This document shows positions 1 to 34,580 of a stretch of DNA of 34,580 bases, one piece after another. The stretch spans positions 1 through 34,580 of the IMG/VR virus record IMGVR_UViG_3300027741_000159; one strand, written 5' to 3'. This stretch comes from a virus. Position 1 is the first letter of the stretch. Each line of letters starts with the position of its first letter. The notes under the pieces are model-generated. The model was not told the origin of the DNA. It searched no databases and saw nothing but the letters and a program-made list of their open reading frames with translations. A program made the position numbers and the translations under genes.

Positions 1-460
1 CAGGAATAAAATCTACAGTCACACTAAAATCTGGTGTGAAGAATGGTAGAATCTGTTCTAAGATTTGTGTGCCGTCTTCTGTGTTTCTTACATAGATTGA
101 TAATGAAAAATCAAAATTGTAAGGCACAGGAACATATTGTGTTTTTATACTTGTAGAATCTGTAGCAGCAAAATTACGCATCGTTGATGGCAATTTTCTA
201 CTTGAATCATAACTCATACCTGTCATCTCAAACGAGATTCTAGGAACAGATGTTGCGATTGATTTAGTTAGTGTTGGGTCAGAAGTTAATCTTACCAAGT
301 ATTTTTCTTTTGCGCCCCATGTCAATGGAACTTTAAAAGTTTCTTTTGCATGTAAACCATCCGCAGTATATCGTACAATGAAAATATCATTGAATATTGT
401 ACCAAATGCAACAACAATTTTTCGTATTGTTCTGTTATAGAAGTGGTCATTATTTAACAT
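1..460 (-). CDS. gp15: gp15-like tail completion / sheath stabilizer protein (3' end cut by window)
   Basis: This gene starts with ATG at 460-458 and runs off the left edge, so 153 codons are visible. The protein opens MLNNDHFYNRTIRKIVVAFG and continues through NDIFIVRY, VPLTWGAKEKYLVRL and FEMTGMSYD, the signature start of T4 gp15 homologues (full T4 gp15 is about 270 residues). In T4, gp15 forms the ring that caps the tail tube and sheath and joins the tail to the gp13/gp14 neck. The ATG shares its A with the TAA stop of the upstream gp14-like gene (TAATG), which suggests translational coupling. The order 13-14-15 is the same as in T4. Family identity is from recognition of the N-terminal region. 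The C-terminus cannot be assessed. Confidence 0.88.
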   Translation of the reverse strand, partial: MLNNDHFYNRTIRKIVVAFGTIFNDIFIVRYTADGLHAKETFKVPLTWGAKEKYLVRLTSDPTLTKSIATSVPRISFEMTGMSYDSSRKLPSTMRNFAATDSTSIKTQYVPVPYNFDFSLSIYVRNTEDGTQILEQILPFFTPDFSVTVDFIP

Positions 461-1368
461 TAATTAGCCTCACCGAATGGATTGTGTTCTGTGAAGTCAA
501 TAATCAAATCAGCTTCAGATTGAATTCTGGAGTTATCTACGATATCTTCAAACGCATCATTTTCATGGTATGCGGTATTAGCAACACCAAATGAAGTCCA
601 AGATGCACCGCTTGTTGCGCCATGGACAATAGTATTATTGGCATATGTGCCTTGTGTGAGAACCACGTCCAACTGTCTGTTGTTGGCTGTCCATGAATGT
701 ACTACAGCTTGGAAAGTTGAATTTGCCAGACTTGTGCCTTGATACACATATTCATCCATAACATATGCACCAGTACCACCGGCTGCCATAGTAAGGTGTG
801 TTCTCTTGTATGCATCTCTAATCTGACCATCAATTTCTTCAATGCCAGTATGAATAACTTCTTCTGAGAATACATATTGCTTGCACTTCAATGCAAATAC
901 ATATACGTTGTTTCCACGACCACGGCCTAATGTATAAAACATTGCCTGGTCATTCTCATGTTCAACAGAAGTAATTTCAAAAAAGTTTTGAACCAATGGA
1001 ATGTAAATTAAATCACCTTCTCTTGGTCTAAAAAGATTTGATGCAGCTGTTACATATTTAAATCTGCGGCGTGATACTAATAAAGTGAGCTCATCTCTAA
1101 TCTCTAAACCAAATTTAGAAATGAAGTCACCTTCACCATCCATACCTGTGACATTCTCAAGATACATTTCAAGCGAATATGCTTTTGTATATGTCTTTAA
1201 TGTATCTTCACCATATAGGTAATCTACTGAGTCACGGCTTTCCCTTGGCATGTAATACAAATCCATTCCATGAATTTGCATAGCCTCAATAACCAAATCT
1301 TCAACCAGTAATTGCTCACTGGTAATTTGGTTAACTGGAAAATTATTAAAGTAAAAATTGGTACTCAT
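460..1368 (-). CDS. gp14: gp14-like neck protein
   Basis: A 302-residue protein; T4 gp14 is about 256. It starts MSTNFYFNNFPVNQITSEQL, followed by EDLVIEAMQIHGMDLYYMPR and a DxxYGED segment, the conserved N-terminal half of gp14 neck proteins of T4-like phages. With gp13 it builds the neck that seals the DNA-filled head and receives the tail. The C-terminal third (from about residue 200) is Gly/Thr/Ala/Asn-rich with WT and WTSFG turns, looks like a beta-rich domain, and may account for the extra length over T4. It lies 2 nt after the gp13 stop, and its own TAA overlaps the gp15 ATG. No strong ribosome site is visible before ATG 1368, so coupling to gp13 is likely. Confidence 0.9.
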   Translation of the reverse strand: MSTNFYFNNFPVNQITSEQLLVEDLVIEAMQIHGMDLYYMPRESRDSVDYLYGEDTLKTYTKAYSLEMYLENVTGMDGEGDFISKFGLEIRDELTLLVSRRRFKYVTAASNLFRPREGDLIYIPLVQNFFEITSVEHENDQAMFYTLGRGRGNNVYVFALKCKQYVFSEEVIHTGIEEIDGQIRDAYKRTHLTMAAGGTGAYVMDEYVYQGTSLANSTFQAVVHSWTANNRQLDVVLTQGTYANNTIVHGATSGASWTSFGVANTAYHENDAFEDIVDNSRIQSEADLIIDFTEHNPFGEAN

Positions 1369-1370
1369 TA

Positions 1371-2327
1371 TTAACCAGTAAATATTTCAGACGGCAAACT
1401 ACTCATGTTGTATATTTCTTCTTCCATCTTATTTAATTCATCCATTGCTTCTTGCATGATTCGTGGACCATCTAACGTCACGCCACCAGGCATTTGAATA
1501 CCAGCAAACTTAGAGAGATTTGAACCCCATTGATATTTAATTTTTGCAGTTGCATATCTCTTTAAAAAGATATCATCCCAAACATCAGAGATGCCAACTT
1601 TAGTCATAGTGACATTTGTAATATTAGATGTTAATGGTTTTGAAAGTATGATGGTTGTTGGATTAACAATCTTACGAACTTGAACTTCTTGGCCATCTGA
1701 TAGTTTGATAAAATCATTTTCAAGGATTTCTTGGTCAAACACTGTGGCTGTTCCTGTCATTGTGTTGGAACTTGTTGTGCCAGTTAATGTACCAGTTAAA
1801 GTAATTGTGTCCGGTCTCATTGCACGATAACATTCAATGATAACATATTTACCAACAACACCGTCTTGTACCCAATCAATGTCAAGCATTAATTTATTGT
1901 GGTGACGATTGAATCTAAACTGTGGTGTGCCAGAGAATAATAAATTCAATGTGCGAATGTGTTGCATAGTGATTTCATATGACACATACGATACAGATGT
2001 GAAGTCATAGAGGTCATGCAAACGTAATTGGTAACGCAAGTCAAACATGTTGACTGAAGAATTCGAATCATCAAACGGTTGAACACCAGTCACAAAAATT
2101 ACTGGGTCTGGGCAATAAATCCAACGTCTATCAATATCTTCTTGTGTGAATTGATGCTTCATGTAAATCTTTTCACAACCATCAAAGTGGTAGTCTTCAA
2201 AGAATTGAAGTGCATCATCAATACGGTCATCTACTTGGTCGTCATCTACGTTAATTTGAATAACAGGATGACCAAGTCTACGAAGGCAGTAGTCTTTAAA
2301 TTGTTGTCTTGTAGCGGGTTTAGCCAT
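1371..2327 (-). CDS. gp13: gp13-like neck protein
   Basis: A 318-residue protein; T4 gp13 is about 309. The N-terminus MAKPATRQQFKDYCLRRLGH, then PVIQINVDDDQVDDRIDDAL and QFFEDYHFDG, is the hallmark of gp13 homologues of marine and coliphage T4-likes. Residues about 175-235 (TGTLTGTTSS...LSDGQEVQVRKI) form a Thr/Gly-rich beta segment. It acts at the portal-proximal neck, with gp14 as partner. The ribosome site AGGAAATAACC precedes ATG 2327 at a normal distance. It is the second gene of a four-gene neck operon that begins at the late promoter at 2699-2705. Confidence 0.92.
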   Translation of the reverse strand: MAKPATRQQFKDYCLRRLGHPVIQINVDDDQVDDRIDDALQFFEDYHFDGCEKIYMKHQFTQEDIDRRWIYCPDPVIFVTGVQPFDDSNSSVNMFDLRYQLRLHDLYDFTSVSYVSYEITMQHIRTLNLLFSGTPQFRFNRHHNKLMLDIDWVQDGVVGKYVIIECYRAMRPDTITLTGTLTGTTSSNTMTGTATVFDQEILENDFIKLSDGQEVQVRKIVNPTTIILSKPLTSNITNVTMTKVGISDVWDDIFLKRYATAKIKYQWGSNLSKFAGIQMPGGVTLDGPRIMQEAMDELNKMEEEIYNMSSLPSEIFTG

Positions 2328-2341
2328 GGTTATTTCCTATA

Positions 2342-2674
2342 TTATCTTGTAACGCCTGGTGAAATTGTGGCTATACCTTCTCTAACCCGTGTCTTTACAT
2401 TTGTAGGGCTTGTAATCAAAACATCATAGACTACTCTGCCTGGAGTTAAGTTTGTTGTGTTAGCAGAAGTCATAGTTAAGGTTATTTTGCCATTTGCACC
2501 ATCAGAAACTGTGGCTGTAAAATTATTGGCACCTGTAGAATAATAAGACCTACGAAGCTGAGCCGCAGCAGTGTATGAAGATATATTTTGAGCAACACCA
2601 GCGGAATCATTAACAGTAATGACTTTTGAAAAATTTGCACCTTGCTCAATTATGAGTTCTAAAAATTCAGAAAT
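2342..2674 (-). CDS. 110-residue probable virion protein upstream of gp13, ATT start
   Basis: This open frame has no ATG, GTG or TTG between the upstream in-frame TAA and the well-formed coding body. The best start is ATT at 2674-2672, 7 nt after a strong AAGGAG ribosome site. From ATT the product reads (M)SEFLELIIEQGANFSKVITV and then SYTAAAQLRRSYYST, and ends GIATISPGVTR (TAA 2344-2342), giving 110 residues. The IEQGxxF...Y.A.aQ(L/M)R.SYYS pattern matches a small conserved hypothetical protein that sits next to neck genes in many T4-like and tailed phages and is probably a beta-sandwich; its function is unknown. It is the first gene after the late promoter at 2699-2705 and ends 14 nt before gp13. 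The frame is confident; the start codon is an inference. Confidence 0.75.
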   Translation of the reverse strand: MSEFLELIIEQGANFSKVITVNDSAGVAQNISSYTAAAQLRRSYYSTGANNFTATVSDGANGKITLTMTSANTTNLTPGRVVYDVLITSPTNVKTRVREGIATISPGVTR

Positions 2675-2698
2675 TTTGATTCTCCTTGAGGTATTGTC

Positions 2699-2705
2699 TA
2701 TTTAG
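2699..2705 (-). promoter_or_regulatory. T4-type late promoter motif for the neck operon
   Basis: CTAAATA on the minus strand, within GACTAAATAGAC, lies 24 nt before the ATT start of the 110-residue gene and directly after the intrinsic terminator at 2726-2750. It resembles the T4 late consensus TATAAATA, which is read by a gp55-type sigma factor and needs no -35 box. Position between a terminator and a new operon is the main support. Confidence 0.6.
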
Positions 2706-2725
2706 TCAAACAAGCTTATTGGAAA

Positions 2726-2750
2726 TAAAAAACCCTGCCGAAGCAGGGTC
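2726..2750 (-). terminator. Intrinsic terminator at the end of the fibre array
   Basis: Read on the minus strand, a perfect 7-bp stem ACCCTGC / GCAGGGT (2743-2749 with 2732-2738) encloses a TTCG tetraloop and is followed by TTTTTTATTT. UUCG loops are exceptionally stable. It begins about 19 nt after the stop of the last gene of the fibre array and precedes the neck-operon promoter. There is no matching T-run on the plus strand, so it acts only on minus-strand transcripts. Confidence 0.9.
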
Positions 2751-2768
2751 GTTGGAAATATTAAAAAA

Positions 2769-2954
2769 TTACCAACCCGCCATAGTTACATATTTTTGAC
2801 CATCCGCACCACAATCAACAAGGAATTCATCCTTTTGTTCTGCGCTGTAATTTCGGCATTTTGTACGCTTGAGTTCGGTCTCTGTTTCTTCCAGCCATGT
2901 AGCTTCCAAAGTGTTTGATTTGATGTCGTGACAGATTGCGGCTAAATAAATCAT
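2769..2954 (-). CDS. 61-residue small phage protein downstream of a tail fibre
   Basis: The product starts MIYLAAICHDIKSNTLEATW and ends with VDCGADGQKYVTMAGW. This belongs to a widespread family of small hypothetical proteins found beside tail-fibre genes in phages and prophages, with the conserved elements IYLAA, NTLEATW(L/V)EE, CRNYS..QK and AGW. Its function is unknown; an accessory or assembly role for the preceding fibre is a guess from position. ATG 2954-2952 overlaps the TGA of the upstream fibre (ATGA) and has an AAGGAG ribosome site 7 nt upstream. It contains two cysteines. It is the last gene before the terminator. Confidence 0.8.
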   Translation of the reverse strand: MIYLAAICHDIKSNTLEATWLEETETELKRTKCRNYSAEQKDEFLVDCGADGQKYVTMAGW

Positions 2955-4819
2955 GAAGTTGCTCCTTTGATGATGGAAAAGTTAAGTACAAGTGCATCAG
3001 AAAGTGATCCACCAGAAATGTTACGAACATAAATGTTTGCCCCACCAGCTCCCACGTTTGACCAGATGTTGTAATTTGCTGCGTTCCCTGCGCCTGCGTT
3101 AAGAGTAATTAAAAGATTATCTACTGCGGCAATAAGCGTACTATTAAACGTAAAAGCAACTGTAGTAGTTGCCGCCAAAGCCGCAGCATTCATCGTAATC
3201 TGACCTGTAGGCTTGTTTAGCGTGACAGCGGTAGATTTTGATGTTGCTTGTGTAACAGTACCACCTGCACCTGCGCCGTAGCCAAGACCTGCAACATTGG
3301 TAACAAGTACGTTTCCGCTGGAGTCGATACGCATACGTTCAGATGAACCAACACCAAAAGCCGTATACGCAGCGGAATTGCTTTCGTTGTTATTTATAAT
3401 GAACGCACCATTCTTATATTTAGTAATATCAACAACTGCTACTCCAGAACCCGCAACATTAGAGGTAATTAAACGCATATTTACGCCAGCAGAAGCGCCT
3501 GTATTGGCGTTATAAACATCAAAATAACGAAGCGTATTGCCAGCATCAGCAACGCCGCCAATATTTGCGTTACCGTTGGATTCGATACGCATACGTTCAA
3601 TGTTGTTTGTGATAAACACACTATTGTTTGCGCCAGTAGCACCAAAATAAGCACCGCCATCCGTATACAAATAAGCATTATTTTCGTCTGTAGTAATAAA
3701 TTGATTTTTTAATCCAGACCCGCCTACTGCTACTTTATACCCACTAGTTGATGTAACACCAATTCCCACATTACCGTTGGAGTTGATACGCATACGTTCT
3801 GTAATCGTTGATGCACCATCAGCGGTTGTACTGAAAACGATTCGACCGGGCATATCTCCAGCGCCAGGCGTGGCATCGACAACGGCAGAAATTTGAGCCG
3901 CAATAGCATAGGTTGAGCCGTCCCAAGAATAAAAATTCAATGCTCCAACATTATCACCTGATTGAACAATTGTTGGAGAAGAGGCTGTTCCTCTTGATTT
4001 TATAAAAGCAATACCTGGAGCATTTGTTCCATCATTACTTTTTCTGATAGTAACTAAATTGCCAGCGCCCGTATTTGTGCTAAACAGAGCAGAAAGAGGT
4101 GTAGCGTTAGTAGGTATTGTTGAATCTCCCACAGTCAATGCTGTGGTTGGCGAAGCAGTACCAATACCAACATTACCATTGAGAACATACAAGTTACCAT
4201 TAGCTGTTGTGTTACCCTGTAATGTCAATTGTGTTATTGATGAGTTTGCAGGAAACGCAGTGATAGTACTAGTTGTTCTAAATCCTAAATGTCTCACATG
4301 GACATTAGAAGATGCAGTTGGTGCTGAAGTAAATGTGATTGTCTTACCAGAAGTTGTATAGTGTACTGGTGCTCTTTGCATCATACCATCAACCATTACA
4401 AACAATGTATTGGCATCAGCAGGTGCTTCTGATAGTGTAAATGTGGTTGTACTACCGTCTGGTATAAAATTGTCGGTAGTGAATAAACGAATGTTGTTTG
4501 CTAACTTAGAGTAAGTAACAGAACCATCGGCAAGAGTAACTTCATTATTTACATATTGACGATATGCAACATAGATGTTATTTGTTCCTGTTGGAGGAGA
4601 CTCTGAAAATGTTAGAGTATTACCAGAAACATTAAATGCTACAATTGGTTCTTGTTGAATGTTCTCAACAAATACTTCGAGCTCAGTAGGAAAATTTACT
4701 GCTCTACTAAGAGTAAATGTAGTCGTAGAAGCATTACCAGAAAATCTCTGCACATCTGAAAGAGGTGCACTTGTTCTAGTTGGGTCTCCGGTTTGAAGAT
4801 TGGATCCTAAGTAAGAAAT
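2951..4819 (-). CDS. Tail fibre / appendage protein of 'SYLG' type with ERMRID repeats, ATT start
   Basis: The frame is open from ATT 4819-4817. The first canonical start is a GTG at 4753 with no ribosome site. Translation from ATT gives (M)SYLGSNLQTG..., matching the MSYLG... start of the ATG-initiated paralogue at 10656-11078; AAGG lies 9 nt before ATT. Length is 622 residues. The N-terminal part holds two related beta-sandwich units, each with STTTFTLS ... (L/I)TF(S/T)..P, at about residues 28-110 and 120-195. The middle carries repeats of the ERMRI(D/E)S(N/S)GN(V/A).IG type found in many bacterial and phage fibres. The C-terminal ~110 residues (AATTTVAFTFNS ... GSLSDALVLNFSIIKG) look like a distal beta domain. 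The role is probably host-contact or decoration. It follows the promoter at 4868-4874. Confidence 0.8.
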   Translation of the reverse strand: MSYLGSNLQTGDPTRTSAPLSDVQRFSGNASTTTFTLSRAVNFPTELEVFVENIQQEPIVAFNVSGNTLTFSESPPTGTNNIYVAYRQYVNNEVTLADGSVTYSKLANNIRLFTTDNFIPDGSTTTFTLSEAPADANTLFVMVDGMMQRAPVHYTTSGKTITFTSAPTASSNVHVRHLGFRTTSTITAFPANSSITQLTLQGNTTANGNLYVLNGNVGIGTASPTTALTVGDSTIPTNATPLSALFSTNTGAGNLVTIRKSNDGTNAPGIAFIKSRGTASSPTIVQSGDNVGALNFYSWDGSTYAIAAQISAVVDATPGAGDMPGRIVFSTTADGASTITERMRINSNGNVGIGVTSTSGYKVAVGGSGLKNQFITTDENNAYLYTDGGAYFGATGANNSVFITNNIERMRIESNGNANIGGVADAGNTLRYFDVYNANTGASAGVNMRLITSNVAGSGVAVVDITKYKNGAFIINNNESNSAAYTAFGVGSSERMRIDSSGNVLVTNVAGLGYGAGAGGTVTQATSKSTAVTLNKPTGQITMNAAALAATTTVAFTFNSTLIAAVDNLLITLNAGAGNAANYNIWSNVGAGGANIYVRNISGGSLSDALVLNFSIIKGATS

Positions 4820-4867
4820 TTTAGTTCGCCTTAATTAAATGACCTGTGTGGCCTGTTTCTTTAATTG

Positions 4868-4874
4868 TATTTAG
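4868..4874 (-). promoter_or_regulatory. Late promoter motif overlapping a stop codon
   Basis: CTAAATA on the minus strand; its TAA is also the stop codon of the 51-residue gene (AAC TAA ATA). It lies 48 nt before the ATT start of the 622-residue fibre. The same arrangement is found at 11084-11090. No other function is evident in the 51-bp gap 4820-4870. Confidence 0.5.
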
Positions 4875-5026
4875 TTCTGTTCGTCAGCTGGTTCTGGAGT
4901 ATTACCTTTAGCAAGCCACTTTAAGTATTCTTCGTTACTTTTGGTATTATGCATTTCACCAGTTGGTTGTCCATCAATCAACTTGATTGCAAAGTCGCTT
5001 AATTGTATTAGTTTATATGTAATCAT
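4871..5026 (-). CDS. 51-residue small protein of the 'EGNTPEPADE' family
   Basis: The product opens MITYKLIQLSDFAIKLIDGQ and ends with EEYLKWLAKGNTPEPADEQN. It is a paralogue of the 54-residue (11087-11251) and 56-residue (6151-6321) proteins, which share an N-terminal M(I)xYKL and a C-terminal YxxYLAWLAEGNTPxPADE. Such short proteins often follow fibre genes in phages. A fibre-assembly helper is possible but unproven. It starts 1 nt after the stop of the 370-residue fibre. Its stop codon is inside the late promoter at 4868-4874. Confidence 0.72.
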   Translation of the reverse strand: MITYKLIQLSDFAIKLIDGQPTGEMHNTKSNEEYLKWLAKGNTPEPADEQN

Positions 5027-5027
5027 T

Positions 5028-6140
5028 TTATAACTCCGCTTCTACTGACCAGTGAATTGACATATTACCCGAAGTCGTACTTGTAGCACCATCAACTCTA
5101 AGACCAATAGAATTTTCACCCGTTGCATAGTCACTTGCTGCAAAATCACCTGAGCCAGAACGAGACCATCCAGCACTAGCAGCAAAAGGATTATAAGTTG
5201 TTATTGTGGTCGGAACGACACGTTTTGAAACCATAAATCCTGTAGAAGCAACAATTGCCGATGCAGTTCCAATATAATTACTAGCCAACAAAGTACCAGA
5301 GGTCGAACCAACATTTTGTATCGGTTTAGTTCCTAGTGAAAAAGATTTCTCATAGTATCTTTGACACAAAGCCAACTCAGTACCATATGGGCGGTAATCA
5401 AATGCTGTGGCTTGTGTGCCTCTTTCCAGTTGTACACCTGTGATGTAGAAAGTGGCTCCGTTTGTACCGACTACTGATGTATCACCAACAACAGTCTGAT
5501 AATTTGTTCCAGCCCATGCACCACTGGGTCCTGCATTTGTTGTGCCACCACCTAAACTAAATCGTATTTGTATTCCTGTATTGTTGCTGGTTTCAAAACC
5601 TCCACCTGCCATGGTTGTATCTCCAGGAATAGTTATTGTCTTGTATTCCCAAGTATTCGTTGCTGATATTGTGTAAAGAACCGGATAGGCCCGTTGATTT
5701 GCACTAGTGCCACCCCAAGCAACCACAAATCCAAAACTACCATTTAATGAACTGCGTACCCAAAAAGACACCGTTATAGAGCTTGCGGATGTTGTGCCCC
5801 AGTTTAAGTCAGCAACATTATATCCTTCTATCAATTGTTTAAGTTGATAGTAGTCTGCACTTGTAACTGCGTATGCAGACAAAGAAGTAATGCCTGCATA
5901 TTTTGTAAATCCATTTGGTGGTGTAACGCTACCAACATTTTGTTGCACCGAATATTTACTCGCTGCACCCGCCTGAATACCTAGCCACCTATCCAATGTA
6001 TACGTGGCAGCCGGAGTTGTTGAAGCGCCCGCATTCCTCTGGTCAATGACCATTGCACCATTGATGATTCTGTTCTTAAAGCCATACGGAGACCCACGGC
6101 CTTCGTAATCTAATGCTTGTGATACTGTTTGAATTCCCAT
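5028..6140 (-). CDS. Tail fibre / adhesin with FKNRIING module (370 residues)
   Basis: A short N-terminal adaptor (MGIQTVSQALDYEGRGSPYG) leads into FKNRIINGAMVIDQRNAG (from residue 21) and DRW, then a jelly-roll-like segment (VSFWVRSSL, NTWEYKTITIPGDT). Next come FYITGVQLERGTQATAFDYR and PYGTELALCQRYYEK at about residues 240-265, followed by a variable ~105-residue C-terminal tip ending HWSVEAEL. This architecture is common in phage and prophage receptor-binding fibres, where the middle resembles carbohydrate-binding folds and the tip determines specificity. It is a paralogue of the genes at 6321-7829 and 11252-12328. The start is ATG 6140, 10 nt after the previous stop, with only a weak purine site. 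Confidence 0.78.
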   Translation of the reverse strand: MGIQTVSQALDYEGRGSPYGFKNRIINGAMVIDQRNAGASTTPAATYTLDRWLGIQAGAASKYSVQQNVGSVTPPNGFTKYAGITSLSAYAVTSADYYQLKQLIEGYNVADLNWGTTSASSITVSFWVRSSLNGSFGFVVAWGGTSANQRAYPVLYTISATNTWEYKTITIPGDTTMAGGGFETSNNTGIQIRFSLGGGTTNAGPSGAWAGTNYQTVVGDTSVVGTNGATFYITGVQLERGTQATAFDYRPYGTELALCQRYYEKSFSLGTKPIQNVGSTSGTLLASNYIGTASAIVASTGFMVSKRVVPTTITTYNPFAASAGWSRSGSGDFAASDYATGENSIGLRVDGATSTTSGNMSIHWSVEAEL

Positions 6141-6150
6141 TTATATTCTC

Positions 6151-6321
6151 TTATTCTTTTGGTTCATCCGCTGGAAGTGGTGTGTTGCCCTCTGCAAGCC
6201 AAGCAAGATAGGTTTGGTAGTTTGGGTCTGTTTCAACTTTTAACATTGAAGTTACAGAGCCATCTTCATTTGTTTTGATGATGACATCGTTTCCAGTTGG
6301 GCTTTTAGAAAGTTTATACAT
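6151..6321 (-). CDS. 56-residue small protein of the 'EGNTPEPADE' family
   Basis: The product is MYKLSKSPTGNDVIIKTNED followed by a C-terminal YQTYLAWLAEGNTPLPADEP. It is clearly related in its C-terminal half to the small proteins at 4871-5026 and 11087-11251. Two consecutive ATG codons are available (6324 and 6321); the first overlaps the TGA of the preceding fibre. Which is used cannot be settled. Its function is unknown, perhaps as a partner of the FKNRIING fibre directly upstream. Confidence 0.7.
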   Translation of the reverse strand: MYKLSKSPTGNDVIIKTNEDGSVTSMLKVETDPNYQTYLAWLAEGNTPLPADEPKE

Positions 6322-7829
6322 CATAATTCCATCCCTAAAAATTCAATGTATGTTGTTGCATCAGAATTACCAATCCACCTATATGTGTTATATGCTGTAA
6401 AACCAGTACCAGTGATATAAGTCATAACTTGATCCATTGACGACCTATCTAAAGTCATATTAGTGCTAATTGCTCCACCTGAAATTGCTGGAGCAGAGCC
6501 TCCTAATGTAATTGACGTTGGGGCCGTTCTTGCTCTGACTGGAAGCTGAATATACCCAGACAAACTAGTTGTTGAAATTGCGTTCATAAGAACTATTGGC
6601 ATATATGCGCCGCCAAATTGCGCTCCACATAATTTCCAATAGTATCTTTGGCACAAAGCCAACTCAGTCCCATAAGGTCGGTAATCAAAGCTGCTGGCCA
6701 CTGAGCCTTTTTCTAATGTAATTTCTGTAACTTCGTACCAAACAGTGCCAGCAACTGCGGTATTACCAAGTCCGCCAAATTGCATACGTAATGATATATT
6801 TTTTGCGCCAGCTGGGATTGTCGCCGTTGATGTGACTTTTGTCCAAGTTGTAGGTAAACTTCCGTTTGTTATATTATAAACTCCTACATTACCGTCTCCT
6901 GAATCAGTAGATGCTAGAGAATCTGTAGTAGTAGTATTGTATTGAAGATAAGTACTCCAATTCAAAAACGGAGTAGCTGTTGAACTGGTTGCTGTTGCTG
7001 AAGAAAATCTAATCCAAAAACTCACAGTCACTGTCTGTCCTGCTAGGTCATAGCAGTTATAACTTTCAATTTTTTGACTTAGGTCTATTCGACTACCACT
7101 GGCAGCTTCTACAGTGGTTGCGCTAGTTGCACGTATGGCATATCTAGCAGTCATTCCAGCGACTGCACTGGACACTGATACCCTCTCATGGCCGCCATCT
7201 TGAAATCCCATTCTAGTCCAACGGTCGGCTGAATAATTACCGGTTGTAGCAAATATACGAGAGGTAGTGCCTCTCTGCCATACTTCAAAAGTACCGTTAA
7301 TTATACGATTTTTGAAACCAAACGTATTAGCCGCAGAAATATATCCTGTTGGTGCTGTGTTTGCACTATTTGTTCCAAGTAAAAGATTACCAGTGGAATC
7401 AATACGCATACGTTCTGTGCTGCCGGTGTAGAAGGTCATGGGGAGGTATGTGCCTGTGCCAACTCGGTTTGATTGAATACGGAAATCCGTGTCTTGAACC
7501 ATCAAGACACCGCCAAAAGAACCATTACCAGTAGCAATACTTGTGGAATCTTCAAACCGAAGGTGGGCAGTGCCAGCACCTGCGCCAACAGTGCCGTTTG
7601 GAATAATGGAGATGTTTGACCCTGAACTTGCCGTACTCGTTTGAAACATCACACGATTAGCAAGGGTCGCATTACTAAAGTCACCAGTGATTCTTGCGCC
7701 AGAGCTACTAAATTGCAAATTACCATTATTATCAATCCTTAGGCGCTCAGCACCATTAGTCTCAATAGCTAAACTTGACGCATAACTAGTATCGGTTTGT
7801 ATTCTATCGGTTACTATATTTCCAGCCAT
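6321..7829 (-). CDS. Tail fibre with ERMRID shaft and FKNRIING module (502 residues)
   Basis: Residues 1-165 are shaft-like: MAGNIVTDRIQTDTSYA, AERLRIDNNGNLQF and ERMRIDSTGNLLLG. This resembles the N-termini of the S74 fibres at 7925-9355 and 9364-10647 (D.IQTDT, LRIDNNGN). From about residue 170 the protein switches to FKNRIINGTFEVWQRG ... YSADRW, then VSFWIRFS and YRPYGTELALCQRYYWK (about 380-396), and a distinct ~100-residue tip ending EFLGMEL. It therefore reads as a fusion of the S74-fibre shaft with the FKNRIING fibre head. AAGGA lies 6 nt before ATG 7829. Role: probable host-contact fibre. Confidence 0.78.
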   Translation of the reverse strand: MAGNIVTDRIQTDTSYASSLAIETNGAERLRIDNNGNLQFSSSGARITGDFSNATLANRVMFQTSTASSGSNISIIPNGTVGAGAGTAHLRFEDSTSIATGNGSFGGVLMVQDTDFRIQSNRVGTGTYLPMTFYTGSTERMRIDSTGNLLLGTNSANTAPTGYISAANTFGFKNRIINGTFEVWQRGTTSRIFATTGNYSADRWTRMGFQDGGHERVSVSSAVAGMTARYAIRATSATTVEAASGSRIDLSQKIESYNCYDLAGQTVTVSFWIRFSSATATSSTATPFLNWSTYLQYNTTTTDSLASTDSGDGNVGVYNITNGSLPTTWTKVTSTATIPAGAKNISLRMQFGGLGNTAVAGTVWYEVTEITLEKGSVASSFDYRPYGTELALCQRYYWKLCGAQFGGAYMPIVLMNAISTTSLSGYIQLPVRARTAPTSITLGGSAPAISGGAISTNMTLDRSSMDQVMTYITGTGFTAYNTYRWIGNSDATTYIEFLGMEL

Positions 7830-7832
7830 TTT

Positions 7833-7925
7833 TTATCCTTGTGGCAGTGCAGATTTAATCTCGTCTACTGTAGTTGCAGAATTGATTGCTGTTTGCATCT
7901 CTGCATATTTTGTTCTGATTGCCAT
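7833..7925 (-). CDS. Possible 30-residue small ORF between two fibres
   Basis: ATG 7925 shares its A with the TAA stop of the upstream fibre (TAATG), and the frame closes at TAA 7835-7833. The product is MAIRTKYAEMQTAINSATTV plus DEIKSALPQG, probably helical. Its last codons contain the AAGGA ribosome site of the next fibre. Similar very short proteins sit between fibre genes elsewhere in this array. Length alone gives little support; the stop-start overlap is the best argument that it is translated. Confidence 0.45.
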   Translation of the reverse strand: MAIRTKYAEMQTAINSATTVDEIKSALPQG

Positions 7926-9355
7926 TATTTGTTCTCCAGTGCTTCAATTCTTGCTGTCAGGGCTGTGATGAGGGCTTGTTGTTCTTGGATGGCTTTGACC
8001 AATACAGGTACAAGGTCTTGATAATTTAAACCAAGTTTCCCATTACCATCTGTTGAAACAGCCTCTGGTAAAACAGCTTGAACATCTTGAGCAATCAAGA
8101 AAATTCGGCGCACATCATCATGGTCAGTTTTATATTTACCAAATACAGTACGCAAACCAGATAACTTGGATGTAGCCTCTTCTATTGGCGCAATAATGTC
8201 TTTCAGCGTTTCATCTGATGCTGTTGTCCAACTTGTCCCTCCTGTATTTACATAAGGCCCTTGAACGCTAGAGCCTGCGCTCCATGTATATGTTTGAATA
8301 AAACCACTGTTATTTGCGCCGTTAGATTGAAAATCTATTGAGGCTATTGCGTTTGTTCCGTTAAAACTTTGTATGCTTCCACAAGCTCCAGAAGTTGAAG
8401 CCGTTTCCCGCTTCATCCCTAAATATGCCCTGTTACCGGCTGCGCCCATAATATTAACAGCGTATGTGCCAGTAAATAAACTTGTAGTCCCCACCAGCAA
8501 GTTACCGCTGGAGTCGATACGCATTGCTTCATTTAAAGAAGAAACATTCGTGCCAGCAGTTCCAGATGCGGCATATCGCCAAACATGAGTTCCGCTTAAT
8601 TGGTAATAATCAGTAACGAAATTTGTTGCAATGTATTTATAGTTAGTTCCATCAAAATAAGTATTTGTGGATAGATGAGAAAGGCCAGATGAACCCCACA
8701 ATGATGGCCCTGTCATTTGCAAAACAACACTTCCGCTCCAAGCATTAGGCGTAAGACCAATCCCCACATTACCACCAGTCAACGTCATCTGAGCGGCAGA
8801 TGGTGCGCCATTGTTATATGCGGAAAAGTTCAGACTTGCAACAGTAGAACTTGCGGCAGTTGTCCATATTCTTGAAGCGTCTGATGTGTTAAATCCGCTT
8901 GTATCGTTTAATCCAAATTGAAGCAAAGGAGAGGCGCTTCCACCCGATGTATCTTGAATAGATATTTTTGCCGCACCAGCAGTTGAAGAAACAACAGCAA
9001 ACTTGCCATATGTACTTGGCGAAGTAGTACCAATCCCCACATTACCAGAGGAGTCGATACGCATACGTTCAACGGTATTGGTACTAAAAATTGTAGGTGC
9101 ATTTGATATATTATGAATATAGCCAGCACCTGAAGAACTTGGTTCTAAAATCACCCATGAACTTCCTACTCCTGTGTTTGTAAGTTTAAGAACACATTCA
9201 GTAGAGCGAGAAAGACTCAGTAATGATGTTGGCGAAGTAGTACCTATACCCACGTTACCATTATTATCAATACGCAGGCGCTCAGATGCAACAGTGGAAA
9301 ACGCAATGTTTCCGGTGTCAGTTTGTATTGTATCACACTTGATTGTACTTGCCAT
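7925..9355 (-). CDS. Tail fibre with C-terminal S74 intramolecular chaperone (476 residues)
   Basis: It begins MASTIKCDTIQTDTGNIAFS, then carries repeated ERLRIDNNGNVGIGTTSP / ERMRIDSSGNVGIGTTSP shaft units. The C-terminal 97 residues match the Peptidase_S74 (intramolecular chaperone) domain: ASDETLKDI with S380 and K385 as the expected Ser-Lys dyad, then FLIAQDVQAVLPEAV and LNYQDLVPVLVKAIQEQQAL, ending in a helical coiled-coil. In the family this domain trimerises and folds the fibre, then cuts itself off just before the Ser. A mature fibre of about 379 residues is therefore inferred. ATG 9355 follows AAGGTAAAAA... before the start. Confidence 0.85.
   Translation of the reverse strand: MASTIKCDTIQTDTGNIAFSTVASERLRIDNNGNVGIGTTSPTSLLSLSRSTECVLKLTNTGVGSSWVILEPSSSGAGYIHNISNAPTIFSTNTVERMRIDSSGNVGIGTTSPSTYGKFAVVSSTAGAAKISIQDTSGGSASPLLQFGLNDTSGFNTSDASRIWTTAASSTVASLNFSAYNNGAPSAAQMTLTGGNVGIGLTPNAWSGSVVLQMTGPSLWGSSGLSHLSTNTYFDGTNYKYIATNFVTDYYQLSGTHVWRYAASGTAGTNVSSLNEAMRIDSSGNLLVGTTSLFTGTYAVNIMGAAGNRAYLGMKRETASTSGACGSIQSFNGTNAIASIDFQSNGANNSGFIQTYTWSAGSSVQGPYVNTGGTSWTTASDETLKDIIAPIEEATSKLSGLRTVFGKYKTDHDDVRRIFLIAQDVQAVLPEAVSTDGNGKLGLNYQDLVPVLVKAIQEQQALITALTARIEALENK
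9018..9070 (-). repeat. Dispersed fibre-shaft repeat, copy A
   Basis: These 53 bp match 10064-10116 at 51 positions and encode the ERMRIDSSGNVGI unit. Shorter relatives (about 30 bp) lie near 3311, 3570, 3770, 7386, 7720, 8500, 9256, 9869 and 10350, spread over four fibre genes. Such near-identical patches can serve as recombination points between fibre genes. Confidence 0.8.
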
Positions 9356-9363
9356 TTTTTACC

Positions 9364-10647
9364 TTATTTTGCTTTAAGTGCAGCGATTTCTACTGCTTGT
9401 GCATCAACAATTGCTTTGAGTTCTTGGACAGATTTAACAAGCATTGGAACTAAACGTGCGTAGTCAACAGCCCATGATTTTTCTACCTCTTCTCCATCAT
9501 CACCCTTTGCAACAGCTTCAGGTGCAATAGAGAAAAGTTCTTGAGCAATAAATCCATAATCAACAGTTGCTTCGTCATGTTTCCAACCATATGATACAAC
9601 ACGAATATTATTCACTTTGTCGATTGCTGTTGGAGCATCAACAATATCTTTTTTCATTCTTACATCTGATGAAGTTGCAAGACTAGTTGTTGTATTGTCA
9701 AAGTTAAGTCCACCACAATATGTTGCTCCATGGTAAAACAAAATACCATTTCGTGTACCACTATATGTTTTAGTAACGTATTGATATGCTGGCGAGCCAT
9801 CGGTGGTGTTGGGTGCAGCAAAGAATGTTCCAAGAGTTGATGACGAAGCAGTAGTTTTTCCAATCAGCAAGTTACCGTTGTAATCGATACGCATACGTTC
9901 TAAGCTATTGCCAACCCACCGATGGCTCGCCGTTCCGCCAACCTCGTAAGTGAGTAAGTTGCCAGCTTCATGCCTAATGTAAAGCGTTGATTGCGTGTTA
10001 TCCGTAAGACATAATGATGTACCGTTGGCAGCTGCAATTACCGCCAATTTTGCATAACTTGCTGGCGAAGTAGTATTAATCCCCACATTACCAGAGGAGT
10101 CGATACGCATACGTTCTAAACCGACCGTAGTAAAGTACATTGAACCACTAAGCATACCAACCTCAGCAGAGTTGGTTATGTTATCTGAAAACTGCAAGTT
10201 CACATCACGTCCAGTAGCTTCCGATTGAATACGAAGTACCGTGTTGGTGCGAATTGCGGTTCCTGTCAGCGCAGAAGAAATAAGTGCACCTGGATTTTGT
10301 GATGAACTAGCACTAACATGAAAACGTGTTGCAGGTGTAGTACCTAATCCCAAGTTACCGCTAGAATCAACTCTGAGAGCTTCTGTTGCCGCAGTACTAA
10401 TCGCTACAGTGTTTGTAGATGGGAAAAATATACCAGTTGAAGTATTACCACTGAAAGTAAGACTTGGTGCAGAGTTGGATCCTGGTGATGCTGTCCAAAT
10501 ACTATTCGTAACATTGAAGTTAAGATTAGAACTTGGTGTTATAGTCAAACCGGTACTGTTGGCTGTAAGTATGGTTACGTTACCAACATTCAATGTTATG
10601 TAAGAACCTGCAGCCTGAATTGTATCGGCAATTATTTTTCCTGCCAT
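9364..10647 (-). CDS. Tail fibre with C-terminal S74 intramolecular chaperone (427 residues)
   Basis: It starts MAGKIIADTIQAAGSYITLN, has LERMRIDSSGNVGINTTSP and related shaft units, and ends with an S74 domain: SSDVRMKKDI (S327 with K332/K333 following), YGFIAQELFSIAPEAVAKGD, DYARLVPMLVKSVQELKAIV and a helical tail. The family role is trimerisation of the fibre followed by self-cleavage before the Ser. It is the tandem neighbour and paralogue of the 476-residue fibre. A 53-bp stretch is shared between the two genes with only two mismatches (9018-9070 and 10064-10116). Ribosome site AAGG with an A-rich spacer precedes ATG 10647, copied at the next gene. Confidence 0.85.
   Translation of the reverse strand: MAGKIIADTIQAAGSYITLNVGNVTILTANSTGLTITPSSNLNFNVTNSIWTASPGSNSAPSLTFSGNTSTGIFFPSTNTVAISTAATEALRVDSSGNLGLGTTPATRFHVSASSSQNPGALISSALTGTAIRTNTVLRIQSEATGRDVNLQFSDNITNSAEVGMLSGSMYFTTVGLERMRIDSSGNVGINTTSPASYAKLAVIAAANGTSLCLTDNTQSTLYIRHEAGNLLTYEVGGTASHRWVGNSLERMRIDYNGNLLIGKTTASSSTLGTFFAAPNTTDGSPAYQYVTKTYSGTRNGILFYHGATYCGGLNFDNTTTSLATSSDVRMKKDIVDAPTAIDKVNNIRVVSYGWKHDEATVDYGFIAQELFSIAPEAVAKGDDGEEVEKSWAVDYARLVPMLVKSVQELKAIVDAQAVEIAALKAK
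10064..10116 (-). repeat. Dispersed fibre-shaft repeat, copy B
   Basis: Partner of 9018-9070 (51 of 53 positions equal; the two differences are adjacent, cc versus tt). It lies in the neighbouring S74 fibre gene. Confidence 0.8.
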
Positions 10648-10655
10648 TTTTTACC

Positions 10656-11078
10656 TTAAATTATTGTCCAAGTGGCATTATTAGCAATTGTAACGGTTAC
10701 GTTATTTGCAATTGTTAATGGTCCTGCACTTGAAGCATTATATCCTGTAGTGATACTGACATTTTCAGTGAGTGTACTAGCATTAATTCTGACGATACCA
10801 TATGTATCTGCGGAAAGATATGGTGTAACAGTAACTTTACTACCCATATATGTCAACTCAATATTCTGTGCGCCTGTTGGTGGTGCTTCTGTGAATACAA
10901 TTTGACCATTAATCAAAGCATAAGAATCTGTTTTTTGTTTTACACCAGAAACGGATACAATAACAGATGACTCTGAACCTGTTGGATATGATAGAGTAAA
11001 TGCGGTCGTAGTATCATCACCCGAAAAGTATTCGGATTGAAATGAACCACTTTGAATTTGATTACCTAGATATGACAT
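10656..11078 (-). CDS. Short 'MSYLG' fibre/appendage protein (140 residues)
   Basis: The product begins MSYLGNQIQSGSFQSEYFSG, then DDTTTAFTLSYP and QIVFTEAPPTGAQNIELTYM, one beta-sandwich unit that corresponds to the N-terminal unit of the 622-residue protein at 2951-4819. The last ~40 residues, with SAGPLTIANNVTVTIANNATW, resemble the C-terminus of the 71-residue protein at 13725-13940, a small beta element seen at fibre ends. It is probably a structural adaptor. ATG 11078 lies only 5 nt after the late promoter motif at 11084-11090, with no room for a normal leader. Its stop is 8 nt before the next fibre. Confidence 0.72.
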   Translation of the reverse strand: MSYLGNQIQSGSFQSEYFSGDDTTTAFTLSYPTGSESSVIVSVSGVKQKTDSYALINGQIVFTEAPPTGAQNIELTYMGSKVTVTPYLSADTYGIVRINASTLTENVSITTGYNASSAGPLTIANNVTVTIANNATWTII

Positions 11079-11083
11079 ATTTC

Positions 11084-11090
11084 TATTTAG
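11084..11090 (-). promoter_or_regulatory. Late promoter motif overlapping a stop codon, next to an ATG
   Basis: CTAAATA followed by GAAAT and then the ATG of the 140-residue gene. The TAA in the motif is the stop codon of the 54-residue gene. If T4 spacing applies, transcription would start at or next to the ATG. Confidence 0.5.
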
Positions 11091-11251
11091 TTGGGTTCGT
11101 CAGCTGGTTCTGGAGTATTGCCTTCGGCAAGCCAAGCAAGGTAGGCTTGGTAGTCTGTGTTGGCGGGGTCAAATGGAATGCTCCAACCGTCAGAACGAAG
11201 TACAGAAATATCTTTGCCATTCATGTTTTTTTGCAATTTGTAAGTTATCAT
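11087..11251 (-). CDS. 54-residue small protein of the 'EGNTPEPADE' family
   Basis: The product is MITYKLQKNMNGKDISVLRS, a DGWSIPFDPANTDYQ linker, then AYLAWLAEGNTPEPADEPN. It is a paralogue of the proteins at 4871-5026 and 6151-6321. The internal SIPFDPANTDYQAYLAWLAE region is typical of small accessory proteins next to phage fibre genes. ATG 11251 follows the stop of the 358-residue fibre with no gap (TAA-ATG). Its function is unknown. Confidence 0.75.
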   Translation of the reverse strand: MITYKLQKNMNGKDISVLRSDGWSIPFDPANTDYQAYLAWLAEGNTPEPADEPN

Positions 11252-12328
11252 TTATAGCTCCGCAGAAAATAACACGCCACTAAAAATGGTGGTAGGTTGA
11301 TTTACCGTCAAACCCGTAAATCCAGTTATTAGAAAATCAAAATGCTGTGAAGCGACATGACCCGCATTTACCGTACAACCCGAACCAGTAACTATAGTAG
11401 ACCAAGGAATATTTTCCACACTCATTGATGTTGTTGATAGAGCGATTGACGGGCTCGTTCTAAACGTAACAGGTGCGTTATAAATTACATTGACGGTTGT
11501 GGCGGAAAATGCGTAACCATATAGTCGACCGTTATATCCACCAGCATATTGAAAATACCTCTGACAAAGTGCCAACTCAGTGCCATATGGGCGGTATTCA
11601 AAAGATGATGCAGTTGAACCTCTTTCCAACTGGACGCCTGTGACGTAAAAAGTAGCACCTGCGGTTTGCGCCCAACCGACTTGAGATGAAGTTCCTATTT
11701 TATTTGTTGCTGCTTGCCAAGAACCAGTGGCTATTTGAAAATTGCTTCCACTTCCCAAATCCAATTTCAGTCGCAAACCAGTTGTATTATTTATTGGGTA
11801 AGCAGTTGAACCACCCGCTGTATCACCAGGAATAGTTATAGTTTTATATTCCCAAGTATTAGCAGAATTAATTGTATATGTAAAACTATAAGTTCTAGTA
11901 TTATCTCCGCTTGCCAAAACACCAGAATATGTACCCGTTACACTAGAACGAACCCAAAAAGATAATGTAACTGTAACTGCACCGGCCCCACCAAATCCAA
12001 GGTCTGATACATTCAAACCTTCAATATTTTGAAGGATGTCAAAAAAATCACCAGCGTTTCTTGTGCCAACAGAAGTAACAGTTATACCTAATGCATAAGC
12101 AAAACCTGTTGGTACGACAGATGTTGTTTGTTGAAAAGTCAATGTTCCAGAACTAACTTGAGGTGAAAATCTATCTACAGGATATGTGTTTGTTACAGCA
12201 GCACCCGCATTCCTCTGGTCAATCACCATTGCACCATTGATAATTCTATTTCTAAATCCATTCCAAGCACTTGATTCTACTGAACCATCTGCAAATGTTA
12301 TACTATCGCCACCGTATGATACACTCAT
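11252..12328 (-). CDS. Tail fibre / adhesin with FRNRIING module (358 residues)
   Basis: The N-terminus is MSVSYGGDSITFADGSVESS, then FRNRIINGAMVIDQRNAG from residue 25, VDRF, VTLSFWVRSSVTGTYSG, NTWEYKTITIPGDT, FYVTGVQLERGSTASSFEYR and PYGTELALCQRYFQY at about residues 235-259. The C-terminal tip differs from its paralogues and ends FSGVLFSAEL. The domain order is as in the 370-residue fibre, and the conserved parts are close enough to align at DNA level (for instance 11570-11600 with 5375-5405). The role is probable receptor binding. AAGG precedes ATG 12328 by 8-9 nt. Confidence 0.78.
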   Translation of the reverse strand: MSVSYGGDSITFADGSVESSAWNGFRNRIINGAMVIDQRNAGAAVTNTYPVDRFSPQVSSGTLTFQQTTSVVPTGFAYALGITVTSVGTRNAGDFFDILQNIEGLNVSDLGFGGAGAVTVTLSFWVRSSVTGTYSGVLASGDNTRTYSFTYTINSANTWEYKTITIPGDTAGGSTAYPINNTTGLRLKLDLGSGSNFQIATGSWQAATNKIGTSSQVGWAQTAGATFYVTGVQLERGSTASSFEYRPYGTELALCQRYFQYAGGYNGRLYGYAFSATTVNVIYNAPVTFRTSPSIALSTTSMSVENIPWSTIVTGSGCTVNAGHVASQHFDFLITGFTGLTVNQPTTIFSGVLFSAEL

Positions 12329-12338
12329 TTGTTATGCC

Positions 12339-12512
12339 TTATTCTGTAATCTGTGCCAACTGTTCATCAGTTGGTCTTTGTAATGTTGGGTGTTCCCATT
12401 TAGCAATGTAGTCGCCTTTGCCATCGCTATCGTTCTGTAGACGGATAGTGTCCATGAAGTCTGCGTCTTGCAGTTTAGGATAAATTGCTTTGATTTTTTC
12501 ATAGAGTGTCAT
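12339..12512 (-). CDS. 57-residue XkdW-like small protein after a C1q-like adhesin
   Basis: The product opens MTLYEKIKAIYPKLQDADFM and ends with DYIAKWEHPTLQRPTDEQLAQITE. The pattern YP.L.D.DF..TI.LQND.DG.GDYIA.W.HP.L..PT.EQL resembles the small XkdW-type proteins of phages and prophages, which follow tail-fibre genes. A role in fibre assembly or attachment is inferred. Start: ATG 12512 is 6 nt after AAGGAG. Another in-frame ATG at 12515 overlaps the TGA stop of the adhesin gene. It is a paralogue of 12999-13175. Confidence 0.78.
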   Translation of the reverse strand: MTLYEKIKAIYPKLQDADFMDTIRLQNDSDGKGDYIAKWEHPTLQRPTDEQLAQITE

Positions 12513-13015
12513 CATGCGCTCCTTACCATTGCGGCTTGAAAGTTAACGGTTCCTGCGCCGGGGCTTGTGTTTAATGTTGCTGAGAAATAACAAAAAGACT
12601 CAATGTAATCGGTAGACCCATTACAGTAAACAAGCGCTGACATATTAGCTATTCCATAACTCAAGACTGCCGTAGTTGTGCCATATACAACTACAGAGCC
12701 ATTTTTTGCTATATATGGGCCTACCGATGCGGTTCCAGCGGGTTGACACGTTGTTGTTATTTGGTAATAACCAGCTACGGTTGGAGTAAACCTACTTGAC
12801 GAAAAGTTGTTATTGGTATCCCAAAGTTCTGTGTCAAATGTTATCTTTGTGTAAACACCGCCGGTCAACGCTTGTGCGGCGGCGGAGTATGCAAAAACCG
12901 AAGGGCCATTACCAACCACATTGGTTGCCAACTCTGCTTGAGTAATAGTGGCATCTGGCAAACCGCCAGCGGTTAACCCTGTAAGGTTACCATCACCATT
13001 AAGAACTAATGCCAT
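12512..13015 (-). CDS. C1q-like jelly-roll adhesin (167 residues)
   Basis: The N-terminal ~35 residues (MALVLNGDGNLTGLTAGGLP, then ITQAELA) are a fibre-attachment linker common in phage tail proteins. From about residue 38 it has the C1q/TNF-like trimeric jelly-roll pattern: VFAYSAAAQAL, TKITFDTELWDTNNNFS, FTPTVAGYYQITTT, YIAKNGSVV and SALVYCNGSTDYIE, ending in QAAMVRSA. In phages such domains cap fibres and bind surface sugars or proteins. The ribosome site AAAGGA lies inside the upstream 58-residue gene, which overlaps this gene by 17 nt. It is a paralogue of 13175-13723. Confidence 0.75.
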   Translation of the reverse strand: MALVLNGDGNLTGLTAGGLPDATITQAELATNVVGNGPSVFAYSAAAQALTGGVYTKITFDTELWDTNNNFSSSRFTPTVAGYYQITTTCQPAGTASVGPYIAKNGSVVVYGTTTAVLSYGIANMSALVYCNGSTDYIESFCYFSATLNTSPGAGTVNFQAAMVRSA

Positions 13016-13175
13016 CTAACTGTTCCTTTGTTGGTTGTGCAAGTGTTGGATGTTCCCACTTGGCTATGTAGTCGCCTTTGCCATCACTATCGTTTTGTAA
13101 TTTAATATCACCAGTTGCAAAATCATATGTTGCAAGTTCTGGATATAAAGAAATAATTTTTTCGTATAGTGTCAT
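12999..13175 (-). CDS. 58-residue XkdW-like small protein after a C1q-like adhesin
   Basis: The product is MTLYEKIISLYPELATYDFA, TGDIKLQNDSDGKG, then DYIAKWEHPTLAQPTKEQLD and GISS. It is near-identical in its central block to the 57-residue protein at 12339-12512 and has the same double-ATG start overlapping the TGA of the adhesin upstream. Its C-terminus overlaps the next adhesin gene by 17 nt. Pairing of one such protein with each C1q-like adhesin points to a dedicated helper, but this is inference. Confidence 0.78.
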   Translation of the reverse strand: MTLYEKIISLYPELATYDFATGDIKLQNDSDGKGDYIAKWEHPTLAQPTKEQLDGISS

Positions 13176-13723
13176 CATGCGGCCTTCACTAAGTATCCAT
13201 TAAACCATGTAGTATTGGCATTAATTGTATTTGTTCCAGATCCACTCTCATACAAATAAAATGAAGCATAATCTGTTGTTCCATTCAAATAAATTAGAGT
13301 TGATATATTTGAACCAGTTGCAGTTGAAGTTGTATTATCAAGACCTTGCTTATACATACTTCCATTTTTATAAATCGCACATAAGGACCTACTGAAAGTA
13401 GAACCTGCACCCAAGGACCAACAAGCATTCATTTGATAATATCCCGCAATTGTTGGTAAATAAGAATATGCAGGCACACCATTAACAGTACTTCCTGTAT
13501 TATTGAAATATGATGCAGTATCAAATTCTTCTGTATTACATTGAACAATTGTCCATGTACTTGAAGAAGCTGTGAATGTTGCATTTGGATAAACACTAAA
13601 CGCAGGAATGTTTCCAAAAATACCTTGTGTTACACCATTTTGTTGAACAGTTAATGCACCTGAACCATCACCATACACTGTAGTACCAAGAACACCTGTG
13701 GTTGTTGTATTGATTAATGCCAT
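13175..13723 (-). CDS. C1q-like jelly-roll adhesin (182 residues)
   Basis: A short linker (MALINTTTTGVLGTTVYGDG) leads to a C1q-like fold pattern: PAFSVYPNATFT, IVQCNTEEFDTASYFN, YLPTIAGYYQMNACW, LCAIYKNGSMYKQG and STLIYLNGTTDYASFYLYES, ending FNGYLVKAA. The GYYQ..., YKNG and LNGTTDY elements are shared with its paralogue at 12512-13015. It probably forms a trimeric fibre tip that contacts the host. It starts 1 nt after the stop of the 71-residue gene. Confidence 0.77.
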   Translation of the reverse strand: MALINTTTTGVLGTTVYGDGSGALTVQQNGVTQGIFGNIPAFSVYPNATFTASSSTWTIVQCNTEEFDTASYFNNTGSTVNGVPAYSYLPTIAGYYQMNACWSLGAGSTFSRSLCAIYKNGSMYKQGLDNTTSTATGSNISTLIYLNGTTDYASFYLYESGSGTNTINANTTWFNGYLVKAA

Positions 13724-13724
13724 A

Positions 13725-13940
13725 TTATAAAATCACCCATCTTTGACCTGTTGGAACTGTAACAGATTTGCCAGTTAAAATTGTAATAGGTCCTACAGAA
13801 TATCCATTCTTACCAGTAGTCAACGTGTATGTGTTGTAAATTGTATTGGAACTTTCAATGATTGCATTACCTAACTGAATGGCTGTGTTACCACTGCCAC
13901 CTGTTCCAAACATTCCACCAGGAACTCTAGTTAAACTCAT
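13725..13940 (-). CDS. 71-residue small fibre-associated protein
   Basis: The product is MSLTRVPGGMFGTGGSGNTA, a linker, then GYSVGPITILTGKSVTVPTG and QRWVIL. The C-terminal 'GP(I/L)TI..G..VTVP.G.RW.I' motif is common at the end of small phage structural or fibre proteins and recurs at the end of the 140-residue protein at 10656-11078. It is probably a virion component; its exact place is unknown. It starts 1 nt after the upstream stop (TAA-A-ATG). Confidence 0.65.
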   Translation of the reverse strand: MSLTRVPGGMFGTGGSGNTAIQLGNAIIESSNTIYNTYTLTTGKNGYSVGPITILTGKSVTVPTGQRWVIL

Positions 13941-13941
13941 T

Positions 13942-14268
13942 TTATGCTATCTCCAGCAAACTTGTAATTACGTCCACCGAACCATTGGCGCTTACTGTTA
14001 CTTTTAAAACATCTGCTGCCTGTAGAACAACTTTTTGGTCACCGCCGATAGGAACAAGTGTAGACCCTGTGATTATAGGTGCGTTGGATATAATAGAATA
14101 GTCTGTTGCAGAACGAGTTAAGTATACGTTTGCAATAACAGTTGAACCTGACTTATTAGATAAAGTCATTCCAATTAATGTGGTTTGTGTAGCAGAAGGA
14201 CAAGTGTAAATGTTATTGCCACTTGTTACTATGTTTGCTGAGCAATTGCTCTTAAACGTGTTAGCCAT
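13942..14268 (-). CDS. 108-residue probable virion structural protein
   Basis: The product is MANTFKSNCSANIVTSGNNI, then YTCPSATQTTLIGMTLSNKS, ANVYLTRSATDYSIISNAPI and a beta-rich remainder ending SVDVITSLLEIA. This resembles a small beta-sandwich protein that recurs near fibre genes in T4-like phages of aquatic bacteria, with the pattern 'T..C.A...TTLIG..L.N'. Its function is unknown. AGGA lies 7 nt before ATG 14268, with a ~27-nt leader after the late promoter at 14296-14302. Confidence 0.65.
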   Translation of the reverse strand: MANTFKSNCSANIVTSGNNIYTCPSATQTTLIGMTLSNKSGSTVIANVYLTRSATDYSIISNAPIITGSTLVPIGGDQKVVLQAADVLKVTVSANGSVDVITSLLEIA

Positions 14269-14295
14269 TTAAAATTCCTAATTCAAGTTGTTTTT

Positions 14296-14302
14296 TATTT
14301 AG
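14296..14302 (-). promoter_or_regulatory. Late promoter motif
   Basis: CTAAATA within TTGACTAAATAA, immediately after the TGA stop of the 249-residue fibre gene and 27 nt before the ATG of the 108-residue gene. The flanks (TTGACTAAATA) resemble those of the motif at 2699-2705. Confidence 0.55.
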
Positions 14303-15052
14303 TCAACCTAATGCAATCGAAAACGCTAATGCCGTTGCTTCTGCGTCAGTAATTCTTTGGTATATTGCACTATTTGCCGTACCAACTAAAGTAATCACGT
14401 TGGCAGTTGCAATGTTAGCAGTTGTAATATTTGCAGTTGTTATTTTAGCAATATTTGCAGTAAGTACTTGTGTGACGTTTGCGTTACTGAATGTTGCGTT
14501 ACCAGAAACATAAAGTGTTCCGGAAATATTACCTGTTGTGATATTGGCTGTTGTTATATACGCATTAGGAGTAACAAGTGTCGCAGATACGTTTGCGTTA
14601 CTAAATGTTGAATTACCAGTTACTGTTAATGTGTTTGCAAAAGTACCAGAACCTGCAACTGAAAGGTCATCAAAACCTATCGTGTCAAGTGTAATGTTAC
14701 CAGATACAGTTAAGTCACCAGCAATTGTTGTGTTACCATAAACCGCAAGGTCTGTACCGACATATGCTTTGTTTGTTACATTAAGTGTTGCAACATTGTA
14801 TGAAATTATAACATTACCAGCAGTCAAATTACTTGTTGTAATATTGTTGCTGTACTGAGTATTGATTGTTGCACCAGTTACAACATTAAGTGTGCCAGAA
14901 GAACCACCAACTTCTAATCTTGTGTTGGCATAAAATGTTGAACCATTACCATTGGTAAGAGTATTCGCAACACCAATTAAATATTGTGTTGCTGTTAACC
15001 AATGATTGAATGTATTGGCAGTTGTTAATTGGCCTGTATTATTAGCTGCCAT
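14303..15052 (-). CDS. Repeat-rich fibre-like structural protein (249 residues)
   Basis: The N-terminus MAANNTGQLTTANTFNHWLT and QYLIGVANTLTNGNGS resemble adaptor regions of fibres in T4-like phages of marine bacteria. The body is built of short beta repeats such as LAVYGNTTIAGDLTVSGNIT, GTLYVSGNATFSNANV and ITTANITTANIATANV, typical of a slender trimeric beta-helix shaft. The C-terminus is YQRITDAEATALAFSIALG. The role is a probable baseplate-proximal fibre or spacer. ATG 15052 lies inside the upstream gene (11-nt overlap), with AAGGA 8 nt before it. Confidence 0.68.
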   Translation of the reverse strand: MAANNTGQLTTANTFNHWLTATQYLIGVANTLTNGNGSTFYANTRLEVGGSSGTLNVVTGATINTQYSNNITTSNLTAGNVIISYNVATLNVTNKAYVGTDLAVYGNTTIAGDLTVSGNITLDTIGFDDLSVAGSGTFANTLTVTGNSTFSNANVSATLVTPNAYITTANITTGNISGTLYVSGNATFSNANVTQVLTANIAKITTANITTANIATANVITLVGTANSAIYQRITDAEATALAFSIALG

Positions 15053-15284
15053 TATTCATATCCTTGTCTAACAATTTTAGTAACAACATTTTAATGTCTG
15101 ACATATCGTTTTCTATTTGAGTCAATCTATTCTGAGTTTCAAGTTTTTCTGCTTGTTCTTTCTTAAACATGTCTCTTTGGACATAGTAATTATTCAAACC
15201 AACTCTATCTGTATTTAGAATAGCTTTGGAATGAATATCACGAACAAAGGTCGAGTCTTCTACAGGTACAAAATCTTGACTCAT
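15042..15284 (-). CDS. 80-residue coiled-coil protein following the DUF4815 protein
   Basis: ATG 15284 (MSQDFVPVEDSTFVRDIHSK) is preferred over the in-frame ATG at 15335, because it follows the stop of the DUF4815 gene by 1 nt and the homologous small proteins of T4-like phages start this way. The N-terminal half holds FVRDI.SKAILN.D..G...Y. The C-terminal half (EQAEKLETQNRLTQIENDMS, then DIKMLLLKLLDKD) has heptad hydrophobics and should be a coiled coil. It is a likely structural partner of its neighbour. Function is not established. Confidence 0.75.
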   Translation of the reverse strand: MSQDFVPVEDSTFVRDIHSKAILNTDRVGLNNYYVQRDMFKKEQAEKLETQNRLTQIENDMSDIKMLLLKLLDKDMNNGS

Positions 15285-15285
15285 A

Positions 15286-18200
15286 TTATGCGGCCGGTAA
15301 TGCGATTGCACGAACATCACGGACTTTAGGTACATTTGTTGTATCTGTTCCTGTCATAACAATCTTGATTGAGAAAGTTTTAAATGAATTAAATGCAGTC
15401 GTACCAGAAGTATATGTGATTGCGTTATTTGCAGCACCAGAAATACCAGGCGCAAATGTTAATTCACGGTAGTCTTTTTTGTTTCCAGATACAAAGTTTG
15501 AGTTACCAATTTCAGTCATCAATTGATATGATTTATTTTCAAATGTGTCCGAATCAGAACGAGCAAGCATTTTGTAATAAACATAAATGTTTGTACCTGA
15601 TGGTTTGTAACCTGTCAAGTAAACACGCAAATCTCCAGAATCAAAACCATCTGCAAGAGTTACTCGTCTTGTCATATATCTAGTTACAGAATTACCGCCA
15701 GTTTTCTTATCTTCACCATTATATGTTGCAGCAGCACCTGAACCACTGCCACCAGAAATAGTAATAGTTGGTGATGTTGTGTATCCTGTACCACCCGCAT
15801 CAACAATAATACTTGTAATATTTCCTGTTGTTACGTTTGCAACAGCATATGCATTTGCACCTGAACCACCACCGCCTGTTATAGTTACGGCAGCATTGCC
15901 ACTATATGATGTACCGGCAGTTGTAATAGTAAATCCCGTATTCAACAATGGTAATGAGTTAATAATGTTCTCAACAAAAACACCAGCAAATCGTGTAGTG
16001 TCCAAAACAGGAGAAATTGCAGGATTTAAAGTTGTCATTGAAGCCTGCAATATCATTGTGTTATTACCACTTGCGGGATTAAGAACACGGCGACCATTAC
16101 CATCATCCATTGTGTAATCATCACCAGGATTAATAGGTAAATAACTTGTAGTTCCACCAGTTGTTTTTTCAGATAAGAAAGAATAACTGATAGCAGTATT
16201 AGGTAGAGCAATTTGTGAACTTGTTAAATTCAACAAATCGTAAACAGTATTAGATGTTGGTTTATCAATTAAGAATTTAGCAGTTGTTGTTACAGATGTA
16301 TCAAATACTTTACGATAAATTCTAAACATTATATCAGTTGTCTCATCAGCAGTCCATGTGGATGCATTTTGTGATTTAAACAATGAACCACCATATGGTT
16401 GTTCTGATATTTGTTTTCCACTCACCAAATCTAATTTACCAACTTCTCCAACATAAACTTCATATCCATTTGAATTCGATACAAGTACAAATGCATGTTC
16501 ACCAGGTGACATATAAATTGGAGCATCAAATACAAAGTCTGTGTATTTTGTTGCGTCATTCATATCAGGAGAATCAGACACTTGAACTTTATCTGGTGAT
16601 AGAGTTACAGTTGCATAAGGGTAGATAACAGTTGACGATGGGTATCCATTAACTGTTGGTCTTAATTGAAGTGTAACTGGCGCAGTAACATGTTTAGATT
16701 TAAAGCAAACACGAACTCTCTCAATAAACATACCTTGCGAGTATTGTGTAGGAGATATTAAGAATGATTGAGCCAGAGGATCATACCAACCCATGATTGG
16801 TGAATCAAGTTTACTTGTCGTTGTAGTAACTCTGCTATCATTAACAGAAGTTCTTTGAACAGTTGGCTGAACAGTTGAAACAATTGTATTTTCAGTTGTT
16901 TCTAAAATACCTTGTGCAAAGAATGATGCATCACCGTTTGTAGTAGAACTGGCAATATCTCCAGTTGAAGAATCAATCAAACGGAATTGTTTTTCACCCA
17001 CACGGAAAGTAGATGCGGGAATATTAAAGACACCAACTGTGTCACCAGAACGAACAGTTGTTAATCTGCCGATAGAATAAACAGAAGTTGAATCTGGTGT
17101 TGTGGACCATGGTGATGAAATATTTGCCGTTCTTGTCGATGCAGTATAGGCATTCATCGTTCTTTGTTGACCTGCACCAGTACCTGACGTAATAGTAATT
17201 AGTGTACTATTAGAAGTATTTGCATACCAAGTTTCATTGACTGCACCACTTGCGTGATTGGCCAAAACAATTTGAGATGCAGTTGCAGAAACAACAGAAC
17301 CAGAATAGTGTTCATATCCATTAAACTTCACAGATGTGCCAGAAACAGTACCTATCAAATTTCCACTAGCAATATTCCATGATGTTGATGCATTAACGTT
17401 TACAACAAACGCATAGTTATTGGAAGTTTTTGCAATAACGGCCGTACCATTTGAAGTGGCGGTTGCGTTGTTGTAAATCGTAACCGTTTCAGTATTTGCA
17501 GTCTTCGTTGCATAATTCAAATTATTTTTTTGCATGACGAATCTGTTGGCACGGGTAACGTACTGTTCAACAGAAGTTCCATCAAAGAATGGATACATTA
17601 TAGTATCTGGTTTGAAATCTGAACCAACAAACAATACATTCTTTGCTCTCATGTATGGTATAACTGAAACGTCAACAATACGGTCACCAATAGATTTGGT
17701 GATTGTTTCTGGAACAATTTGTGACAATATACCTGTTCTTGTTTGTGCTGCGGTAGTAGTTGTAGTTGTTGAATTTGTGCCAATTACACCATATCTACCT
17801 AATGTATCATTTCTGATATACAAATTAGGATTGTAAGAATTGGTAGACGAAACAACTTGTGGTGTTCCACTCCAAACAGTATTCCAACTTCCCCATTCAT
17901 ATGTAAATGCGGATGATGAATTAACTACGTTATCAATTAATGCCCATGCGTCTTTGTCACCACCTAAGTTAACGATAACATCAGGCTTCTTAGTTGTATC
18001 AACCCAAACATCAGATGGTGGATTTAAACTAATTTTACCAATATAATTAACCACGTTGAATGGGTTAATGTTAATAGTCTTTGATGCCAATTTCTGGTCA
18101 ACAAAAGCAGTATTTGATGAAGTAACTGTTACATATGGACCAGTTTGTAAATAATTGGAAGAATTGCTTGCATCAAATGTCAACATTCTAGATGTGATGT

Positions 18201-21200
18201 TGAATGTTGGACGAAGTTCTTTTATTTTTGGATCAATAGATGACGCATAATCTAAAGCGGTTACGTCAGCAACTGAATGTCCTTTGAATGAGTCAACGAT
18301 AATACCATTCTTAAATCTTTGTAAGTTTGAAGAATAGTTAGTTGTTGTATCTTGTTTATTAACTGCATCTTGTTCAAGTAAAGATAAAGATGTATAGTAT
18401 TCAAGGTTACCAATACGAGAATCAAGAGAACCAATATCACGCATTGTGTAACGGCGATTGTTTATATACGATACAGCAATATCAGAAGTATTCGCAACAT
18501 AAGCAGGTTCAGTTAAGATATAAAGATTCATCGAATCAGTTTTATCTTTTGGAACTAAAGGAGTCAAAGAAGGAATGCCTTTGATAACTTCAAAAGTTTT
18601 ATTCTTACTCAATACAACTTTATCAATTCTAGGTAAGTAATATGAGAAGTCTAGGTAAATGTCTGAACCGTATTTTGGAATCTTAGGACCAGTAGTTGCT
18701 GGATCAACGTCAAACAATACTGTTCCAAAGTTGGCAGCAGTTGCGGCTTTACGAACAGGTCTAAAGTCTAATACATCACGTAATTGATATGTCTTATTCG
18801 CACTGGTCGAAGCATATGAAGGTATTGTTGAGTAATTTGGATATGAGTCTGCCGTAAAGAATCCTGCACCAGATGATGAGTATGCTTTATAACGAACAAC
18901 AATAGGTCCGACTGGCGCAGCATAACCAGATTTCAATTTGATACCGGCATGGTCATAGGAAGAATCTCTTTGACCACTATCTAATGTGTAACGTGAAGTT
19001 ACATCTGTGTAACCAGTGTTTGCAATTGTACCACCATTGAAGTCATAAACAGAAACTAATTGGAAAACATCTGGAACATAAATTGTTTGCACAGTATCAG
19101 GTGTTCTGATAACGTTATTTGCTTGAATTGTTGTTTGTCCACTTGATGCATAAACAATAGCACCACTTGTATTAACTACTTCACCGCTAGTAGTTTGGAT
19201 TGCTGAAGCTTCAGACACAAGGGTTTTAGATTTTGCTGGACTACCAGATGCCAATGTATAATCGATTGTAGCAATAATGTTAGCAGTCATGTTGTTGGCA
19301 TTTGCAACAGTTAACTTTTTAGTTGTAGTATTAACTGCGGTAATGTTTGCAACAGGAACAGTTTGATATTGAGTATATGGTGATGTACCCACACCAGTTA
19401 CAATAACTTGGTACTTGTCTGCAATAAATGTAGATGTAGTTGCAGAAGAAAGGTTTGCACCCGATTCTAATGTTAATGTTGCGGAATCTACAGTAGTTCC
19501 TGTGCCCGAGAAAGCCACGTTTTCATATAGTCTTCTGTAACTATAAGAGAAATCTGCGATTGTACTTGGCGCAACATATTGTTGACCTAAAGTAATCAAT
19601 AAAGGTTCAAATGAAGAATCAGTTGTGAACGCATCAACATAAGTTGATGTTGTATCTTTTGAACGATTATCTAAGTTTGCAGAGGCAATTCTAGTTAATC
19701 CGTTAATGGTTACTATAGACTCACAATCATTGAATTCAAAATCGATTGCAAATTGAGACTGTGAGTTTAGTGTTGTAGTAAATGCAGATGCGATAGTTAA
19801 GTTACCAGTTGCACCATTATGGTTTGTAATAAACTTTGGAGATTCACCTACACCTGGACCAGAAGTAATTCTAAGTTTTGCACCTTTATATGCTTGGTCA
19901 ACAGTAGAATAAACAATACCCGCAACAGTATTACCGATAGTCACAGTAGTTGTTGTTGCGTTGGTAGAATATGTGTTTACGTTACCTACGATAGATGTGT
20001 TGACATTTATATCAAATAAGAATGTTTTGTAGGCAGATAAAAATGAGTTTGCAGTATTTGAACTAGAGTCATATGAAACTGATTTAACTCTTGCAGTACC
20101 AATTTTTGTATTACTAATAGAACCGGCAGATGTTAAGTTGATTGATGCGTTTGGAACGCAATGTAAATCAACCGTAGACAAATGGTTAATTGGCCAGTTG
20201 CCATAATGTCCAGTTGTGTAAACAAAGTTACCATAATCACCAGTTAGTCGTTTATTGTTAACGAAGTCTGTAGTTCTTGGTTTTGGAATTGTTATTGTTG
20301 TTGGTGAAGTAGTTTCATACTCGTAACCAAAAACATATGCCTTACCAGGAGACAAAATAATGTCCATGTTAGCAGTATTGGATGGATTTGTCTGTAAAGA
20401 AATTAAGAATGGACGTACAGTATAGTTACCAGATTCATCATATGTTCGTCTTGCTAATGTGTCTTCAAAAATAGCAGAAACACCTGCATCAGCAGTTCTT
20501 GTAGACTGTCCATTAACCACTCTAGACAATTCAATAAATTGAGTTGTGTCTGTTGAGTCTAAAGTTCTTGTTGCAAGAACCAAATCAATTTTAAATCTGT
20601 CTGAGCCAGGCGCTTGATAGTTTGATGCTTCTTGTGCAGGGTCTAACAAACTGGTGTCAGTTGTAGATTTTACAATAGATTCGGTAATTTCAAAACCGAT
20701 TCGTGCATTTGAAGTTGTATTGCTGTATTTTGAAATGGCAATAGTCTGTGCATCACTCTTAATAAAGAAGCCTTCATAGAAGAACACACCTGCTGTAACA
20801 GAGAATATTTGACCAGAACCAACACCAGATGTTGCAATCGAAGCATAATATGGTGATGTTTCATCTGTCTTAATTACATCACCATCAACAAAAGATGATC
20901 CATATAATTGCTTAACCATCAATGTGATTGGGTCGCCAGTGCCTGAATCAGCAGCATATGCCTTAATAATTTCACCACGTTTTGATTCATCATTTGAAAG
21001 TATTGCCATGCCAGTAAAATTGTTGGCAACAATATCATTACCCAAATAGGTAGAATTTAATTTGATATATGTACAGTCTTGTGTGAATGTTTCAGCGCCA
21101 GAAACAACTCCACCATTTTTATATGCTGCACCACCAAAGCGTTCAGATTGTTTCTGAAGCATGGTTTGAAGTTGTGTTAACTCTCTTGCTTGAACCGCAT

Positions 21201-21291
21201 AACCTGGCTTGAATAAAACACGAAGAAATTTCTTATCCTCGTCATAATCATCATAGTAAGGATTTAAATTAAAATTTGTATTCAGTGTCAT
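15286..21291 (-). CDS. Very large DUF4815-type virion structural protein (2001 residues)
   Basis: It opens MTLNTNFNLNPYYDDYDEDK, then KFLRVLFKPGYAVQARELTQ and LQTMLQKQSERFGG, the diagnostic start of DUF4815 proteins of T4-like phages of aquatic bacteria. Long Thr/Ser/Asn-rich beta regions follow. Around residues 1430-1700 is a block with SPIMGWYDPLAQSFLI, RVRVCFKSKHVTAPVTLQLR and SPGEHAFVLVSNSNGYEVYV that looks like a lectin-type sandwich. Residues about 1780-1857 carry two Gly-rich units (TTAGTSYSGNAAVTITGGGG; DAGGTGYTTSPTITISGG). The C-terminus is KVRDVRAIALPAA. Its place after gp8 is that of T4 gp9/gp10, so a peripheral baseplate or fibre-attachment role is inferred. AAGGG lies 12 nt before ATG 21291. 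Confidence 0.8.
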   Translation of the reverse strand: MTLNTNFNLNPYYDDYDEDKKFLRVLFKPGYAVQARELTQLQTMLQKQSERFGGAAYKNGGVVSGAETFTQDCTYIKLNSTYLGNDIVANNFTGMAILSNDESKRGEIIKAYAADSGTGDPITLMVKQLYGSSFVDGDVIKTDETSPYYASIATSGVGSGQIFSVTAGVFFYEGFFIKSDAQTIAISKYSNTTSNARIGFEITESIVKSTTDTSLLDPAQEASNYQAPGSDRFKIDLVLATRTLDSTDTTQFIELSRVVNGQSTRTADAGVSAIFEDTLARRTYDESGNYTVRPFLISLQTNPSNTANMDIILSPGKAYVFGYEYETTSPTTITIPKPRTTDFVNNKRLTGDYGNFVYTTGHYGNWPINHLSTVDLHCVPNASINLTSAGSISNTKIGTARVKSVSYDSSSNTANSFLSAYKTFLFDINVNTSIVGNVNTYSTNATTTTVTIGNTVAGIVYSTVDQAYKGAKLRITSGPGVGESPKFITNHNGATGNLTIASAFTTTLNSQSQFAIDFEFNDCESIVTINGLTRIASANLDNRSKDTTSTYVDAFTTDSSFEPLLITLGQQYVAPSTIADFSYSYRRLYENVAFSGTGTTVDSATLTLESGANLSSATTSTFIADKYQVIVTGVGTSPYTQYQTVPVANITAVNTTTKKLTVANANNMTANIIATIDYTLASGSPAKSKTLVSEASAIQTTSGEVVNTSGAIVYASSGQTTIQANNVIRTPDTVQTIYVPDVFQLVSVYDFNGGTIANTGYTDVTSRYTLDSGQRDSSYDHAGIKLKSGYAAPVGPIVVRYKAYSSSGAGFFTADSYPNYSTIPSYASTSANKTYQLRDVLDFRPVRKAATAANFGTVLFDVDPATTGPKIPKYGSDIYLDFSYYLPRIDKVVLSKNKTFEVIKGIPSLTPLVPKDKTDSMNLYILTEPAYVANTSDIAVSYINNRRYTMRDIGSLDSRIGNLEYYTSLSLLEQDAVNKQDTTTNYSSNLQRFKNGIIVDSFKGHSVADVTALDYASSIDPKIKELRPTFNITSRMLTFDASNSSNYLQTGPYVTVTSSNTAFVDQKLASKTININPFNVVNYIGKISLNPPSDVWVDTTKKPDVIVNLGGDKDAWALIDNVVNSSSAFTYEWGSWNTVWSGTPQVVSSTNSYNPNLYIRNDTLGRYGVIGTNSTTTTTTAAQTRTGILSQIVPETITKSIGDRIVDVSVIPYMRAKNVLFVGSDFKPDTIMYPFFDGTSVEQYVTRANRFVMQKNNLNYATKTANTETVTIYNNATATSNGTAVIAKTSNNYAFVVNVNASTSWNIASGNLIGTVSGTSVKFNGYEHYSGSVVSATASQIVLANHASGAVNETWYANTSNSTLITITSGTGAGQQRTMNAYTASTRTANISSPWSTTPDSTSVYSIGRLTTVRSGDTVGVFNIPASTFRVGEKQFRLIDSSTGDIASSTTNGDASFFAQGILETTENTIVSTVQPTVQRTSVNDSRVTTTTSKLDSPIMGWYDPLAQSFLISPTQYSQGMFIERVRVCFKSKHVTAPVTLQLRPTVNGYPSSTVIYPYATVTLSPDKVQVSDSPDMNDATKYTDFVFDAPIYMSPGEHAFVLVSNSNGYEVYVGEVGKLDLVSGKQISEQPYGGSLFKSQNASTWTADETTDIMFRIYRKVFDTSVTTTAKFLIDKPTSNTVYDLLNLTSSQIALPNTAISYSFLSEKTTGGTTSYLPINPGDDYTMDDGNGRRVLNPASGNNTMILQASMTTLNPAISPVLDTTRFAGVFVENIINSLPLLNTGFTITTAGTSYSGNAAVTITGGGGSGANAYAVANVTTGNITSIIVDAGGTGYTTSPTITISGGSGSGAAATYNGEDKKTGGNSVTRYMTRRVTLADGFDSGDLRVYLTGYKPSGTNIYVYYKMLARSDSDTFENKSYQLMTEIGNSNFVSGNKKDYRELTFAPGISGAANNAITYTSGTTAFNSFKTFSIKIVMTGTDTTNVPKVRDVRAIALPAA

Positions 21292-21306
21292 GAATTATTT
21301 TTTCCC

Positions 21307-22860
21307 TTAAAATTTAACGACAAATTTGAGATTCTCAGATTGTCCATCAATTCTTTGTGTTTTCGTAATGTTTTCAACATATATTATATCGCCAGCATAA
21401 GGTTCAATTTCTGGATAATCAATATTGACAGCTGTTCTTCCTGTCGGATTAGTTATCGTGCCTTTTAAAGGACTACCTAATGTAATTGTTCCTTTTACTT
21501 TAGTTAATCTAATAACAGTAGATGTAAAATCATTTACATATCCAGAAAAAGAAGCGTTTGCAGAATCTGTTCCTTGATAAACTAATTCATCTAAGGAATA
21601 ATTTGTTCCTGCAATAACAAGTACATCAGTTGTTTGTGATATCACAGAATTCGCAACTGCTGTAGCTTCTTGTGTATTAGCGCCATATTTATACGGGTTT
21701 ACCAAGAGACCGTATTGTCTAAAGGTAGTATTTGCAGAAATAAGTCCACCTTCTGTTGAGTCAATTTGACCCATTCTCATTGCAATCATTACATTTGATG
21801 CACCAAGTTCTTTTGCAGAATTGTATCCATGACCATAATTTTGCGGTAGAATTGTTCGAGCAGTTGCTGTATTTGATGTACCATAAACATATACATTTGC
21901 TCTAGTGTAACTTCTACCATATGACGTTACATCAATTGCAGCTATTTGATTGTTTGTTACATTCGCAGTCGCAACAGCACCATAACCATCACCATAAATG
22001 TAAACTCTTGTTCTGACGAAAACTGTGTTTCCAGAACCACCAGCATTTGCACTTGTTACCGATGATAATGAGATTCTATTGTTCACAGTATCAACACTGG
22101 TAATATATGAGCCAGTAGTTATTCCGTTACCAGATACTGACATATTCGCAGATATGTTTATGGTGTTTGCAACAGAAATAATTGTGCAACCAGAAGTAAA
22201 TGATGGTACAGTAATGTTACTGTGATAGTAACCAGAACCAGAATTTGTGACTGTGATAGTTGTTAATTCACCATCAACAACGGTTGTATCAGTTACATCA
22301 TAATCTAATCTGGCTGTTGAAATTGGTGCAGGAATCCATTCGTCTGTCAAAAATCTATTAGATGGTTTAATGTTGTACAAATACTTCCAAAGGTAATTAT
22401 CTGAAGTAAGAATAACACCATTTGAAGTTAAATTTTTACCTGTCGGTTCAATTGTTGAATTCGCTGAGACATTGTTTGCCAAGCACTTATATACATTACG
22501 TTCAGAATTGATTACGTAAATTGGCTTTAAGTTTTGAGTTGTGTTAGATGAAAGCAATTCAGACATTTGAATCAAGTCATCAAACTGTCTGTACTTTGTA
22601 TTTGCTGTCCAATCTACTCTAGGTGCAACAAGTTCTAATTCACTACCAGTAACTTTCTTGGCAGCGTACATGTTGTCCCATATTGATTTTTCCATGGCAA
22701 CAGCATCGGTAATATCATCTGGAGAATCTTCGTTTGTCCATGGAATATGATTTCCGATAAACACATAACCCACCGTAGCTGGTTCTGGTTCATAGAACGA
22801 TTCTTTAAACTGTTCAGCGTTATCAAACGCTAATTTTTTATAAGTGTAATTCGTTGTCAT
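21307..22860 (-). CDS. gp8: gp8-like baseplate wedge protein
   Basis: A 517-residue protein; T4 gp8 is 334. Conserved gp8 features appear in order: VGYVFIGNHIPWTNEDSPDD, IWDNMYAAKKVTGSELELVA, PRVDWTANTKY, NVYKCLAN, TIEPTGKN, DNYLWKYLYNIKPSNRFLTD, EWIPAP, and the C-terminal GDIIYVENITKTQRIDGQSE ... FVVKF, matching T4's MIYMEN...Q.E.INI.F.F. An insert at about residues 195-340 with Gly-rich repeats (TVTNSGSGYYHSNITV, YIYGDGYGAVA, TSYGRSYTRANVYVYG) accounts for most of the extra length. gp8 is a dimeric wedge component. ATG 22860 is only 5 nt from a late promoter motif at 22866-22873. Confidence 0.88.
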   Translation of the reverse strand: MTTNYTYKKLAFDNAEQFKESFYEPEPATVGYVFIGNHIPWTNEDSPDDITDAVAMEKSIWDNMYAAKKVTGSELELVAPRVDWTANTKYRQFDDLIQMSELLSSNTTQNLKPIYVINSERNVYKCLANNVSANSTIEPTGKNLTSNGVILTSDNYLWKYLYNIKPSNRFLTDEWIPAPISTARLDYDVTDTTVVDGELTTITVTNSGSGYYHSNITVPSFTSGCTIISVANTINISANMSVSGNGITTGSYITSVDTVNNRISLSSVTSANAGGSGNTVFVRTRVYIYGDGYGAVATANVTNNQIAAIDVTSYGRSYTRANVYVYGTSNTATARTILPQNYGHGYNSAKELGASNVMIAMRMGQIDSTEGGLISANTTFRQYGLLVNPYKYGANTQEATAVANSVISQTTDVLVIAGTNYSLDELVYQGTDSANASFSGYVNDFTSTVIRLTKVKGTITLGSPLKGTITNPTGRTAVNIDYPEIEPYAGDIIYVENITKTQRIDGQSENLKFVVKF

Positions 22861-22865
22861 GTTTC

Positions 22866-22873
22866 TATTTATC
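22866..22873 (-). promoter_or_regulatory. Late promoter motif next to the gp8 start
   Basis: GATAAATA, then GAAAC, then ATG (22860). It differs from the T4 late consensus TATAAATA only in the first base and lies in the 20-bp gap between two genes. The same layout is at 28933-28940. Confidence 0.6.
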
Positions 22874-22880
22874 TGTCAGA

Positions 22881-23837
22881 TTAAACATATGAAGTTACTC
22901 CAATTCCATATACAAACCAAGTGTTTGCTTCAACATGATTTAGTGTTGCAACACCATATGTCGTAACATTTCTTGCAGCTGATGTTGTATTGCCAGCAAA
23001 GTATAATGACACATCAGTATTTGGTGATATAGTTACATTAGCACTTGATGCTGTTTTAGAAATAATCATCACAGTTGTTCCATTTGAAAATGCAACATTC
23101 GCTGTTGTTGGAAGATATACTGTTGTATTACTTGCAGTTGTATAGTAAATGTGTTTACCAGCATCAGAGAGTGCTAATGTATAATCAGATGATTGTGGAT
23201 TTTGCGTTAATATTTTTGTATTTGCCTGATTGAAAGCGGCTTGTGCTGTAATGTTTGCAGTATTAGCCTTATCAAATGCTGCTTGAGTGTAAGTTGTATT
23301 AGCAAATCCTGTAATTGCAACATTAGATGCACTAATAATACGGCCATTGGCTGCCAAGTTAAATGTTGCAACAGAAATTGTATCACCATAGAATCCTGCC
23401 GAAGTTGCAATGTTCGTAGTATCTAAATTTGCCTTATCATATGCAGACTGTGCTAAGACGTTTGCAGCATTAGCCTTTGTAAATGCAGCATCAGTTTTAA
23501 TGTTTATTGTGTTTGCCCAAGCGTATGCTGAGTCTAATTTAATATTTGCGGTGTTAGCAAACGCATACGCAGATTCTACTTTAATGTTTGCTATGTTAGC
23601 AAATGCATATGCAGAATCGGCCGTTATGTTTGCAGAGTTTGCTTTAGTGTACGCAGAGTTTGCTTGTGCTAAAGCAAGAGGTGCAACATTATCAATATAC
23701 AAATCTAAGTTTGAAAGACTTATTTGTTTTGTTGTAAATGTTCCACTAGCTTTATCGACAACAACAAAAACGGTATTTGAACCGTTTGAGCTTGGTGTTA
23801 CTAATTCTGGTAAAACTGATATTTTTGTAGAGGCCAT
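22881..23837 (-). CDS. Structural protein with 14-residue Ala/Asn repeats (318 residues)
   Basis: The N-terminus MASTKISVLPELVTPSSNGS, then NTVFVVVDKASGTFTTKQIS, is a typical adaptor of fibre-like proteins in T4-like phages. Residues 57-140 are six 14-residue units such as ADSAYAFANIANIK, VESAYAFANTANIK and LDSAYAWANTINIK; two more units appear at about 184-208 (QAAFDKANTANI, QAAFNQANTK). The C-terminal ~110 residues (SSDYTLALSDAGKHIYYTTA ... NHVEANTWFVYGIGVTSYV) form a beta domain often found at the end of phage fibres. It sits between the gp7-position gene and gp8, so it is probably a baseplate-attached appendage. TAGGA precedes ATG 23837 by about 10 nt. Confidence 0.72.
   Translation of the reverse strand: MASTKISVLPELVTPSSNGSNTVFVVVDKASGTFTTKQISLSNLDLYIDNVAPLALAQANSAYTKANSANITADSAYAFANIANIKVESAYAFANTANIKLDSAYAWANTINIKTDAAFTKANAANVLAQSAYDKANLDTTNIATSAGFYGDTISVATFNLAANGRIISASNVAITGFANTTYTQAAFDKANTANITAQAAFNQANTKILTQNPQSSDYTLALSDAGKHIYYTTASNTTVYLPTTANVAFSNGTTVMIISKTASSANVTISPNTDVSLYFAGNTTSAARNVTTYGVATLNHVEANTWFVYGIGVTSYV
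23418..23669 (-). repeat. Six tandem 42-bp units coding 14-residue repeats
   Basis: They encode residues 57-140 of the 318-residue protein. The consensus is about (A/D)SAYxxANxANIxx. Units differ at DNA level while keeping the protein pattern, so this is an old, selected repeat rather than a fresh tandem duplication. Confidence 0.85.
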
Positions 23838-23849
23838 TTTTTATCTATC

Positions 23850-26465
23850 CTATGATTCTATGAGCAAGGAGAATTCGTCTTCTGTTGTTATTTCTTCTGA
23901 AAGTTCTGTAGTGATTGATGAATATACAGTATTCATAACCACCATTTCTTCATTGTTCGCAGTAATTGTAAATGCACTTGTAACCGCTAGATTGGTATTA
24001 CTTATAACACTTGATATAACTCTTATCTGAGAATTAACGGCAATATAAGAACCAATTGTTATCGCACCAGAGCTAGTTGCGACATTGAATTTGGTATTTG
24101 TACCTGTAACATAGATGCTACCTGTTGCAACATTAACTGTACCAGAGATACCTGCAATTTTAGCTTTTGCAGTTTCTGAATCTCTGGATACTGGATCATT
24201 AATGACACTGATTTTGTTCAACTCAGCATATGCTTTGAATCCAGATGGATGCAACAATTCTTTAAATATCTTTTTGTATTTAGCAAACTCAGTTACAGAT
24301 GAAGTCAAATAAGAGTACTTAACATAGTAATCTTTACCTTGTAGCCTCTTATCATATGATGAAAGAATACCATCCGCACTTGTCCATCTTCCTGCAAGTG
24401 TTTCATATGTCGGATTCAGTGTGGCATTTGCAAGTGCTGTACCATCACCTCTTGTTGTTAAGTCGATTGTTGGAACAAAGATGTAACCAGCACCTGGATC
24501 AATAATTAAAATTTCTTCAATCTCACCGATTCGTTTTGTTCCATAACCTTCAATATTTTCACCATCACCCATGATACTATGCACAGTGATGTTTGCACCA
24601 GAACCTGTATTAGATGAAACAGTTACTGTCGGTAAAGCATCTTGTCTGTAACCTTGACCACCAAGTAAATATCTATTAACATGACGTATTGGTTTGTTTG
24701 TAACAGCCGCAGTGAAAGATGTGTTTACGTTTAATGAATTTGCAGATGCGATTACGTCAACTCTTTTAATTTGATCCGCAATCATAATCTTATCACCAAT
24801 TTGCAACTCGGTATCAAATGCGGTTGAGTATCCTTGCACCATAACATTTGATGCAGAAGTAACAGACACATTACCAGAAAGTTTAAATGGTAATAATTTT
24901 ACACTTGTAATGATACCATTCAATAGAGTAGTATTTGCAATAGATGAAACTTCGGCTGCAGCACCAACACCAAATGTCATTGGTAAATTTGTAAAGACTA
25001 ATTCGTCACCAACTGCATAGTTAGAACCACCAACATTGATATCAAATCTACCAATAGAACCGAATGTATCAATCTTAACGGGCGTTGGTGTCGCTGTTGC
25101 ACCTCTGATTGGAATAGTGTAAACAGCAGGTTCCGCATTTAATGTTGGTGATGTAGAGACAACAGCACCCGCAGCAACAATCGTCACATTAGAGATTGAA
25201 CCGATTGCTGTATATGAAACATTACCAAATGCATCAATCAAACGAGTAGATGCGTTAGTAGAAGCAACATTACCTGCGGTACCGTAACTTGCCGCAGATA
25301 TTAATGTTGAACCAATATCTGAAATAACGTCAGAGAAAATTGTAAATGTATTTGGTGTATTTGCACCAGAAGTATCTACAGATGCAATAGCAAAATCTAA
25401 AACTACTGGATCATATCCAATAGCTGCAATTCTTCCTGGTGGTTGAAATCCTGCGCCACCATTATTGATTCGTGTTCTGTTAATTACACCACTAAAAATT
25501 TTAGAGATGGTTGCAGAGCCTGGTTGGTCATTAGAACCGGTACTGATAAAGACTGGATCACCAACATTATAATTCGAACCACCATTTAAAAGATTGATGG
25601 ATTGTAATGAAGAAATACCGGCAAGTTGAATGTCAATTAATGTGCCATCAGAATCAATATAGCTGGTGTGTATCTTTTCACCAATATTGAATTCACCAAT
25701 CAGTGTTTTATTGTTGATAAACAACTCAACAATTTTTCTACTGTTGACTAATCGACTAGAGAATTTTTCGGTAATTGCAGTTGCACCAGATGTTAAGCCT
25801 GTCACTTTACGATTGACAAGTTTGCTATAATCTAATGTATTGTAATGTACTTTAATTGATGCACCACTCGCAGGTGCAGTTGTGAATATTAATTTTTTAG
25901 ATTCTTTTCGTATGTAATAACCACTTGTTTGAAGTGCATCATTTACATATACTGTAACATCATTAACTTCTTGTAGAATCTTAAATTGTTTTGTTGTGCC
26001 GTCAGCTGTGTAATATGAAATTACATCACCAGAAACTTTCAATACGTTTTCAACAACCCAATTACCACCAGATGCAATCAGAACATCATTGCTTGGATAT
26101 TTGAGTTCCAATTCTTGACCAAACAAGAAGCGGTATAAAAGTTTAAATGAAGACTCTGTACCTTTTGCAAGATACATTGGAAGTACATTTTTAATTAATG
26201 TGCTTTTCTCAATCTGCATGTCTTTTGGAAACAATGCTGCAAATGTATTGAAAAACTGTTCTTCAAAATCGTCAATAGATTCATCAACATCAGAAATGTA
26301 TCTAAGTTCTTTTCCACGTTTTGTTAAATCATTTATTTCTGTACCTTGTTTTGTTTCAAGGTACTCATAGTAAGCTTCTAAAAATGTAATGAATAGAGGA
26401 TACTCGTCCCGAACAAATTCGGGAACTTGTCTATTAATCAGTAAAGAAGTTTTTTGGTCAATCAT
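23850..26465 (-). CDS. Baseplate wedge protein in the gp7 position (871 residues)
   Basis: It starts MIDQKTSLLINRQVPEFVRD, EYPLFITFLEAYYEYLETKQ, then LFPKDMQIEKSTLIKNVLPM and YLAKGTESSFKLLYRFLFGQ. This is a conserved N-terminal helical domain of a large baseplate protein of T4-like phages of aquatic bacteria. By position between gp6 and gp8 it corresponds to gp7 (T4 gp7, 1032 residues, starts wedge assembly), but direct similarity to T4 gp7 cannot be judged by eye. Much of the rest has GGSNY / GDE(L/P)VF / GAGY units at about residues 292, 477, 600-628 and 652-670. The C-terminal part has ALNKISVINDPVSRD-like spacing, then beta repeats and an acidic end (TTELSEEITTEDEFSLLIES). ATG 26465 overlaps the gp6 TGA (ATGA). 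Confidence 0.62.
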   Translation of the reverse strand: MIDQKTSLLINRQVPEFVRDEYPLFITFLEAYYEYLETKQGTEINDLTKRGKELRYISDVDESIDDFEEQFFNTFAALFPKDMQIEKSTLIKNVLPMYLAKGTESSFKLLYRFLFGQELELKYPSNDVLIASGGNWVVENVLKVSGDVISYYTADGTTKQFKILQEVNDVTVYVNDALQTSGYYIRKESKKLIFTTAPASGASIKVHYNTLDYSKLVNRKVTGLTSGATAITEKFSSRLVNSRKIVELFINNKTLIGEFNIGEKIHTSYIDSDGTLIDIQLAGISSLQSINLLNGGSNYNVGDPVFISTGSNDQPGSATISKIFSGVINRTRINNGGAGFQPPGRIAAIGYDPVVLDFAIASVDTSGANTPNTFTIFSDVISDIGSTLISAASYGTAGNVASTNASTRLIDAFGNVSYTAIGSISNVTIVAAGAVVSTSPTLNAEPAVYTIPIRGATATPTPVKIDTFGSIGRFDINVGGSNYAVGDELVFTNLPMTFGVGAAAEVSSIANTTLLNGIITSVKLLPFKLSGNVSVTSASNVMVQGYSTAFDTELQIGDKIMIADQIKRVDVIASANSLNVNTSFTAAVTNKPIRHVNRYLLGGQGYRQDALPTVTVSSNTGSGANITVHSIMGDGENIEGYGTKRIGEIEEILIIDPGAGYIFVPTIDLTTRGDGTALANATLNPTYETLAGRWTSADGILSSYDKRLQGKDYYVKYSYLTSSVTEFAKYKKIFKELLHPSGFKAYAELNKISVINDPVSRDSETAKAKIAGISGTVNVATGSIYVTGTNTKFNVATSSGAITIGSYIAVNSQIRVISSVISNTNLAVTSAFTITANNEEMVVMNTVYSSITTELSEEITTEDEFSLLIES

Positions 26466-28522
26466 TGGATTGCAGTCAATTCTGTTGCAATTGCCGATGA
26501 GTCATCAGAATCAATTGTAATGATAGTATTTTTTGTTGAACGAATGATGCCTTTTTCTGACTCAATAGTTAGACGAATCAAACCATCAGTAGTTAAAACA
26601 GTCATAACTCTTAAATCATTTAGTGTCACTAATCCTGTAGAGTAATTGATTGTACCTATTGCAGGATTAATAATCTGTCTTTCGGCTGATGTGTTATAGA
26701 AAATTGTTCGTAGTGTACCAAATTTTGTATCAAGTACTGGAAATGCTGATGCACCATAACCGTTACCACCAGTAATTGTTATAAGTGCTTTACTGTATTC
26801 TTGACCACGATTTGTTACGTTGATAGATTCGATTTTACCATTAACAACAACTGCAACAGCAGTAGCGCCATAACCATCACCAGTAATTGTTACTGTAGGT
26901 GCAGTAGTGTAACCAGAACCACCAGATACAACTTCAACACTACTAACTCCAGTATATGAATCTGGCACTTCTTCAATTTGAACATTTCTAAGAATACCAT
27001 CATTATCATATTCGGTAAATTCTGTTGAAGTCAATTTATTTGTAACTGTGCCTCTATATAACTCACTATGAAAATTAATTTGATATGTTGATGCAACACC
27101 TAAATTAGGCTCAAATCTTTTTTGTAGTTTCAACGTACATTCAGAACCAACGATAGCATTTAAGTCAACTGAATCAATCGCATCTTGTAACTTTGATAAA
27201 ACCAATGTTGAATCAAATTTGGAAAGATTGGTTGTGTTATATAATAAAATTGCGTTCTTAATTGAATTTTTTATTGATTCAGAACTTTGTGATGTTTTAC
27301 TTTTGTTGTATTGTACTTTATTTTCCAACAACAAATACAAATATTCTGGATCAAGAATAATAGTTTCAACGGCAACAATAGATTTTGGTTTGATGATTTC
27401 ATCAATGATTCTTTGTTTCTCAGTTTCAGAAATATAATAATTTGTTTTTGGTTTTAAAGACAAAAATACTTTACCATAAACTGGAGGAGATTCTTCTTCA
27501 CCACCCCAAACTGATAGTGAATCAACTGATGGATAATTTTTGATTATGAATAACTCATAATCTTTTGTAGTGATTAAACGATTCTGTGTTGAGTATTGTG
27601 CAACAGCTGAGAATTTGATATCATCAACAGTTTCACGTTCCGCACCACCAGCCGCTGATGAAATTGGTGTGATTGTAAAATTAGTTAATGATTCACTTAA
27701 TGAATCTGATAAAGTTGAGGTCGCAATAAAATTATTTGCTTTATTTGCATCTGTACCATTTGTTAACAAGTAAGTTACACTAACCACGCCGCCATCAGGT
27801 AAACTTTTTCCAACTGTATTATTTCCAAAATAAATTTGATATTTTTCACCCCTAGACTCTTGCAGGTAATAAACTTCGGATGTGGAAGTAATGTCTAAAA
27901 TATCAGTGACTAAACTATAAATCAATACTGATGTATTACCAACTGATGGAGAAATACCAACTTTAATTGTAGAAGTATCAATATTTAAATCTGGTAAAGT
28001 AAATATTTGTTTTGGGTTTGTAGTTTGGTTGTGTATAAAGCTATAAGTAATTAATTGGCCTTCTGAAATATTTAAATTTTCAAAAGAAAAAGAACTATTA
28101 GCTTTTGTTACTGTTGTATCTTCCAAAACAACAAAGTTATAAGATTTGCCGTCAATTTTATTTGAAAGGAAAGAATATCCTGATGGAATTGTTAATGTTG
28201 ATGGTGTTGATGTTGATGAATTTACTAAAAAATTAATTGTTGCAATTGGTGCCTTCATTGAGTGTGGCACATAACCCAAGGCCTTAGCATGAGAAACTAC
28301 TGAGTCACGAAGCAATGCGGTATCTAAGAAAGATTCATTTGCAACCATATTAAGATAGTAGGCATTGTAATGTGTGTTATATGCCAAAATATCAAGCAAT
28401 ACATTCAGGCCTGACCCTTCAAAGTCATAGTCTGTGAATTCAGATTGTTGATTTAAAAATGTTTTTAGGTTTAACTTGATAGTATCAAAATCAAGTTCCG
28501 TAACTCTTAAACGGTCTGCCAT
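26462..28522 (-). CDS. gp6: gp6-like baseplate wedge protein
   Basis: A 686-residue protein; T4 gp6 is 660. The N-terminus is highly characteristic: MADRLRVTELDFDTIKLNLK, TFLNQQSEFTDYDFEGSGLN, VLLDILAYNTHYNAYYLNMV, ANESFLDTALLRDSVVSHAK and ALGYVPHS. Further on, SSAAGGAERETVDDIKFSAV with TTKDYE is the conserved J-like baseplate core. Residues about 525-595 hold two Gly-rich units (VVSGGSGYTTAPTVTITG; VTNRGQEYSKALITITGG). gp6 forms the continuous ring that holds wedges together and triggers sheath contraction. It starts 1 nt after gp25 and overlaps the next gene. Confidence 0.93.
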   Translation of the reverse strand: MADRLRVTELDFDTIKLNLKTFLNQQSEFTDYDFEGSGLNVLLDILAYNTHYNAYYLNMVANESFLDTALLRDSVVSHAKALGYVPHSMKAPIATINFLVNSSTSTPSTLTIPSGYSFLSNKIDGKSYNFVVLEDTTVTKANSSFSFENLNISEGQLITYSFIHNQTTNPKQIFTLPDLNIDTSTIKVGISPSVGNTSVLIYSLVTDILDITSTSEVYYLQESRGEKYQIYFGNNTVGKSLPDGGVVSVTYLLTNGTDANKANNFIATSTLSDSLSESLTNFTITPISSAAGGAERETVDDIKFSAVAQYSTQNRLITTKDYELFIIKNYPSVDSLSVWGGEEESPPVYGKVFLSLKPKTNYYISETEKQRIIDEIIKPKSIVAVETIILDPEYLYLLLENKVQYNKSKTSQSSESIKNSIKNAILLYNTTNLSKFDSTLVLSKLQDAIDSVDLNAIVGSECTLKLQKRFEPNLGVASTYQINFHSELYRGTVTNKLTSTEFTEYDNDGILRNVQIEEVPDSYTGVSSVEVVSGGSGYTTAPTVTITGDGYGATAVAVVVNGKIESINVTNRGQEYSKALITITGGNGYGASAFPVLDTKFGTLRTIFYNTSAERQIINPAIGTINYSTGLVTLNDLRVMTVLTTDGLIRLTIESEKGIIRSTKNTIITIDSDDSSAIATELTAIQ

Positions 28523-28523
28523 G

Positions 28524-28928
28524 TTATCTAATTCTCTCTAAAAAGAAATTTATCGTAATTGGATTTGTATTATTAATTACAAAGAATTCAAGATTTAATT
28601 TATATCTATTATTATCTGGATCAGGTGAAGCCGTAATAGTTGAAACGCTCACTCTAGGTTCAAAATTAACTATAGTCTCAACAACAGCTCTTTCTATTTG
28701 AGCTGCAATAATTGAATCTATATTTTCAAATAACAATTTACGAATATTTGACCCAATTTCTGGTTGGAATGGCTTCTCGTAATGATTCGTTAAAATCAAA
28801 TTTTTAACAGAATTAATTACCGCAAACTCAGCTTTGTGAGTATTAATGTCTTTACGAATTGGATGAATTGCAAAATTCAAATCCAAGTCTCTAAAATTTC
28901 GTGTGGAATCTATGTTAGTCGTGGCCAT
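28524..28928 (-). CDS. gp25: gp25-like baseplate wedge / sheath-initiating protein
   Basis: A 134-residue protein; T4 gp25 is 132. It contains FRDLDLNFAIHPIRKDINTH, AVINSVKNLILTNHYEKPFQ, PEIGSNIRKLLFENIDSI and VETIVNFEPRV, the complete gpW/gp25 family pattern, including the EKPFxPxxG loop. In T4 it links gp48/gp53 to gp6 and nucleates the sheath; it is conserved across contractile injection systems. ATG 28928 is only 4 nt from the late promoter motif at 28933-28940, and no ribosome site fits in between. Confidence 0.95.
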   Translation of the reverse strand: MATTNIDSTRNFRDLDLNFAIHPIRKDINTHKAEFAVINSVKNLILTNHYEKPFQPEIGSNIRKLLFENIDSIIAAQIERAVVETIVNFEPRVSVSTITASPDPDNNRYKLNLEFFVINNTNPITINFFLERIR

Positions 28929-28932
28929 ATTC

Positions 28933-28940
28933 TATTTATC
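28933..28940 (-). promoter_or_regulatory. Late promoter motif next to the gp25 start
   Basis: GATAAATA, then GAAT, then ATG (28928). It fills the 12-bp gap after the TGA of the PAAR gene. It shares GATAAATAGAA with the motif before gp8. Confidence 0.6.
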
Positions 28941-29231
28941 TCATCCGCCAGCAAAAACATTTGATGAACCTGCTGCAACTGATGTGCATCCTGACAATGC
29001 ATCACCAACTCTTCCTGCACCTTTTCCATTAACAAAAACAGAACCAGAACCTGATGCAATTGGTGCTGCATGGGAAGGACAAGGCGCACCAGGTAATTTG
29101 TGTACAGTATTTACATCACCTTGTCTTGACCAAGGAATGCCATTAACAAATACATTTCCAGAACCTGCGGCTCTAACCATTCCCGAACAATGTGCGGTAT
29201 CGGCATCTCCTATTCTTGTTGCAGCTGGCAT
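28941..29231 (-). CDS. PAAR-repeat spike-tip protein
   Basis: A 96-residue protein read from ATG 29231 (MPAATRIGDADTAHCSGMVR). An in-frame ATG at 29279 would add 16 residues but lies inside the upstream gene and before the typical PAAR N-terminus. The pattern MPAATRIGD...H, GSGNVFVNGIPWSRQGD, H...CPSHAAPIASGSGSVFVN and GKGAGRVGDALSGC matches PAAR proteins such as T4 gp5.4 (97 residues). His and Cys residues (H14, C15, H40, C47, H50, C79) are placed to bind the metal that stiffens the cone. It caps the gp5 beta-helix and is the first part to touch the host membrane. Confidence 0.93.
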   Translation of the reverse strand: MPAATRIGDADTAHCSGMVRAAGSGNVFVNGIPWSRQGDVNTVHKLPGAPCPSHAAPIASGSGSVFVNGKGAGRVGDALSGCTSVAAGSSNVFAGG

Positions 29232-29236
29232 ATTTT

Positions 29237-29689
29237 TTACTTGTAATAATCTGTCATAAAAGAACGAATGCCTTCCCACTCATTTTCTATGTCGTGTGTT
29301 ATTTGAAAAGTGTCTTGTCCTAAATCGTGTTTTACTGTTATCAAATATGTTTTTGTTTGTATTGCATTAGTATCTTGTGCAACTTTAAATAAATCTTTTT
29401 TTGGTGGAACATTAGCTACACCTGAAATCGTTGAAGGTGATTCTATTTTATCACTACTTCCTTTACTTACATAAGTGAAGGTATCGTTAAATGGATCTTT
29501 ATACGTTCCAATAATAGAAAGAGTATTTACTCCTATTGATTGAATTGTTACTTGTTCTGATTGTCCTAATAAAATACCAGATATAGAAGAAATGATTTCT
29601 GGCGTGGCAGTTGCAACAACTGTAGAAGATACACTTTTGTTTGTTCTAGTTGTTTTTGGTATTATAGTTAATGAAAGACTAACGGCCAT
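29237..29689 (-). CDS. Unknown 150-residue baseplate-cluster protein
   Basis: The product starts MAVSLSLTIIPKTTRTNKSV, is Ser/Thr/Val-rich with beta pattern to about residue 110, and ends TFQITHDIENEWEGIRSFMT DYYK (an acidic helix). No family is recognised. It lies between the gp5 spike and the PAAR tip, so a hub-associated role or a spike loading factor is plausible by position only. ATG 29689 is inside the preceding gene (11-nt overlap), and its stop lies 5 nt before the PAAR ATG. An antisense frame on the plus strand here is a shadow. Confidence 0.75.
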   Translation of the reverse strand: MAVSLSLTIIPKTTRTNKSVSSTVVATATPEIISSISGILLGQSEQVTIQSIGVNTLSIIGTYKDPFNDTFTYVSKGSSDKIESPSTISGVANVPPKKDLFKVAQDTNAIQTKTYLITVKHDLGQDTFQITHDIENEWEGIRSFMTDYYK

Positions 29690-29882
29690 TAGTTTCTCTT
29701 TTCATTAATTCTTGTAATCGTCCATTCCATTTGTCTATTTCTTCGTGTTCTTCATGTGAATGTGGTGCATCTGGAATCTCAGGTATAAATTTAATTACAT
29801 TATCAAATGTTTCAGGTATATCTTCATAGTTAGTATAAGTTTTTAACTCACCATCCACCAACAAAACAAATTCGTGAGCCAT
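29679..29882 (-). CDS. Conserved 67-residue acidic protein after gp5
   Basis: The product is MAHEFVLLVDGELKTYTNYE, then DIPETFDNVIKFIPEIPDAP, HSHEEHEEIDKWNGRLQELM and KRETNGR. The pattern 'HEFVLLVDG...Y..YEDIP..F..VIKF.P.IP..PH.HEEH.EI..W..RL..LM.RE' looks like a small conserved protein next to gp5 in T4-like phages of aquatic bacteria; its function is unknown. The His/Glu-rich centre (H41 to E48) could bind a metal, but that is conjecture. It starts 1 nt after the gp5 stop and overlaps the next gene by 11 nt. Confidence 0.78.
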   Translation of the reverse strand: MAHEFVLLVDGELKTYTNYEDIPETFDNVIKFIPEIPDAPHSHEEHEEIDKWNGRLQELMKRETNGR

Positions 29883-29883
29883 G

Positions 29884-30969
29884 TTAGTTCAAATCAATCC
29901 TTGGTGCAGTTACTTTAAAGTTTCCACCAGAAGTCCATGTTGTTGTTCCGCCAACGTCCATTTTGAAATTGCCACCTACTGTTGAAGTCATATTACCACC
30001 AATTGTTGCTGTGACATTCCCATCTACTGTGGCATCCACATTACCATCAACTTGTGCGGTTATATTTCCATGAACTGTCGCTTCAACATTCTTATCAACT
30101 AACAAATATACATTTTCTTTCACATAAATTTCAGCATCACCTTGAACTGTAATGAGGCATTTACCCATAATGTAAACTCTATCATCACCCATTATAATTT
30201 GATAGTTGTCTTTAGTTACCTTTTCAACTTTGTCTCCATCAGGAAACCATTCATTGAAAGAACCATTTCGGTGTGCAAGGTGAATTCGTTCAGCCTCTGG
30301 AGTATCATCAAATTCTAATAAATGACCAGATTCAGTTTCAACAACATTATTATAGGGATAAACTGTATTGTAAAGTGTTTCTGGTTCATCCCAAGTATCA
30401 TTGACAGTTTCCACACCAGTTACAACATTGTCAATCCGCTCTTGTATGAATGTTTTGGTGATTGTATCTTCATCGTTTCTTGCAATACGAGAAGTTGTTG
30501 GCTCATCTAAAAGTTTAGGATATGATTCTGCTTGGTCTCTTTCAATAACTTCAATACCTGTTCCGTCTGTATTATAAGTTTTTTCTTTAGGTGTTTTGGG
30601 AGCAGTTGCTAATTCTTCCTCAGTTCTTGGATCATTAAACGCTTTTTGTGGGTTTGACTCTTTTAATGGTATACCAGGAAATGCACCAAACATAATTGGT
30701 TCTTGTGCGTTTTCTCCGTCTGCAAAAAATCCTACCACCATATCACCTTCTTTTGGTACATAAGTGTTTGTGTTGTTTAAAGGCATAACAGGAGTTGCCC
30801 AAGGAAGATTCTCAGTTGGCAAATCCATTTTATTTTCCGAGTGCCAACCAATGCATCTAACTTTACATCGACCTAGTTTAATTGGATCTTGCCTATTTTC
30901 AACAACACCAATCCACCAAATAAAGCCGGCCTTGCCAGCAAAATCATATGAATCACTTTTTCTTTGCAT
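29884..30969 (-). CDS. gp5: gp5-like baseplate spike: OB-fold plus beta-helix, no lysozyme domain seen
   Basis: A 361-residue protein; T4 gp5 is 575. The N-terminal OB-fold is clear: FIWWIGVVENRQDPIKLGRC, KVRCIGWHSENK, LPWATPVMPLNNTN, YVPKEGDMVVGFFADGENAQ and EPIMFGAFPGIP. Residues about 115-215 are a charged linker. A VgrG-like stretch follows (ETESGHLLEFDDTPEAERIH, HRNGSFNEWFPDGDKVEKVT), and a beta-helix of octads from about residue 296 (VEATVHGN, ITAQVDGN, VDATVDGN, VTATIGGN, MTSTVGGN), which is the T4 VxGxxxxx needle. The T4-type lysozyme domain between OB-fold and needle is not recognisable. It is the membrane-piercing spike, capped by PAAR. It starts 1 nt after the hub gene. Confidence 0.9.
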   Translation of the reverse strand: MQRKSDSYDFAGKAGFIWWIGVVENRQDPIKLGRCKVRCIGWHSENKMDLPTENLPWATPVMPLNNTNTYVPKEGDMVVGFFADGENAQEPIMFGAFPGIPLKESNPQKAFNDPRTEEELATAPKTPKEKTYNTDGTGIEVIERDQAESYPKLLDEPTTSRIARNDEDTITKTFIQERIDNVVTGVETVNDTWDEPETLYNTVYPYNNVVETESGHLLEFDDTPEAERIHLAHRNGSFNEWFPDGDKVEKVTKDNYQIIMGDDRVYIMGKCLITVQGDAEIYVKENVYLLVDKNVEATVHGNITAQVDGNVDATVDGNVTATIGGNMTSTVGGNFKMDVGGTTTWTSGGNFKVTAPRIDLN

Positions 30970-30970
30970 A

Positions 30971-32299
30971 TCAATATTCCATTATCTCTTGTACTTGTGC
31001 AAAATTACTAGATGGTATGAAGTCATTTCCAGAAGAAGATGATGCAACTTCTATTATTGTTTCATGTTTCTCAAAACCGATAACATGTCTTGAAGCAATA
31101 ATTATATATTTACCACTCAAACTCTTATCTTCTTCATTATTATTTTTTTCTTTTTCACCAAAAATAGGAGCTTGTACATTAACATTAAATCCTGAGGATA
31201 ATTGAAAATTACCAGGCATAACAATTTTTAATCGTTTAGACATTAAGTTACCAATAATTGCTTTTCTTTGAAAAACAAAATCTTCAAAAGATTCATTTGT
31301 TGAAATAGAAGTAGGGTCGTTTTTCTTAATATATTCACTAAATTTTCTTGCAGCGCCAAAAATAGATAAAGATTTTCTAGAATTAAAATTTTGTGAATTT
31401 TCTTTTCCGTCTCTATTTTGAATAGATGTAAAATTGGCTGTATCATTTCCATGTTTCATATTGGAGTAATGGTCATTATAGTTTATTAATTTTGTTTCAA
31501 TAGTTCTAGTTATTGGGTCAAAACCAATAAATGTGCCAGCATTAACACCTGAACGTGTTCTCTCAATTAAATTTGTCATTGATAAAACTTCAAAGCTTTT
31601 CGCACCACTTATTTCATCTAAAGGTGAAGAATTTGATAGATTTTTTGTTAAAAATTTAATATCCAATATTTCAGGTTCAGTTAATAATTTAGATAGTGAT
31701 GCAAAATTATATCCTGTAACATTTTGAAAAAACATAAAATTTGGAGATTGATTGTTATCTATTGCTCGTTTAGAACACCATTGAATGGCATCAATAGGAG
31801 ATAAATTAGGTATAACAACATTTCGGACACCTAATGAATCTGAATAAATTCCTTTTAAATTATTTACAGGAACTTTTAAATAATCAATGAGAATTTTTTT
31901 AATTATTTCTGAGTATGTCTCTTCATAAGATTGATTTATTTTTTGTTGATCTGAAAAAAACAATTCATCAGATACAAAATGCAAAACATAACCTTCACTA
32001 TTTGGAGTAATAATATTTCCGTCTGATTGTTTATAAATTCTAAATGCTTTTTTAAACCCGGCAATAGAATCATCATTAAATTTAGTGATATCAATTAAGA
32101 TAGATTCAGAACCATCAAATAATAATTCAGCAGATAGCCCAACTGCATCTACAATTAAAACATTTCCACTCATAACAGGCATCATAATTGAATCAAATAT
32201 GTTGATTTCTTCATAAATTGAAGTTATGTCAATTTTTCCTGCTTTGGTGACTATGACCAATTCATTTACCTTAAATTGATTTGAATTTTGTATATTCAT
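30971..32299 (-). CDS. gp27: gp27-like baseplate hub protein
   Basis: A 442-residue protein; T4 gp27 is 391. It lies directly before gp5, the place of the hub partner. It starts MNIQNSNQFKVNELVIVTKA, then DITSIYEEINIFDSIMMPVM and SGNVLIVDAVGLSAELLFDG, followed by ESYVLHF-type strands and LSPIDAIQWCSKRAIDNNQS with PNFMFFQNVTGYNFASL. That layout fits the tube-like hub domains of gp27/late-control proteins of T4-like phages of aquatic bacteria. gp27 trimers form the ring on the tube end that holds gp5. The region is strongly A+T-rich (about 22% G+C in 31921-31980). ATG 32299 overlaps the gp53 TAA (TAATG). Confidence 0.78.
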   Translation of the reverse strand: MNIQNSNQFKVNELVIVTKAGKIDITSIYEEINIFDSIMMPVMSGNVLIVDAVGLSAELLFDGSESILIDITKFNDDSIAGFKKAFRIYKQSDGNIITPNSEGYVLHFVSDELFFSDQQKINQSYEETYSEIIKKILIDYLKVPVNNLKGIYSDSLGVRNVVIPNLSPIDAIQWCSKRAIDNNQSPNFMFFQNVTGYNFASLSKLLTEPEILDIKFLTKNLSNSSPLDEISGAKSFEVLSMTNLIERTRSGVNAGTFIGFDPITRTIETKLINYNDHYSNMKHGNDTANFTSIQNRDGKENSQNFNSRKSLSIFGAARKFSEYIKKNDPTSISTNESFEDFVFQRKAIIGNLMSKRLKIVMPGNFQLSSGFNVNVQAPIFGEKEKNNNEEDKSLSGKYIIIASRHVIGFEKHETIIEVASSSSGNDFIPSSNFAQVQEIMEY

Positions 32300-32949
32300 T
32301 AAGATTTAATCACTTTTTTAAATTCTTTTTCTATTTGTGGAATAAACTCATTTTTTATCAAACGAATTTCTCTTTTAGATTCATTTTCTTCCATTTCATA
32401 ATCATAATGAGTTTTCTTTTCTTTTGTAATGACTTGCGTAATTTTAGCACCATCAGCTAAAGTAAATACTTGTGTTGTTGAAGCTACATTGGCATAAACA
32501 TTTGCATCAACTTGAATTTTTTCAACTAAAGAAATATTATCAATATCTGTTTTAGTTACAATTTTATAATATGCTTGAACATTGTTCACACTCATTGCCC
32601 ATGCAAGACCACTTTGAACTGTTGTATTAGCAGCACCGTTTGCAGTATATTTTTCATCTACAAAATTTATAAATGTATCATATTTTAATGGCCAATCAAA
32701 TTGTGGATCAATGATATTATTAAATAATAAAACAACCCAATGTCTCTCTGAACTACCATAATATTTGTAAGCAATGATTTCTGGTGTATCAGAATCTTGC
32801 ACAGAATATTTGTAAAATGCCGAAGAATTATCTTTGAGTGTTTGCTCAAATGAAAATCTAGAAATTATATTTGTTACAGTATCTAAACCAGTGGTTGAAT
32901 TATTACTACTGTAAAAAGTTTTTGGAAAGTAATTAAAATATTTGGCCAT
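32299..32949 (-). CDS. gp53: gp53-like baseplate wedge protein
   Basis: A 216-residue protein; T4 gp53 is 196. Characteristic parts are MAKYFNYFPKTFYSS, FSFEQTLKDNSSAFYKYSVQ, DSDTPEIIAYKYYGSSERHW and VVLLFNNIIDPQFDWPL, the LysM-like core of gp53 proteins. The C-terminus is rich in Lys/Glu and probably helical (EENESKREIRLIKNEFIPQI). In T4, gp53 clamps neighbouring wedges to the hub. ATG 32949 overlaps the upstream TAA (TAATG), and its own TAA overlaps the next ATG in the same way. Confidence 0.93.
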   Translation of the reverse strand: MAKYFNYFPKTFYSSNNSTTGLDTVTNIISRFSFEQTLKDNSSAFYKYSVQDSDTPEIIAYKYYGSSERHWVVLLFNNIIDPQFDWPLKYDTFINFVDEKYTANGAANTTVQSGLAWAMSVNNVQAYYKIVTKTDIDNISLVEKIQVDANVYANVASTTQVFTLADGAKITQVITKEKKTHYDYEMEENESKREIRLIKNEFIPQIEKEFKKVIKS

Positions 32950-34259
32950 TATCTACCTTCTCTATTACCAAAAGGACTACCATTAATAGACCCACTTCTT
33001 GCACTAGCGCCTATCAAATCTTCATTAAAGTCTTGTTTAGTAAGGTAAGTGACTTCTTTAAACTGCAAAGTTAGTTGAATTGAAACCGGCATACCTGTTC
33101 TACCAAGACTAGGAATATTTTCATTTGGTACTTCATAAGCAGAAAAACCATTGGGTGCGTAATTAATATTAATATCTTCTAAAATACAAGTTGATACTTG
33201 TGGTATATTTGGATTTTGTGCTCCGTTGTAATAGAATTTTATATCAAATTCAGAAGGAGGAATTAAAAATCCTTTACCAAAACTTCCAGATATTTCTGGT
33301 GCTTGATGAAATTTCAATCTTTCAATAATTTTTTGAACCTCAAGAGCCTCTCTTTCATCTCTTGGATAAAAGAAAAAATCAAAGTGAAGAGTCCTAAGAC
33401 TAGGAGATGTGTATAATAATTCTAACATTGGGTTTGTTACAACACCAGTTGCCGCAAAAGCACCTAAAGCACCAAATTCTCCTGCTTTATCTTTTGCTAA
33501 TTGTTTTCCCATAGCTAATCCAGCTTTAATTACTGCATTTTTTATTGCTTCTTCTCTCTTGTCGCCGCCGGCCTTAATTCCATCAACGCTAGAAACTCCT
33601 GCTTCAATCATTTGTCCAAGAAGAGAATTTCCTGGAGACATATCACTATATCTTTGATGGTGTTGATAGTTTAAAGTGTCTGGCATATACAATGCAATAG
33701 CATCTGTAGTTAGTGTAGTCCTTCTTAATGCACCAAATCTTTTATCAGTTATAGATTTTATTGAACCGCTTATTATGGTTTGTGTTGATGCAGAGTCTCC
33801 AGTTAAGGATTTTGATGCTTGGCCAAATACATTGTTTATTCCGCTTTCCAATCCACGAGCCGCATCTCCTAAACCTCTAGATATTGTTGATGTTAATCCG
33901 CTCAGTACCCCATTAGTGGTTTCGTTTATTTTGTTAACTCCACCATTAAATTTTTGTACGAATTCGTTTGCGAAAGAAACAGATGGTATTCCCTGCAATA
34001 TGTTTTTGACTACATTAGTTGATCCACCCCTTTCATTTATGGAATCATCAGATACGGTTTTTGATGAAAATGCGCTATTATTTTGTTGACGAATATAAAT
34101 CACCATGTAATGACCTTTATCTGCATTTCCAATGTCTAGTGGATACCGATATGATCGTGATTTAAATATGCTATCTCCCTGAAGACCCGCCAACGGACCT
34201 TTATTAAAATTACTTGGATTTTTGTTAAAAAGTATATCTGAGAAACCATAAAGTGCCAT
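32949..34259 (-). CDS. gp48: Baseplate tail-tube cap / tube initiator (gp48/gp54-like)
   Basis: A 436-residue protein; T4 gp48 is 364. It starts MALYGFSDILFNKNPSNFNK, then RSYRYPLDIGNADKGHYMVI and YIRQQNNSAFS. A low-complexity middle (about residues 60-260, with GINNVFGQASKSLTGDSAST) precedes the C-terminal tube-like domain: LYTSPSLRTLHFDFFFYPRD, EREALEVQKIIERLKFHQAP, EFDIKFYYNG and STCILEDININYAPNGFSAY, ending with MPVSIQLTLQFKEVTYLTKQ. That C-terminal pattern is shared by tube and tube-initiator proteins of contractile tails. Which of gp48 or gp54 it matches best is uncertain. It is first in its operon; AGGA lies 6 nt before ATG 34259. Confidence 0.68.
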   Translation of the reverse strand: MALYGFSDILFNKNPSNFNKGPLAGLQGDSIFKSRSYRYPLDIGNADKGHYMVIYIRQQNNSAFSSKTVSDDSINERGGSTNVVKNILQGIPSVSFANEFVQKFNGGVNKINETTNGVLSGLTSTISRGLGDAARGLESGINNVFGQASKSLTGDSASTQTIISGSIKSITDKRFGALRRTTLTTDAIALYMPDTLNYQHHQRYSDMSPGNSLLGQMIEAGVSSVDGIKAGGDKREEAIKNAVIKAGLAMGKQLAKDKAGEFGALGAFAATGVVTNPMLELLYTSPSLRTLHFDFFFYPRDEREALEVQKIIERLKFHQAPEISGSFGKGFLIPPSEFDIKFYYNGAQNPNIPQVSTCILEDININYAPNGFSAYEVPNENIPSLGRTGMPVSIQLTLQFKEVTYLTKQDFNEDLIGASARSGSINGSPFGNREGR

Positions 34260-34275
34260 GATTGTCCTAAAGAGT

Positions 34276-34283
34276 TATATATA
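34276..34283 (+). promoter_or_regulatory. Late-promoter-like motif for the gp4-like gene
   Basis: TATATATA, then GTATTT, then ATG (34290), in the 30-bp divergent gap. It has one mismatch to TATAAATA and the same motif-to-ATG spacing as the minus-strand promoters before gp25 and gp8. The match is weaker than theirs. Confidence 0.4.
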
Positions 34284-34284
34284 G

Positions 34285-34292
34285 TATTTATG
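34285..34292 (-). promoter_or_regulatory. Late promoter motif for the baseplate hub operon
   Basis: CATAAATA on the minus strand, 25 nt before ATG 34259, with a leader that carries AGGA. It overlaps the first codon of the divergent gp4-like gene. Confidence 0.62.
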
Positions 34293-34580
34293 TCATATAA
34301 AAAAGGAATTTTCAATCCTAAGAATCCAAAGAAGTATAATGGTAATGCAGAAAACATTGTTTACCGTTCTTCATGGGAGTTTAGGGTAATGAAGTGGTTA
34401 GATGATAACCCAAAAGTTATCTGGTGGGCATCGGAAGAGTTGCCGATACCATATAAGTCTCCTATCGACCAAAGAGTGCATCGTTATTTTCCAGATTTCA
34501 TCGTCAGGATCAAACGGAAAGATGGTCAGGAGACTACAATGATACTAGAGATAAAGCCAGAGTCACAGACGAAACAACCT
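34290..34580 (+). CDS. gp4: gp4-like head completion nuclease (3' end cut by window)
   Basis: The only plus-strand gene; 97 codons are visible (T4 gp4 is 150 residues). It starts MSYKKGIFNPKNPKKYNGNA, then ENIVYRSSWEFRVMKWLDDN and PKVIWWASEELPIPYKSPID, RYFPDFIV and MILEIKPESQTKQP. E30, D69 and E87-I-K89 fit the PD-(D/E)xK nuclease core that gp4 homologues share with TnsA-like enzymes. gp4 (also called gp50/gp65 product in some systems) is needed to finish DNA-filled heads before tail joining. There is no ribosome site before ATG 34290; the gene may be expressed from an almost leaderless mRNA. Divergence from the baseplate operon is clear. Confidence 0.9.
   Translation, partial: MSYKKGIFNPKNPKKYNGNAENIVYRSSWEFRVMKWLDDNPKVIWWASEELPIPYKSPIDQRVHRYFPDFIVRIKRKDGQETTMILEIKPESQTKQP

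Follow-up and report, generated by a model that had tools for sequence, protein, structure and literature searches.

Putative AUU, AUC and AUA start codons recur in late virion genes of uncultivated T4-like phages

Two genes in a viral contig of 34,580 nucleotides (IMG/VR record IMGVR_UViG_3300027741_000159, analysed over its full length and referred to here as the window) appear to begin at ATT, which raises the question of whether AUU is used as a start codon in this virus or whether the true starts lie elsewhere. The original prediction placed the start of a tail-fibre gene (fibre A) at ATT 4819, pointed to a second gene with ATT in the identical nonamer AAAATTTCT, and took the repetition to reflect a shared property rather than a single sequencing error. 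The second gene encodes a predicted tail-fibre assembly protein (Table 1). Comparison with relatives makes it almost certain, as far as sequence can, that both genes begin at AUU, and confirmed at the level of predicted starts that uncultivated T4-like (Kyanoviridae-related) phages use AUU, AUC and AUA (together AUH) as a recurring class, of which the two genes are instances and not accidents.

Table 1. Predicted features of the window discussed in the text, with the basis for each assignment
Feature	Position	Strand	Basis
Neck protein gp14 (head closure Hc2), ATG in window; ATT in family members L334 and L340	460..1368	-	phrog_460
Tail-fibre assembly protein gene, from ATT, 110 codons	2342..2674	-	phrog_1084/phrog_3304; end-to-end alignment with ATG-started Melnitz and HTVC008M proteins
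Assembly gene ATT start codon	2672..2674	-	Conserved in L009, L010 and L011; nearest later canonical start 67 codons away
Shine-Dalgarno AAGGAG, 7 nt ahead of assembly gene ATT	2682..2687	-	Sequence; spacing 7 in 14/14 AUH assembly genes
CTAAATA, putative late promoter of assembly gene	2699..2705	-	Sequence; behind terminator-like hairpin
Tail-fibre gene A, from ATT, 622 codons	2951..4819	-	Open frame; homologues begin at same codon; phrog tail fibre matches
GTG, only canonical start near fibre A 5' end, rejected	4751..4753	-	Missing in L012; no Shine-Dalgarno
Fibre A ATT start codon	4817..4819	-	Sole possible start common with L012; aligns with homologues' ATG
AAA at -3..-1 of fibre A ATT	4820..4822	-	Precedes all AUH starts, but only 10.7% of canonical ones
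GIY-YIG homing endonuclease scar (probable), last 13 codons KETGHTGHLIKAN and stop TAA	4821..4862	-	36/42 bases equal to 3' end of intact L326 gene
Shine-Dalgarno-like AGGCG at -12..-8, inside TAAGGCG	4827..4831	-	Position matches other AUH starts
CTAAATA, putative late promoter, overlapping stop of small upstream gene	4868..4874	-	Sequence; bimodal TAAATA-to-start distance in relatives
Small 51-aa gene ahead of fibre A	4871..5026	-	Open frame; weak match phrog_20370
Paralogous fibre gene B, ATG start, MSYLG, leaderless-looking	10656..11078	-	ATG 5 nt after CTAAATA
CTAAATA directly ahead of fibre B	11084..11090	-	Sequence

On the minus strand, the fibre A region reads as an in-frame TAA (4837-4835), TTA AGG CGA ACT AAA, the ATT at 4819-4817 and then TCT TAC TTA GGA, and direct reading of the frame found no ATG, GTG or TTG ahead of GTG 4753. 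Being the first canonical codon in frame, this GTG is the natural candidate for a downstream start, as is the codon 67 residues into the assembly gene. GTG 4753 is preceded by acctctttcagat, in which there is no Shine-Dalgarno (SD) sequence, in agreement with the earlier claim that it lacks a ribosome site, and its use would discard the conserved SYLG... residues. The fibre homologue of contig L012 (L012/L001), from another metagenome and 73% identical at the protein level, retains the ATT together with its leader, aaaaggtgaactaaaATTTCTTACTTAGGATCC, with an in-frame TGA just upstream of ACT AAA ATT, but has GCA at the position of GTG 4753 and no canonical codon until codon 112. Because L012 keeps the ATT and leader without this GTG, the ATT is read as the fibre start, as had been proposed, and the downstream start is refuted for L012. 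Codons 2-22 of the window and L012 genes comprise 14 identical codons, 3 with silent and 4 with replacing changes, and the stretch that would be lost under the GTG or any later start shows a purifying pattern of substitution. A frameshift into the fibre A frame was rejected, as no upstream frame with a canonical start runs into it, and a hairpin in the leader was also rejected, being a weak 4-bp stem seen only in the window and not conserved among relatives.

The assembly gene gives the same answer. In a residue-by-residue alignment its ATT coincides with the ATG annotated for Methylophilales phage Melnitz and for Pelagibacter phage HTVC008M, so that a downstream start would cost 67 of 110 residues that align with these isolates, and such a start is judged highly improbable for the two genes. 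The putative N-terminal peptides from the two ATT starts would be (M)SYLGSNLQTGDPTR and (M)SEFLELIIEQGANFSK. As the window is a metagenomic contig in which single bases may be wrong, a true ATG corrupted during sequencing or assembly also has to be considered; however, the comparison with related genomes found the same ATTs in several separately assembled contigs, one of them with 84% identical DNA over the region, while ATC and ATA variants occur elsewhere and the AAA context is present in every case, which leaves next to no room for this explanation. Other relatives start their assembly genes at ATC (L045, L047), TTG or ATG.

The wider comparison drew on about 3.3 Mb of relatives, consisting of contigs that are fragments of uncultivated T4-like (Kyanoviridae-related) bacterial viruses from lakes and the sea. 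The sources of these relatives overlap, de-duplication was by context only, and several AUH cases are of shared ancestry. A coding-score scan proposed many candidates at adjacent codons, and its place was taken by starts defined from homologues and by a homology-free geometry scan. The latter required an SD pentamer at a distance of 6-8 nt, an AAA immediately ahead of the start codon and an open reading frame of 100 or more codons. The geometry scan returned ATG at 45 sites, ATC at 10, ATT at 8, and ATA, GTG and TTG at 1 each, i.e. 19 AUH sites and no other codon, and moving the SD to 15-17 nt as a spacing control left a single site. Among 1299 distinct homologue-defined starts, ATG accounted for 1191, TTG for 42 and GTG for 31, and 35 had no nearby canonical codon. 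These exceptions included assembly genes with ATC (L356, L358, L375, L326, L213, L334, L216 and L338) or ATT (L212, L397 and L386; that of the window came up in the geometry scan), fibre genes with ATT (the window and L124) and neck gp14 genes with ATT (L334 and L340); portal genes had ATC or ATA one codon ahead of the voted position (L213, L254 and L256). Well-voted non-AUH exceptions in the small gene after the assembly gene (CAA, ACA, AAT and AAC), and the TCA of L375 and GTA of L309, were excluded on the view that their starts are misaligned, with no check of individual cases.

AUH starts were therefore predicted in four families of late virion genes, namely assembly protein, fibres, portal and neck, and on many contigs, which bears out the view of a shared property. 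The feature common to them is an SD at about -12..-8, AAA at -3..-1 and then AUH, with T, C or A as third base. The AAA precedes all AUH starts and 135 of 1264 canonical starts, and within the assembly genes it is found at 14/14 AUH starts versus 2/44 TTG/GTG starts. The SD at AUH assembly starts is 5-6 nt long with invariant spacing, whereas spacing is variable with TTG/GTG starts, and in other AUH starts the AGGCG of fibre A has its counterpart at the same place as AGGTG, AGGAG, GAGGT or GGAGG. The base after ATC and ATA is always G (GCx, Ala), and after ATT it is never G; ATT followed by G would create an out-of-frame TTG, and competition between starts may thus explain the choice of third base, although this is an inference.

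The nonamer emphasised by the original prediction does occur at both ATT genes of the window, but was rejected as the determinant. It is not rare (3 found versus 1.2 expected, with 10 of 100 shuffles reaching 3), a scan of IMG/VR for the ISYLG pattern gave 24 sites of which only that in L012 was a gene start, and the ATC and ATA cases have only the AAA in common with it. Similarly, both genes do lie first behind a CTAAATA box, as claimed, but this position is not general, since the portal and neck cases differ, and CTAAATA is not enriched in the window (9 found versus 8.5 expected). As neither motif is in excess by count, the case rests on position and homology.

The favoured mechanism is that the SD, centred about 10 nt upstream, and the A-rich spacer ending in AAA place the ribosome so that the initiator tRNA, although it pairs with only two of the three bases of AUU, can start there, with fMet inserted. 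The near-optimal SD-N4-AAA-AUH site would make up for the weak codon, and low-copy virion parts (assembly protein, fibre, portal and neck) would probably be held well below AUG output in an IF3-sensitive manner. The start positions, their recurrence, the site geometry and the endonuclease scar described below are read from sequence, while actual initiation, reduced yield, IF3 sensitivity and the order of events are inferred in the absence of protein or ribosome-profiling data.

There are precedents for parts of this mechanism. In bacteria AUH starts are less efficient and are repressed by IF3, whose own gene, infC, resembles the present cases in having an AUH start (AUU, AUC or AUA) driven by the ribosome site with no canonical alternative (PMC5472188); however, infC is an autoregulated translation factor gene, whereas the present cases are phage virion genes for which IF3 control is only supposed. 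In S. aureus, AUU and AUA starts with an extended SD yield about 10% of AUG, and cvfC1 (AUU) and ccpN (AUA) likewise combine AUH with a strong, suitably spaced SD and attenuated yield (PMC13009471), but these are cellular genes of a Gram-positive bacterium, whereas the present cases are phage late genes with a fixed AAA at -3..-1 and repeated changes to AUH. No comparable phage AUU start was found in the open-access literature searched, no isolate falls inside the AUH clade (best isolate identity is under 60%), and the isolate starts that were checked are ATG.

Whether the weak codons are selected for low output is less clear. On a tree of 124 assembly proteins, built from a short alignment, AUH changed seven times, as gains or losses, and on the portal tree twice. 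Within the AUH-containing assembly clade (n=64), 40 genes start with TTG/GTG, 12 with AUH and 12 with ATG, while 59 of 60 assembly proteins outside it start with ATG. These virion genes repeatedly carry either TTG/GTG or AUH together with a good SD, in keeping with selection for moderate output in which the site rescues the weak codon. Given this TTG/GTG use and the precedent from other bacteria, selection for low output is favoured, though only slightly. It is alternatively conceivable that AUH arose by drift at sites already optimal enough to keep output sufficient, for which the strong SD and best spacing at AUH sites would speak; the seven changes within a single gene, grouped among TTG/GTG lineages, together with the absence of AUH from most other genes of the same genomes make drift the weaker account, but one that retains some plausibility. 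Six contigs with a known assembly start carry another AUH gene, and in four of these six the assembly start is also AUH (Fisher p = 0.0015, uncorrected for kinship).

A more radical possibility is that in these phages or their hosts AUN preceded by AAA is an ordinary kind of start, for example through lax IF3 or a phage-coded initiator tRNA, and that the phages employ IF3-sensitive initiation as a switch, leaderless AUG being swapped for SD-led AUH in the same fibre genes; this is considered rather improbable. No match to a phage-encoded IF3 homologue was obtained in the six relatives searched, and no tRNA genes were found in the window. Two relatives (G001 and G015) have about 30 tRNA genes each, some tRNA-Met having an initiator-like 1:72 mismatch (L208 2632-2707, L224 2179-2251), and no AUH start was seen on contigs with such genes. 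Permuted phage tmRNA was additionally observed at L206 13533-13900, L228 7407-7777 and L234 13349-13709, the L206 copy exceeding the gathering threshold of the betaproteobacterial family RF01850.

The origin of the fibre A site can be traced further. The stretch AAA GAA ACA GGC CAC ACA GGT CAT TTA ATT AAG GCG AAC TAA at 4862-4821, which would encode KETGHTGHLIKAN and a stop, is identical at 36/42 positions to the end of an intact endonuclease gene in L326, compared with a shuffled best of 25, and the differences lie mostly at third positions; on these grounds it is with good confidence read as the remnant of a GIY-YIG homing endonuclease gene. The L326 gene (3970-4614, 214 codons; phrog_314, E 5e-27, weak NUMOD3) ends in ...KVKETGHIGHLIKVN TAA, followed by A and the fibre ATT, and the scar stop likewise ends one base ahead of the fibre A ATT. 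L328/L214 has the same arrangement, an intact endonuclease gene (L328 2621-3415) and then ATT. The endonuclease genes of L326 and L328 adjoin fibre B, the paralogue of fibre A, and in L340 an intact GIY-YIG gene precedes neck gp14, again as TAA-A-ATT. No endonuclease gene was found immediately ahead of the start of an assembly or portal gene. GIY-YIG genes ending at or overlapping the start of the next gene were also seen in L130, L141, L330, L353 and L363, in fibre and neighbouring genes, and the fibre cluster resembles a hotspot for their insertion. In L334, at about 330-400, a NUMOD3-like endonuclease tail was noted by eye just ahead of the assembly-gene promoter.

Homologues of fibres A and B follow two designs. 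In the uninvaded (empty-site) homologues without an SD, the ATG lies 4-7 nt after TAAATA in all 15 listed leaderless-looking starts, fibre B included, and at exactly 5 nt in most of them, whereas homologues with a leader and SD mostly start, among near relatives, at ATT, TTG or GTG. Measured over all starts, the distance from TAAATA shows two peaks, one at 5-7 and one at about 20-25 nt. An SD-less ATG at a distance of exactly 5 nt from (C)TAAATA is seen in the window (11078-11090) and in L125, L131, L132, L133, L134, L137 and L127, and the promoters of the SD-less group overlap the stop of a small upstream gene. The T4 late -10 box ends near -6, and if this holds here, the SD-less fibre message would have its 5' end on or close to the ATG; TAAATA-N5-ATG fibre genes are therefore candidate leaderless late messages in T4-like phages, although transcription start sites are unmapped. 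Reading confirmed that the paralogue at 11078, cited in support of the ATT, opens MSYLG, but it differs from fibre A in more than the codon, being leaderless-looking where fibre A sits behind an endonuclease scar; its homologues in L326 and L214/L328 start at ATT behind the endonuclease gene. In a plausible sequence of events, a formerly leaderless ATG was separated from its late promoter by the arrival of an endonuclease gene, which brought the ribosome site with it and was later lost except for its last 13 codons, which hold the ribosome site and the stop. The insertions resemble the free-standing GIY-YIG endonucleases of T4-like phages (PMC2988022) in being intergenic beside a host gene and in phrog_314 and NUMOD3 content, but sit precisely on the start codons of fibre or neck genes, the last endonuclease codons supplying the SD and AUU start downstream, and in the window only the tail is kept.

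The stop one base ahead of the start suggests a further alternative, in which a ribosome terminating at TAA re-initiates one base on at AUH, re-initiation being less strict and tolerant of the weak codon. Consistent with this are TAA-A-ATT directly after the endonuclease genes of L326, L328 and L340, a mini-frame ATG AGA GGY ACC TAA A ahead of the portal AUH in L254 and L256, and the finding that ribosomes can resume at unusual codons past stops once recycling factor is lost (PMC2268962). However, no stop is present at this point in assembly genes whose spacer is AATCAAA or AAAGAAA, and these are the first genes after their promoter; what is left of the upstream frame in the window lacks a canonical start codon, so that nothing obvious terminates at 4821. 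Re-initiation is unlikely as the general explanation, but could contribute where a stop lies one base ahead of the start, which is not the case in these assembly genes. By eye, many portal starts (L254 2389, L256 9698, L243-L267) are preceded by a mini-frame of ATG and two or three codons with a stop overlapping or touching the start, a possible start-stop-start control. As leaderless messages and SD-less re-initiation are both inhibited by IF3 (PMC2268962), both fibre designs could, speculatively, share IF3 sensitivity.

Direct initiation at AUH remains the preferred reading, and the account as a whole, with AUU starts, compensation by the site, low output and an endonuclease origin of the fibre site, is considered likely. 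Gene finders accept only ATG, GTG and TTG, such that AUH virion genes are absent from databases or shortened there, and the assembly gene of the window would be missed altogether by ordinary gene finders. As the same virion genes have changed repeatedly to the weakest of start codons, start-codon tuning of part ratios becomes directly testable, and the endonuclease scar suggests that an essential gene can have its translation start supplanted by an adjacent selfish gene, whose start signal then stays in place.
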